Of a DNA stretch of 41,148 nucleotides, positions 1 through 41,148 are shown in pieces (the stretch's first letter is position 1; every line of letters begins with the position of its first letter). The translations under genes and the position numbers were made by a program. The DNA is from Candidatus Pseudelusimicrobium marinum (lineage in GTDB: Bacteria > Elusimicrobiota > Elusimicrobia > Elusimicrobiales > Elusimicrobiaceae): positions 1 to 41,148 of the forward strand of contig JABHZW010000019.1 in assembly GCA_018656005.1 (NCBI GenBank), read 5' to 3'. The notes under the pieces were generated by a model that did no database searches, was not told the origin of the DNA, and was given only the letters and a program-made list of their open reading frames with translations.

Positions 1-1
1 A

Positions 2-235
2 ATCCAAGCATTGACATTAGTAAGCCAAAGAAAACGAGTCTCGCAGGATTTACTAAAAGCACATTTTGGTAGCAGTGCAAGAGCTACAAATATTTTAAGT
101 ATATTAGAAATGAAAGGTTTTATTAGTAAGCCAGAAGGTTCAAATAGATGGACAATAAATTTTGAACAAGTAGAATACGAGCTAGAAGAACTCAAACAAA
201 AAGTTGCAAGTGTCACAAGCACACCAGCTGGGTAG
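2..235 (+). CDS. ftsK: DNA translocase FtsK, C-terminal fragment (gamma domain)
   Basis: The reading frame is open from the window edge to a TAG at 233-235, so only the last ~77 codons are present. They match the winged-helix gamma domain that ends FtsK/SpoIIIE translocases and reads KOPS/SRS sequences: an 'ALTLVSQRKRVSQDLL' helix, then a recognition-helix region with 'ARATNILSILEMKGFIS' and a 'GSNRW' wing. The usual family sequence here is 'RAARLIExME..GIV'. After the domain there is an unusual ~25-residue Glu/Lys-rich tail. FtsK pumps chromosome ends to the septum at division. lolA begins 6 bp later, and an ftsK-lolA order is common in Gram-negative genomes. The missing N-terminal part lies outside the window, so motor motifs cannot be checked. 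Confidence 0.85.
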   Translation: MQALTLVSQRKRVSQDLLKAHFGSSARATNILSILEMKGFISKPEGSNRWTINFEQVEYELEELKQKVASVTSTPAG

Positions 236-240
236 GTCAA

Positions 241-846
241 ATGAAAAAGTTTTTAACATTACTATTTTTTATAATGTTTACTATACCCTTGTTTTCAGAG
301 TTTAGAACCCCAGTTATGGATAGCTTGTTAACTTACGACGAATATATAGATACCTTGGAAATAGAGTTTACTCAGAAGAACTATTTCGACGATACAAAAC
401 TATCTGAAAACAAGGGTAAATTATATATGGATAAGCAAAGAAACCTTATCCGTTTAGATAGCTATAATCTTTTTGATGAAATTGATCAATATGTAATCAC
501 CAACGGTAAAGTTATAAAAGTTTACGATAAAGAAAATAAACTTATAACCAAAACCAAATGGAAAGATTGGTATGAAGCTCAAACAAATAAATTTTTATTT
601 GACTTTGGTAGCTACGAAAAAGTTATAGAAGATTTTAACTTAGTAGAACATTCAGATTACGAACTAAAATTTGTTAATAAAGTATACAAAGATCAAAAGG
701 TAGAATTTGAACTTACTAAAAAATATTTCCCAAAAGAAATAAAAGTAATAAATGAAGACATCACAAACATAATAATTTTAACAGACACAAAATTAAACGA
801 AACTATAGAAAAAGAGGTTTTTAAACAATATGACACTATCAAATAA
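241..846 (+). CDS. lolA: Outer-membrane lipoprotein carrier protein LolA
   Basis: LolA is a periplasmic chaperone that takes lipoproteins from the LolCDE transporter to the outer membrane. The 201-residue length is normal. Residues 1-19 form a signal peptide (MKK, then a Leu/Phe-rich core ending near FSE). The mature part has the family pattern 'IEFTQKNYFDDTKLSENKGKLYM' (split: IEFTQKNYFD and SENKGKLYM), followed by 'IRLDSY' and 'YVITNGKVIKVYDKE', the half-barrel strands of LolA. An AGG lies 5 bp before the ATG. The end overlaps pgsA by 17 bp, so the two are probably translated together. The gene implies a diderm envelope. Identity rests on fold-pattern recognition, as LolA sequences diverge strongly. 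Confidence 0.83.
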   Translation: MKKFLTLLFFIMFTIPLFSEFRTPVMDSLLTYDEYIDTLEIEFTQKNYFDDTKLSENKGKLYMDKQRNLIRLDSYNLFDEIDQYVITNGKVIKVYDKENKLITKTKWKDWYEAQTNKFLFDFGSYEKVIEDFNLVEHSDYELKFVNKVYKDQKVEFELTKKYFPKEIKVINEDITNIIILTDTKLNETIEKEVFKQYDTIK

Positions 847-1456
847 AATAACATTTTTAAGAGCATTGCTCTCCCTAATAGTATATGTACTATTACTTAT
901 GCCTGGTTTCTGGGCTAAATTTGCCGGCTTAATGCTTTTTGCAATTGCAGCCGCAACAGATTATCTCGATGGCAAAATAGCAAGAGAAACAAACACTGTA
1001 ACATCTTTTGGTAAAATAGCAGACCCGTTTGTAGACAAAGTACTTATAATAGCAGCTTTTATGGCATTCCTATCTAACCCTGTGCTAGATATCCCCGTAT
1101 GGACAGTATTTGTAATTGTAATAAGAGAACTTACCATAACAACCCTTCGTGTTATCGCGGGGCTTGATGGCTTAGTTTTAGGTGCGGACAGATGGGGGAA
1201 ACTTAAAACTGTGGTACAAATGGTATCTGCCATAGTGATACTTGCAATGCTTTGTCTATACGAACTTAGCTTGTTTGCAGATTTTAAAAATAGTGCAACC
1301 ACAATATTTATAACACTATATAAACTTCCTTATATATTAGCGATAACTACTGCAGTAGTTACATTCTTTAGTGGGTTTAGTTATATTGCAAACAATTATA
1401 AAAGTTTACAAAAAAGTTGGACCGCAGAAAAAAAACCAAAAAAGAAAAAGGCATAA
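830..1456 (+). CDS. pgsA: CDP-diacylglycerol--glycerol-3-phosphate 3-phosphatidyltransferase
   Basis: This integral membrane enzyme makes phosphatidylglycerophosphate, the first committed step to phosphatidylglycerol and cardiolipin. The CDP-alcohol phosphatidyltransferase signature D-G-x2-A-R-x8-G-x3-D-x3-D is intact ('DYLDGKIAR', then 'FGKIADPFVDK'). The N-terminal 'NKITFLRALLSLIVYVLLL' is the usual first amphipathic/membrane segment. About five to six hydrophobic segments follow, and the tail is very Lys-rich. Length (208 aa) is slightly above the usual ~185 because of that tail. pgpA follows 2 bp downstream and would dephosphorylate the product, which favours PgsA over phosphatidylserine synthase. 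The coding region contains an 18-bp perfect palindrome at 1344-1361. Confidence 0.92.
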   Translation: MTLSNKITFLRALLSLIVYVLLLMPGFWAKFAGLMLFAIAAATDYLDGKIARETNTVTSFGKIADPFVDKVLIIAAFMAFLSNPVLDIPVWTVFVIVIRELTITTLRVIAGLDGLVLGADRWGKLKTVVQMVSAIVILAMLCLYELSLFADFKNSATTIFITLYKLPYILAITTAVVTFFSGFSYIANNYKSLQKSWTAEKKPKKKKA

Positions 1457-1458
1457 AA

Positions 1459-1932
1459 ATGGGTAACCTTTATAAAGCATTTTCTACATTACTATTTATA
1501 AGTTATATACCTGGCAAAATATTTAAGTTTAAAAAAAATACAGGTGCTGGCTTCTTAGGTACATTTGTTGCATTAATGGTGGCAAAATGTTTACCACAAG
1601 GTAATTTGGAATATCTAATTTTCTTGATAATTTTTACATTATTTTCTGTATTCGTATCTGGCAAAAGCGAATTTAAAGAAAAGAAACACGATAATCCCAA
1701 AATAATTATCGACGAAGCTTGCGGATATTTCTTTGCAATAGCATTTTTACCAAGAAGTTGGGAATTTTTAATAGCAGCTTTTATTTTATTTAGAATTTTC
1801 GATACTATTAAACCTTTGGGTATTAAAAAAATAGATATCGCATTAGAAAACGGATGGGGAATTGTATTAGATGATGTCGCATCTGGCGTTATAACTAACG
1901 CACTTATTTGGTCATACATTTTAATTTTTTAG
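1459..1932 (+). CDS. pgpA: Phosphatidylglycerophosphatase A
   Basis: PgpA converts phosphatidylglycerophosphate to phosphatidylglycerol in the inner membrane. The PgpA landmarks are all visible: 'GAGFLGTFVALMVAK', 'PKIIIDEACGYFFAIAFLP', 'AFILFRIFDTIKPLGI' and 'GWGIVLDDVASGV', with acidic metal-binding residues in the IDE and DDVASG motifs. I place the start at the ATG at 1459, 2 bp after pgsA. An in-frame TTG at 1417 would add 14 Lys/Arg residues that overlap pgsA and are not part of the family. The adjacency to pgsA forms a two-step pathway unit. The C-terminus is hydrophobic, as expected for the last membrane helix. Confidence 0.92.
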   Translation: MGNLYKAFSTLLFISYIPGKIFKFKKNTGAGFLGTFVALMVAKCLPQGNLEYLIFLIIFTLFSVFVSGKSEFKEKKHDNPKIIIDEACGYFFAIAFLPRSWEFLIAAFILFRIFDTIKPLGIKKIDIALENGWGIVLDDVASGVITNALIWSYILIF

Positions 1933-1942
1933 GAGGGTTTTT

Positions 1943-2566
1943 ATGGAATTTGGAAGTTTAAAATCTATCATCGCTGCAGGTGGCGTGGTATTTATATTTT
2001 TAGTATTTTTATCAATATACTCTTTAAGCGTAATATTGGAAAGATTTTTTTATTACAGAAATAATTTTGTAAATTCGGGCGAGTTTATAAAACATCTAAG
2101 ACATCTCATATATAAAAAGGATTTCAAAAAAGTTAAAGACCTTTGCCTAAACACAAAACATTCCGAAACAATGGTAGGTAAAATAATTGCAGAGATATTA
2201 AATTCAGATTGTGAAGCAGAGGATGTAGAAAACATTATTCAATGGAATGTATCCAGTTTTTACAAACGATTATCCTCGCTTGCTACAATTGGTAGCACAG
2301 CACCATATATCGGTCTTTTTGGTACAGTTTTGGGCGTTATGCATGCATTTTCAGACTTGGCTAGTGCAGGTGGAATGGCAGGTCCTGGGGTTGTGGCAAA
2401 AGGTATTTCTGAAGCATTAATTAATACCGCAGCCGGATTATTTGTTGCTATACCTGCTGTTGTTGCTTATAACTATTTTATATCTAAAATTAATTTCTTT
2501 ATTAAAGAGCTTGAACATATTTGTTACGAGGTTCAAAGTAATAGAACAAAAATAATGAAGGGTTAA
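1943..2566 (+). CDS. tolQ: TolQ/ExbB-type proton-channel protein
   Basis: This is a MotA/TolQ/ExbB family inner-membrane protein that forms a proton-driven motor with a TolR/ExbD partner. An N-terminal membrane helix (about residues 10-32) is followed by a cytoplasmic segment. The family core then reads 'LATIGSTAPYIGLFGTVLGVMHAF', here split as LATIGSTAPYIGLFG and TVLGVMHAF, and 'GISEALINTAAGLFVAIP', covering the last two membrane helices. Length (207 aa) is typical. A strong ribosome site (AGGAGG at 1932-1937) precedes the ATG. tolR follows 2 bp later and a TolA/TonB-like gene after that, so a Tol-Pal type role is more likely than iron uptake; sequence alone cannot separate TolQ from ExbB. 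Confidence 0.88.
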   Translation: MEFGSLKSIIAAGGVVFIFLVFLSIYSLSVILERFFYYRNNFVNSGEFIKHLRHLIYKKDFKKVKDLCLNTKHSETMVGKIIAEILNSDCEAEDVENIIQWNVSSFYKRLSSLATIGSTAPYIGLFGTVLGVMHAFSDLASAGGMAGPGVVAKGISEALINTAAGLFVAIPAVVAYNYFISKINFFIKELEHICYEVQSNRTKIMKG

Positions 2567-2568
2567 AT

Positions 2569-2976
2569 ATGAAATTACACAGCCCAAATAAGAATATAAT
2601 GGCAGAGATTAATATGGTACCGTTTATCGATGTGGTACTAATATTGCTTATTATATTTATGGTTATTACTCCTTTTTTAATGCAGACACAAATTAATGTG
2701 GAACTTCCTAAATCCTCGTCTAAGAATGCAGTTTCTAAAGATAATATTATTAAGATAGAAGTTTTTGCAGGTGGCAAAATAGTCGTTAATAAAAGACCTG
2801 TAAAACTAGCAGGACTAGAACAAGAACTTATACTTTTAATGGGTAAAAGTAGTGAAAAAACTATACTTGTGCAAGCAGATAAAAATACCAATATTCAAAC
2901 ACTTGTAACTATTTTAGATATTTCTAAAAAATTAGGCGCCAGTTCCCTAGGGATAGGCGTACTAGAGAAAAGTTAA
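2569..2976 (+). CDS. tolR: TolR/ExbD-type motor protein
   Basis: This is the partner of the upstream TolQ/ExbB protein. A short cytoplasmic N-terminus leads into one membrane helix, 'MVPFIDVVLILLIIFMVITP'. It carries the essential proton-relay aspartate (Asp21) in the conserved 'P-F-[IV]-D' context. Residues after about 45 form the periplasmic domain, with 'INVELPKSSSKNA' and the closing 'SLGIGVLE' pattern of ExbD/TolR. The 135-residue length is normal. It is followed 1 bp later by the TonB/TolA-like gene, so the three are surely one transcript. TolR versus ExbD is decided here only by context. Confidence 0.88.
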   Translation: MKLHSPNKNIMAEINMVPFIDVVLILLIIFMVITPFLMQTQINVELPKSSSKNAVSKDNIIKIEVFAGGKIVVNKRPVKLAGLEQELILLMGKSSEKTILVQADKNTNIQTLVTILDISKKLGASSLGIGVLEKS

Positions 2977-2977
2977 T

Positions 2978-3589
2978 ATGGGAAAGTACTTTTTATATTC
3001 GGGAGCAATTCACTTTGTTATTTTCATAGCATTTTTTGTGCTAGGTGTTTTTGCTATAAATAAAAAGCAAAGCCCTGTTTATAAAATAGATTTCATATCT
3101 TCCAAACCATCGGTGACTACCACAAAAAATGCGGTTAAAAAGCCAAAACTAAAAACTGCAGCAAAAAAAGATGTAGAAAAATATAACACAAAAAAAGAAA
3201 TAGCCAAACAAACGGCTAAATCAGAAAAAATATCCTTAGGAGCGCCAAGCATATTGGAAGAACCCGCAGAAGAAATTTTTGCCTCTGCCCCTGGCTTAAG
3301 AATGGATTTCCCAAACTTCCCATATCCATGGTATATAACCCAAGTACGAAACCTGCTTTGGCAGGAATGGAAAAAAAGAGAACCTAGCCCTGGCTATTTA
3401 TGTTTAGTATCATTTGCTATACTTAAAAACGGGAAGATAGACAATTTATTAATTGATAAAAATTCTGGAAACAAAACTTTTGATTATGTGGCACTTTCAA
3501 GCACAAAGAACGCAGCACCGTTCCCAGCATTACCAAAAGATTATAAGAAAGACGATTTAACCGTCACAGTAGAATATAAAACAAATTAA
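2978..3589 (+). CDS. TolA/TonB-like energy transducer with C-terminal TonB box domain
   Basis: One N-terminal membrane anchor (residues ~5-27) is followed by a Lys/Ala-rich periplasmic stretch (about 35-85), then a globular C-terminal domain. That domain starts around 'YPWYITQVRNLLWQEWKKRE' and ends in 'PFPALPKDY...LTVTVEYKTN'. A Trp/Tyr-rich 'Y...I...I...W' opening and a 'A.P.FP.LP......' segment are typical of TonB and TolA C-terminal domains, which touch outer-membrane or periplasmic partners. The basic middle is shorter than in Escherichia coli TolA. Directly downstream of tolQ and tolR, it is best read as the third member of a Tol-Pal-type complex; TonB is the alternative. No pal or tolB gene is visible in the window. 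Confidence 0.75.
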   Translation: MGKYFLYSGAIHFVIFIAFFVLGVFAINKKQSPVYKIDFISSKPSVTTTKNAVKKPKLKTAAKKDVEKYNTKKEIAKQTAKSEKISLGAPSILEEPAEEIFASAPGLRMDFPNFPYPWYITQVRNLLWQEWKKREPSPGYLCLVSFAILKNGKIDNLLIDKNSGNKTFDYVALSSTKNAAPFPALPKDYKKDDLTVTVEYKTN

Positions 3590-3601
3590 AGAGGTATAAA
3601 T

Positions 3602-4063
3602 ATGGGTCGCTTAATTCGAAGAATGTTGGTAATATTTTTAATTCACTTGGCAATATATATTTGTTTCCCTTACACAGCCGGCGATAATGTTTTTATTTTG
3701 GCAATTTCACTAATAGCTTGGCTTGGTGGAATAATACTTTTTAGTTTTATATTTTATATTGTGGGACTTTCAAAAAGCAAAACATTCAACTTCTTATTTG
3801 ACCTTTTTATCGTATTTGTCTCCCTTTACATTCTTTTAAATATATATCCGCAAAGAGATGCTGTTTCGCCTTATCAAAAAGTTGTAGTGCAAAAAAAATA
3901 TCCTACATACGAAGATGCTAAATACGGACTTTCAAAATTAGGGGTGGATATCCCTTCAAAAAAAACCGTCCAAAAAGATTTTAAACAAACCATAGAAATT
4001 TTACCCGAAATAAAAGAAAATCTATCAAACCATTTAGATAAGGATAATGCCAATAATGACTAA
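3602..4063 (+). CDS. Hypothetical membrane protein
   Basis: I do not recognise a family. The 153-residue product has three hydrophobic segments (about residues 8-26, 30-56 and 63-83). The second is long enough to be a hairpin. A hydrophilic C-terminal tail of ~70 residues follows, with 'KYPTYEDAKYGLSKLGVDIP'. A GAGG site precedes the ATG by 6 bp. It lies 12 bp after the TolA-like gene, and its last codons overlap the epimerase gene, so it is likely part of the same transcript. It may be an accessory envelope protein, but nothing in the sequence shows a function. Confidence 0.7.
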   Translation: MGRLIRRMLVIFLIHLAIYICFPYTAGDNVFILAISLIAWLGGIILFSFIFYIVGLSKSKTFNFLFDLFIVFVSLYILLNIYPQRDAVSPYQKVVVQKKYPTYEDAKYGLSKLGVDIPSKKTVQKDFKQTIEILPEIKENLSNHLDKDNANND

Positions 4064-5024
4064 AAAGAAAGTACTCATAACTGGTGGAAACGGATTTATT
4101 GGCAAATATTTAGCCAATAAGCTACTTTCTGAAGGATTTGCTGTACGAATAGCAGGAAGGGGGAAAAAGCCCTTAAAAATCCCTCAGAAAGTTGAGTATT
4201 TTCAAGTAGACTATCATAATAAGGAAAACCTAAAAACCGCACTTAAAGGCTGTTGTGGAGTGTATCATTTGGCTGCAGCGATATATGGCTTTAATTATCA
4301 GGATTTTTATAAAGCAAATGTTGTCGCTACCAGAAACTTGGTTCAAGCTTGTAATGAGAAAAATAATATCAAAACTTTTATATATGTATCCAGCTTAGCA
4401 GCGGGTGGTTTTACAAAAGATGTCAAAACGGTCGCTTGTGAAGCTTTGCCTCCGCTTCCAACTTCTCATTATGGCAAAACAAAACTTGAAGGCGAATTTG
4501 AACTTCATAATTTGCGGGACGATATTAAACATGTAATTTTACGACCGCCAATAGTTTATGGCAGAAACGATGCTTCCACCGGGCAAATTGTTCATTGGAT
4601 TAAAAAAGGATTTATGATAAATACTACTTCCTGTGGTGACAATTATTTCAGCTTTGTTTATGTAGAAGATTTGGTGCAAGCACTTTTCACTGCATTTGTG
4701 GATGCTAAAAAATTTAACCATCAAGTTTTTTATATTTGTGAAGATGCTCAGTATTCTTGGCATTATTTTGTTTCCGAACTTTCAAAAGTATTAGAAACCA
4801 AAACACCAAAAATGGTTTCCGTACCAAAACCATTGCTACATATTGTGGCATTTTTGTATCAACTATCTGCAAAAATGTTTAAACATACACCTGCGTTAAA
4901 TTATGATAAAGTAGAAGAAGTCTGTGTCTTAGGACACTGGATATGCACAAGCAAAAAATGGATTTCTGTCACCAATCAAAAATTTACTAGCCTAAAAGAG
5001 GGGTTAGTGAAATCTTATAAATAG
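4056..5024 (+). CDS. NAD-dependent epimerase/dehydratase family protein (extended SDR)
   Basis: This is a cytoplasmic extended short-chain dehydrogenase/reductase. The Rossmann glycine motif is 'ITGGNGFIGKYLA' (G-x-x-G-x-x-G) near the N-terminus. The adenine-ring region 'YHLAAAIYGF' follows. The catalytic Ser/Tyr/Lys set is 'YVSSLAAGG' and 'SHYGKTKLEGE' (Y-x3-K), with 'VILRPPIVYG' after it. These proteins act on nucleotide sugars or sterol/flavonoid-like substrates; the exact substrate cannot be read. Two nearby ATG codons are possible (4047 and 4056). The AGGA at 4041-4044 is too close to the first, so I use 4056. The start overlaps the preceding gene by 8 bp. Confidence 0.8.
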   Translation: MTKKKVLITGGNGFIGKYLANKLLSEGFAVRIAGRGKKPLKIPQKVEYFQVDYHNKENLKTALKGCCGVYHLAAAIYGFNYQDFYKANVVATRNLVQACNEKNNIKTFIYVSSLAAGGFTKDVKTVACEALPPLPTSHYGKTKLEGEFELHNLRDDIKHVILRPPIVYGRNDASTGQIVHWIKKGFMINTTSCGDNYFSFVYVEDLVQALFTAFVDAKKFNHQVFYICEDAQYSWHYFVSELSKVLETKTPKMVSVPKPLLHIVAFLYQLSAKMFKHTPALNYDKVEEVCVLGHWICTSKKWISVTNQKFTSLKEGLVKSYK

Positions 5025-5120
5025 TGTTTTTATTCTCTGCAAACTAACCTGTATAATTATTTTTATTTAATACTTATTTAGCATTTTATTTGACCACTAT
5101 ATGGAGTATTTTAAAATTAT

Positions 5121-5150
5121 CGGAGAGAGAGAGAGAGAGAGAGGGATTCG
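5121..5150. repeat. Duplicated tRNA-Ser 3' end with GA-repeat expansion
   Basis: The plus strand here repeats the first 18 bp of the tRNA-Ser locus (CGGAGAGAGAGGGATTCG at 5311-5328) but with six additional GA units, giving a run of alternating GA over about 5123-5143. Beyond the shared 'GGGATTCG' the two diverge. It is either a remnant of a tandem tRNA-Ser gene, a repeat created by integration at the tRNA 3' end, or slippage on such a copy. Confidence 0.75.
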
Positions 5151-5174
5151 GTCACAAGTAAATTTTAAATTATA

Positions 5175-5310
5175 ATTTTTTACGAGAGTTCTGTGCTGAA
5201 TTTTTATTTTCTTTCTGACGACTAGTAGGTGCGACGCACCCGAGCGTAGCGAGGGTTCCTACTTTAGGAAGAAAAAAATAAAAATTCAGCCGAAGAGCGA
5301 AGTAAAAAAT
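5175..5310 (+). repeat. 136-bp structured repeat element, copy 1
   Basis: Nested inverted repeats fold the whole segment. The ends are ATTTTTTAC (5175-5183) and GTAAAAAAT (5302-5310). The main stem is GCTGAATTTTTATTTT (5195-5210) with AAAATAAAAATTCAGC (5275-5290). Inside lie CTTTC/GGAAG and AGTAGG (5224-5229)/CCTACT (5258-5263), around an inner GGTGC-GAC-GCACC. The core CTGACGACTAGTAGG and CCTACTTTAGGA is shared with copies at 22826 and 23212. The right end touches the 3' end of tRNA-Ser with no gap. Confidence 0.85.
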
Positions 5311-5397
5311 CGGAGAGAGAGGGATTCGAACCCTCGATACCGTTTCCAGTATACACCCTTAGCAGGGGTGCGCTTTCAGCCACTCAGCCATCTCTCC
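5311..5397 (-). tRNA. tRNA-Ser (anticodon GCU)
   Basis: The reverse strand folds as a class II tRNA. The acceptor GGAGAGA pairs with TCTCTCC, with discriminator G. The D-arm region is GCTGAGTGGCTGAAAGC. The anticodon stem is CACCC/GGGTG with loop CTGCTAA, so the anticodon is GCT (complement at 5361-5363), reading AGU/AGC serine codons. A long variable arm (TACTGGAAACGGTA) follows, then the T-arm GAGGG-TTCGAAT-CCCTC. The long variable arm is diagnostic of tRNA-Ser. The 3' CCA is not encoded. A TATAAT (complement of 5408-5413) lies 10 bp upstream as a likely -10 element. The 3' end abuts the 136-bp repeat element. Confidence 0.96.
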
Positions 5398-5407
5398 TAT
5401 AAATACT

Positions 5408-5413
5408 ATTATA
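5408..5413 (-). promoter_or_regulatory. Likely -10 element for tRNA-Ser
   Basis: The complement reads TATAAT, 10 bp upstream of the tRNA 5' end at 5397. The -35 position has only a weak TTTTCT. Confidence 0.45.
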
Positions 5414-5457
5414 TCATATTGGAATTACAAAGAAAATAATTGTCTTCATTGTTTTTC

Positions 5458-5485
5458 TTGCCTTTCTTGAAAAATTATATATAAT
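5458..5485 (+). promoter_or_regulatory. Predicted promoter of the membrane-protein gene at 5539
   Basis: TTGCCT (5458-5463) and TATAAT (5480-5485) are separated by 16 bp, a sigma-70-like arrangement. A small inverted repeat (CTAGCTT/AAGCTAG, 5493-5507) lies in the leader before the ribosome site. Confidence 0.5.
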
Positions 5486-5538
5486 AACTTTAACTAGCTT
5501 TAAGCTAGATAATTATCAAAAAAACAAGGGGGACTTCT

Positions 5539-6309
5539 ATGTTAGAAAAACTTCAAACACAAATACTTAGCATAAAAGAAATATTTTCTTTTTCTGCTAA
5601 GTTTGTTCACAAAATGCTACCAAGATTAATAACTTTGGCTATTATTATAGAAATAATATCGCTTCCATTTCTAAGTGTAATAGACGAAGCAGGAGCTGTT
5701 GAATATGCTTCAAAACCGTTTATGGCTACAACCTTTGCAATAATAACCATCCTAGCAACAGCTATTGGTTTAGTTATGCTTTTTAAAATTGAAGAGGCTT
5801 TTGTAAATAATAAACACATGAGTCTTGTAGAAGCATTTAGCCAATCTAAAAAAATATTCATACCGTTTATTTTAACAGCTATTCTTTGCGATATTATTAT
5901 TTCTTTAGGGTTTTCACTTTTTCTAATACCAGGAATAATAATATTTACATTTTTAGTGTTTGCTTATCATGCAGCAGCATTAAGAGGTAAATACTTTTTA
6001 GATGCTATGAAATACAGTATAAACTTAGTTAAGGATAGATTTTTACACACCTTAATTATGGTACTAATACTTTTAACAGCAAGCACTGTATTGACAATAG
6101 CTGTCATTATGTTTGATGCCTTATTAGGATATGTTTTATCTATATTTGGAAGTGTGGGATATTTCTTGTCTGCTATAATATCATTCTTACTATTCTTTAT
6201 TCCAGGTATATACATATTTATAGCTTACACTGTATTCTTTTTAAATATAGACTATGTGTTTAACAGAACACATAGTAAAACCAAAACTAAAACAAAAGTA
6301 AAAGCTTAA
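5539..6309 (+). CDS. Polytopic membrane protein of unknown function
   Basis: The 256-residue protein has about five to six hydrophobic segments. An N-terminal amphipathic region precedes them, and the tail is very Lys/Thr-rich (SKTKTKTKVKA). The 'SLFLIPGIIIFTFLVFAYHAAA' region (seen as SLFLIPGIIIF and FAYHAAALRG), followed by 'DAMKYSINLVKDRF', resembles the membrane domain found in glycerophosphodiester phosphodiesterase-linked and DUF975/YciC-type proteins. That similarity is loose and gives no activity. The start has a GGGGGA ribosome site 7 bp upstream. The gene stands alone between a promoter and a strong terminator, convergent with infB. Confidence 0.65.
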   Translation: MLEKLQTQILSIKEIFSFSAKFVHKMLPRLITLAIIIEIISLPFLSVIDEAGAVEYASKPFMATTFAIITILATAIGLVMLFKIEEAFVNNKHMSLVEAFSQSKKIFIPFILTAILCDIIISLGFSLFLIPGIIIFTFLVFAYHAAALRGKYFLDAMKYSINLVKDRFLHTLIMVLILLTASTVLTIAVIMFDALLGYVLSIFGSVGYFLSAIISFLLFFIPGIYIFIAYTVFFLNIDYVFNRTHSKTKTKTKVKA

Positions 6310-6324
6310 AAAGTTTACTTACTA

Positions 6325-6360
6325 AAAAAGCGGTGGTTCTAGTGAACCACCGCTTTTAAA
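6325..6360. terminator. Bidirectional rho-independent terminator
   Basis: AAAAGCGGTGGTTC and GAACCACCGCTTTT form a 14-bp stem with loop TAGT. A/T runs on both sides let it serve the plus-strand membrane-protein gene and the minus-strand infB operon, which converge here. Confidence 0.92.
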
Positions 6361-6380
6361 TTTCCTTAAAGATGCCTTGG

Positions 6381-8525
6381 CTAGCTTTTTTCTATTCTAC
6401 GAGTTCTTTGTTCTTCTTTATAACATTCAACAACATCGCCGTCTTTTATTTGTTTATAGCCATCTACTAAAATACCACATTCGATATTCTTATCAACTTC
6501 TTTTACATCTTCTTTAAATCTTTTCAAACCACCAACTCTACCAGTGAAAACTACTTCGTCTCCCCGATGAACCTTACATTTAGAACCTCTAGTCATTTTA
6601 CCTTCGTTAACTAAACTGCCAGCAATAATACCAGAACTTAATCTAAACACTTGTTTAATGGTTGCTTTACCTGTTGAAATTTCCACAACTTCTGGCTCTA
6701 ATAAACCTTCCATCGCAGCTCTTATATCTTCAACAAGTTCGAAAATAATATTGTAGTATCGAATTTCTATACCTTCTTTTTCTGCTTCTTTTGTTGCTTT
6801 ATCCTCTGCCTTTACATGGAAACCAATGACAATAGCATCAGAAGCTTTTGCAAGCAAAATATCAGACTCATTAATATTACCCGTACCAGAATGGATTATT
6901 TTTATCTTAACTTCTTCTGAAGGTATTTTTAAAATAGTATCTTTAATAGCTTCTAACGAACCTTGAACATCGCCCTTTAAAACTATTTGAAGATTTTTAA
7001 TTTTATGTAAACCACCATCTTGTAAGTCCATTAAGGAAACATGTTTTTTATGTGCAAGACTATCTTCTCTTGCTGCATGTCTTCTTTTATCGGCGATATG
7101 TTTAGATTTTTTTTCGCTTTCTACAACATAAAATAAATCGCCCACATGTGGTGGAATTCCGTTAACACCTAAAACTTCTGCAGGATTGGAGGGGGATATA
7201 CTATCCATTCTTTTACCATGCTCGTTTACTAATGCACGAATTTTACCAGAAGCTGTACCAACCACAAACGGCTGACCAATCTTCATAATACCCTTTTTTA
7301 CTAAAACGGTTGAGATGATACCTCTTTTTTTATCTAACTTACTTTCTAAAATTACACCGATTGGTTGTGCGCCGTAATCTGCCTTGAGTTCCATTATTTC
7401 GGCTTGCATTGCTATCATTTCTAAAAGTTGATCTATATTTTTACCAGTTTTTGCTGACACTTCAACAAAAATTGTAGTACCTTGCCATTCCTCTGGAGCT
7501 AAACCTCTTTGAGCTAAATCTTGTTTAACCTTTTCTGCATTTGCTGTTGGAAGATCCATTTTATTAACAGCTACTATTATTGGTGCGCCTGCTGCTTTGG
7601 CATGGTCTATAGCTTCGATTGTTTGAGGCATTATACTATCAACCGCAGAAACCACCAAAACGACGATATCTGTTACCTGAGCGCCCCTTGCCCGCATTGC
7701 TGTAAAAGCTTCGTGACCGGGAGTATCTAAGAATACAATTTCGCCTCTATCTGTTTGAACTTTGTATGCACCAATATGCTGAGTAATTGCACCAGCTTCG
7801 CCTTCAGCTACCTTTGAACTTCTTATTTTATCTAATAAACTTGTTTTACCGTGATCAACATGACCCATAATTGTTACAACTGGTGGACGATGTTTGATAT
7901 CTTTTTTAGTATCCATTTTGGATATATCACCAGCTATACCACCCAATAATTCGGTTTCTTCAAATTCGGATGCTTTTTCTAATTTATATCCTGCATCTTC
8001 TACCACGAGTTCCACAATATCGTTTTCTAGTTTTTGGTTGATGGTTGCAAAAATTCCCATACCGATAAGTTTTTTCATAAAGTCGTTTGGTTTTACACCA
8101 AGCTTTTCTGCGAGTTCTTTTACGGTTGGTTTGTCTGCAATTTTTACAATTTTTTCTTTAGGAATTTCTGGTTTTGCTTCTTCAACAACAACTTCTTTTC
8201 TAGTGTCTTGAGAAGAATCTTCCATTTGTTTTAATCTTTCTTCTAAATTTTTTACATGAGCTTCGTCGATAGTTATAGTTGGTTTTTTAACTATCTTTTC
8301 AACTTTTTCTATTTCGGCTTTTACTTTTTTTACTGCAGGTTTTTTTGTAGGAGCTTTCTTAACCGCAGTTTTTTTAGGAGCACTTTTTTTAGCCGTTGTT
8401 TTTGCAGGAGCTTTTTTTACAGCTGGTTTTTTGGCTATAGTTTTCTTTGCAGTAGTTTTTTTAGCTACTGTTTTTTTTGTTGTCTTTTTGGTTTTTGTTT
8501 CTTTTTCTTTTTTTACTGCACTCAT
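6381..8525 (-). CDS. infB: Translation initiation factor IF-2
   Basis: IF-2 is the GTPase that places fMet-tRNA on the ribosome. The 714-residue chain begins with ~70 residues of Lys/Ala/Thr repeats (AKKTTAKK, KKAPAKK), very like a histone H1 tail. A short IF2-N helix domain ('KIADKPTVKELAEKLGVKP') follows, then the G domain from about residue 220: G1 'GHVDHGKTS', G3 'DTPGHEAF', G4 'NKMD', G5 'SAKTG'. Domains II-IV end in 'GSLVNEGKMTRGSKCKVHR'. An AGGAG lies 8 bp before the ATG. It is the last gene of the rimP-nusA-infB group, a classical order, and ends at the shared terminator at 6325. The gap to nusA holds a short palindromic repeat. Confidence 0.97.
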   Translation of the reverse strand: MSAVKKEKETKTKKTTKKTVAKKTTAKKTIAKKPAVKKAPAKTTAKKSAPKKTAVKKAPTKKPAVKKVKAEIEKVEKIVKKPTITIDEAHVKNLEERLKQMEDSSQDTRKEVVVEEAKPEIPKEKIVKIADKPTVKELAEKLGVKPNDFMKKLIGMGIFATINQKLENDIVELVVEDAGYKLEKASEFEETELLGGIAGDISKMDTKKDIKHRPPVVTIMGHVDHGKTSLLDKIRSSKVAEGEAGAITQHIGAYKVQTDRGEIVFLDTPGHEAFTAMRARGAQVTDIVVLVVSAVDSIMPQTIEAIDHAKAAGAPIIVAVNKMDLPTANAEKVKQDLAQRGLAPEEWQGTTIFVEVSAKTGKNIDQLLEMIAMQAEIMELKADYGAQPIGVILESKLDKKRGIISTVLVKKGIMKIGQPFVVGTASGKIRALVNEHGKRMDSISPSNPAEVLGVNGIPPHVGDLFYVVESEKKSKHIADKRRHAAREDSLAHKKHVSLMDLQDGGLHKIKNLQIVLKGDVQGSLEAIKDTILKIPSEEVKIKIIHSGTGNINESDILLAKASDAIVIGFHVKAEDKATKEAEKEGIEIRYYNIIFELVEDIRAAMEGLLEPEVVEISTGKATIKQVFRLSSGIIAGSLVNEGKMTRGSKCKVHRGDEVVFTGRVGGLKRFKEDVKEVDKNIECGILVDGYKQIKDGDVVECYKEEQRTRRIEKS

Positions 8526-8560
8526 ATTATTTGCTCCTAAATTTTAAGCCATAAATTCTT

Positions 8561-8624
8561 GTCATTCCGGGCTTGATCCGGAATCTATTTTACCCTAGAT
8601 CCTGAAACAAGTTCAGGATGACAG
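8561..8624. repeat. Dispersed palindromic repeat (REP-like) between nusA and infB
   Basis: It begins GTCATTCCGG and ends CAGGATGACA. Two small hairpins are visible: TTCCGG..CCGGAA and CCTGAA..TTCAGG. The same layout recurs at 10009-10090 with different stem bases. Being inside an operon, it would be transcribed as mRNA hairpins. Confidence 0.8.
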
Positions 8625-8632
8625 GTGTGTTT

Positions 8633-9988
8633 TTACTTTTTAGCTTTCTTACTGTCGGCTACATATTTTTTTGCACCTTCAATAATTTTTTCTGCTGTTT
8701 TTGCACCTAAACCTTGTATGGTTGTTAGATGATCTACTGAAAAACCAGCTATTTGTTCAACATCGCCCATTCCGGCTTTTACAAGTAAATCTGCTGTTTT
8801 TGCGCCGATACCGTCAACTTCAGACAATACATTGCTTTTTTCTTTACTTGCTTGTTGACCTTCTTCTTTAAGCTCGTTTTCGCCTTTTACTTCTAACTGC
8901 CAGCCAGTTATTCTGGAAGCTAGTTTTATATTTTGCCAGTCTTTACCAATTGCTATTGCAAGCTGATCGTCTGGTACTATTATTAATGCTTTTTTCTCTT
9001 CATAGCTTATTACTTTTAAGCTTGTCGCTTTTGCAGGAGAAATTGCGTTTATTATATTTGTTGCAGCATCTTCAGAATGTTTAAGTAAATCTATTCTTTC
9101 GCCGTTAAGTTCGCCAGTCACCGCACGAATTCTTGTGCCTCTTAGACCAACACATGTGCCGATAGGATCTATTTTACTATCATTACTTTTTACCATTACT
9201 TTTGCTCTTACACCAGGATCTCTTTCGATACCTTTAAGTTCTATAATGCCATCTGCAATTTCGGATACTTCAACTTTAAATAGTTCTTCTAAAAGATCTG
9301 GGCTGGTTCTTGATAAAAATATGTATGGTCCTTTTTGACCTTTATCCATTTTGAAAGCAGCGCTTCGAAATCTTATTAATTGTTGATCGTCTTTTACTTC
9401 ATGAATTTCGGTATGGGACATCACCTTTACAATTATTGCTTTTACTCTTGAATTATGAGGATATCTTTCTCTTTTTAATTGTTCAGAATATGGGAGAATA
9501 GCTTCTGCTTTACCAAGGTCTACCACGACATCTCTGTCGGAATATCGTCTGACCAAACCAGTGATGACTTCGCCTTCTCTTGGTTTAAATTCGTTATATA
9601 AATTGTCTCTTTCTATGCCTCTTACTTTTTGTATGAGTACTTGTTTTGCTATTTGAGCAGCAATTCTAGAGAAATCTTTAATTTCTAAAGGTCTTTTAAA
9701 ATCTTCACCCATTTTTACTCTTTTTCTAATGCTCAAAGCTTCGTCTAAAGAAATTTCGGTTTCTTCGTCTTCTACTTTTTTTACAACTTTTACTATATGA
9801 TAGGCTTTTATTTTGCCTTTTTCGGTATCTATATGTGCTTCTATTTCGGCTGTTTTACCGATATTTTTACGAAGTGCAGATATTAATGCTTCCTCGATTG
9901 TTAAAAGAATATCTTCTTTTTTGATATTTTTTTCTCGTTCTAGGGCTTCTAAAGCCATTATCATTTCTCTTTGTTGTTTTTCGTTCAT
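8633..9988 (-). CDS. nusA: Transcription termination/antitermination factor NusA
   Basis: NusA binds RNA polymerase and nascent RNA to modulate pausing and termination. The 451-residue protein has the expected order. The N-terminal polymerase-binding domain comes first ('EALEREKNIKKEDILLTIEEAL'; seen as REKNIKKEDILLTIEEAL). An S1 domain follows ('GEVITGLVRRYSDRDVVVDLG'; key part RRYSDRDVVVDLG), then the KH pair ('DPIGTCVGLRGTRI' and 'VPDDQLAIAIGKDWQN'). The C-terminal helix-hairpin-helix part is 'VDGIGAKTADLLVKAGM' plus 'TIQGLGAKTAEKI'. The start has AGAGGA upstream. It is flanked by rimP and infB, the usual transcription unit, with palindromic repeats in both gaps. Confidence 0.97.
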   Translation of the reverse strand: MNEKQQREMIMALEALEREKNIKKEDILLTIEEALISALRKNIGKTAEIEAHIDTEKGKIKAYHIVKVVKKVEDEETEISLDEALSIRKRVKMGEDFKRPLEIKDFSRIAAQIAKQVLIQKVRGIERDNLYNEFKPREGEVITGLVRRYSDRDVVVDLGKAEAILPYSEQLKRERYPHNSRVKAIIVKVMSHTEIHEVKDDQQLIRFRSAAFKMDKGQKGPYIFLSRTSPDLLEELFKVEVSEIADGIIELKGIERDPGVRAKVMVKSNDSKIDPIGTCVGLRGTRIRAVTGELNGERIDLLKHSEDAATNIINAISPAKATSLKVISYEEKKALIIVPDDQLAIAIGKDWQNIKLASRITGWQLEVKGENELKEEGQQASKEKSNVLSEVDGIGAKTADLLVKAGMGDVEQIAGFSVDHLTTIQGLGAKTAEKIIEGAKKYVADSKKAKK

Positions 9989-10008
9989 TTTTATTTTCCT
10001 CTTCCCTT

Positions 10009-10090
10009 GTCATTGCGGACTTGATCCGCAATCTAGGTCTTCTTATAAACTTATTTTATCCTGGATTCTGAATCAAGTTCAGAATGACAG
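10009..10090. repeat. Dispersed palindromic repeat (REP-like) between rimP and nusA
   Basis: It starts GTCATTGCGG and closes with CAGAATGACAG. The hairpins are TTGCGGA-CTTGA-TCCGCAA and CTGAATCAAGTTCAG. It is a relative of the repeat at 8561-8624 and of units at 28214-28361. Confidence 0.8.
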
Positions 10091-10098
10091 GGGTAGTT

Positions 10099-10566
10099 TT
10101 AAATCTTTCTAAACTCTAGTTCTGGGTTTAGATTTGCTTTTTTAATATTGTCGTATTTGAAGTCAAATTCTGTGGTGCCATCATCTAAAATTATACCTTT
10201 ATCGTCTGCTTTGGTTATACTACCTGTAAACATACCTCTTTTTTCGATAGCTTCTTTAGTAAATATTTTCACCCTGCTACCTATGAACTTTTTGAAATGT
10301 TCTGGTTTTTTTAATGCTCTGTATATACCCGGCGAGGATACTTCTAATATATAAGCACCTTCTACTAATTTTTCCATATCTAAGATACTTTCTACTTTAT
10401 CTGATAAATCTTGACAGTCGCCTAAATTAATGCCACCTTCTTTATCTAAAAAAAACTGTAATTCTTTTTTTGGACCATTGGTTTTTATTACCAAATCCAC
10501 AACTTCTACACCTTGTGGTTCTAGGGCTTTTGATACTTGTTCTTCTATTTCGTGTTTTGTCGCCAT
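10099..10566 (-). CDS. rimP: Ribosome maturation factor RimP
   Basis: RimP helps assemble the 30S subunit. The 155-residue protein shows the YhbC/RimP pattern: 'ALEPQGVEVVDLVIK', then 'LQFFLDKEGGINLGDCQDLSDKVES' (core GGINLGDCQDLSDKVE), 'YILEVSSPGIYRALKKPEHF' and 'FIGSRVKIFTKE'. I start at the ATG at 10566, which has AGAGG 8 bp upstream. The frame stays open to 10605, but that extension lies inside a strong hairpin and is not part of the family. nusA follows after a repeat. Confidence 0.93.
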   Translation of the reverse strand: MATKHEIEEQVSKALEPQGVEVVDLVIKTNGPKKELQFFLDKEGGINLGDCQDLSDKVESILDMEKLVEGAYILEVSSPGIYRALKKPEHFKKFIGSRVKIFTKEAIEKRGMFTGSITKADDKGIILDDGTTEFDFKYDNIKKANLNPELEFRKI

Positions 10567-10587
10567 AAAAATACCTCTTTTTAAATA

Positions 10588-10616
10588 ATAGGCGACTTGG
10601 TTCACAAGTCGCCTAT
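10588..10616 (-). promoter_or_regulatory. Strong hairpin directly before rimP
   Basis: ATAGGCGACTTG and CAAGTCGCCTAT form a perfect 12-bp stem with a 5-nt loop, ending 21 bp before the rimP start codon. Downstream on the minus strand the sequence is TATTTAAA rather than a long T run, so it looks more like an attenuator, processing site or mRNA stabiliser than a full terminator. It separates proS from rimP-nusA-infB. Confidence 0.6.
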
Positions 10617-10652
10617 CAATATCACTATATATAGTATATAACTTTTAAATAC

Positions 10653-11897
10653 TTAGGTCAAATCGTTAAGCTTGGTTTTAACATTTGATAGTTTCCACAT
10701 TGTTGCATCTTTACTATCTCTTGCTTTATATTCCAAACTATCTTCTTTGAGTGTTTTTGGACTTATTACTATTCTATTATATAGCCCAAGCAAATCTGCT
10801 TCTTTAAACTTCATACCCGCTTGTTTATCCCTATCATCCCATAATACTGTTAAGCCTTTAGCCTCTGCTTCCTTTATAAGCAGATTTGCTTGGGCTAGCA
10901 CTTTTTCGTCTTCGCTTATGGTTATTAGGTGAATGTCGAAGGGAGAAAGTTCTTTAGTCCAAATAATGCCATTTTCGTCATTATTTTGCTCTATGGCTGC
11001 TGCCACAACTCTTGTAATACCGATTCCATAACAACCCATTATGAAAGGGTGAGGTTTTTGATCTTTATCTAAAAATTTAGCATTCATACTTTCGCTATAT
11101 TTTGTACCTAGCTTAAATGTATGGCCAACTTCTATACCGCGGGTGGATTTATATTTTCCGCCACATTTAGGACATTTTTTACCGGCTTTTTCATCGCTGG
11201 CAAGGTATCCACATTCTACACATTCTTCTATGGCATTTTCACCCGTTTTGGCTACTACCATAAATTCATGCGAAAAACTTCCACCGATATTTCCACTTTC
11301 TGCTTCAACAGCTTTAAATTTCAAACCACATCGGGTGAAAATGCTGTTATAAGCTTCAAAAAACTTTTTATACCACTCTTCGGCTGATTTTTCTGTTTCG
11401 CAAAAACTATAAGCATCTTTCATATAAAATTCTCTTGAACGCATTACACCAAACCTTGGTCTAATTTCGTCTCTAAATTTTATACAAAATTGATATAACA
11501 CAACTGGTAATTGCTTGTAAGATTTCACATCTCGTTTGATACAATTTGTAATAACTTCTTCGGCGGTGGGGGAGAAACAGAAACCTGCTTTTTTTCTATC
11601 TTCAAATCTTAGGAGTTCTTTGCCGTATTCTTCCCACCTGCCTGTTTGCTCCCAGAGTTCTTTTGGTTGGACGGCGGGGAGGATAATTTCTTGTGCGCCG
11701 ATTTTATCTAGCTCTTCTCTGACGATATTTTCTACTTTTCTAAAGACTCGCATACCGAGTGGCAACCATTCGTAGATACCACTGGCAGTTTTTCTGATAA
11801 GCCCAGCACGAAGCATAAGTTTGGCAGATAAAATATCTGCATCTTTTGGTGCTTCTTTTAATGTGGGGGCATAATATTGTGAAAGTTTATTTGCCAT
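10653..11897 (-). CDS. proS: Prolyl-tRNA synthetase lacking the editing insertion domain
   Basis: This class II enzyme charges tRNA-Pro. Motif 1 ('LPLGMRVFRKV'), the YGKELLRFEDR region, motif 2 ('FRDEIRPRFGVMRSREF'), and motif 3 ('GCYGIGITRVVAAAIEQ') are present, and a C-terminal anticodon-binding domain ('WDDRDKQAGMKFKEADL') follows. Length is 414 aa against ~570 for the standard bacterial form. The ~180-residue YbaK-like INS editing domain is absent between motifs 2 and 3. In its place is a compact zinc-ribbon-like stretch 'CVECGYLASDEKAGKKCPKC', joining directly to 'RGIEVGHTFKLGTKYSE'. An AAGGA precedes the ATG, and ispG ends 5 bp upstream. A perfect 20-bp inverted repeat lies inside (10782-10801 and 10878-10897). 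Confidence 0.95.
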   Translation of the reverse strand: MANKLSQYYAPTLKEAPKDADILSAKLMLRAGLIRKTASGIYEWLPLGMRVFRKVENIVREELDKIGAQEIILPAVQPKELWEQTGRWEEYGKELLRFEDRKKAGFCFSPTAEEVITNCIKRDVKSYKQLPVVLYQFCIKFRDEIRPRFGVMRSREFYMKDAYSFCETEKSAEEWYKKFFEAYNSIFTRCGLKFKAVEAESGNIGGSFSHEFMVVAKTGENAIEECVECGYLASDEKAGKKCPKCGGKYKSTRGIEVGHTFKLGTKYSESMNAKFLDKDQKPHPFIMGCYGIGITRVVAAAIEQNNDENGIIWTKELSPFDIHLITISEDEKVLAQANLLIKEAEAKGLTVLWDDRDKQAGMKFKEADLLGLYNRIVISPKTLKEDSLEYKARDSKDATMWKLSNVKTKLNDLT

Positions 11898-11902
11898 ATT
11901 TT

Positions 11903-12967
11903 TTATTCCTTTATTTTATTTATTATAGTAGATATCCATTCTTTTTGCGATAGTTTTTTGGTTTGTTTGCCAGCTTCGAAAAATATTCCTTTGGATTTTC
12001 CACCAGCTATTCCGAAATCAGATTCCTTCGCTTCGCCTGGCCCGTTCACTATGCAACCCATCACCGCTATCTTTTTGCCAGTGGACTTTTTAAGTAGTTC
12101 TGGATCATTATAAATTCTATCCTCAAGTTCTTTGACCACACTTGCCACATCAACCTCGCATCGTCCACAAGTAGGACAGGATATTATATTAGGTCCATAT
12201 TCGCGAAGCCCTAAAGTTTTTAAAATTTCGTATGCTGTGCGAACTTGTAAAATCGGCGATTCGGTCAACGATACTCGTATCGTTGCACCGATTTTGCTTC
12301 GCAAAAGCTCCGACATCGCTATCGCCGATTTTACACTCCCAGCGATAAAACTTCCAGCTTCGGTCAAACCAATATGTTGAGGTATCTCTGGCATTTGCTT
12401 TGCAAATTTTTTGCAAGCTAAAACCGTTCTATTTAAATCGTCTGCTTTCAACGATACTAATACTTGTTTGAAATTTAATTGTTCTAAAATATTTATTTCT
12501 TCGATTGCTTCTTGCACCATAATATCTGCATATTTTTCAGAAGACCAACTACTCGTATCTGCATTTTTTATTGCTTTCAAACTTCCTGCATTTACACCTA
12601 TTCTTATTGGTATCTTTCTATCTTTACAGGCTTTGACAATATCTTTAACTTTTTCAGCATCGCCGATATTGCCCGGATTAATTCTAATTTTATCTATACC
12701 TTGTTTTATGGCTTCTAAGGCTAATTTATGATCGAAATGAATATCCGCCACTAATGGATTTGTTATTTCAGCTTTTATCTTTGCGATTTTTCGGCAGGCA
12801 TCCATATCTGGTACTGCTATCCGATTAATCTCACAACCGATTTTTTCAAGTTGTTGGATTTGTTTAATGGTAGCCAAAACATCGCGCGTATCTGTATTAC
12901 ACATACTTTGTACACGAATTGGGTTATTACCACCTAAAACAAATTTGCCTAATTTAATTTCTCTCAT
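11903..12967 (-). CDS. ispG: (E)-4-hydroxy-3-methylbut-2-enyl-diphosphate synthase (MEP pathway)
   Basis: IspG is the [4Fe-4S] enzyme that makes HMBPP in the non-mevalonate isoprenoid route. The N-terminal TIM barrel shows 'PIRVQSMCNTDTRD', 'PLVADIHFDHKLAL' and 'KIRINPGNIGD'. The C-terminal iron-sulfur part has 'ISCPTCGRCEVDV' and 'MGCIVNGPGEAKESDFG', which supply the three cluster cysteines and the family's Asn-Gly-Pro-Gly-Glu. Length (354 aa) is normal. The ribosome site is weak because a palindromic repeat ends just upstream. It sits between rseP and proS in the long operon, with dxr of the same pathway nearby. Nested inverted repeats lie in the coding region around 12248-12332. Confidence 0.96.
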   Translation of the reverse strand: MREIKLGKFVLGGNNPIRVQSMCNTDTRDVLATIKQIQQLEKIGCEINRIAVPDMDACRKIAKIKAEITNPLVADIHFDHKLALEAIKQGIDKIRINPGNIGDAEKVKDIVKACKDRKIPIRIGVNAGSLKAIKNADTSSWSSEKYADIMVQEAIEEINILEQLNFKQVLVSLKADDLNRTVLACKKFAKQMPEIPQHIGLTEAGSFIAGSVKSAIAMSELLRSKIGATIRVSLTESPILQVRTAYEILKTLGLREYGPNIISCPTCGRCEVDVASVVKELEDRIYNDPELLKKSTGKKIAVMGCIVNGPGEAKESDFGIAGGKSKGIFFEAGKQTKKLSQKEWISTIINKIKE

Positions 12968-12980
12968 AATATTTTTTATT

Positions 12981-13018
12981 AGCCCTCACCCCACCCCTCT
13001 CCCAAGGGGAGAGGGAGG
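12981..13018. repeat. Dispersed repeat ('AGCCCTCACC...GAGAGGGAGG' family)
   Basis: The repeat contains the hairpin CCTCTCCC-AAGGGGAGAGG. Two more copies occur at 34318-34371 (inverted) and 34412-34450. It fills the short gap between rseP and ispG. Confidence 0.8.
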
Positions 13019-13029
13019 AATTTTTAAAA

Positions 13030-14115
13030 TCATTTACCTGTTTCCACGACCTCTATTTCCTGTTTTTTATTTGGTTTTTTCATCCTGATAACATCGTTAT
13101 AAGTTGCAAAAATTAAAAGCCCGACAAGTAGTGTTAAACCAACCATACTAGCTTTTTCTACAACCTTTTCTGGTACTCGTTTTCTACGGATACCTTCTAT
13201 CATAAAAAACACCGCATGTCCGCCGTCCAAAATTGGGATTGGGAATAAATTAAACATACCAATAGCAACGGATATTAATCCTATAAATGCCATATAATCT
13301 GCAAAGCCTTTATGGACGGCTTTACTTATCATTGTGACAATCCCAACTGGTCCTGCCAAGTCTACTTTTTCTTTTTTATAAATTTTTGTGGCTAAGGTTT
13401 TTAGCGAATAATATGTCCAAAACCAGCACTGATACGCACCAGCTTGAACAGAACCCACCAAACCTATTTTCTCGTACACAAAATGAGGTGCTATGCCTAT
13501 TATTGCATTTTGAGTAGTATTATCTATCTGAGGGGTAATAGCTACTTTTTTTATTTCATTATTATGCTGATAGGTAATATTAACATCACCCTGAGTTTTG
13601 TGAATTAAACCCGCCATTTCTATCCATTTATCGACGGATTGCCCATTAACACTTAAAATTGTATCGCCTGCTTTAATGCCTGCTTGATAGGCAGGATAAT
13701 CTATAGCGATATCACCTATTTTGGTAGTTGCATTTTGAAAATCAGTGGCTGGTTTACCCATGAAAAATATTAAAGATGTAAATATCAAAAATGCTAACAC
13801 ATAGTTCATAGCAGAACCGCTTAATACCATTATCAATTTTTTGTACCAAGGTTGAGTACAAAATTCGTCTGGTTTATGTTTCGTATTTTCCGAGGGGAAA
13901 AACTCGCCCGCAGGTTTAACAAACCCGCCAAATGGGATTGCTCTTAATTGATATTCCGTATCGCCATGTTTTTTATACCAAAGTTTTTTACCAAAACCTA
14001 AAGCAAATTCTTCAACCCTAATGCCTAACCAACGGCAAGCTAAGAAGTGTCCTAATTCGTGAATAAAAATTATTAACCCAAGTGCAAATACTACACCTAC
14101 TACTGATAAAATCAT
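13030..14115 (-). CDS. rseP: RIP metalloprotease RseP (site-2 protease family)
   Basis: RseP is an inner-membrane zinc protease that cleaves within membranes, for example anti-sigma factors and leftover signal peptides. The zinc motif H19-E20-L-G-H23 ('IFIHELGHFLACRW') sits in the first membrane helix. The 'LAFGFGKKLW'-like region reads 'EFALGFGKKLW'. A PDZ domain ('YPAYQAGIKAGDTILSVNGQ') occupies the periplasmic middle. The third zinc ligand region is 'FPIPILDGGHAVFFMIEGI'. Length (361 aa) is slightly short because there is one PDZ domain rather than two. The start overlaps the dxr stop in an ATGA, so the two are translationally coupled, a common dxr-rseP arrangement. Confidence 0.95.
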   Translation of the reverse strand: MILSVVGVVFALGLIIFIHELGHFLACRWLGIRVEEFALGFGKKLWYKKHGDTEYQLRAIPFGGFVKPAGEFFPSENTKHKPDEFCTQPWYKKLIMVLSGSAMNYVLAFLIFTSLIFFMGKPATDFQNATTKIGDIAIDYPAYQAGIKAGDTILSVNGQSVDKWIEMAGLIHKTQGDVNITYQHNNEIKKVAITPQIDNTTQNAIIGIAPHFVYEKIGLVGSVQAGAYQCWFWTYYSLKTLATKIYKKEKVDLAGPVGIVTMISKAVHKGFADYMAFIGLISVAIGMFNLFPIPILDGGHAVFFMIEGIRRKRVPEKVVEKASMVGLTLLVGLLIFATYNDVIRMKKPNKKQEIEVVETGK

Positions 14116-15281
14116 ATCTTCTCCCTACTATGTTTAGTTGCCCAATTGTGTATCTCTTGGACTTTTTTTAAATTCAAATTTCTCGCACTTTTATACGGAT
14201 TCTTATTTAAAACTTTTTCTATTAATTTAGAAATATCTGTAAATTTAATTTCGCCTGCCAAAAACTTTTGTACCGCAACTTCATTAGACGCATTTAATAC
14301 CACTGGATAACTTCCACCTTTTTTAGCGCATTGTAATGCCAAATTTAAACAAGGAAACTTGTTTAAATTTGGCCGATAAAACTCTAACTTACCAAGTTCA
14401 AACAAATCTAGTTTTTTTACTGGCGATTTGCATTTTTCGGGATAGGTAATTGCATATTGTATAGGCAACTTCATATCCGGCAGGGACATTTTTGCAAGTA
14501 TACTGCCGTCCTTATACTCCACCGCACCATGCACCACGCTTTGTGGATGTATAACAATTTGTATTTTATCCATAGGTATAGAAAATAGATGCATAAGTTC
14601 TATAAGTTCAAACCCTTTATTCATTAATGTTGAACTATCTATTGTTATTTTAGGACCCATCTTCCATCTAGGATGTTTCAATGCTTGGGCGGGGGAAACT
14701 TTGCTAAGATTACCTTTATAATTGAAAAACGGACCGCCTGATGCTGTTAAAAAAAACTTTTCTACAAGTTTACTTGTATTGTGATATGTTGACGGGCAAA
14801 TGCCGTCTAAACATTGGAAAACTGCTGAAGGTTCGCTATCTACTGGCAAAATCTTAGCATTGTATTTTTTAGCGAGCTTCATTATTAATTCGCCTGCCAT
14901 AACAATTGGCTCTTTATTTGCCAATGCAATGGTTTTACCGGCTTTTATAGACGATATAAGCGGTTCAAACCCTACACTGCCTACCAAACCATTAATAATT
15001 AAATCTGCTGGCTTTAGACTGCTTAAAAAATTTAAACCCTTCAATGTTGGGGATAAAAGTTTTGTGCCTGCTGGTATCTTGTTTTTAATTTTATCATGAG
15101 TAGCTTTTGGTAGCACTGAAACATATTTGGGTTTAAATTTTTTAAGCTGTTGTAATATCAAAGCTTCTTTCCCATAAGTGGAAAGCCCCAAAACTTTATA
15201 ACCCTTGCCTAGCTTAGAAATTACTTCTAAACTTGAGGTGCCTATTGAACCGGTAGATCCTAAAACTACAATATTCTTCAT
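14112..15281 (-). CDS. dxr: 1-deoxy-D-xylulose 5-phosphate reductoisomerase
   Basis: Dxr converts DXP to MEP with NADPH, the committed isoprenoid step. The nucleotide site is 'VLGSTGSIGTSSLEVI' at the N-terminus. Catalytic and metal motifs include 'ANKEPIVMAG', 'DSEPSAVFQCL', 'TASGGPFF' and 'MNKGFELIELMHLF'. The C-terminal helices end in 'NPYKSARNLNL...NWATKHSREKI'. Length (389 aa) is normal. It lies 9 bp after cdsA and overlaps rseP by 4 bp, giving the well-known cdsA-dxr-rseP order. A 15-bp perfect inverted repeat with loop GAAA is embedded at 14339-14372 in conserved coding sequence. Confidence 0.97.
   Translation of the reverse strand: MKNIVVLGSTGSIGTSSLEVISKLGKGYKVLGLSTYGKEALILQQLKKFKPKYVSVLPKATHDKIKNKIPAGTKLLSPTLKGLNFLSSLKPADLIINGLVGSVGFEPLISSIKAGKTIALANKEPIVMAGELIMKLAKKYNAKILPVDSEPSAVFQCLDGICPSTYHNTSKLVEKFFLTASGGPFFNYKGNLSKVSPAQALKHPRWKMGPKITIDSSTLMNKGFELIELMHLFSIPMDKIQIVIHPQSVVHGAVEYKDGSILAKMSLPDMKLPIQYAITYPEKCKSPVKKLDLFELGKLEFYRPNLNKFPCLNLALQCAKKGGSYPVVLNASNEVAVQKFLAGEIKFTDISKLIEKVLNKNPYKSARNLNLKKVQEIHNWATKHSREKI
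14339..14372. repeat. Perfect 15-bp inverted repeat inside dxr
   Basis: CCAAATTTAAACAAG (14339-14353), loop GAAA, then CTTGTTTAAATTTGG. It encodes part of the conserved 'PNLNKFPCLNLALQ' region, so it is not an insertion into the protein. Confidence 0.9.
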
Positions 15282-15290
15282 TAAAAAATC

Positions 15291-16112
15291 CTATAAAATA
15301 AAAAATAAAACTGCGTAATAAAAAATTGGTGCGAGTAAAATAAAACTATCAAACCTATCCAAAATACCGCCATGTCCAGGGAGCAAATTAGAAGAATCTT
15401 TAACACCTGTACTTCGTTTTATTAAACTTTCAGCCAAATCTGATATTTGTCCTACCACCCCGATAATAAACCCTAAAATTACAGCTTCAGTGGTGGAAAT
15501 ACCTACTCCTGCAAGCAACAAATTATTTAAAATAACCGTAACCATTACAGCACCCAAAACACCTGCAATTGCACCTTCCCAACTTTTCTTTGGACTCACA
15601 TCTGCATTAAGTGCATGTCGTCCAAATTTTGTGCCGGCAAAATATGCGGAAATATCACAAGCCCAAACGGACACAAATAAAATTATCGTTAGATATTCGC
15701 CGTGCTGTGCGATTTCCCTTATACTTATTAAATGAACAAGAGTCCATGTGATAAAAAATATTCCAAAAAATGTATAGCATAAACGGAGGAAAGATTTTTT
15801 TCGGCTGATAATTTCAAAAAACACAACACCAAAAATAATCACACTTATTGTTAGAGGGAGTAAATTGTCTGGCAAATTACTTTCTAACGGTAAGCGACCT
15901 ATAATTAAGGATAAACCCAAAAGCAGACCAAACAAAATAAGCGAAAAAAAGTTGACACTTCTTTGTCCAGCTTTAAGGATTAAGCCATATTCGTATAGGC
16001 AAAGAGCCATAATACAGCCGATAAATACTATATAAGGAATATTCCCTATATGCACCGCCGCGATGACGAGTGGTATTCCTATTAAGGATGTAATAATTCT
16101 TGGTAAAAGCAT
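15291..16112 (-). CDS. cdsA: Phosphatidate cytidylyltransferase (CDP-diglyceride synthase)
   Basis: CdsA makes CDP-diacylglycerol, the precursor used by PgsA. The 273-residue protein is strongly hydrophobic with about eight membrane segments. It carries the family signature near the C-terminus: 'ESLIKRSTGVKDSSNLLPGH' followed by GGILDRFDS, with conserved Lys-Asp, Pro-Gly-His-Gly-Gly and Asp-Arg-x-Asp. 'DISAYFAGTKFGRHAL' and 'SPKKSWEGAIAG' are also typical. dxr follows. Upstream, a 15-bp inverted repeat and the duplicated uppS tail separate it from the rest of the operon; the ancestral arrangement would be uppS-cdsA. Confidence 0.96.
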   Translation of the reverse strand: MLLPRIITSLIGIPLVIAAVHIGNIPYIVFIGCIMALCLYEYGLILKAGQRSVNFFSLILFGLLLGLSLIIGRLPLESNLPDNLLPLTISVIIFGVVFFEIISRKKSFLRLCYTFFGIFFITWTLVHLISIREIAQHGEYLTIILFVSVWACDISAYFAGTKFGRHALNADVSPKKSWEGAIAGVLGAVMVTVILNNLLLAGVGISTTEAVILGFIIGVVGQISDLAESLIKRSTGVKDSSNLLPGHGGILDRFDSFILLAPIFYYAVLFFIL

Positions 16113-16207
16113 AAGGATATTCTACAAAATTTATTAAATAAATTTATATTAAGAAAGTATATTGAGTAGACAAATACACCATAAAACAAACAACATTACC
16201 CCATAGT

Positions 16208-16258
16208 ATTAAGGGTACTTTAAAATTGTACTTTGCCAAGAAGTAAAGTACCCTTAAT
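16208..16258. repeat. 15-bp inverted repeat between cdsA and the uppS remnant
   Basis: ATTAAGGGTACTTTA (16208-16222) pairs perfectly with TAAAGTACCCTTAAT (16244-16258) around a 21-nt loop. The minus-strand reading lacks a T run after the stem, while the plus strand has T-rich sequence after it but no upstream plus-strand gene. It could be an attenuator ahead of cdsA or a scar of the nearby insertion. Nothing else is seen in 16113-16312. Confidence 0.6.
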
Positions 16259-16312
16259 ATTTTATGTTTTTTTAATTTTTTTGTAAATAATTTATTTGTA
16301 TTAGGTTAGTTT

Positions 16313-16381
16313 TTAGATTCCGCCAAAACGACGAGTTCTTTGCTGATATTCCGAAATAGCTTTTTCTAGATTAAATCTTAT
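16313..16381 (-). pseudogene. Duplicated, diverged 3' end of uppS
   Basis: Read on the minus strand this segment encodes 'NLEKAISEYQQRTRRFGGI' and a TAA stop. It is almost identical in protein to the real UppS end 'NLEKAISEYQNRTRRYGGI', yet many codons differ at silent positions. It has no start and cannot be a gene on its own. The lipocalin-like gene lies exactly between the two copies, and its own stop codon falls inside this copy. This marks an insertion event at the uppS 3' end. Confidence 0.88.
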
Positions 16382-16796
16382 TCCATTTTAAATATGCAGT
16401 TTGGGTGTCGCCATTGATTGTAAATAGCTTCGTTTTTAATAATAAAGTATTCTTATCTACATCAAATATTCTTTCTTGAGCACTCCCTACCCAATTAGGA
16501 AAAATACTATGTGTAATTTTGTGATATACTACTTCACCCTTTATTTCATAAAATCCTGCATATGAGATATAACTTTCATATCCACTTGCTTTTTCTTCTA
16601 TAGTTCCTTTGAATAAATCATTCTCTTTGAATTCTATTCGATCATCCTTTGAAATAACAACAGACATATAATTATCAGAATTATAGGATATATAACCACT
16701 TGCGTTTTTGCCAAATGGATAGTATTCAACACCTTTTGAATCAATATTTTTCCAATATTCTAGCTTCCATGTTCCAATTAGTAGATTATTTTTCAC
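16371..16796 (-). CDS. Lipocalin-like domain protein (Lipocalin_5 type), inserted after uppS
   Basis: A 142-residue protein without a signal peptide. It opens 'LLIGTWKLEYWKN' and continues with 'YPFGKNASGYISYNSDNYMS', 'YISYAGFYEIKGEVVYH' and 'SIFPNWVGSAQERIF'. That order matches small bacterial lipocalin-like proteins ('L-x-G-T-W-K-L', 'G-x-x-x-Y-x-x-x-x-Y-M-S', 'P-N-W-x-G'). They probably bind small ligands, and no precise role is known. I choose the GTG at 16796, which has AAGGA 8 bp upstream. An ATG at 16826 inside uppS would add ten basic residues. Its location between two copies of the uppS tail suggests it arrived by horizontal transfer or local recombination. Confidence 0.75.
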   Translation of the reverse strand: MKNNLLIGTWKLEYWKNIDSKGVEYYPFGKNASGYISYNSDNYMSVVISKDDRIEFKENDLFKGTIEEKASGYESYISYAGFYEIKGEVVYHKITHSIFPNWVGSAQERIFDVDKNTLLLKTKLFTINGDTQTAYLKWNKI

Positions 16797-16812
16797 ATTA
16801 TTTTTCCTTTTT

Positions 16813-17499
16813 CTAGATACCGCCATATCTGCGGGTTCGGTTTTGATATTCGGATATCGCTTTTTCTAGATTAGATTTTTTGAAGTTTGGCCATAAAGTT
16901 TTTGTGAAATAAAATTCCGAATAGGCACTTTGCCATATTAAAAAATTGGAAACTCTTTGTTCGCCAGATGTTCTTATAATCAAGTCCACAGGGGGGGTGT
17001 TATTATAAAGATATTTTTCTAAGTCGCCATCTTTAATCTTCTTTTTACCAGACAATATAACCCTATTTACAGCATCTGTAATTTCCTGCTGACCGCCGTA
17101 ATTTATAGCCAAGTTTACCACTAATCCTTTATGCTTTTTGGTTTGGTTTGCCAATTTTTTAAGCCCAGAAATTATGCCAATAGGCATTTTGCTTTCTCGT
17201 CCGCTGAAAAGAAATTTTATATCTGTTTTTTCCTGCGAATATTTTTTAAGCATACCTTTCAAAATATTCATAAGCCCGTTAACTTCGGTTTTAGGTCTTG
17301 CCCAGTTTTCGCAGGAAAAAACAAATAATGTTAAATAGTCCACACCAAGCTCTTGGCAGTTTTTAATAATATTTTCTGCTGTTTTTACGCCTTGCTTATG
17401 CCCAGCCATACGAGGTAAACCTTTGGCTTTCGCCCATCTACCGTTGCCGTCCATAATTATAGCGATATGCTTTGGAACTGTGTTTGAATTAATTTTCAT
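16813..17499 (-). CDS. uppS: Isoprenyl transferase (undecaprenyl diphosphate synthase)
   Basis: UppS adds isopentenyl units to farnesyl diphosphate to make the C55 carrier for peptidoglycan and surface glycans. The signature 'HIAIIMDGNGRWAKAKGLPR' includes the catalytic Asp. 'HKQGVKTAENII', 'LTLFVFSCENWARP', 'NLAINYGGQQEI' and 'DLIIRTSGEQRVSNFLIWQS' follow, with the final 'TLWPNF' motif. Length (228 aa) is normal. The start is 18 bp after frr. A second, diverged copy of the last ~20 codons lies at 16313-16381, beyond a lipocalin-like gene. Confidence 0.97.
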   Translation of the reverse strand: MKINSNTVPKHIAIIMDGNGRWAKAKGLPRMAGHKQGVKTAENIIKNCQELGVDYLTLFVFSCENWARPKTEVNGLMNILKGMLKKYSQEKTDIKFLFSGRESKMPIGIISGLKKLANQTKKHKGLVVNLAINYGGQQEITDAVNRVILSGKKKIKDGDLEKYLYNNTPPVDLIIRTSGEQRVSNFLIWQSAYSEFYFTKTLWPNFKKSNLEKAISEYQNRTRRYGGI

Positions 17500-17517
17500 T
17501 GATAAATAAGAAACCTA

Positions 17518-18081
17518 TTAAACTGTCATTATTTCTTTTTCTTTTTCTGCGACAACTTTTTCTATTTCAGCTATTAAACTATCTGTAATTTTTTGAATTT
17601 CTTGCTCGTATCTTTTACAATCGTCTTCAGAAATTTCTTTTAATTTTTCAGATTTTTTTATTTTTTCTATAGCATCTCTTCGCTCGTTTCTTACAGAAAT
17701 TTTATAATCCTCTGCCATTCTTCCCACATTTTTCACAAGTTGTTTTCTTCTATCTTCTGTCATTTGTGGAAGTGTCAAACGAAGCACCTTACCGTCGTTT
17801 AAAGGGTTTGTACCAAGGTCTGCATTTTGAAGTGCTTTATCTATTTCTGCTAAGGCACTTGCATCCCATGGTTGAATTAACAAGCTTTTTGCGTCTGTTA
17901 CGGTTATCGCCGCAGTTTGTTTAAGCGGGGTTGGTGTGCCGTAATAATCCACCTTGATATTTTCTATCAATTGCGGATGCGCACGACCTGTTCGTATTGT
18001 GTGTAAATCTCTTTCTAATTTTGACACATGAGTTGTCATTTTTTCTTTTACAACTCCTAAAAATGCTTCTATGTTTTCCAT
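17518..18081 (-). CDS. frr: Ribosome recycling factor
   Basis: RRF splits the post-termination ribosome together with EF-G. The 187-residue protein starts with the long helix region 'FLGVVKEKMTTHVSKLERDL', then 'TIRTGRAHPQLIENIKVDYYG', a domain-II stretch with 'PLKQTAAITV', and returns to helices with 'MTEDRRKQLVKNV' and 'KISVRNERRDAIEKIKKSEK'. All are hallmarks of the family. It sits 11 bp after pyrH and before uppS, an order common across bacteria (rpsB-tsf-pyrH-frr-uppS). Confidence 0.98.
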   Translation of the reverse strand: MENIEAFLGVVKEKMTTHVSKLERDLHTIRTGRAHPQLIENIKVDYYGTPTPLKQTAAITVTDAKSLLIQPWDASALAEIDKALQNADLGTNPLNDGKVLRLTLPQMTEDRRKQLVKNVGRMAEDYKISVRNERRDAIEKIKKSEKLKEISEDDCKRYEQEIQKITDSLIAEIEKVVAEKEKEIMTV

Positions 18082-18092
18082 AATTTTACTCC

Positions 18093-18836
18093 TTAATATA
18101 TTGTAGTGCCAACATTTTTGCCAAGCATTGCTTGTTTGATGTTGCCTTTTTTATGTAAATTAAAAACTTTTATTGGAAGTCTGTTTTCTAGACAAAGTGC
18201 TAAAGCTGCAGTATCCATAAATTTTAAGTTTTTTTCGATAGCTTCCCCATAAGTTATTTTGCAAATAAGTTTTGCTTTTTTATTTTTTTTCGGATCGCTA
18301 CAATAAACACCATCTACTTGGGTAGCTTTCAAAAGCATATTCGCACCGATTTCCGATGCCCTTAAAGCTGCAGCACTATCTGTTGTGAAAAATGGATTAC
18401 CAGTGCCACCTGCAAAAATTACTATTCTGCCTTTTTCTAAGTGACGAAGTGCCTTTCTTCTGATAAATGGTTCGCCAAGTGATGCCATATCTATCGCTGT
18501 CAAAACTCGTGTTGTTATGCCTTCTTCTTCTAAGGCAGATTGTAATGCAAGCGCATTAATTACGGTTGCTAGCATACCCATATTGTCTGCGATTACTCTG
18601 TCGATGATACCACCGCCGTCTTTAACGCCTCTCCAGATGTTTCCACCGCCGATAACGATACCTAGCCGACATTTGACACTTTTATGAGCAGTAGCAAGTT
18701 CTTTAGCGATACTTTTAAGAGCGATAGGGTCAATACCTCGTGAATTTTTTTTCTGTAAAGATTCGCCCGATAATTTCAAAACCATAGTTTTGATTTTTTT
18801 AATTTTTGTAGCTGTTTTAGACTTTTTTGCTGGCAT
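18093..18836 (-). CDS. pyrH: UMP kinase
   Basis: PyrH phosphorylates UMP to UDP for RNA, DNA and sugar-nucleotide synthesis. It is an amino-acid-kinase fold enzyme: 'VLKLSGESLQKK', 'GIVIGGGNIWRGV', 'DNMGMLATVINALAL', 'AGGTGNPFFTTDSAAALRA' and 'KATQVDGVYCSDPKKNKKA'. The chain (247 aa) has a 16-residue Lys-rich N-terminal extension. I keep it because GGAG lies 8 bp before that ATG. A terminator separates it from tsf, so pyrH may have its own promoter; a TATAAT (complement of 18864-18869) follows the terminator. Confidence 0.97.
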   Translation of the reverse strand: MPAKKSKTATKIKKIKTMVLKLSGESLQKKNSRGIDPIALKSIAKELATAHKSVKCRLGIVIGGGNIWRGVKDGGGIIDRVIADNMGMLATVINALALQSALEEEGITTRVLTAIDMASLGEPFIRRKALRHLEKGRIVIFAGGTGNPFFTTDSAAALRASEIGANMLLKATQVDGVYCSDPKKNKKAKLICKITYGEAIEKNLKFMDTAALALCLENRLPIKVFNLHKKGNIKQAMLGKNVGTTIY

Positions 18837-18872
18837 TTAATTACTCCTGCATATATTTACTTTATTATAGCA

Positions 18873-18907
18873 AAAAGCCGATGGCACGTGCCATCGGCTT
18901 TTAAATT
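18873..18907 (-). terminator. Rho-independent terminator after tsf
   Basis: A perfect palindrome, AAAAGCCGATGGCAC with GTGCCATCGGCTTTT, followed on the minus strand by a run of five T. It ends the rpsB-tsf transcript, at least in part, before pyrH. Confidence 0.88.
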
Positions 18908-18927
18908 ATCTCATAAGTTAAAAGATA

Positions 18928-19743
18928 TTAAAAGCGAGCGAATCTTGTTACTTTCAATTCACAACCTATTTCTTTGGCTTGTGCTTCAAAATAATCTTTT
19001 ACGCTTAATTTACTATCTTTAATATATTGTTGTTCCATCAAACAATTTTCTTTACAGAATTTTTTCAACTTTCCAGGCATCATTTTTTCAATTGCCATAT
19101 CCGGTTTACCTTCATTCTTTGCTTGTGCTGTAAATACTTCTTGTTCTTTTTCTAAAACATCTTTAGGAACATCCTTTTCTTCTAACCAACTAGCTATCAT
19201 ACCAACTGCTTGAAGTGAAAGTTCCTTTGCTAAAGTTTGCATTTTATCTGTATTGCCACAGTTTTCTTTTCCGCATACAATTTCTACCATAGCAGCTTTT
19301 TTATTGTCGCTGTGGATATAACTTCCAACAACTGCACAACCTTCGGCTTTTTTCCAAGCTTCTTTTTGTTTGAGTGTTACATTCTCACCAAGCTTTGGTG
19401 CTACTTCTGTGATAAGAGTTTTGATTTTATCTTCATCAGCATTTTCGCTAACTAATGTAGCTACATCTTCTGCCAACTTGATAAACTCTGGAGTTTTTGC
19501 AACAAAATCTGTTTCGCAACCCAAAAACGACATAGCAGTTGTATCGGCAGTACTTTTGATAACTACTCTACCTTCATTGGTTTCTCTTCCAGATCTTTTT
19601 GCCATATCAGCAAGACCTTTCTTTCTTAAGTAGGTTATTGCCTGCTCCATATCACCGTTATTTTCTTGTAGAGCTTTTCTACAATCTAACATACCGGCGC
19701 CAGTTTTTTGTCTTAATTGTTTTATATCTTGTGCTAATGACAT
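18928..19743 (-). CDS. tsf: Elongation factor Ts
   Basis: EF-Ts is the nucleotide exchange factor of EF-Tu. The N-terminal UBA-like part reads 'IKQLRQKTGAGMLDCRKALQ' and 'AITYLRKKGLADMAKRSGRE', and 'EGRVVIKS' and 'FLGCETDFVAKTPEF' follow, all signatures of the family. The core ends with 'KDYFEAQAKEIGCELKVTRFARF'. The length of 271 aa is normal. The ATG at 19743 is chosen, with AAGG 8 bp upstream; a GTG three codons earlier overlaps rpsB. It starts 1 bp after the rpsB stop, the near-universal rpsB-tsf pair. Confidence 0.97.
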   Translation of the reverse strand: MSLAQDIKQLRQKTGAGMLDCRKALQENNGDMEQAITYLRKKGLADMAKRSGRETNEGRVVIKSTADTTAMSFLGCETDFVAKTPEFIKLAEDVATLVSENADEDKIKTLITEVAPKLGENVTLKQKEAWKKAEGCAVVGSYIHSDNKKAAMVEIVCGKENCGNTDKMQTLAKELSLQAVGMIASWLEEKDVPKDVLEKEQEVFTAQAKNEGKPDMAIEKMMPGKLKKFCKENCLMEQQYIKDSKLSVKDYFEAQAKEIGCELKVTRFARF

Positions 19744-19744
19744 T

Positions 19745-20545
19745 TTATGCACCTTCCTTTTCTGCTTCTACTTTTTCTTCTTTCGCACTTGCTTGCATTG
19801 CATCTGCTATTGCATTATTTTCTTCTTCTTTAGCTTGTGCTTCTTGTTCGCTTTCTTTTGTTGCTTCTGCTTTACCTTCTAGTAAAGAATCTGCCACAAA
19901 TGTACAGAAGAATTTTACTGCTCTTGCAGCATCGTCGTTACCTGGGATTGGGTGATCCACCAATTCTGGGTTACAGTTTGTATCACATACAGATATTACT
20001 GGTATGCCTAAAATTTTTGCTTCTTTTAATGCACCGTCGTTATCTACGAGGTCTACAATAAAAATTAAGTCTGGTAAAGATTTCATATCTCTTACACCGC
20101 TTAAAAGTTTGCTTAATCTTGCATGTTCTTTGTTTAATCTTGAAGCTTCTTTTTTGGATATTGCTTTAAAAAGACCTTCTTCTTGCCATTTTTCCAGCTC
20201 TTTTAATCTTTCAACAGATTTTTTTACTGTTTGAAAGTTTGTTAATATCCCACCAAGCCATTTTTCACAAACATAAGGCATGTTTGATCTTGTAGCTTCA
20301 GCTTTTACAACTTCTTGTGCTTGTTTTTTTGTACCAACAAACATACATTTTTTGCCTAATTTTCCTTGTTCTTTTAGGAAAACATGCACTTTTTTTAGTT
20401 CTCTTAGGGTTTTTTGTAAGTCGAGGATATGTATTCCGTTTCTTTCACCAAAAATGTACTTACCCATCTTTGGATTCCATTTGCTTGTTTGATGTCCGAA
20501 GTGTACGCCACTTTCCAACATCGATTTCATCGATATATTAGCCAT
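19745..20545 (-). CDS. rpsB: 30S ribosomal protein S2
   Basis: S2 binds the head of the 30S subunit. '[22 protein letters not shown]' (core [16 protein letters not shown]), '[17 protein letters not shown]', '[12 protein letters not shown]', '[12 protein letters not shown]' and '[14 protein letters not shown]' are all classical. The usual ~230-residue protein is extended here by a ~30-residue Glu/Ala/Lys tail. An AAGGAG precedes the ATG. The gene starts the long minus-strand block, and a 130-bp leader separates it from its likely -10 box, leaving room for autogenous control by S2 as known in other bacteria. Confidence 0.98.
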
Positions 20546-20685
20546 TCTTTAACTCCTTGTAGGTTTTTGCCTGAAATTTAAAATATTTAGTAAAATATCT
20601 TATGTAGACAAATAACCAGCACCACTTACACAAACACATTTAGTTTTTATCTTTGTCGCATTTATGTAAAACAGTGCTTAAGTAA

Positions 20686-20691
20686 ATTATA
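20686..20691 (-). promoter_or_regulatory. Extended -10 element of the rpsB promoter
   Basis: The complement reads TGG-TATAAT, an extended -10 (TGn) element, about 140 bp before the rpsB start. The rest of 20546-20707 is the rpsB leader and the short nadE upstream region; I see no other gene there. Confidence 0.5.
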
Positions 20692-20707
20692 CCACATTGG
20701 AGCGAAA

Positions 20708-22303
20708 ATGAAAATAGCAGTTTGTCAGCTTAACCATTTAATTGGTGATATTAAAGGAAATAGTGCAAAAATTATTAAGTATCTAAAAAAAGCAGAAGCT
20801 AAGGGTGCAGACATTGCTGTATTCCCAGAAACCGCCATTACCGGCTACCCTTGTGGCGATTTATGGTACGACAAAAGTTTTATTAAGGAACAATTAAAAG
20901 CTTTCAAACAAATTTCAAAACATACAAAAAAAACTGCTTGTATTATAGGGTATATAGATTTTGATAAGAAGACAGATTTTTTGGAAAATTGTTCCGCCCT
21001 TATATATAAAGGAAAGATACTTGGCAAATCCCTAAAAATGAGACTTGCAATTTGGGACATTTTTTATGATAACAGATATTTCGTGCCAGCAAAAAAACAG
21101 AAGCTCGTAAATTTCAAAGGTAAAAAAATCGGGCTAACAATTTGTGCAGATATCTTTGCACCAGATAAATATTTTACTAATGCTCAAAATCCTATCAACT
21201 ATCTTAAAGGGGCAGATTTTATTACCCATATTTCTGCATCGCCTTATTTTTTAGGACGAGTTAAAAGTAGCAGAAACGGACGGGTAATAAAATCTGCCCA
21301 GAAATTAAAATGTCCTGTGATAATGTGTAATATGGTAGGTGCAAATGACGATGTAATTTACGACGGTGGTTCCACCGTTTTTGATAAGAATGGAAACACC
21401 ATAGCAAAAGCCAAAAGTTGGCAAGAGGATATGTTTTTGGTTAACTTAAACAGACAGCAAAAAATAGCTCCTTACAAAGAAAATCAGGTACAAGAAATAC
21501 ACGATGCTTTAGTGCTTGGCATAAAAGATTTCTTTGCTAAAAATAAATTAAAAAAAGCAGTTATTGGTTTAAGCGGTGGGATAGATTCCGCAGTTGTCGC
21601 TTGCCTTGCTTCAAAGGCACTCGGCAAGCAAAATGTCTATGCTTATTATTTGCCATCAAAATATAGCGCTAAGTTAAGCGAAAAATTAGCAAAAAAATTA
21701 GCGAAAAATTTAGACATTAATTTTGAAACGATTGATATTAAAAAAATTCATCAATCGTTCTCGCAAACTTACGGTAAAGTAAAAAGTTTAACAGATCAAA
21801 ATATTCAAGCCAGAACTCGTGGTAGTCTACTTATGAGTTTTGCTTCAGAACTTGGTGGACTAGTTTTAGCATGTTCCAACAAAACAGAAGTTGCTTGTGG
21901 ATATTCCACAATGTACGGCGATACATGCGGTGGGTTAATGCCTATTGGTGATTTGCTCAAATATAGAGTTGTGGAACTTGCAGAATTTATAAATACAGGT
22001 TGCGAAATAATTCCTAATGGAATTATTTCGCGAGCCCCTTCCGCAGAACTCAAGGCAAACCAAAAGGACGAAGACGATTTACCTAAATACGAGATTTTAG
22101 ATAATATAGTACAACTATATATAGAGGAAGGGGGAAAAGTAGAAAGCATTTCCAAAAAGCTAAAAGTTTCCAAAAAATTGGTGAAAGATATTATCACAAA
22201 AATAGATAGAGCAGAATTTAAAAGATATCAAGCACCGCCTATTTTAAAGATAACAAAAAAAACTTTTGGACCAGGTCGCAAAATGCAAATTGCTAGAAAG
22301 TAG
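20708..22303 (+). CDS. nadE: NAD+ synthetase, glutamine-dependent
   Basis: This enzyme makes NAD from deamido-NAD using glutamine and ATP. The N-terminal nitrilase-type amidase domain (residues 1-~260) shows the Glu of 'IAVFPETAITGYP', a Lys in 'KSLKMRLAIWD', and the nucleophile in 'IGLTICADIF'. The C-terminal synthetase domain begins with the ATP loop 'VIGLSGGIDSAVVACLA' and includes 'TRGSLLMSFASELGGLVL', 'CSNKTEVACGYSTMYGDTCG' and 'RAPSAELKANQKDEDDLP'. Length (531 aa) is normal for the fused form. It diverges from rpsB. A 13-bp perfect inverted repeat with loop TAAT lies within (22002-22031). Confidence 0.97.
   Translation: MKIAVCQLNHLIGDIKGNSAKIIKYLKKAEAKGADIAVFPETAITGYPCGDLWYDKSFIKEQLKAFKQISKHTKKTACIIGYIDFDKKTDFLENCSALIYKGKILGKSLKMRLAIWDIFYDNRYFVPAKKQKLVNFKGKKIGLTICADIFAPDKYFTNAQNPINYLKGADFITHISASPYFLGRVKSSRNGRVIKSAQKLKCPVIMCNMVGANDDVIYDGGSTVFDKNGNTIAKAKSWQEDMFLVNLNRQQKIAPYKENQVQEIHDALVLGIKDFFAKNKLKKAVIGLSGGIDSAVVACLASKALGKQNVYAYYLPSKYSAKLSEKLAKKLAKNLDINFETIDIKKIHQSFSQTYGKVKSLTDQNIQARTRGSLLMSFASELGGLVLACSNKTEVACGYSTMYGDTCGGLMPIGDLLKYRVVELAEFINTGCEIIPNGIISRAPSAELKANQKDEDDLPKYEILDNIVQLYIEEGGKVESISKKLKVSKKLVKDIITKIDRAEFKRYQAPPILKITKKTFGPGRKMQIARK
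22002..22031. repeat. Perfect 13-bp inverted repeat inside nadE
   Basis: GCGAAATAATTCC, loop TAAT, GGAATTATTTCGC. It codes for 'CEIIPNGIISRAP' just before the conserved 'PSAEL'. Confidence 0.88.
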
Positions 22304-22309
22304 ATAAAT

Positions 22310-22819
22310 ATGACAAAAAAATATTACGATTTTGAAATACCCAAAAATTTAATTTTCAATACAAGAGAATTAATAGATGTTTTACCCCTAAAATGTAGTG
22401 TAAAATTAGATGTTAAAAATTTTGAAAATATTTTAAGCAAAACCTTAAAACTAAAAGAAACAATTGTGAAATTAAATTTCACAGGTGTGGGTAAAGAGAT
22501 ATTAGCAGGTGGCATAATTGAAGGTAAAATTTCAACACAATGTTCAAGATGTCTAAAAGAAATTGAAAGCGAATTTTCTGAAGAATTTTACGAAACACTA
22601 TCGACTACTGCTAAAGAAATTGATATAATGAATATAATACAACAAACCTTAGCGCTTGCTAATGAAATACAATATTTGTGTTCCAGCGAGTGTAAAGGGT
22701 TGTGTTTTATATGTGGTGAAAATCAAAATATAAAAAAATGTAAATGCGAGGAGAAGAAACAATCTCCATTCGCAGTTTTAAAAGATAAATTTGACAAGAA
22801 AAATAAAAAAGAAAAGTAA
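22310..22819 (+). CDS. YceD/DUF177 family protein
   Basis: The 169-residue protein matches the YceD (DUF177) family, which almost always precedes rpmF and has been linked to 23S rRNA/ribosome accumulation. The central 'CSRCLKEIESEFSEEFYETL' and the C-terminal 'CSSECKGLCFICGENQNIKK' plus CKC supply Cys pairs that could bind zinc. It follows nadE by 6 bp and leads to rpmF across the second 136-bp repeat element. The Lys-rich end is normal for the family. Its molecular activity is not known from sequence. Confidence 0.88.
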   Translation: MTKKYYDFEIPKNLIFNTRELIDVLPLKCSVKLDVKNFENILSKTLKLKETIVKLNFTGVGKEILAGGIIEGKISTQCSRCLKEIESEFSEEFYETLSTTAKEIDIMNIIQQTLALANEIQYLCSSECKGLCFICGENQNIKKCKCEEKKQSPFAVLKDKFDKKNKKEK

Positions 22820-22825
22820 AAAATA

Positions 22826-22961
22826 ATTTTTACGAATATTTTTGTGGAAATTTTTATTTTCTTTGCGACGACTAGTAGGTACGGAGTAGCGAGCGAATGC
22901 GAGCACCCCTACTTTAGGAGCTAAAAAATAAAAATTTACCAAAAAGAGGAAGATAAAAAAT
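22826..22961 (+). repeat. 136-bp structured repeat element, copy 2 (before rpmF)
   Basis: Ends are ATTTTTAC (22826-22833) and GATAAAAAAT, whose last two bases are the first two of the rpmF ATG at 22960. The main stem is GGAAATTTTTATTTT (22846-22860) with AAAATAAAAATTTACC, one base bulged. The core GCGACGACTAGTAGG and CCTACTTTAGGAG matches copies 1 and 3. The right arm contains GAGGAAG, which serves as the rpmF ribosome site. Confidence 0.85.
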
Positions 22962-23178
22962 GCCTAATCCAAAACGGAAACACACTCGCTCACGAAGAGA
23001 TAAAAGAAGATCTGAAAACTGGAAAGTAGCACTACCAGGACAAGCAATATGTAAAAACTGTCAAGCAGTAATAAGAGCTAACACCATTTGTCAAGATTGC
23101 GGAAGCTATAAAGGTAAAGTAGAGAAAGCTCCAAAAGTAAAAACTGACAAATCAGAAGAAAATCAAGAACAAAAATAG
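22960..23178 (+). CDS. rpmF: 50S ribosomal protein L32
   Basis: L32 is a small zinc-binding protein of the large subunit. The N-terminus 'MPNPKRKHTRSRRDKRRS' is typical (MAVPKRKxSxSRRxxRR). The zinc knuckle follows as C-K-N-C and C-Q-D-C ('ICKNCQAVIRANTICQDCG'). Length (72 aa) is a little long because of an acidic/Lys-rich tail after 'GSYKGK'. The start codon is embedded in the right end of the structured repeat, and the ribosome site GAGGAAG comes from that repeat. plsX follows across another copy. Confidence 0.97.
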   Translation: MPNPKRKHTRSRRDKRRSENWKVALPGQAICKNCQAVIRANTICQDCGSYKGKVEKAPKVKTDKSEENQEQK

Positions 23179-23211
23179 TGCGAGTCGTCGCAAGACGAAA
23201 TAAAAAAATAG

Positions 23212-23348
23212 ATTTTTTACAAATATTTTGTGCTGAATTTCGGTTTTATTTCTGACGACTAGTAGGTGGGAACCACCCGAACGAAGAGAGGGAATCCTAC
23301 TTTAGGAAGAAAAAAACCGAAATTCAGCCAAAAGATGAAGGAAAAAAT
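23212..23348 (+). repeat. 137-bp structured repeat element, copy 3 (before plsX)
   Basis: Ends are ATTTTTTAC (23212-23220) and GGAAAAAAT (23340-23348), one base before the plsX ATG at 23350. The main stem is GCTGAATTTCGGTTTT with AAAACCGAAATTCAGC, so relative to copy 1 several base pairs have changed on both sides. The inner hairpin is GGTGG-GAA-CCACC against GGTGC-GAC-GCACC in copy 1, also compensatory. The core CTGACGACTAGTAGG and CCTACTTTAGGAAG is identical to copy 1. Confidence 0.87.
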
Positions 23349-23349
23349 T

Positions 23350-24363
23350 ATGAGAATTGCTATAGATGCTCAAGGCGGAGATTTTGGAATAGCCCCAAAT
23401 ATAGCGGGAGCGATAAAAGCTTCTGTCGAACTTGGTCATGAAATTATTTTAGTAGGCGACGAACAAAAAATAGAACAAGAAGTTAGGAAACATAAGCGAA
23501 GAGGCAAAATTTCCATAGTTCATGCTCCTTCAATAATAGATATGAGTGCAGATCCTGCCAAAGAATGTAAAAACAAACCAGATTCCAGTATAATGGTTGC
23601 AGCAGGACTTGTAAAAAGTAATCAAGCTGAAGGATTTATATCTGCAGGTAATTCAGGCGCTACAATGGTAGCATCTTTACTAAATATCGGTAGAATAAAG
23701 GGCATTTCTCGCCCAGCAATAGCAGTTCCACTTCCAACCCTAAACGGTTTTTCCCTATTATTAGACGCAGGTGCCAATACAGATTGTAAAGCAGAACATC
23801 TTGCTCAATTTGCATTAATGGGAAGTATTTATAGCGAAATAATCTTTGAGAAGAAAACCCCAACAATAGGTTTATTATCCGTAGGTGAAGAAGAAAGTAA
23901 AGGGAATGCTTTAATTAAAGAAACTATCCCTTATATGAAAAAAGCAGATTTCAATTATTTTGGAACTATCGAGGGAAGGGACATACCTCAAGGCATAACA
24001 GATGTTGTCGTATGCGACGGTTTTGTAGGCAATGTAGCATTAAAACTTGTTGAAGGTATGGGGAAAACTTTAATCGATATGATTAAAATCGAAATTACTA
24101 AAAACCCAATATCTTTACTTGGCGGACTACTTGCAAAAAGTGCATTCAAAAAAGTCAAAGCTAAAACAGACCCTGATACCCTCGGCGGTGCTCCACTTTT
24201 AGGCATAAACGGAAGTGTAATAATAGCACATGGTAAAAGTAATGAAAAAGCAATTTTCAATGCAATAAAGGCAGCGGGCAAATTAGCAAAACATCAAGCT
24301 AATGAAAAAATAAAAACAGCTGTAGATAAATTTAACCAATCTTTGTATTTTGAAGAAAAATAG
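23350..24363 (+). CDS. plsX: Phosphate acyltransferase PlsX
   Basis: PlsX makes acyl phosphate from acyl-ACP, the donor for the first acylation of glycerol-3-phosphate by PlsY. The family opens 'MRIAIDAQGGDFGIAPNIAG', as here, and continues 'IILVGDEQKIEQEV', 'KNKPDSSIMVAAGLV', 'GFISAGNSGATMVASLL', 'LLDAGANTDCKAEHLAQFALMG' (core LLDAGANTDCKAEHLAQF), 'DGFVGNVALKLVEG' and 'GGAPLLGINGSVIIAHG'. Length (338 aa) is normal. The ATG at 23350 is chosen. An upstream in-frame ATG at 23266 lies inside the repeat element and would add 28 unrelated residues. The ribosome site GAAGG is supplied by the repeat. Confidence 0.97.
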   Translation: MRIAIDAQGGDFGIAPNIAGAIKASVELGHEIILVGDEQKIEQEVRKHKRRGKISIVHAPSIIDMSADPAKECKNKPDSSIMVAAGLVKSNQAEGFISAGNSGATMVASLLNIGRIKGISRPAIAVPLPTLNGFSLLLDAGANTDCKAEHLAQFALMGSIYSEIIFEKKTPTIGLLSVGEEESKGNALIKETIPYMKKADFNYFGTIEGRDIPQGITDVVVCDGFVGNVALKLVEGMGKTLIDMIKIEITKNPISLLGGLLAKSAFKKVKAKTDPDTLGGAPLLGINGSVIIAHGKSNEKAIFNAIKAAGKLAKHQANEKIKTAVDKFNQSLYFEEK

Positions 24364-24422
24364 ACTATATTATATATATAAGATATTATTAGCAAAAATA
24401 TGCTAAAATTCTTAGGATAATT

Positions 24423-25169
24423 ATGATGAAAAATTTAGAAAATAAAAACACTATAATAACCGGCGGAGCGCAAGGCATAGGACTAGCTTTTGCAGAAATG
24501 TTTGCAGAGTATGGCAGTAATATATCAATATGTGATATTAACAAAGATGCTCTAAAATCTGCCAAGAAAACACTAGAAAAATATGGTGTGAAAGTTTTTG
24601 TTAAGAAAGCAGATATATCTAATTCAGAAGACTGCAATGCATTTGTTAAAGAAACAATAGAAAATTTAGGGAAAATAGATGTTTTAATTAACAATGCAGG
24701 CGTTACAAGAGACAATTTAACTGTAAGAATGTCTGAAGCAGACTGGGATTTAGTTATTAATATAAACCTAAAAGGTGCATTTTTGATAAGCAAAGTTGTG
24801 CTCACCCATATGATGAAAAATAGAAGCGGTAGCGTAGTTAATGTAGCATCAATAGCAGGGCAAGCAGGCAATGCGGGACAAGCTAATTATAGTGCCTCAA
24901 AAAGTGGGCTTATAGGTTTAACAAAAAGTTTAGCAAGAGAGTTTGCCGGAAGAAATATCCGTGTGAACGCAATAGCACCAGGATTTGTAAGAACTGCTAT
25001 GACGGAAAAACTTCCGCAAGATGTTCAGGATAAAATTTTGGCAACTATCCCGCTTAAAAGATTTGCAGAGCCACAAGACATTGCAAAAGCGGCATTATTT
25101 TTAGCAGGTGAACAATCGACATATATCACGGGTCAGGTACTTGGGATAAATGGCGGATTGTACATATAA
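24423..25169 (+). CDS. fabG: 3-oxoacyl-[acyl-carrier-protein] reductase
   Basis: FabG reduces beta-ketoacyl-ACP with NADPH in fatty-acid elongation. The Rossmann motif is 'ITGGAQGIGLAFAEMFAE'. 'INNAGVTRDNL' follows, and the catalytic Ser-Tyr-Lys set is in 'VNVASIAGQAGNAGQANYSASK' (key end NYSASK). The C-terminal part shows 'VNAIAPGFVRTAMTEKLP' and 'YITGQVLGINGGLYI', as in FabG. Length (248 aa) is standard. AGGA lies 7 bp before the first of two consecutive ATG codons. The position between plsX and acpP supports FabG over other SDR enzymes. No fabD is present between plsX and fabG, unlike many genomes. Confidence 0.95.
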   Translation: MMKNLENKNTIITGGAQGIGLAFAEMFAEYGSNISICDINKDALKSAKKTLEKYGVKVFVKKADISNSEDCNAFVKETIENLGKIDVLINNAGVTRDNLTVRMSEADWDLVININLKGAFLISKVVLTHMMKNRSGSVVNVASIAGQAGNAGQANYSASKSGLIGLTKSLAREFAGRNIRVNAIAPGFVRTAMTEKLPQDVQDKILATIPLKRFAEPQDIAKAALFLAGEQSTYITGQVLGINGGLYI

Positions 25170-25197
25170 ATTAAAAATAAATTAGAATTAAAAATTA

Positions 25198-25340
25198 ATT
25201 TTACGAAGTAGGTTTTTACTACTATTTTTCGTTTCTACGAGGCCTGAGCGAGTGCGGTGTGCATTAGCGAATACTCCGCAGGAGTAGCGGCACATAAGCG
25301 AGCGAAAACGAAGTAGAAACGGAAAAGAGGAGAAAAAAAT
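25198..25340 (+). repeat. Divergent structured element before acpP
   Basis: This has the same outer plan as the 136-bp family (ATTTTAC at the left, GAAAAAAAT running into the acpP ATG at 25339). The main stem is TTTTTCGTTTCTAC (25225-25238) with GTAGAAACGGAAAA, one G-T wobble. The interior carries 'GAGCGAG', 'AGCGAAT' and 'AGGAGTAGCGG' blocks but lacks the CTAGTAGG/CCTACTTTAGGA core. AGAGGAG in its right arm is the acpP ribosome site. Confidence 0.65.
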
Positions 25341-25581
25341 GGCTGAAAACATAGAAGAGAGAGTGAATAGCATAATAGTAGAACAACTAGGCGTAGAAGC
25401 TAGCGAAGTTAAACCTGAAGCTCAGTTTGTAAACGACCTAGGAGCAGATTCTTTAGATACAGTAGAGCTTATTATGGCTCTAGAACAAGAATTTGATGTA
25501 GAAATTCCAGACGAAGAAGCAGAAAAAATTAAAACAGTAGGTGAAGCGTTAGAATATTTGAAAAATCACGCAAAAAAATAA
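25339..25581 (+). CDS. acpP: Acyl carrier protein
   Basis: ACP carries growing acyl chains on a phosphopantetheine arm. The attachment site is Ser38 in '[20 protein letters not shown]', and the rest is the usual acidic four-helix protein (80 aa) with '[21 protein letters not shown]'. It stands between fabG and rnc, the most common bacterial order. A good AGAGGAG ribosome site, derived from the structured repeat, fits its normally high expression. rnc begins 3 bp downstream. Confidence 0.98.
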
Positions 25582-25584
25582 ACT

Positions 25585-26259
25585 GTGAATGCCAAAAGCA
25601 TAGAAAAAATTGAAGATATACTAAATTATACCTTTAAGAATAAAAGCATCTTAAGGGAAGCTCTTACACATAAAAGTTACAGCTCTTTAGCTAAGAAAGA
25701 AAAGTATAACGAACGCTTAGAATTCTTGGGGGATAGTGTATTAGGTTGTGTAGTAGCAGATTATGTTTTTAATAACCGTCCCGATTTTGAAGAGGGACGG
25801 TTATCTAAAATAAAGAGCAATTTAGTATCAAGAAAAAATGTATACCATTGGGCAGATAATATAAATTTGGGCAAATATTTATATTTAAGCTCAGCTGAAG
25901 TAGCTAGCGGGGGGAGAATTAGGGAAAGTATCCTCTCAAATGCTATGGAAGCAGTTTTAGGTGCCGTTTATTTAGATGCTGGATATGTAAAGGTTAAAAA
26001 AATTATCCTTACTTGGGCAGAAAATCAAGACCTTGAAGATTTTGATGACGATTTTAAAAGTGTACTTCAAGAATATATCCAAAAGAAAAACAAAAGTTTG
26101 CCAAGATATGAAGTAATTACTACAGTAGGCCCAGAACACGATAAGGTGTTTACCATAGAAGTCTATATCGACGATAAATTGCTTGGTAAGGGTAAGGGTA
26201 AGAACAAAAAATCTGCTCAGCAAAATGCAGCAAAAAATGCATTATCAAATTTAAAATAA
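25585..26259 (+). CDS. rnc: Ribonuclease III
   Basis: RNase III cuts double-stranded RNA, including rRNA precursors. The catalytic helix 'NERLEFLGDSVLGCVVADYV' carries the metal-binding Glu and Asp, with the second acidic site in 'SNAMEAVLGAVYLDAGY'. A C-terminal dsRNA-binding domain spans from about residue 150 ('DFKSVLQEYIQKKNKSLPRYEV', core LQEYIQKKN) to 'GKGKGKNKKSAQQNAAKNAL'. Length (224 aa) is normal. The start is a GTG 3 bp after acpP with no good ribosome site, so translation is probably coupled. An 11-bp perfect inverted repeat lies inside at 25772-25804. Confidence 0.97.
   Translation: MNAKSIEKIEDILNYTFKNKSILREALTHKSYSSLAKKEKYNERLEFLGDSVLGCVVADYVFNNRPDFEEGRLSKIKSNLVSRKNVYHWADNINLGKYLYLSSAEVASGGRIRESILSNAMEAVLGAVYLDAGYVKVKKIILTWAENQDLEDFDDDFKSVLQEYIQKKNKSLPRYEVITTVGPEHDKVFTIEVYIDDKLLGKGKGKNKKSAQQNAAKNALSNLK
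25772..25804. repeat. Perfect 11-bp inverted repeat inside rnc
   Basis: ATAACCGTCCC (25772-25782) and GGGACGGTTAT (25794-25804) around an 11-nt loop. It codes for the 'NNRPDFEEGRLSK' stretch, a normal part of the enzyme. Confidence 0.85.
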
Positions 26260-26274
26260 GTTTAGGGATTTTAA

Positions 26275-27285
26275 ATGAAAATTAAAAAAACACCAAAAAT
26301 TTTACTTGTCATTTTCTTTATAATACCTGTAATTATATTGCTAGCATTCACAGTTTTTAGCAATATCTCAGACAAGCTTATCGGTAAAGACAAAAAACTT
26401 AAACTAAATACCAATGTAGATTATGGTGCAAAAATAACAACAGCAATTTCTAAAGGCGACTATGCACAAGTGGAAGATATTTTTATAAGAGGGCTAGATA
26501 TTGATACCCCAAATATTAAAGGTGATTCGCCATTAATGAGTTCTATAAGATACAAACAACCCAAAATAAGAGACTTAATTTTAAGTCTATATCCAGACAT
26601 CAACAAACCCAATAAAATCGGCGACAGACCTATATTACTTGCCACCAAACAAAATGATTTTGAAACTATCAAAATATTAACCATATCCGGTGCGGATTTG
26701 AATGTAAAAAATAATTATGGATACACTCCAGTTTTAGCAAGTATAAATTTGGGTAATAAAGATATGGCAAGACATTTTATAACCTATGGTTCAACCGCTG
26801 GCATAAATTCTGATAATTTTTTTAAATACATCGCTAAAAAAAATATGCTTGGTATAGAAGTATTTTTAATAGGTGGTATAAGCCCAAATGTGTTTGATAG
26901 TAGTGGTAATACCGCATTAATAATAGCCAGTGCAAATGGCGATGGTAAACTTGTAAGTTTGATGTTAAAGTATAAAGCAAATTTAAATATAGTTAATAAA
27001 TATGGCACAAGTGCCTTGATATATTCTGTGATGAAAGAGAATAAACAAATTGCAAAATATTTAGTAAATAAAGGTGCTGATGTTAATATAATTAATAAAA
27101 AAGGCGAGACTGCAATTTTCTGGGCATCGTATCACGGCTACGACGATATTGTTAAACTTTTATTAGAAAAAAATGCTAATCCTACCGTAAAAACCAAAAA
27201 AGGAATAACTCCTTATGGTATCGCTGAAAAAAGATATCAAAAAAAAGTAATAAGATTATTTAGAAAATATAATATAAGAAGTTAA
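26275..27285 (+). CDS. Membrane-anchored ankyrin-repeat protein
   Basis: A 336-residue protein with one N-terminal membrane segment (about residues 10-31) and then an array of about seven ankyrin repeats. Clear units include 'IGDRPILLATKQNDFETIKI', 'YGYTPVLASINLGNKDMARH', 'SGNTALIIASANGDGKLVSL', 'YGTSALIYSVMKENKQIAKY' and 'KGETAIFWASYHGYDDIVKL'. The repeats face the periplasm or cytoplasm depending on orientation; with few basic residues after the anchor and a Lys start, a periplasmic location is plausible. Ankyrin repeats mediate protein contacts. In free-living bacteria they are not by themselves a sign of host effectors. It starts 15 bp after rnc and no terminator follows, so read-through into the next region is possible. 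Confidence 0.85.
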   Translation: MKIKKTPKILLVIFFIIPVIILLAFTVFSNISDKLIGKDKKLKLNTNVDYGAKITTAISKGDYAQVEDIFIRGLDIDTPNIKGDSPLMSSIRYKQPKIRDLILSLYPDINKPNKIGDRPILLATKQNDFETIKILTISGADLNVKNNYGYTPVLASINLGNKDMARHFITYGSTAGINSDNFFKYIAKKNMLGIEVFLIGGISPNVFDSSGNTALIIASANGDGKLVSLMLKYKANLNIVNKYGTSALIYSVMKENKQIAKYLVNKGADVNIINKKGETAIFWASYHGYDDIVKLLLEKNANPTVKTKKGITPYGIAEKRYQKKVIRLFRKYNIRS

Positions 27286-27305
27286 CTAGTACTTTTGGGT
27301 CTTGT
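27284..27305 (+). promoter_or_regulatory. Conserved promoter motif, copy 1
   Basis: A 22-bp sequence beginning AACTAGTACTTTTGG and ending GTCTTGT is identical to 29899-29920. Its end overlaps a -35-like TTGTTA (27302-27307). A TGG-TATACT extended -10 (27324-27329) follows after 16 bp. It overlaps the last two bases of the ankyrin-gene stop. Confidence 0.75.
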
Positions 27306-27329
27306 TAAAATCTGTACAGATGGTATACT
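27302..27329 (+). promoter_or_regulatory. Predicted promoter of the secreted helical protein at 27377
   Basis: TTGTTA, 16-bp spacer, TATACT with an upstream TGG. The start codon lies ~48 bp further, with AGAGAGG 6 bp before it. Confidence 0.6.
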
Positions 27330-27376
27330 TATATTGACATCCTATGATATCCCAATAAAAATAAAGAGAGGTAAAT

Positions 27377-28093
27377 ATGAAAAACATAATAAAAATTACA
27401 TTAGCTTTGGTATTAATACCAGCTATATTTTGCACAGTACTTAATGCTCAAAATGTTGAAGATATTCAAAAACGAGAAGCAATAATTTTAAACTCTGCAG
27501 AAACTGGATATATTTATGACATGGTAGATGAGGCCTTGGGTCCAACGCAGAGGGATCAGAAAATAAATGTAAACCCTTTAGATGAAAATGACGTTTCAGC
27601 ATTTGAAATTGCTTTAAAGAATAAAAACTACTTGATAGCTGAATATATATTAACCGCTGAAAAAATTCAAACACTTAGAAAATATCAGCTATATTCAGAT
27701 GAAGAGGATGATTATTATTCTCATTTTGATAAAAATAGACAAATTGTATTTAAAAAAGACACAATGAAAGACGAGATCAAAAAACTAGAAAAAGAGAAAG
27801 AAAAATTAGAACAAGAATTGTCTAAAAGAATGCGAAAAGAAGAAAGGAAAACAAAAACAATAGAATTAAGAGTATTAGAGAAAACCCTTGCGGAAGCAAA
27901 AATAAACTACGTTATTGAAATAAATAGGAACGAAAAAGCATTTGATAAACTATACCAATCTATAGCAGATGAAATTAATACATTAAAAAAAAGACAAGAG
28001 CAAATAATATCAGAGTGGGGAGAAAACCTAAAAAGATATAGACTAGAAAAAGAAGGAAAACCAATTGATACAAGCAATATTTTTGGAAATTAA
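27377..28093 (+). CDS. Secreted coiled-coil protein of unknown function
   Basis: No family recognised. Residues 1-24 are a signal peptide (IIKITLALVLIPAIFCTVLNAQ, cleavage likely after NAQ or LNA). The mature 214 residues are nearly all helical and charged. A central heptad-like stretch includes 'KDEIKKLEKEKEKLEQELSK' and 'RKTKTIELRVLEKTLAEAK', so a coiled coil is likely. A short low-charge tail 'DTSNIFGN' ends it. It is probably periplasmic or surface-attached. It has its own promoter sharing a 22-bp motif with the gene at 29978 and its own strong terminator, so it is a single-gene unit. Confidence 0.8.
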   Translation: MKNIIKITLALVLIPAIFCTVLNAQNVEDIQKREAIILNSAETGYIYDMVDEALGPTQRDQKINVNPLDENDVSAFEIALKNKNYLIAEYILTAEKIQTLRKYQLYSDEEDDYYSHFDKNRQIVFKKDTMKDEIKKLEKEKEKLEQELSKRMRKEERKTKTIELRVLEKTLAEAKINYVIEINRNEKAFDKLYQSIADEINTLKKRQEQIISEWGENLKRYRLEKEGKPIDTSNIFGN

Positions 28094-28121
28094 TAAAATA
28101 ATTTCTTCACAGTTTTAAACT

Positions 28122-28152
28122 AAAAACCCCGTTCGTTGTGAACGGGGTTTTA
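28122..28152 (+). terminator. Rho-independent terminator
   Basis: AAAAACCCCGTTC, loop GTTGT, GAACGGGGTTTT ends the secreted coiled-coil gene. Confidence 0.92.
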
Positions 28153-28213
28153 TAATTTCTGTTTTCCCACTTTTTTAAAAGGGGGAATAAAAAGGGGGAT
28201 TTATTTATTTAAT

Positions 28214-28526
28214 GAGATTGCCACATCGCTATCGCTCTTCGCAATGACAAAGTAGATAATTCTAGATTGCGGATCAAGTCCGCAATGACAAGGAATTTTA
28301 ATGAGATTGCCACAAAATTTTTTCTAGATTGCCACATCGCTATCGCTCTTCGCAATGACAAGTTTTTATACAGCACAGGTTTTAAAATCGCTCCCGAAGG
28401 GAACGAGTATTTTTACATTGTCATCTTGAGCGGAGGCATAAGCCGTAGTCGAAAGATCTTGGTATTTTAGTGTAAAGTTAAAGACAAAGATTCTTCGACT
28501 TCACTTCGTTTCGCTCAGAATGACAA
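28214..28526. repeat. Cluster of dispersed palindromic repeats (REP-like)
   Basis: The 28153-28532 gap contains no gene. Units read AGATTGCCACATCGCTATCG-CTCTTCGCAATGACA (28216-28249 and 28327-28360), AGATTGCGGATCAAGTCCGC-AATGACA (28264-28290), GTCATCTTGAGCGGAGGC (28430-28447, continuing to AAGATCTT), and GATTCTTCGACTTCAC-TTCG to CAGAATGACA (28489-28526). A further short repeat, GGGGGAATAAAAAGGGGGAT, lies at ~28180-28200. Similar short repeats are seen in many unrelated gut and environmental genomes. They may act as mRNA 3' hairpins for the converging genes. Confidence 0.82.
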
Positions 28527-28532
28527 ATGAAT

Positions 28533-29837
28533 TTATGGTTTTATTCTATCCATTAATCTTGGAAATGGAATAGTCTCGCGAACATGTGGAAGCCCACAAA
28601 TCCAACCAACCGTTCTTTCTAAACCAAGTCCAAATCCAGCATGTGGTACTGTTCCATACTTTCGCAAATCAAGATACCATTCAAATGCTTCCATCGATAA
28701 TTTATGCTCTTTAATTCGTTCTACTAATTTATCGTAATCGGTTTCTCTTTCGCTACCACCAACAATTTCACCTGCACCTTCTGGTCCGATAATATCCATA
28801 CCAAGTGCTAGTTTATCGTCGTTAGCATCTCTTTTCATATAAAAAGATTTTATCGCAGCAGGATACCTGTGAATAATTACAGGTTTATCAAACTCGTTTG
28901 AAATTATTGTTTCTTCATCTGCCCCAAGATCTTCACCCCATTTTGTTGGGTTACCTTTTTTCTTCAAAATTTCTATTGCTTCTGTATAAGTTATTCTTGG
29001 GAATGGGGGAACAATTGCTTCTAATTTAGAAATATCCCTTTCCAAAATTTTAAGCTCTTCTTTTCTGTTTTTGACAACTTGCTGAACCACATAAGATATA
29101 AAATTTTCTGCAACTTCCATATCCATTTCAAGATCGTGATAAGCCATTTCAGGTTCTACCATCCAAAATTCTGTTAAGTGGCGACGGGTTTTAGATTTTT
29201 CCGCCCTAAATGTAGGACCAAACACATAAACCTTACCAAGTGCCATTGCACCCGCTTCGCCGTATAACTGACCGCTTTGAGTCAAATATGCCTTGCTGTC
29301 AAAATAATTTGTTTCAAATAGGTTGCTTGTGCCTTCGCATGCGTTTGGTGTGAAAATTGGAGCATCCATACTGATAAACCCTTCTTTTCTGAAAAATTCT
29401 CGTATTGCGAAGATAATTTCGTCCCTAATCTTTAAAATTGCCACCTGTCTGGAAGAGCGAAGCCATAAATGACGATTATCCATCAAAAATGCTACCCCGT
29501 GGTCTTTATTGGATATTGGGTAATCTTTGGACTCGCCTACTATTTTTAGCTCTTTTATGCCTATTTCGTAGCCAAGGGTGGAGCGTTTATCCTCTTTTAC
29601 TTCGCCGATTACAACAATAGAGGTTTCTTGGGATAATTTATCTGCTGTTTCAAAAGCTTCTTCTGATACATCTCCCTTAAACATCACACATTGTATAATA
29701 CCGCTACCATCTCTCACTTGTAAGAAATGTAATTTTCCACTAGACCGCTTGTTAGCCAGCCAGCCCATTATTGTTATAGTTTTGCCAGCATATTTGGCAA
29801 TGTCTTTTATATAAACTTTATTTTTCATGTCCTTCAT
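28533..29837 (-). CDS. asnS: Asparaginyl-tRNA synthetase
   Basis: This class IIb enzyme charges tRNA-Asn. The N-terminal OB-fold reads '[20 protein letters not shown]' and '[20 protein letters not shown]'. Motif 1 lies around '[22 protein letters not shown]'. Motif 2 is '[26 protein letters not shown]' (core [16 protein letters not shown]). Motif 3 is '[23 protein letters not shown]' (core GFGLGLERT). The '[11 protein letters not shown]' wording separates AsnRS from AspRS. I use the ATG at 29837, which lies 7 bp from a TATAAT -10 (complement of 29845-29850), so the mRNA may be leaderless. An ATG at 29828 is possible, and the frame extends to 29876. With a separate aspS in the window, Asn-tRNA is made directly. 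Confidence 0.96.
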
Positions 29838-29844
29838 AATGAAT

Positions 29845-29850
29845 ATTATA
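29845..29850 (-). promoter_or_regulatory. Likely -10 element of asnS
   Basis: The complement reads TATAAT with no convincing -35. A start site ~7 bp downstream would fall on or next to the ATG at 29837. Confidence 0.5.
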
Positions 29851-29898
29851 GCAAAATTTCTGATCGAGTTTCCCAAGTAGTACTTATTTACTACACAA

Positions 29899-29920
29899 AA
29901 CTAGTACTTTTGGGTCTTGT
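29899..29920 (+). promoter_or_regulatory. Conserved promoter motif, copy 2
   Basis: The same 22 bp as at 27284-27305. Its end overlaps TTGTGC (29917-29922), the likely -35 of the gene at 29978. Confidence 0.75.
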
Positions 29921-29945
29921 GCGAAAATGGGGAGCTAGCTATAAT
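29917..29945 (+). promoter_or_regulatory. Predicted promoter of the secreted helical protein at 29978
   Basis: TTGTGC, 17-bp spacer, TATAAT (29940-29945). It lies in the divergent region with asnS. Confidence 0.6.
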
Positions 29946-29977
29946 ATAGGTAGATAATTTAAAAACAGGAGAAAAAA

Positions 29978-30499
29978 ATGAAAAAAATACTAATAACCGG
30001 ATTATCAGCAATGTTATTATTTTGTTTTGCAAATTTAAGTTTTGCTCAAGAAAAGAAACAAATAAGTGATGAAAATGTGGCATTTACAATGGTTCAAATT
30101 ACAAGTAACTTGGAGTTCATAACAGCGAATATTTCCCATGTAGGTGGTGTTCTTTCTGCTATGAAATTGAAAAATGAAGATATAAAACGGATAGACGACT
30201 TAAAATCACTTCAACTTTTGGAGATGGCTTTATATGGATTAAAACAACAATGTACTCTAGGTGTACGACTACAAGAATTAAAAAACTATATTTCCAAGCT
30301 AGAAGAATTAGAAAAGTATGAATATTTTTATGAACTTGTTACCTATTATGCCAAATCTAAAAAAGAGCAAAGTAAACAGCTTCAAACAGATATAAATAAT
30401 GCTCTAGCTTTAGTTAAAGATCAAATTACTGTTCTTGAAACAAAAAAGAAAGTGCAAACCACATTCTTAGAAGAATGGTTGGATATGGATATATTTTAA
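29978..30499 (+). CDS. Small secreted helical protein of unknown function
   Basis: No family recognised. Residues 1-23 are a signal peptide (LITGLSAMLLFCFANLSFAQ, cleavage after SFA). The remaining ~150 residues are predicted helical from their charge pattern: 'LQLLEMALYGLKQQ', 'VRLQELKNYISKLEELEKYE' and 'KEQSKQLQTDINNALALVKD', ending with an acidic/aromatic 'EEWLDMDIF'. It has one Cys. A clear AGGAG precedes the ATG. It is a single-gene unit between its own promoter, which shares the 22-bp motif with 27377, and its own terminator. The two proteins resemble each other in layout rather than sequence. Confidence 0.8.
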   Translation: MKKILITGLSAMLLFCFANLSFAQEKKQISDENVAFTMVQITSNLEFITANISHVGGVLSAMKLKNEDIKRIDDLKSLQLLEMALYGLKQQCTLGVRLQELKNYISKLEELEKYEYFYELVTYYAKSKKEQSKQLQTDINNALALVKDQITVLETKKKVQTTFLEEWLDMDIF

Positions 30500-30526
30500 A
30501 ATTAAAGTTTAAATATTAAGTATTTT

Positions 30527-30558
30527 AAAAAACCCTCTGAACTAACAGAGGGTTTTTT
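30527..30558 (+). terminator. Rho-independent terminator
   Basis: AAAAAACCCTCTG, loop AACTAA, CAGAGGGTTTTTT ends the gene at 29978 and precedes hisS. Confidence 0.93.
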
Positions 30559-30602
30559 AATATAATATAATAGTATCGTTAAAAATTAGGTAGAATGAAA
30601 TT

Positions 30603-31835
30603 ATGAAAAAATTAATACGAGGGTTCAGAGATGTTTTTGATAAAGATGCTAGCCAGCTTACCGGCTTGGAAGTTGTCGCACGGCAAATTTTCAAAACATA
30701 CAACTATAAAGAAATACGAATACCTACAGTGGAATTAAAGGAACTATTTGTTAAATCCACCGGCGATAGTACCGATATTGTGCAAAAAGAAATGTATAGC
30801 TTTACCGATATAAAGGGCAGAGTGATGTCCCTTCGTCCAGAAGGCACACCAGGTACTGTTAGAGCCTATATAGAAAATAATTTTTCGCAGGTAGCTCCAG
30901 TTCAAAAGTTTTATTATATCGGAAATATGTTTCGCTCGGAACGACCACAAGCCGGCAGATACCGAGAGTTTGAACAAATTGGTGCAGAATTTATAGGTTC
31001 TAATTCTCCAAGTATAGATGCCGAATTAATTATACTTTTAAAAGATATTGTTACCTCGTTTGGTGTAAAAAAATATCTAATAAAAATAAACAATTTAGGC
31101 TGTGAAAATTGTAGACCAAAATTTAGAAAAGATTTAGTCACCTACTTTAATTCCATAAAAAAAACTTTATGCGATAATTGCAAAACACGAATTTCTAAAA
31201 ATCCACTTAGAGTTTTAGATTGTAAGATTGACGGCGATAAAGTAAAAAAATCTGCCCCTAAACTAGCTTTGTGCGATTGTTGTAAAAAAGATTATAATCA
31301 AGTAAAAGCATTATTAAAATCTTCAAACATAAAGTTTGAAGATGATAGCAATTTAGTGAGAGGACTAGATTATTATAGCGGTACAGTATTTGAGTTTCAG
31401 GCAGGAAGTTCTGCACAAAATGCAATTGCTGGCGGGGGAAGATATAACTCGCTAGTTAAAAATATGGGCGGGGCAGATATGCCCGCAGCCGGTTGGGCAT
31501 TAGGTGTGGAAAGAGTGATTTTGGCTTCAGAGCCGAAACCTGCAAAAAAAGAGAAACTATTTTTTGTGGTTTCGGCTGACGAGCAGTACAATACAAAGTG
31601 TTTTGAAATAGCACAAAATCTGCGAGCTGAAGGTATTAATACAGATGGCGGACTATTTGATAAAAACATCAAACAACAAATGAAAGAGAGCAATAGAAAA
31701 AATGTAGATTTTGTGCTTATCTTAGGCGAGGAAGAAGATAAAGCAAACAAAATATCTTTGAAAGATTTAAAAACAGGCAAACAGAAATTAGTTAGCCAAA
31801 AAACTTTAGTTAAAGAGGTTAAAAAACTTATTTAA
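30603..31835 (+). CDS. hisS: Histidyl-tRNA synthetase
   Basis: HisRS charges tRNA-His. The N-terminal 'IRGFRDVFDKDASQL' is the usual 'RG-x-x-D' opening. Motif 2 is 'YIGNMFRSERPQAGRYREFE' with 'QIGAEFIGS' after it. The HisA motif 'LVRGLDYYSGTVFEF' is complete, and motif 3 is 'MPAAGWALGVERVIL'. The 'LGCENCRPKF' and 'LCDNCKTRISKNPLRVLDCK' region has four Cys and matches the insertion seen in many bacterial HisRS. A C-terminal anticodon domain follows. Length (410 aa) is normal. A 10-bp perfect inverted repeat lies at 31319-31343. aspS follows across a repeat region. Confidence 0.97.
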   Translation: MKKLIRGFRDVFDKDASQLTGLEVVARQIFKTYNYKEIRIPTVELKELFVKSTGDSTDIVQKEMYSFTDIKGRVMSLRPEGTPGTVRAYIENNFSQVAPVQKFYYIGNMFRSERPQAGRYREFEQIGAEFIGSNSPSIDAELIILLKDIVTSFGVKKYLIKINNLGCENCRPKFRKDLVTYFNSIKKTLCDNCKTRISKNPLRVLDCKIDGDKVKKSAPKLALCDCCKKDYNQVKALLKSSNIKFEDDSNLVRGLDYYSGTVFEFQAGSSAQNAIAGGGRYNSLVKNMGGADMPAAGWALGVERVILASEPKPAKKEKLFFVVSADEQYNTKCFEIAQNLRAEGINTDGGLFDKNIKQQMKESNRKNVDFVLILGEEEDKANKISLKDLKTGKQKLVSQKTLVKEVKKLI

Positions 31836-31841
31836 AACTTT

Positions 31842-31952
31842 CTCCCTTTTTAAAGGGAGTACCCGAGCAGAGCGAGGGGGAGGGATTTAATTTAAGAAAC
31901 TAAAATCCTCCGTCATTTGCTAAAGCAAATGCCACCTCCTTTAAAAAGGAGG
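31842..31952. repeat. Composite dispersed repeat between hisS and aspS
   Basis: Three palindromes occur in a row: CTCCCTTTTTAAAGGGAG (31842-31859), ATTTGCTAAAGCAAAT (~31914-31929) and CCTCCTTTAAAAAGGAGG (31935-31952). The first and last flank a 'CCCGAGCAGAGCGAGGGGGA' block. The outer two share related purine-rich arms, as in a repeat with inverted ends. Confidence 0.78.
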
Positions 31953-31978
31953 AAAAAACAAGGAGAAGGAAAAAAATT

Positions 31979-33736
31979 ATGAAGACATCACTAAGAGATT
32001 TATATTGCGGTCAAGTTAGCGACAAAAACCTAAATAAAAAAATAAAATTATGTGGCTGGGTGGATAGTTTTAGAAACCACGGTGGCATATTATTTATAGA
32101 TCTTAGGGACAGAACAGGAATAGTTCAAATAGTAATAAACCCAGACAATAAACAACTATTTAAAAAAGCCGAAATTTTACGAAACGAATTTGTGGTTCAA
32201 GTTGAAGGCAAGGTAAAAAATCGTTTAGACGGCTATAAAAATCCAAATATACCAACAGGTAATTTTGAAGTTGTCTGTGAAAATTTAGAAATAATTAACG
32301 AAAGCATACCTCTCCCTTTTGATGTTTCAAACGATAAACAAAATGTTAATGAAGAAACCCGCTTAAAATACAGATATGTAGACCTTAGAAAACCAAGAAT
32401 GGTAAAAAATTTAATAATGCGTCATCGTCTAGCAAAAGCCACAAGAAATTATATGGACTCACTTGGCTTCTTAGAAATTGAAACACCTATTATGACAAAA
32501 TCCAGTCCAGAAGGTGCTAGAGATTATCTCGTGCCATCTCGTGTGCATAATGGAAAATTCTACGCATTACCACAAAGCCCACAAATGTTTAAGCAAGTTT
32601 TAATGACAAGTGGAGTAGATAGATATTATCAACTAGCTCGTGCCTTCAGAGACGAAGATTTGCGAAGCGATAGACAGCCAGAACATACCCAAATAGATGC
32701 AGAGATGTCTTTTGTCAGTCAGGACGATTTATTCTCTACATTTGAAGGTCTATTTAAAGCTGTGTTTAAAGAAGCGGGGGAAAATATTAAAACTCCGTTT
32801 ATGCAAATGGAATATTCCGAAACTATGAAACGGTTTGGTACAGATAAGCCAGATTTGAGATTTGAAGGATTGGAATTGCAAGATGTATCTGAAATTTTTA
32901 AAGGCACTGGCTTTAAAGTTTTTGCAGATGTTTTAAAAGATAATGGTTCTATTTCTGCTATTAAAGTTAGCGGACAAGCCGAAAAATTTTCAAGACGGGT
33001 TGTAGATAATTTAACAAATCTTGTAAAAGAAAACGGCGCTAAAGGGCTTGTCACCCTCAAGAATGAGGGGGACAAGATAACAGGAAGCACTGCAAAATTT
33101 TTCGGCGATGAAGAGCTAAAACAATTAAAGTTAAAGAACGGCGACATAATTTTTATAGGTAGTGATAAAAAGTCAAAAACTCTATATGAATATATGGGTG
33201 TATTGCGAAACGAACTTATAAATATATTAGAACTTAAACCGACCAAAAAATGGTCGTTATTGTGGGTAAAAAACTTCCCACTTATAGAATGGAACGAGGA
33301 CGAAAAACGATTTGATGCATCACATAATCCATTCACAGCTCCGCAAGATGAAAAATCATTGGCTACTCCGAAACAGACAATTGATTCCTATCAATACGAC
33401 TTGGTTATAAATGGTATAGAAATAGGATCAGGTTCTATAAGAAATCATAAAAGAGACACACAGGAAAAAGTTTTAGAAATAATGGGGCATAACAAACAAC
33501 AAAGACAAGATAGGTTTGGAATGCTTTTAAATGCTCTTGAAAGTGGCACACCAATTCACGGTGGCATTGGCATAGGTTTTGATAGATTAGTAGCATTAAT
33601 TACAGGCGAAGAAAGCATAAGAGAAGTGATGGCATTTCCTAAGACAATGAGTGCTGTATGTCCGTTGACCGAAAGTCCAAGCGAAGTTGACAACACACAA
33701 CTTAAAGAACTTGGCATAAGTGTAAATAAAAAGTAA
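31979..33736 (+). CDS. aspS: Aspartyl-tRNA synthetase
   Basis: This is a class IIb enzyme of bacterial type. An N-terminal OB-fold reads 'KLCGWVDSFRNHGGILFIDL' and 'RDRTGIVQIV'. The catalytic domain shows 'FLEIETPIMTKSSPEGARDY', 'LPQSPQMFKQVLM' and motif 2 'ARAFRDEDLRSDRQPEHTQID'. It is interrupted by the GAD insertion (about residues 290-420, 'LKDNGSISAIKVSGQAEKFS'), and motif 3 is 'GGIGIGFDRLVALITGEESI'. Length (585 aa) is standard. AsnRS in the same window suggests a tRNA-Asp-specific enzyme. A 13-bp inverted repeat with one mismatch lies at 33047-33076. Confidence 0.97.
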   Translation: MKTSLRDLYCGQVSDKNLNKKIKLCGWVDSFRNHGGILFIDLRDRTGIVQIVINPDNKQLFKKAEILRNEFVVQVEGKVKNRLDGYKNPNIPTGNFEVVCENLEIINESIPLPFDVSNDKQNVNEETRLKYRYVDLRKPRMVKNLIMRHRLAKATRNYMDSLGFLEIETPIMTKSSPEGARDYLVPSRVHNGKFYALPQSPQMFKQVLMTSGVDRYYQLARAFRDEDLRSDRQPEHTQIDAEMSFVSQDDLFSTFEGLFKAVFKEAGENIKTPFMQMEYSETMKRFGTDKPDLRFEGLELQDVSEIFKGTGFKVFADVLKDNGSISAIKVSGQAEKFSRRVVDNLTNLVKENGAKGLVTLKNEGDKITGSTAKFFGDEELKQLKLKNGDIIFIGSDKKSKTLYEYMGVLRNELINILELKPTKKWSLLWVKNFPLIEWNEDEKRFDASHNPFTAPQDEKSLATPKQTIDSYQYDLVINGIEIGSGSIRNHKRDTQEKVLEIMGHNKQQRQDRFGMLLNALESGTPIHGGIGIGFDRLVALITGEESIREVMAFPKTMSAVCPLTESPSEVDNTQLKELGISVNKK

Positions 33737-33747
33737 TATATAAAAAT

Positions 33748-34251
33748 ATGAAAAATAACAAAGCATTTACATTAATAGAACTTTTAGTTGTAGTTTTAAT
33801 TATCGCAATTTTAGCTGCCATTGCTCTACCTAAATATAAACTTACTGTAGAAAGGGCTCATGCTAGTGAAGCTTATACAATGATAAAATCCATAGCAGAA
33901 GCTGGAGAAAGATATGCCTTAGCAACAGGTGGTACTTATCCAGCATATGGAGAATGGGAAGTCTTGGATATTGAAATCCCAGGAAGCGTTAGTGGTAATT
34001 TTATAATTGGAGAAAACTGGACTTGGTGGCTTTCATATCAAGATGAGAGAGTATTAGCTAACAGAAACCCTAATGGAACTAAATATTATCTTCAGTACTT
34101 TTATTTATATCATCCAAATTCTGGTTCTTTTGCTGGTAGATATAAATGTGCGGTATATTCAGGTTCAAATTTTTCATTTTATCAAAAAGTATGTGGAAGC
34201 TTGTGTGGAACATCATTATCAGGTAGTACTAATTTTTGCTTCATAAATTAA
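33748..34251 (+). CDS. Type IV pilin-like protein
   Basis: The N-terminus is a type III signal sequence: a short basic leader 'MKNNKA', then 'FTLIELLVVVLIIAILAAIA' with the conserved Glu5 of the mature chain. Cleavage would follow Ala rather than the usual Gly. The rest of the helix ('LPKYKLTVERAHASEAYTMI') and a C-terminal domain with 'LDIEIPGS', aromatic residues and four closing Cys (KCAVYSG, KVCGSLCG, NFCFIN) resemble major-pilin-like genes abundant in Elusimicrobiota. It would be secreted and assembled by a type IV pilus or pseudopilus machine, not encoded here. It starts 11 bp after aspS without a ribosome site, and ends at a terminator. Confidence 0.88.
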   Translation: MKNNKAFTLIELLVVVLIIAILAAIALPKYKLTVERAHASEAYTMIKSIAEAGERYALATGGTYPAYGEWEVLDIEIPGSVSGNFIIGENWTWWLSYQDERVLANRNPNGTKYYLQYFYLYHPNSGSFAGRYKCAVYSGSNFSFYQKVCGSLCGTSLSGSTNFCFIN

Positions 34252-34270
34252 ATTTATAAATAATTTTATT

Positions 34271-34304
34271 AAAAAGCCCCTGTTCTTTTTGAACGGGGTT
34301 TTTT
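34271..34304 (+). terminator. Rho-independent terminator
   Basis: AAAAGCCCC(T)GTTC, loop TTTTT, GAACGGGGTTTTTT after the pilin gene. Confidence 0.9.
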
Positions 34305-34317
34305 AATTTATTTTATT

Positions 34318-34450
34318 CCTCTCCCCTTGGGAGAGGACGACTAATCAGAATGATTAGCGAGGTGAGGGCTATGTTTCATTGCTCATAAAGATATAAGAAA
34401 ACAAAGAAGTATAGCCCTCACCCCAACCCTCTCCCAAAGGGAGAGGGAGT
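34318..34450. repeat. Inverted pair of dispersed repeats
   Basis: One copy (34318-34371) reads CCTCTCCCCTTGGGAGAGGA through to GGTGAGGGCT. The other (34412-34450) reads AGCCCTCACCCCAACCCTCT-CCCAAAGGGAGAGGG in the opposite direction. About 40 bp lie between. Both belong to the family at 12981-13018. Confidence 0.8.
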
Positions 34451-34524
34451 AAACTTATTTAACATAATTCGCAAAGGGAGAGGGAGTAAATTTATTTAAC
34501 ATAATTCGCAAAGGGAGAGGGAGT
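34436..34524. repeat. 37-bp tandem repeat, 2.4 copies
   Basis: Units 34436-34472 and 34473-34509 begin AAAGGGAGAGGGAGTAAA and end CATAATTCGC, differing by one base. A third partial unit (34510-34524) follows. The unit begins in the arm of the dispersed repeat, so the array grew from that repeat. It lies just past the spoIID-like stop. Confidence 0.9.
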
Positions 34525-34534
34525 CAAAAAATTT

Positions 34535-36589
34535 TTACTTCTTACGAACATCCTTAAACTTAACCTTTTGAAAATAATGCTTTAAAATCTCATCATAAGT
34601 TTGCCCTTCAACCGCTCTACCATTTGCTCCAGTTTGACAAAAACCAACTCCATGTCCCCAACCGCCACCAAAGAAAGTGAAACTTTCAACCTTATTTCTA
34701 CTATAATTTGGCTGTATAAAAAAGTATGTACTACGAAGCATTCCCATTGCTAAATATCTTTTAATCTTATGTTCTTTATTTAAAGTTAAACTGCCCCTTT
34801 CCCCGACAATTTTTACTTTTTTGACATATCCACTTTCGCTTCGTTCCAAAATAATTATGCTTTTTATTTTGCCTATATTTTTTTTACGAGCAACAATTTG
34901 TCTTAAATCTTTTTCGCTTATCACCCTAACCCATCTATAACTTGCAGGATTAATTATACCAGTATCTTTACTATAACTTTCGTGCGAAAATAATAATAAA
35001 TTTTTGAAATGATACGGCTGAATTTTTTTAACATCCAAATCTTTATAATCCGATTTTGGGGAAAGATAATCGTGATCGAACCAGCCGGCATCCTTTGAAC
35101 TTTGAGTAAATCCACCACAATTAGAAGAAAATACAGCTTCTATCGCTTTGCCTTTATATGTCAAAATCTCGCCGATAGTGCTTTCAACCGCTGCTATGCC
35201 TTCTTCGGTTTCCTGCTTAACACCGCCATAAACTTGACAATTTTGAGTATCACACAAATCATACCCCCAACGACTATGTTTATGTAAATGTTTATATCCA
35301 TAAGTCCTTGCAAGCACAGCTTGTGCTTTTAAAGCCTCTTGCGAAAATTGAGGTGGCATTTCAGCATGAAGCACACCAAATACATATTCCTCTATATTCA
35401 CATGATTTATGGTAATTATCCCGTTAAGTGGCGCATTATAAGCAAATTCCATATTACCACGATATTCCATATCTTTATAATGTTTCCAGGTAGTGCCATG
35501 CCCAATGGTTACTCGTTTAACAATTGTTGTATGCGAATTTTTAATGTCCGAACTTTGTTCCACAATTATAGAACCTCTAAAGCTTGCTAAAACTTTGCCC
35601 GCACCATTTAAAATGTTAGCTTGCTGATTATAAACTTTTAATTTAATTTTTTCCTTACCGCTACCTGTGTAGAGGAGCTTTTTGGTGCGGGCCTCAAAAA
35701 TTCTAAATTTATGTGAGGGGATAAACTCTATACTTTTTCTTACAATTGGAGCACCATTTATTTTTGCACCTATACCAATTTTCACAGTTGGCAAACTACC
35801 TGTAAAAGAAATTGGGCGGGTTATATTTGTATGACTTTTTATATTCACATATCTTATAACCTTTTCTTTTTTTTCTATTTTACCACCGGCTTGGGTTATA
35901 GCTTTTTTGACATCTTTTAAGCTGTGTTCCGACGATGCAACCGTTTGATAATTATCCCATGCTTCTTTATGTTTTTTAGCTTTAAGTAAAGCATCTGCAT
36001 AGAGTTTTTTAGATTCTAAAAACTGATTATCGTATTTATTTACTTTAGATAAATATTTTACAGCCTTCTTATAATTTTTTTGTTGAAAATATAATTTACC
36101 AAGTAAATAATTAGAAAGCGATAAATGTTCTTTACCCTTCGTAGCTTTTTTTAGATTTTTTTCTGCCATATCTTTCATACCCAAACCAATTTGAGCGCGA
36201 GCTAAATTAATTAAATAAATTTCTGTTGATGGGTGCATCGAAACTAGAGTTGAAAATGTTTTTTCCGCTAAAAAATAATTGCCAGTTAATAGATAAGTTT
36301 CTGCTGCGAATTCCAACACATCATTATCTTCTGGATGGTTTTTTAAAGCTACTGTAATAATGTCTACTGCATAATTTGGATTGGCAAGTTCCCAGGCGAT
36401 AAATGTGGCATTTAAAAAGGCATCTTTATCTAAATAATCCTTAGAAATTTGTTTGTATTTTTTTAGTGAACTTTCTAGCTTGTGTGAAAAATAATCTTTC
36501 TTGGCAGATTTCATTTGACTAGCATATCCTGCAAAAAGTGAACTAGTTGTAAAAGTTAAAATTAATAATGTTGAAATAAATTTTTTCAT
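34535..36589 (-). CDS. TPR-repeat SpoIID/LytB domain protein
   Basis: A 684-residue exported protein. Residues 1-20 are a signal peptide (FISTLLILTFTTSSLFAG). About residues 25-230 form TPR-like helices ('AAETYLLTGNYFLAEKTFST', 'LGKLYFQQKNYKKAVKYLSK', 'YADALLKAKKHKEAWDNYQ'). The C-terminal half is a SpoIID/LytB domain: 'EEYVFGVLHAEMPPQFSQEA', 'LKAQAVLARTYGYKHLHK', 'VFSSNCGGFTQSSKDAGW' and 'GGWGHGVGFCQTGANGRA'. SpoIID proteins act on peptidoglycan as lytic transglycosylases on denuded strands. Homologues occur outside spore-formers, and no sporulation gene is near. It is divergent from lipA. It probably works in the periplasm in wall turnover. Confidence 0.9.
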   Translation of the reverse strand: MKKFISTLLILTFTTSSLFAGYASQMKSAKKDYFSHKLESSLKKYKQISKDYLDKDAFLNATFIAWELANPNYAVDIITVALKNHPEDNDVLEFAAETYLLTGNYFLAEKTFSTLVSMHPSTEIYLINLARAQIGLGMKDMAEKNLKKATKGKEHLSLSNYLLGKLYFQQKNYKKAVKYLSKVNKYDNQFLESKKLYADALLKAKKHKEAWDNYQTVASSEHSLKDVKKAITQAGGKIEKKEKVIRYVNIKSHTNITRPISFTGSLPTVKIGIGAKINGAPIVRKSIEFIPSHKFRIFEARTKKLLYTGSGKEKIKLKVYNQQANILNGAGKVLASFRGSIIVEQSSDIKNSHTTIVKRVTIGHGTTWKHYKDMEYRGNMEFAYNAPLNGIITINHVNIEEYVFGVLHAEMPPQFSQEALKAQAVLARTYGYKHLHKHSRWGYDLCDTQNCQVYGGVKQETEEGIAAVESTIGEILTYKGKAIEAVFSSNCGGFTQSSKDAGWFDHDYLSPKSDYKDLDVKKIQPYHFKNLLLFSHESYSKDTGIINPASYRWVRVISEKDLRQIVARKKNIGKIKSIIILERSESGYVKKVKIVGERGSLTLNKEHKIKRYLAMGMLRSTYFFIQPNYSRNKVESFTFFGGGWGHGVGFCQTGANGRAVEGQTYDEILKHYFQKVKFKDVRKK

Positions 36590-36666
36590 TGTTTGCCCTA
36601 TACCTTCGCTTCCATATTTAATATAATTTTACAATATAATGAAGAACTTTGAAGGACTAAAAACAA

Positions 36667-37554
36667 ATGAATGTACCATTATGGCTTAAAAAACTAGTCG
36701 GCGAGAATAAGGCGAATTTACGAACAGTAAATTCGCAAAAAATGGACAACTACCTAAATAAACATAACCTAAACACCGTTTGTGTTGAAGCAAAATGCCC
36801 TAACAGAGGCGAATGTTTTAAACATGGCGATGCCACTTTTATGATTCTTGGTAGCATTTGTACACGAGGTTGTAAATTTTGTGCAGTTGATAAATCTGCA
36901 AAGCCGTTACCGCCATCAGCCAATGAGCCAAATAAAATTGCTGAAGCGGTAAAAAAGTGGGACATAAAATATGTAGTTTTAACTTCGCCAACAAGGGACG
37001 ATTTGGCTGATGGCGGTGCCACACATTTCGCGTCCACTATTAAAGCAATTAAACAATCCAATCCTGACACAAAAATAGAGCCTCTTATACCAGATCTACT
37101 TGGCGATATAGAAGCTCTAAAAATAATTTTACAAGCCAAGCCAGAAGTTTTGGCACATAATATAGAAACCGTCCCAAATTTATACAAAAGTGTAAGAAAC
37201 GGAGCGAATTATCACAGGTCGCTTAAGATATTGGCAGAAACCAAGAAAATATCACCTAAAACTATCACCAAATCTGGCATAATGCTTGGGCTTGGCGAAC
37301 AAGACAAAGAACTTAAACAAACAATCAAAGATTTGGCTGAAATCAAATGCGATCTTTTGACATTAGGACAATATTTAGCACCATCTAAAGATCATAATTT
37401 GGTAAAAAACTATCCAAGCCCGCAAGATTATAAGAAATGGGAAAAATATGCCCTTTCTGTGGGAATAAAAGCTGTTTTGGCAGGTCCGCTAGTGCGAAGT
37501 TCGTATCTTGCGGGCAATTTGTATAATAAAGTAATAAAGGGTATGGGGAGATAA
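36667..37554 (+). CDS. lipA: Lipoyl synthase
   Basis: LipA is a radical SAM enzyme that inserts two sulfur atoms into octanoyl chains on lipoyl-dependent proteins. The auxiliary cluster motif C-x4-C-x5-C is 'CVEAKCPNRGEC', and the radical SAM motif C-x3-C-x2-C is 'CTRGCKFC'. 'VLTSPTRDDLADGGA' resembles the usual 'VLTSVDRDDLxDGG', and 'HNIETVPNLYKSVR' is standard. The C-terminal R-S-S-Y ('VRSSYLAGNLY') completes the auxiliary cluster site. Length (295 aa) is normal. AAGGA lies 10 bp before the ATG, and TATAAT (36635-36640) may be its -10. A 10-bp perfect inverted repeat lies at 36712-36736. No lipB is present. Confidence 0.97.
   Translation: MNVPLWLKKLVGENKANLRTVNSQKMDNYLNKHNLNTVCVEAKCPNRGECFKHGDATFMILGSICTRGCKFCAVDKSAKPLPPSANEPNKIAEAVKKWDIKYVVLTSPTRDDLADGGATHFASTIKAIKQSNPDTKIEPLIPDLLGDIEALKIILQAKPEVLAHNIETVPNLYKSVRNGANYHRSLKILAETKKISPKTITKSGIMLGLGEQDKELKQTIKDLAEIKCDLLTLGQYLAPSKDHNLVKNYPSPQDYKKWEKYALSVGIKAVLAGPLVRSSYLAGNLYNKVIKGMGR
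36712..36736. repeat. Perfect 10-bp inverted repeat inside lipA
   Basis: GCGAATTTAC, loop GAACA, GTAAATTCGC, near the N-terminal coding end. Confidence 0.85.
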
Positions 37555-37558
37555 GATA

Positions 37559-37912
37559 ATGGGTAAAATAATTTCAATAATTTTAATTTCAATTTTTATA
37601 ATTGGTTGTTCTAGTTTTAATTCGTCAAAAGAGGATAAACGGAAACAGGATATTTTATCATCGATAAATATTTATGACGAAAAAGAAACCGAAGCCAAAA
37701 AAGCTAAAGAACGAACTGAGCAAAAACCTACTCCACAAGATACTACTGATTATCAGGAAAGCATAATTTTGGCAGACGACACCGTAAATGCCGAAGAATT
37801 ATCACCATCTGTATTAGAGGAAATTGAACTTGAGGAAGAACTTATCCCCGTAGAAGAAACCGTGCCAGTAGCTAAAGAAGAAACTAATTTAACTCAGACA
37901 AGTCCGCAATAG
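37559..37912 (+). CDS. Small acidic lipoprotein
   Basis: The N-terminus has a lipobox: a Lys start, an Ile-rich core, and 'IFIIGCSSF' with Cys17 as the probable lipidation site. The remaining ~100 residues are very Glu/Thr-rich and low in complexity ('EELSPSVLEEIELEEELIPV', '[11 protein letters not shown]'), with no recognisable domain. It is probably an outer- or inner-membrane lipoprotein exported through the Lol route. It starts 4 bp after lipA. Its last 29 bp overlap the end of glyS on the other strand, so transcripts from the two directions must collide or be antisense. Confidence 0.72.
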   Translation: MGKIISIILISIFIIGCSSFNSSKEDKRKQDILSSINIYDEKETEAKKAKERTEQKPTPQDTTDYQESIILADDTVNAEELSPSVLEEIELEEELIPVEETVPVAKEETNLTQTSPQ

Positions 37913-39851
37913 TTTCAGTAAGAATAGTTTCTACTTCTCTTAAAAGCGATAATCTATTTAATTTTATTTCTTCATTTTCTACATTAACCATTATTTTATT
38001 GAAGAAATTTTCTAGTTTATCTTTGAAAGATGCAAAAAGTTTAAAAGTTTTATGTGGCTCTTTATTTAAAGATTTTTTGTCTACGGATTTTATCTTTTCG
38101 TAAAGTTCCTTTTCTTCTTTTTCTTTTAATAACTTTTCGTTTACTTTAGGTAAATTTTCTTTATTGTGTTTTTTCAAAATATTACATACTCTTTTTACAG
38201 GTTCTGCTATATCTTTAAAATTTTTATCTTTTCTTGCTTTATGTAGTGCTTTTAAAATTTGGTTCATTAAATCTAAATTTATGTTTGGTTTATAAACTGC
38301 ACTAATTTCGTCTGGTTTAAAACCTTTTTCAATAAATAAATATTCTACTCTTTGATAAAAGAAATTCTCTATGTTTGGATATTCAGCTAAAAATCCTATT
38401 GTAAATGTTATTTTATTATCACATAAAACTTTTACTATTTCTGTTGCATCTCGACGGAGAGCATATGGATCTTCACTACCAGTTGGTATGTTTCCAACTG
38501 AAAAATTGCTTGCTAAATTATCCATTCGATGAGCAATATAAATTAAACTACCCTCTAAAGTAGTTGGCTTTTTATAAACATTAACTAATTTGTTTTTAGA
38601 ATATATACTCGCCATATATCCCTGAAGTTCTGGGAATTCAAATACTACATTTGAAGCTAAATCTGAATATAAATATTTACAAGCTTCTGATATTTTTTTG
38701 CTATCACCCAAATCGTAACCTAATGCTATATTTTGTACTCTTTGTCTCTTATCTTCCATTGTGCCACCCAAATATTGGATGTCTTTTAATTTTGCTTTAA
38801 AATGATCTAAACCTAATTTTAAATCTTTTTCGTAAAAGAAAACGGCATCTTCTAACCGAGCAGATAATACATTTGTAAAACCTTGCATTACTTCTTTTTG
38901 GTTTTCAGATACACCGTCGCGAACTGCAATAAAATGGTTTGATAGTTTTTTTGTCTTCAAATCTTGTAGTGGGAAAATTTTTATCTGACCCATCATCACT
39001 AACTTTAAAAGTGGTTGCGGGAGTTTTAAAAATCGTTCGTCAAACTTGCCAGCCACTAGCACCGGGTGTTCCGTTAAGTAGACGGTTTCTTGTAATAATT
39101 TTTTGGTTTCTTCATCTTCAAACAATTTGCAACCAAGCTTTTTTGTTTGATGTTCCAATGCTTTTATTAAAATTGTTTCTCTTTCTTTATCGTCGATAAT
39201 TATCGGCTGTGTTAAGTTTTTTAGCTTCAAAATATAGCTATTGGCATCTTTAATTTTTATTGCTTTGCTTGAAAAAGATACCATTGGCAACGATTCCCTG
39301 CCACTTTTAATTCCGCCGATTGTAAACTTTATAACTTTGTCTTCGTTTAATGCCAAAATATTTCTTATCGGTCTTGCAAACTTAAAATTTTGTTCCTGCC
39401 AAATCATATTTTTTGGGAAATTTATTGTTTTAATTATTTCGGGAAATATTTTGGCAAGTATATTATTAGCTCGTTCACCCTTAACTTTTGTAATGGCAAA
39501 AATAAAATCGCCTTTACCATTAAAATCTTTAACAATTAATTGTGTTGGTTTTAATCCATTCTTTTTAGCAAACCCTTCAGCTTGCACGGTGAATTTGCCC
39601 TTATCGTCTTTTAAAATTTTTGCAGGTGGACCTTTAACTTCTTTGCTTATATCCTCTGCCTTTGCTTGCAAACCTTCTATAGATAAACATAATTTTCGGT
39701 AAGAACCAAAAGCTTTAACACTTTCAAAACCAATATTACTTTCTCGCAAAAAAATGACAGCCAATTCCTGCATTTGGTTTAATGCAGGTTTTACAAATCT
39801 TGCGGGTAGATGTTCAACCCCTATTTCTAATAAAGCTTTTGTCTTTGTCAT
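37884..39851 (-). CDS. glyS: Glycyl-tRNA synthetase beta subunit
   Basis: This is the beta chain of the alpha2/beta2 glycine enzyme. The N-terminal '[19 protein letters not shown]' resembles the family 'LLxEIGTEELP', with His in place of a second Glu. '[20 protein letters not shown]', '[12 protein letters not shown]', '[18 protein letters not shown]' and '[19 protein letters not shown]' follow. The metal-dependent HD-like region is '[22 protein letters not shown]'-type (core [10 protein letters not shown]) and '[20 protein letters not shown]' with '[12 protein letters not shown]'. An anticodon-binding C-terminus ends it. Length (655 aa) is slightly short. It overlaps glyQ by 4 bp (ATGA). Confidence 0.96.
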
Positions 39852-40699
39852 TTTTTTGCTTTTTTACCTTTTAGATATTGTTTAGCACAAAGTTTGGCTA
39901 GGTTTCTTATTCTTGCGATAAGTTTTGTCCTGTCAGACACAGAGATTGCTCCTCTTGCGTCCAACAAATTAAATAAATGCGAAACTTTCATAGTGGCATC
40001 GTATGCTGGCAAATATAAACCTTTTTCGCATAAATCTACGGCTTCTGTTTCGTAGTCATTAATATATTTTTTTAAATTTTTTATATTGGCTTCTTCAAAA
40101 CAATAATGCGAGAATTGTCGCTCTTCTTCTTTATGAACATCGCCATAAGTTATTTTATTGTTCCACTTAATATCAAAAATGCTTTTTTTATTTTGACGAT
40201 ACATCGCAATTCTTTCTAACCCGTAGGTAATTTCGATAGTTATCGGGAATAATTGATACCCTGCCATTTGTTGAAAATATGTGAATTGAGATATTTCTAG
40301 TCCGTCTAACCAGACCTCCCAACCAACACCGGAAGCACCGAGTGTGGGGGATTTCCAATCGTCTTCAATAAATCTAATATCGTGTTTTTTTGGATTTATT
40401 CCAATCGCTTTTAACGATCCTAAATATAATTGTTGGATATCTTTTGGAGCAGGTTTTATTACCACTTGATATTGGTAAAACTTACCAAGTCTATTAGGAT
40501 TTTTGCCGTATCTGCCGTCTGTTGGACGACGAGAAGGTTCTACATATGCAAAACTCGATGGCTTGTCGCCCAGACATCCAAAGAATGTATGGGGGTTAAA
40601 AGTGCCAGCACCTTTTTCAAGGTCATAAGATTGAACAATGCAAGTACCTTGCTTTATCCAATACTCATTTAGCTTTAATATTATTTCTTGAAAATTCAT
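39848..40699 (-). CDS. glyQ: Glycyl-tRNA synthetase alpha subunit
   Basis: This is the catalytic class IIc chain. '[21 protein letters not shown]' (core [15 protein letters not shown]), '[15 protein letters not shown]', '[20 protein letters not shown]', '[11 protein letters not shown]', '[21 protein letters not shown]' (core [13 protein letters not shown]), '[20 protein letters not shown]' and '[18 protein letters not shown]' are all conserved. Length (283 aa) is standard. It is translated together with glyS. The bacterial two-subunit form, rather than the single-chain form, is used here. Confidence 0.98.
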
Positions 40700-40743
40700 A
40701 ATATTATTCTACCATATCTGTTATATATTATTGCAATAGCTAT

Positions 40744-40777
40744 AAAAAAGCCCCGCTCTTAGTGAGCGGGGCTTTGT
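40744..40777 (-). terminator. Rho-independent terminator of the partial gene at 40790
   Basis: On the minus strand AAAGCCCCGCTC, loop ACTAA, GAGCGGGGCTTTTTT. The T run follows in the minus direction, so it ends the gene at 40790 before glyQ. Confidence 0.92.
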
Positions 40778-40789
40778 AAGTTTTTTAAA

Positions 40790-41148
40790 CTATTTACTTA
40801 AGGGTTTATTTGTATCAAGTTCATAATATTTAGAATTAGATTTTTTAGTATAATCTTCTAATGTATGCTTATGAACATATATTAAACCGTTTTTATATAT
40901 GGAAACGGTAACTTTGGTAATAATTTTATAGGGTCGTCCGGTATAGTTGTTAACTCTGTTTCTAGTTCTAAAATCAAACTCTATTCGACGAAGTTTATTG
41001 CTATCCTCCAAAACGGAGCATTTTGGATCATTCATTATTTCTTTTTTAAAACTATCTGATAAACAATCTTTAGATAATAGTTTTTCTACGAACTCATGTT
41101 TTCCTTCAAGATTCTTGGAAGATGTAGGGGATAGGTGTATACTTGGAG
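40790..41148 (-). CDS. C-terminal part of an unrecognised protein (truncated by window end)
   Basis: The frame is open from the window edge through an internal ATG at 41035 to the stop at 40790, giving at least ~119 residues. No family is recognised. The visible part is hydrophilic, with 'FVEKLLSKDCLSDSFKKEIM' followed by a strand-rich region 'IEFDFRTRNRVNN' and 'KVTVSIYKNGLIYVHKHT', suggesting a small beta domain at the C-terminus. The ATG at 41035 lacks a good ribosome site, and coding-like sequence continues upstream, so the start is probably outside the window. A strong terminator follows directly. Confidence 0.55.
   Translation of the reverse strand, partial: PSIHLSPTSSKNLEGKHEFVEKLLSKDCLSDSFKKEIMNDPKCSVLEDSNKLRRIEFDFRTRNRVNNYTGRPYKIITKVTVSIYKNGLIYVHKHTLEDYTKKSNSKYYELDTNKPLSK

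Follow-up and report, generated by a model that had tools for sequence, protein, structure and literature searches.

The window, the whole stretch of 41,148 nt that was analyzed, is contig C44 of Candidatus Pseudelusimicrobium marinum, an assembly of 1.20 Mb in 62 contigs with an estimated completeness of 92.75%, an estimated contamination of 0.32% and a GC content of 32% across the bases scanned. Its minus strand carries a row of genes that, from their sequences, we take to be rpsB-tsf-pyrH-frr-uppS, followed by a lipocalin-like gene and a second uppS tail, and then cdsA-dxr-rseP. The uppS gene for undecaprenyl diphosphate synthase (16813..17499, minus strand; PF01255, E 5.9e-79) is an intact open reading frame of 228 aa; its nearest homologues among named sequences are from uncultured Elusimicrobium, in keeping with a position in or close to the Elusimicrobiaceae, and orthologues were found in 59 of the 60 genomes searched, this one counted. 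Its current 3′ tail, the first copy of the repeat (16813..16873, minus strand), encodes NLEKAISEYQNRTRRYGGI and a stop, and is probably the incoming one. Next comes the lipocalin-like gene (Lipocalin_5; 16371..16796, minus strand) and then the second repeat copy, a displaced uppS tail of 61 nt (16313-16373, minus strand) that is without a start, translates as FNLEKAISEYQQRTRRFGGI up to a stop, its coding content being (F)NLEKAISEYQQRTRRFGGI, and is probably native; reading upstream from it in its own frame, a stop codon is met. Beyond it lies cdsA (15291..16112, minus strand), in many relatives the usual gene downstream of uppS. The intact tail opens with a 15-bp block, TAATCTAGAAAAAGC (16859..16873, minus strand), that recurs once more in the genome sequence scanned, at 16359..16373 on the same strand, where its first three bases, which open the displaced tail, are also the TAA stop codon of the lipocalin-like gene (16371-16373). 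In a shuffle test this block was unexceptional (P 0.16) and, taken alone, non-discriminating. A third copy of its core, ATCTAGAAAAAG, overlaps the uppS stop just ahead of the lipocalin-like gene (16807..16818, minus strand), and all three copies of the core in the genome sequence scanned are at the uppS locus. The genome-wide scans took in 1,187,985 of 1,201,473 bases, leaving out bases 20001-33488 of contig C62.

The stretch between the second uppS tail and cdsA also holds a sigma70-like promoter followed by a 16-bp hairpin (16207..16303, minus strand), which has six counterparts elsewhere in the genome. In all seven, a conserved promoter (TAATACAAA.CAATTATTTACATAAATTTAAAAATCGGGTACAATATT; TTTAC, a spacing of about 17 and TACAAT) runs directly into a hairpin of approximately 16 bp with a loop of about 20 nt; the stems differ wholly in sequence between copies while their pairing is kept. 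The other six are at C45:68200(-), C28:15076(-), C23:1562(+), C45:34278(+), C17:50269(-) and C59:3387(+). An Rfam search of the region, the vicinity of this element included, returned nothing, and a simple promoter-plus-hairpin scan of 1.69 Mb of loci from other genomes found no copies. Separately, a perfect palindrome, CTATTTTCGTATTTAGCTAAATACGAAAATAG, has at least five copies in the genome (C10:1611, C10:1997, C11:17682, C17:49912 and C45:72645).

The original prediction placed the lipocalin-like gene between two diverged uppS tails that came from different lineages rather than from a fresh local duplication. The arrangement itself is borne out by the open reading frames, the repeat alignment and the profile match. 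The repeat pair (16310-16379 and 16810-16879) is identical at 54 of 70 nt with an offset of exactly 500, and the two uppS tails have about 77% DNA identity and agree at 17 of 19 residues in protein. From Asn-210 to the stop, a span of 60 nt, the tails differ at 14 positions, of which 11 are silent and 3 fall in two replaced codons. In a neutral simulation with 14 random changes in one copy, none of 200,000 trials retained at least the observed number of codon meanings (18 of 20). These data show that the tails diverged while both were coding; the silent bias leads us to reject the drift of a dead local copy and agrees with an origin in different lineages. The displaced-tail peptide is the sole second uppS match in the genome (E 1.7e-4).

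How far apart these lineages were can be gauged within the family, using comparison relatives that all belong to genera other than that of the source organism. The two tails share 15 of 17 core residues (76% in DNA), at least the likeness of nearly all pairs of family members, and the highest tail likeness in the family (13-15 of 17) is reached in pairs whose uppS identity is 71-90%. To other genera, the two tails are at about the same distance. The likeness thus corresponds roughly to congeneric distance, which points to a close relative, and not a distant donor, as the source of the second tail. Codon usage cannot separate native from foreign, since both rank low among gene tails (8th and 10th percentile). 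Folded as single DNA strands, the tails are unremarkable (z -0.99 and 0.99), which leaves an attC-like site without support.

The lipocalin-like gene matches PF13924 at profile positions 1-142 of 142 (106.4 bits against a curated cut-off of 25; E 1.5e-30), and by alignment its C-terminal end is level with those of its homologues or a few residues short; the gene therefore appears essentially complete. Judging from an upstream AGGA, it likely starts with the GTG at 16796 rather than with the ATG at 16826, which is inside uppS. Its codon usage and composition are average for the genome. It had no match in the 59 other relatives searched, and within the phylum (Elusimicrobiota) homologues occur in just 2 others of 295 genomes, at 33-35% identity. 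Viral contigs gave no match and the best plasmid match (41%, in Brasilonema) sits beside a polyketide synthase; none of these matches identifies a donor.

Comparison of the uppS-cdsA arrangement, as the original prediction had proposed, revealed a single uppS tail in the relatives, often with cdsA close behind. Downstream of 33 other uppS genes of the family there is no displaced tail (mostly within about 8 kb; 0.8-5 kb near contig ends). In one genome of another genus (G015; loci L026 and L294), the last 31 nt of uppS and the terminator occur in two copies spaced by 750 nt and identical over 101 nt, which enclose a type IV pilin gene in the opposite orientation (contig C2, about 224095-224850). 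The terminator T-run is kept by the distal copy only, which suggests that the distal copy is the native one. Pilin genes were considered as a general class of cassette and rejected: among 37 examined, only this one has a strong flanking direct repeat, and two weaker repeats lie between adjacent pilins. Type IV pilin-like genes are abundant in the Elusimicrobiaceae, with 6 to more than 55 scored matches per genome and up to 249 first-look candidates in one genome of 1.7 Mb. The G015 contig also holds an array (C2, about 194000-197500, minus strand; spacings of 1181 and 1503 nt) whose N-terminal parts are near-identical (197 aa, 94%) and whose C-termini are different, resembling C-terminal swapping. 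At six loci of a further genus, g6 (L015, L020, L025, L029, L030 and L032), a gene of approximately 230-240 aa overlaps the uppS stop by a few nucleotides without a displaced tail, and in several of them cdsA is about 0.8-1.3 kb further on.

A search for other genes with a displaced 3′ end, also put forward originally, uncovered two such tails at miaA, with different cargo. We compared the first and last 30 residues (heads and tails) of 1,027 genes with 4 kb on each side on both strands; the genes were called as longest ORFs, a simple rule that kept short genes outside the test. At 80% identity or more, the tails gave exactly three matches, uppS at +440 and miaA at +988 and +2042; all three are 3′ ends, downstream and on the same strand. 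Heads gave 22 matches, all of which, save a few weak short ones, are within tandem families such as the pilins. A stop-anchored peptide scan returned uppS alone as a startless case, the miaA copies escaping it by ending at different codons; the miaA tails, on contig C23, were recovered by a DNA scan of gene ends and by unanchored tblastn. In other genomes, mostly outside the phylum (614 genes at 79 loci), a single large identical duplication accounted for every downstream tail. This locus (L087, Clostridiaceae bacterium HSG29), at first a candidate for a second displaced uppS tail, was rejected: it is a 3.9-kb identical frr-uppS duplication, covering part of pyrH as well as frr and uppS, whose copies flank a 632-aa transposase-like gene.

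The miaA locus (contig C23, about 9002-13341, minus strand) consists of miaA and two stacked units of tail and cargo, with an older tail before plsY. The order is miaA, a ribosome-binding site, cargo1, tail 2, a ribosome-binding region, cargo2, tail 3, plsY and a gpsA-like gene. Cargo1 encodes 315 aa of an exported type with a resemblance to TraB/GumN under the cut-off. Tail 2 opens approximately 8 nt or less from the cargo1 stop and is identical to the current miaA tail at 98 of 102 positions; the ribosome-binding region after it is nearly identical to the one after miaA. Cargo2 (305 aa) is without a clear family and had no match in the 39 other relatives searched, and neither it nor the tail pattern was matched in viral contigs. 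Across the loci, uppS included, units hold one cargo ORF each, span 500-1,081 bp and carry no recombinase. Tail 3, KDLQNTCTQLINLL, is near the usual length in other family members, and tails 1 and 2 stop early, in KDLENINIV(Q); the tail adjoining the native neighbour plsY is thus probably ancestral, and the newest unit is probably the one closest to miaA. Tails 2 and 3 have an exact 35-bp block in common with divergent sequence on both sides (reproduced in 0 of 20,000 shuffles), a probable region of crossover or conversion. The miaA loci of relatives have no displaced tail within about 1.5 kb, and no miaA paralogue was found in the genomes searched. In other genera, relatives of cargo1 follow other core genes, for instance flanked by folE- and folP-like genes or preceding a priA-like gene, which argues that cargo1 moved between core operons. 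Because the distal miaA tail, beside plsY, has the family-typical longer C-terminus, we take the uppS remnant beside cdsA to be probably the native tail as well, an assignment that is arguable and short of proof.

These observations provide the basis for a model in which the uppS locus is a recombination scar: a segment made up of its own 3′ tail and cargo was acquired by homologous or homology-assisted recombination, which we consider fairly likely. DNA from a close, about congeneric, relative, carrying a uppS 3′ end and the lipocalin-like gene, would enter at the uppS 3′ end, perhaps delivered by natural transformation. Recombination within uppS would hand the resident gene the complete incoming tail and so keep the essential gene intact, and a second junction, where the resident tail begins, would leave the 61-nt startless remnant ahead of cdsA. 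If the DNA were a circle of tail and cargo, one crossover in a short identical block would give this product with nothing lost; if it were linear, homologous exchange within the body of the gene, combined with joining over a short identity at the first bases of the resident tail, that is, homology-facilitated illegitimate recombination, would give the same product. The same kind of event recurs, twice at miaA and once at uppS in G015. A DprA gene and, at a contig end, a ComEC fragment are present; they are consistent with competence and prove nothing, and because such domains occur in E. coli too they say little about it. Direct repeats of this kind, once formed, should permit the cargo to be lost exactly, which would make the arrangement reversible.

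The original prediction of an inserted segment that brought its own uppS 3′ end and left the old tail behind fits all of these data, the miaA and G015 cases included. As to its mode of acquisition, the part that invoked homologous recombination, here widened to homology-assisted recombination, stands. A dedicated enzyme targeting gene ends, or a fixed attachment site in uppS, is not supported, because the boundaries differ (61 vs 31 nt from the gene end), there is no recombinase in the inserts and 33 other uppS genes of the family are free of a displaced tail within the downstream sequence covered, mostly about 8 kb.

Silent-biased divergence would also arise if a full second uppS downstream, kept under selection like the first, had lost its body, the lipocalin-like gene coming in with or beside the decay. 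We regard such a decayed tandem paralogue as unlikely, since a tandem second copy accompanies no other family uppS examined, the decay must have stopped exactly at the lipocalin stop codon, and two more independent decays would be required at miaA, which is free of paralogues in the genomes searched. It seems distinctly improbable that a trans-acting recombinase integrated a small mobile element or cassette site-specifically at gene 3′ ends, with the end restored as in tRNA-gene islands. Such integration would accommodate the same gene being affected in two genera, the restored gene ends and a 12-bp motif found three times and only at the uppS locus; however, its boundaries would be 61 and 31 nt from the uppS end and about 102 nt in miaA, no core is common to the loci, and the unremarkable folding of the tails, the recombinase-free units and the untouched uppS genes of the family all stand against it. 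It is very unlikely that the insertion itself generated a strict long target duplication, one copy of which then mutated: the near-identical 101-nt repeat of G015 would suit this, but a startless copy would not hold 18 of 20 codon meanings over 14 changes, and miaA tail 3 has a length and a C-terminus that set it apart from tails 1 and 2. A chimaera of strain variants, conceivable for a metagenome-type assembly of this many contigs with some estimated contamination, is likewise very unlikely, given that the shared uppS block is just 15 bp and usual assembly words are longer, that neither the window nor contig C23 contains an N, and that three displaced tails occur at two loci with a similar case in another genome.

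Returning to acquisition by recombination, we speculate, with considerable doubt, that the tails of core genes serve as portable attachment sites, and that a pool of units, each a 3′ tail, a ribosome-binding site and one cargo, moves among congeneric Elusimicrobiaceae by homologous recombination, stacking without breaking any gene, much like an integron without an integrase. The miaA units, with nearly the same tail and ribosome-binding region and different cargo, have the look expected of such a pool. Single-gene additions inside core operons, with no mobile element and with essential genes undamaged, have so far had little explanation. A diverged displaced tail is a scar from which the direction, donor distance and order of these additions can be read; the miaA stack records at least two successive events. 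Such scars can be found in any genome by a simple test, in which gene 3′ ends recur further downstream in the same orientation and 5′ ends do not, and the extent of operon growth through gene-end replacement thereby becomes testable.

Several known systems resemble parts of this anatomy. Genomic islands at gene 3′ ends bring a replacement 3′ end and leave the old end distal; here, in contrast, there is no integrase and no fixed core sequence, and the insert is the size of a single gene. In homology-facilitated illegitimate recombination, competent bacteria add foreign DNA with one end anchored by homology and the other joined over a short identity, the junctions being of 3-10 bp and usually accompanied by a deletion of similar size (PMC3240628 and references therein). 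The uppS sequence would be compatible with such an anchor and junction; however, no deletion is seen at the uppS junction, which counts against it, and the resident tail is retained whole from the block onward. In rhs C-terminal displacement, a new 3′ end arrives and the old one is shunted downstream without loss, so that arrays build up with the newest end beside the gene, and homologous recombination with circular intermediates has been proposed (PMC2935791). The miaA stack is similar in that detached 3′ ends follow an intact gene in series. In contrast, the rhs tips belong to a single giant gene family and are variable domains without homology to one another, whereas the uppS and miaA tails are homologous, the ends of these housekeeping genes being conserved and the novelty residing in a separate cargo gene. 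A further parallel is insertion with long target duplication, originally observed between two strains of Helicobacter pylori (Nobusato et al. 2000) and outlined in the accounts drawn on here as cargo without an obvious mobile element flanked by long, variable direct repeats of the target (PMC1643837, PMC3031569). At uppS, miaA and the G015 locus, cargo missing from relatives likewise sits between direct repeats of a target that is single-copy in relatives without the insertion (the 33 uppS genes, and miaA within about 1.5 kb). In those accounts the cargo is frequently restriction-modification genes, whereas here the repeats are gene 3′ ends, stacked at miaA. The identical G015 pair would fit such a duplication; the C-terminus of miaA tail 3, which differs, would not, and the uppS repeats are the versions of two lineages rather than one sequence duplicated. 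This difference, between two diverged coding versions and a copied target, suggests that the extra copy of the uppS end travelled with its cargo.
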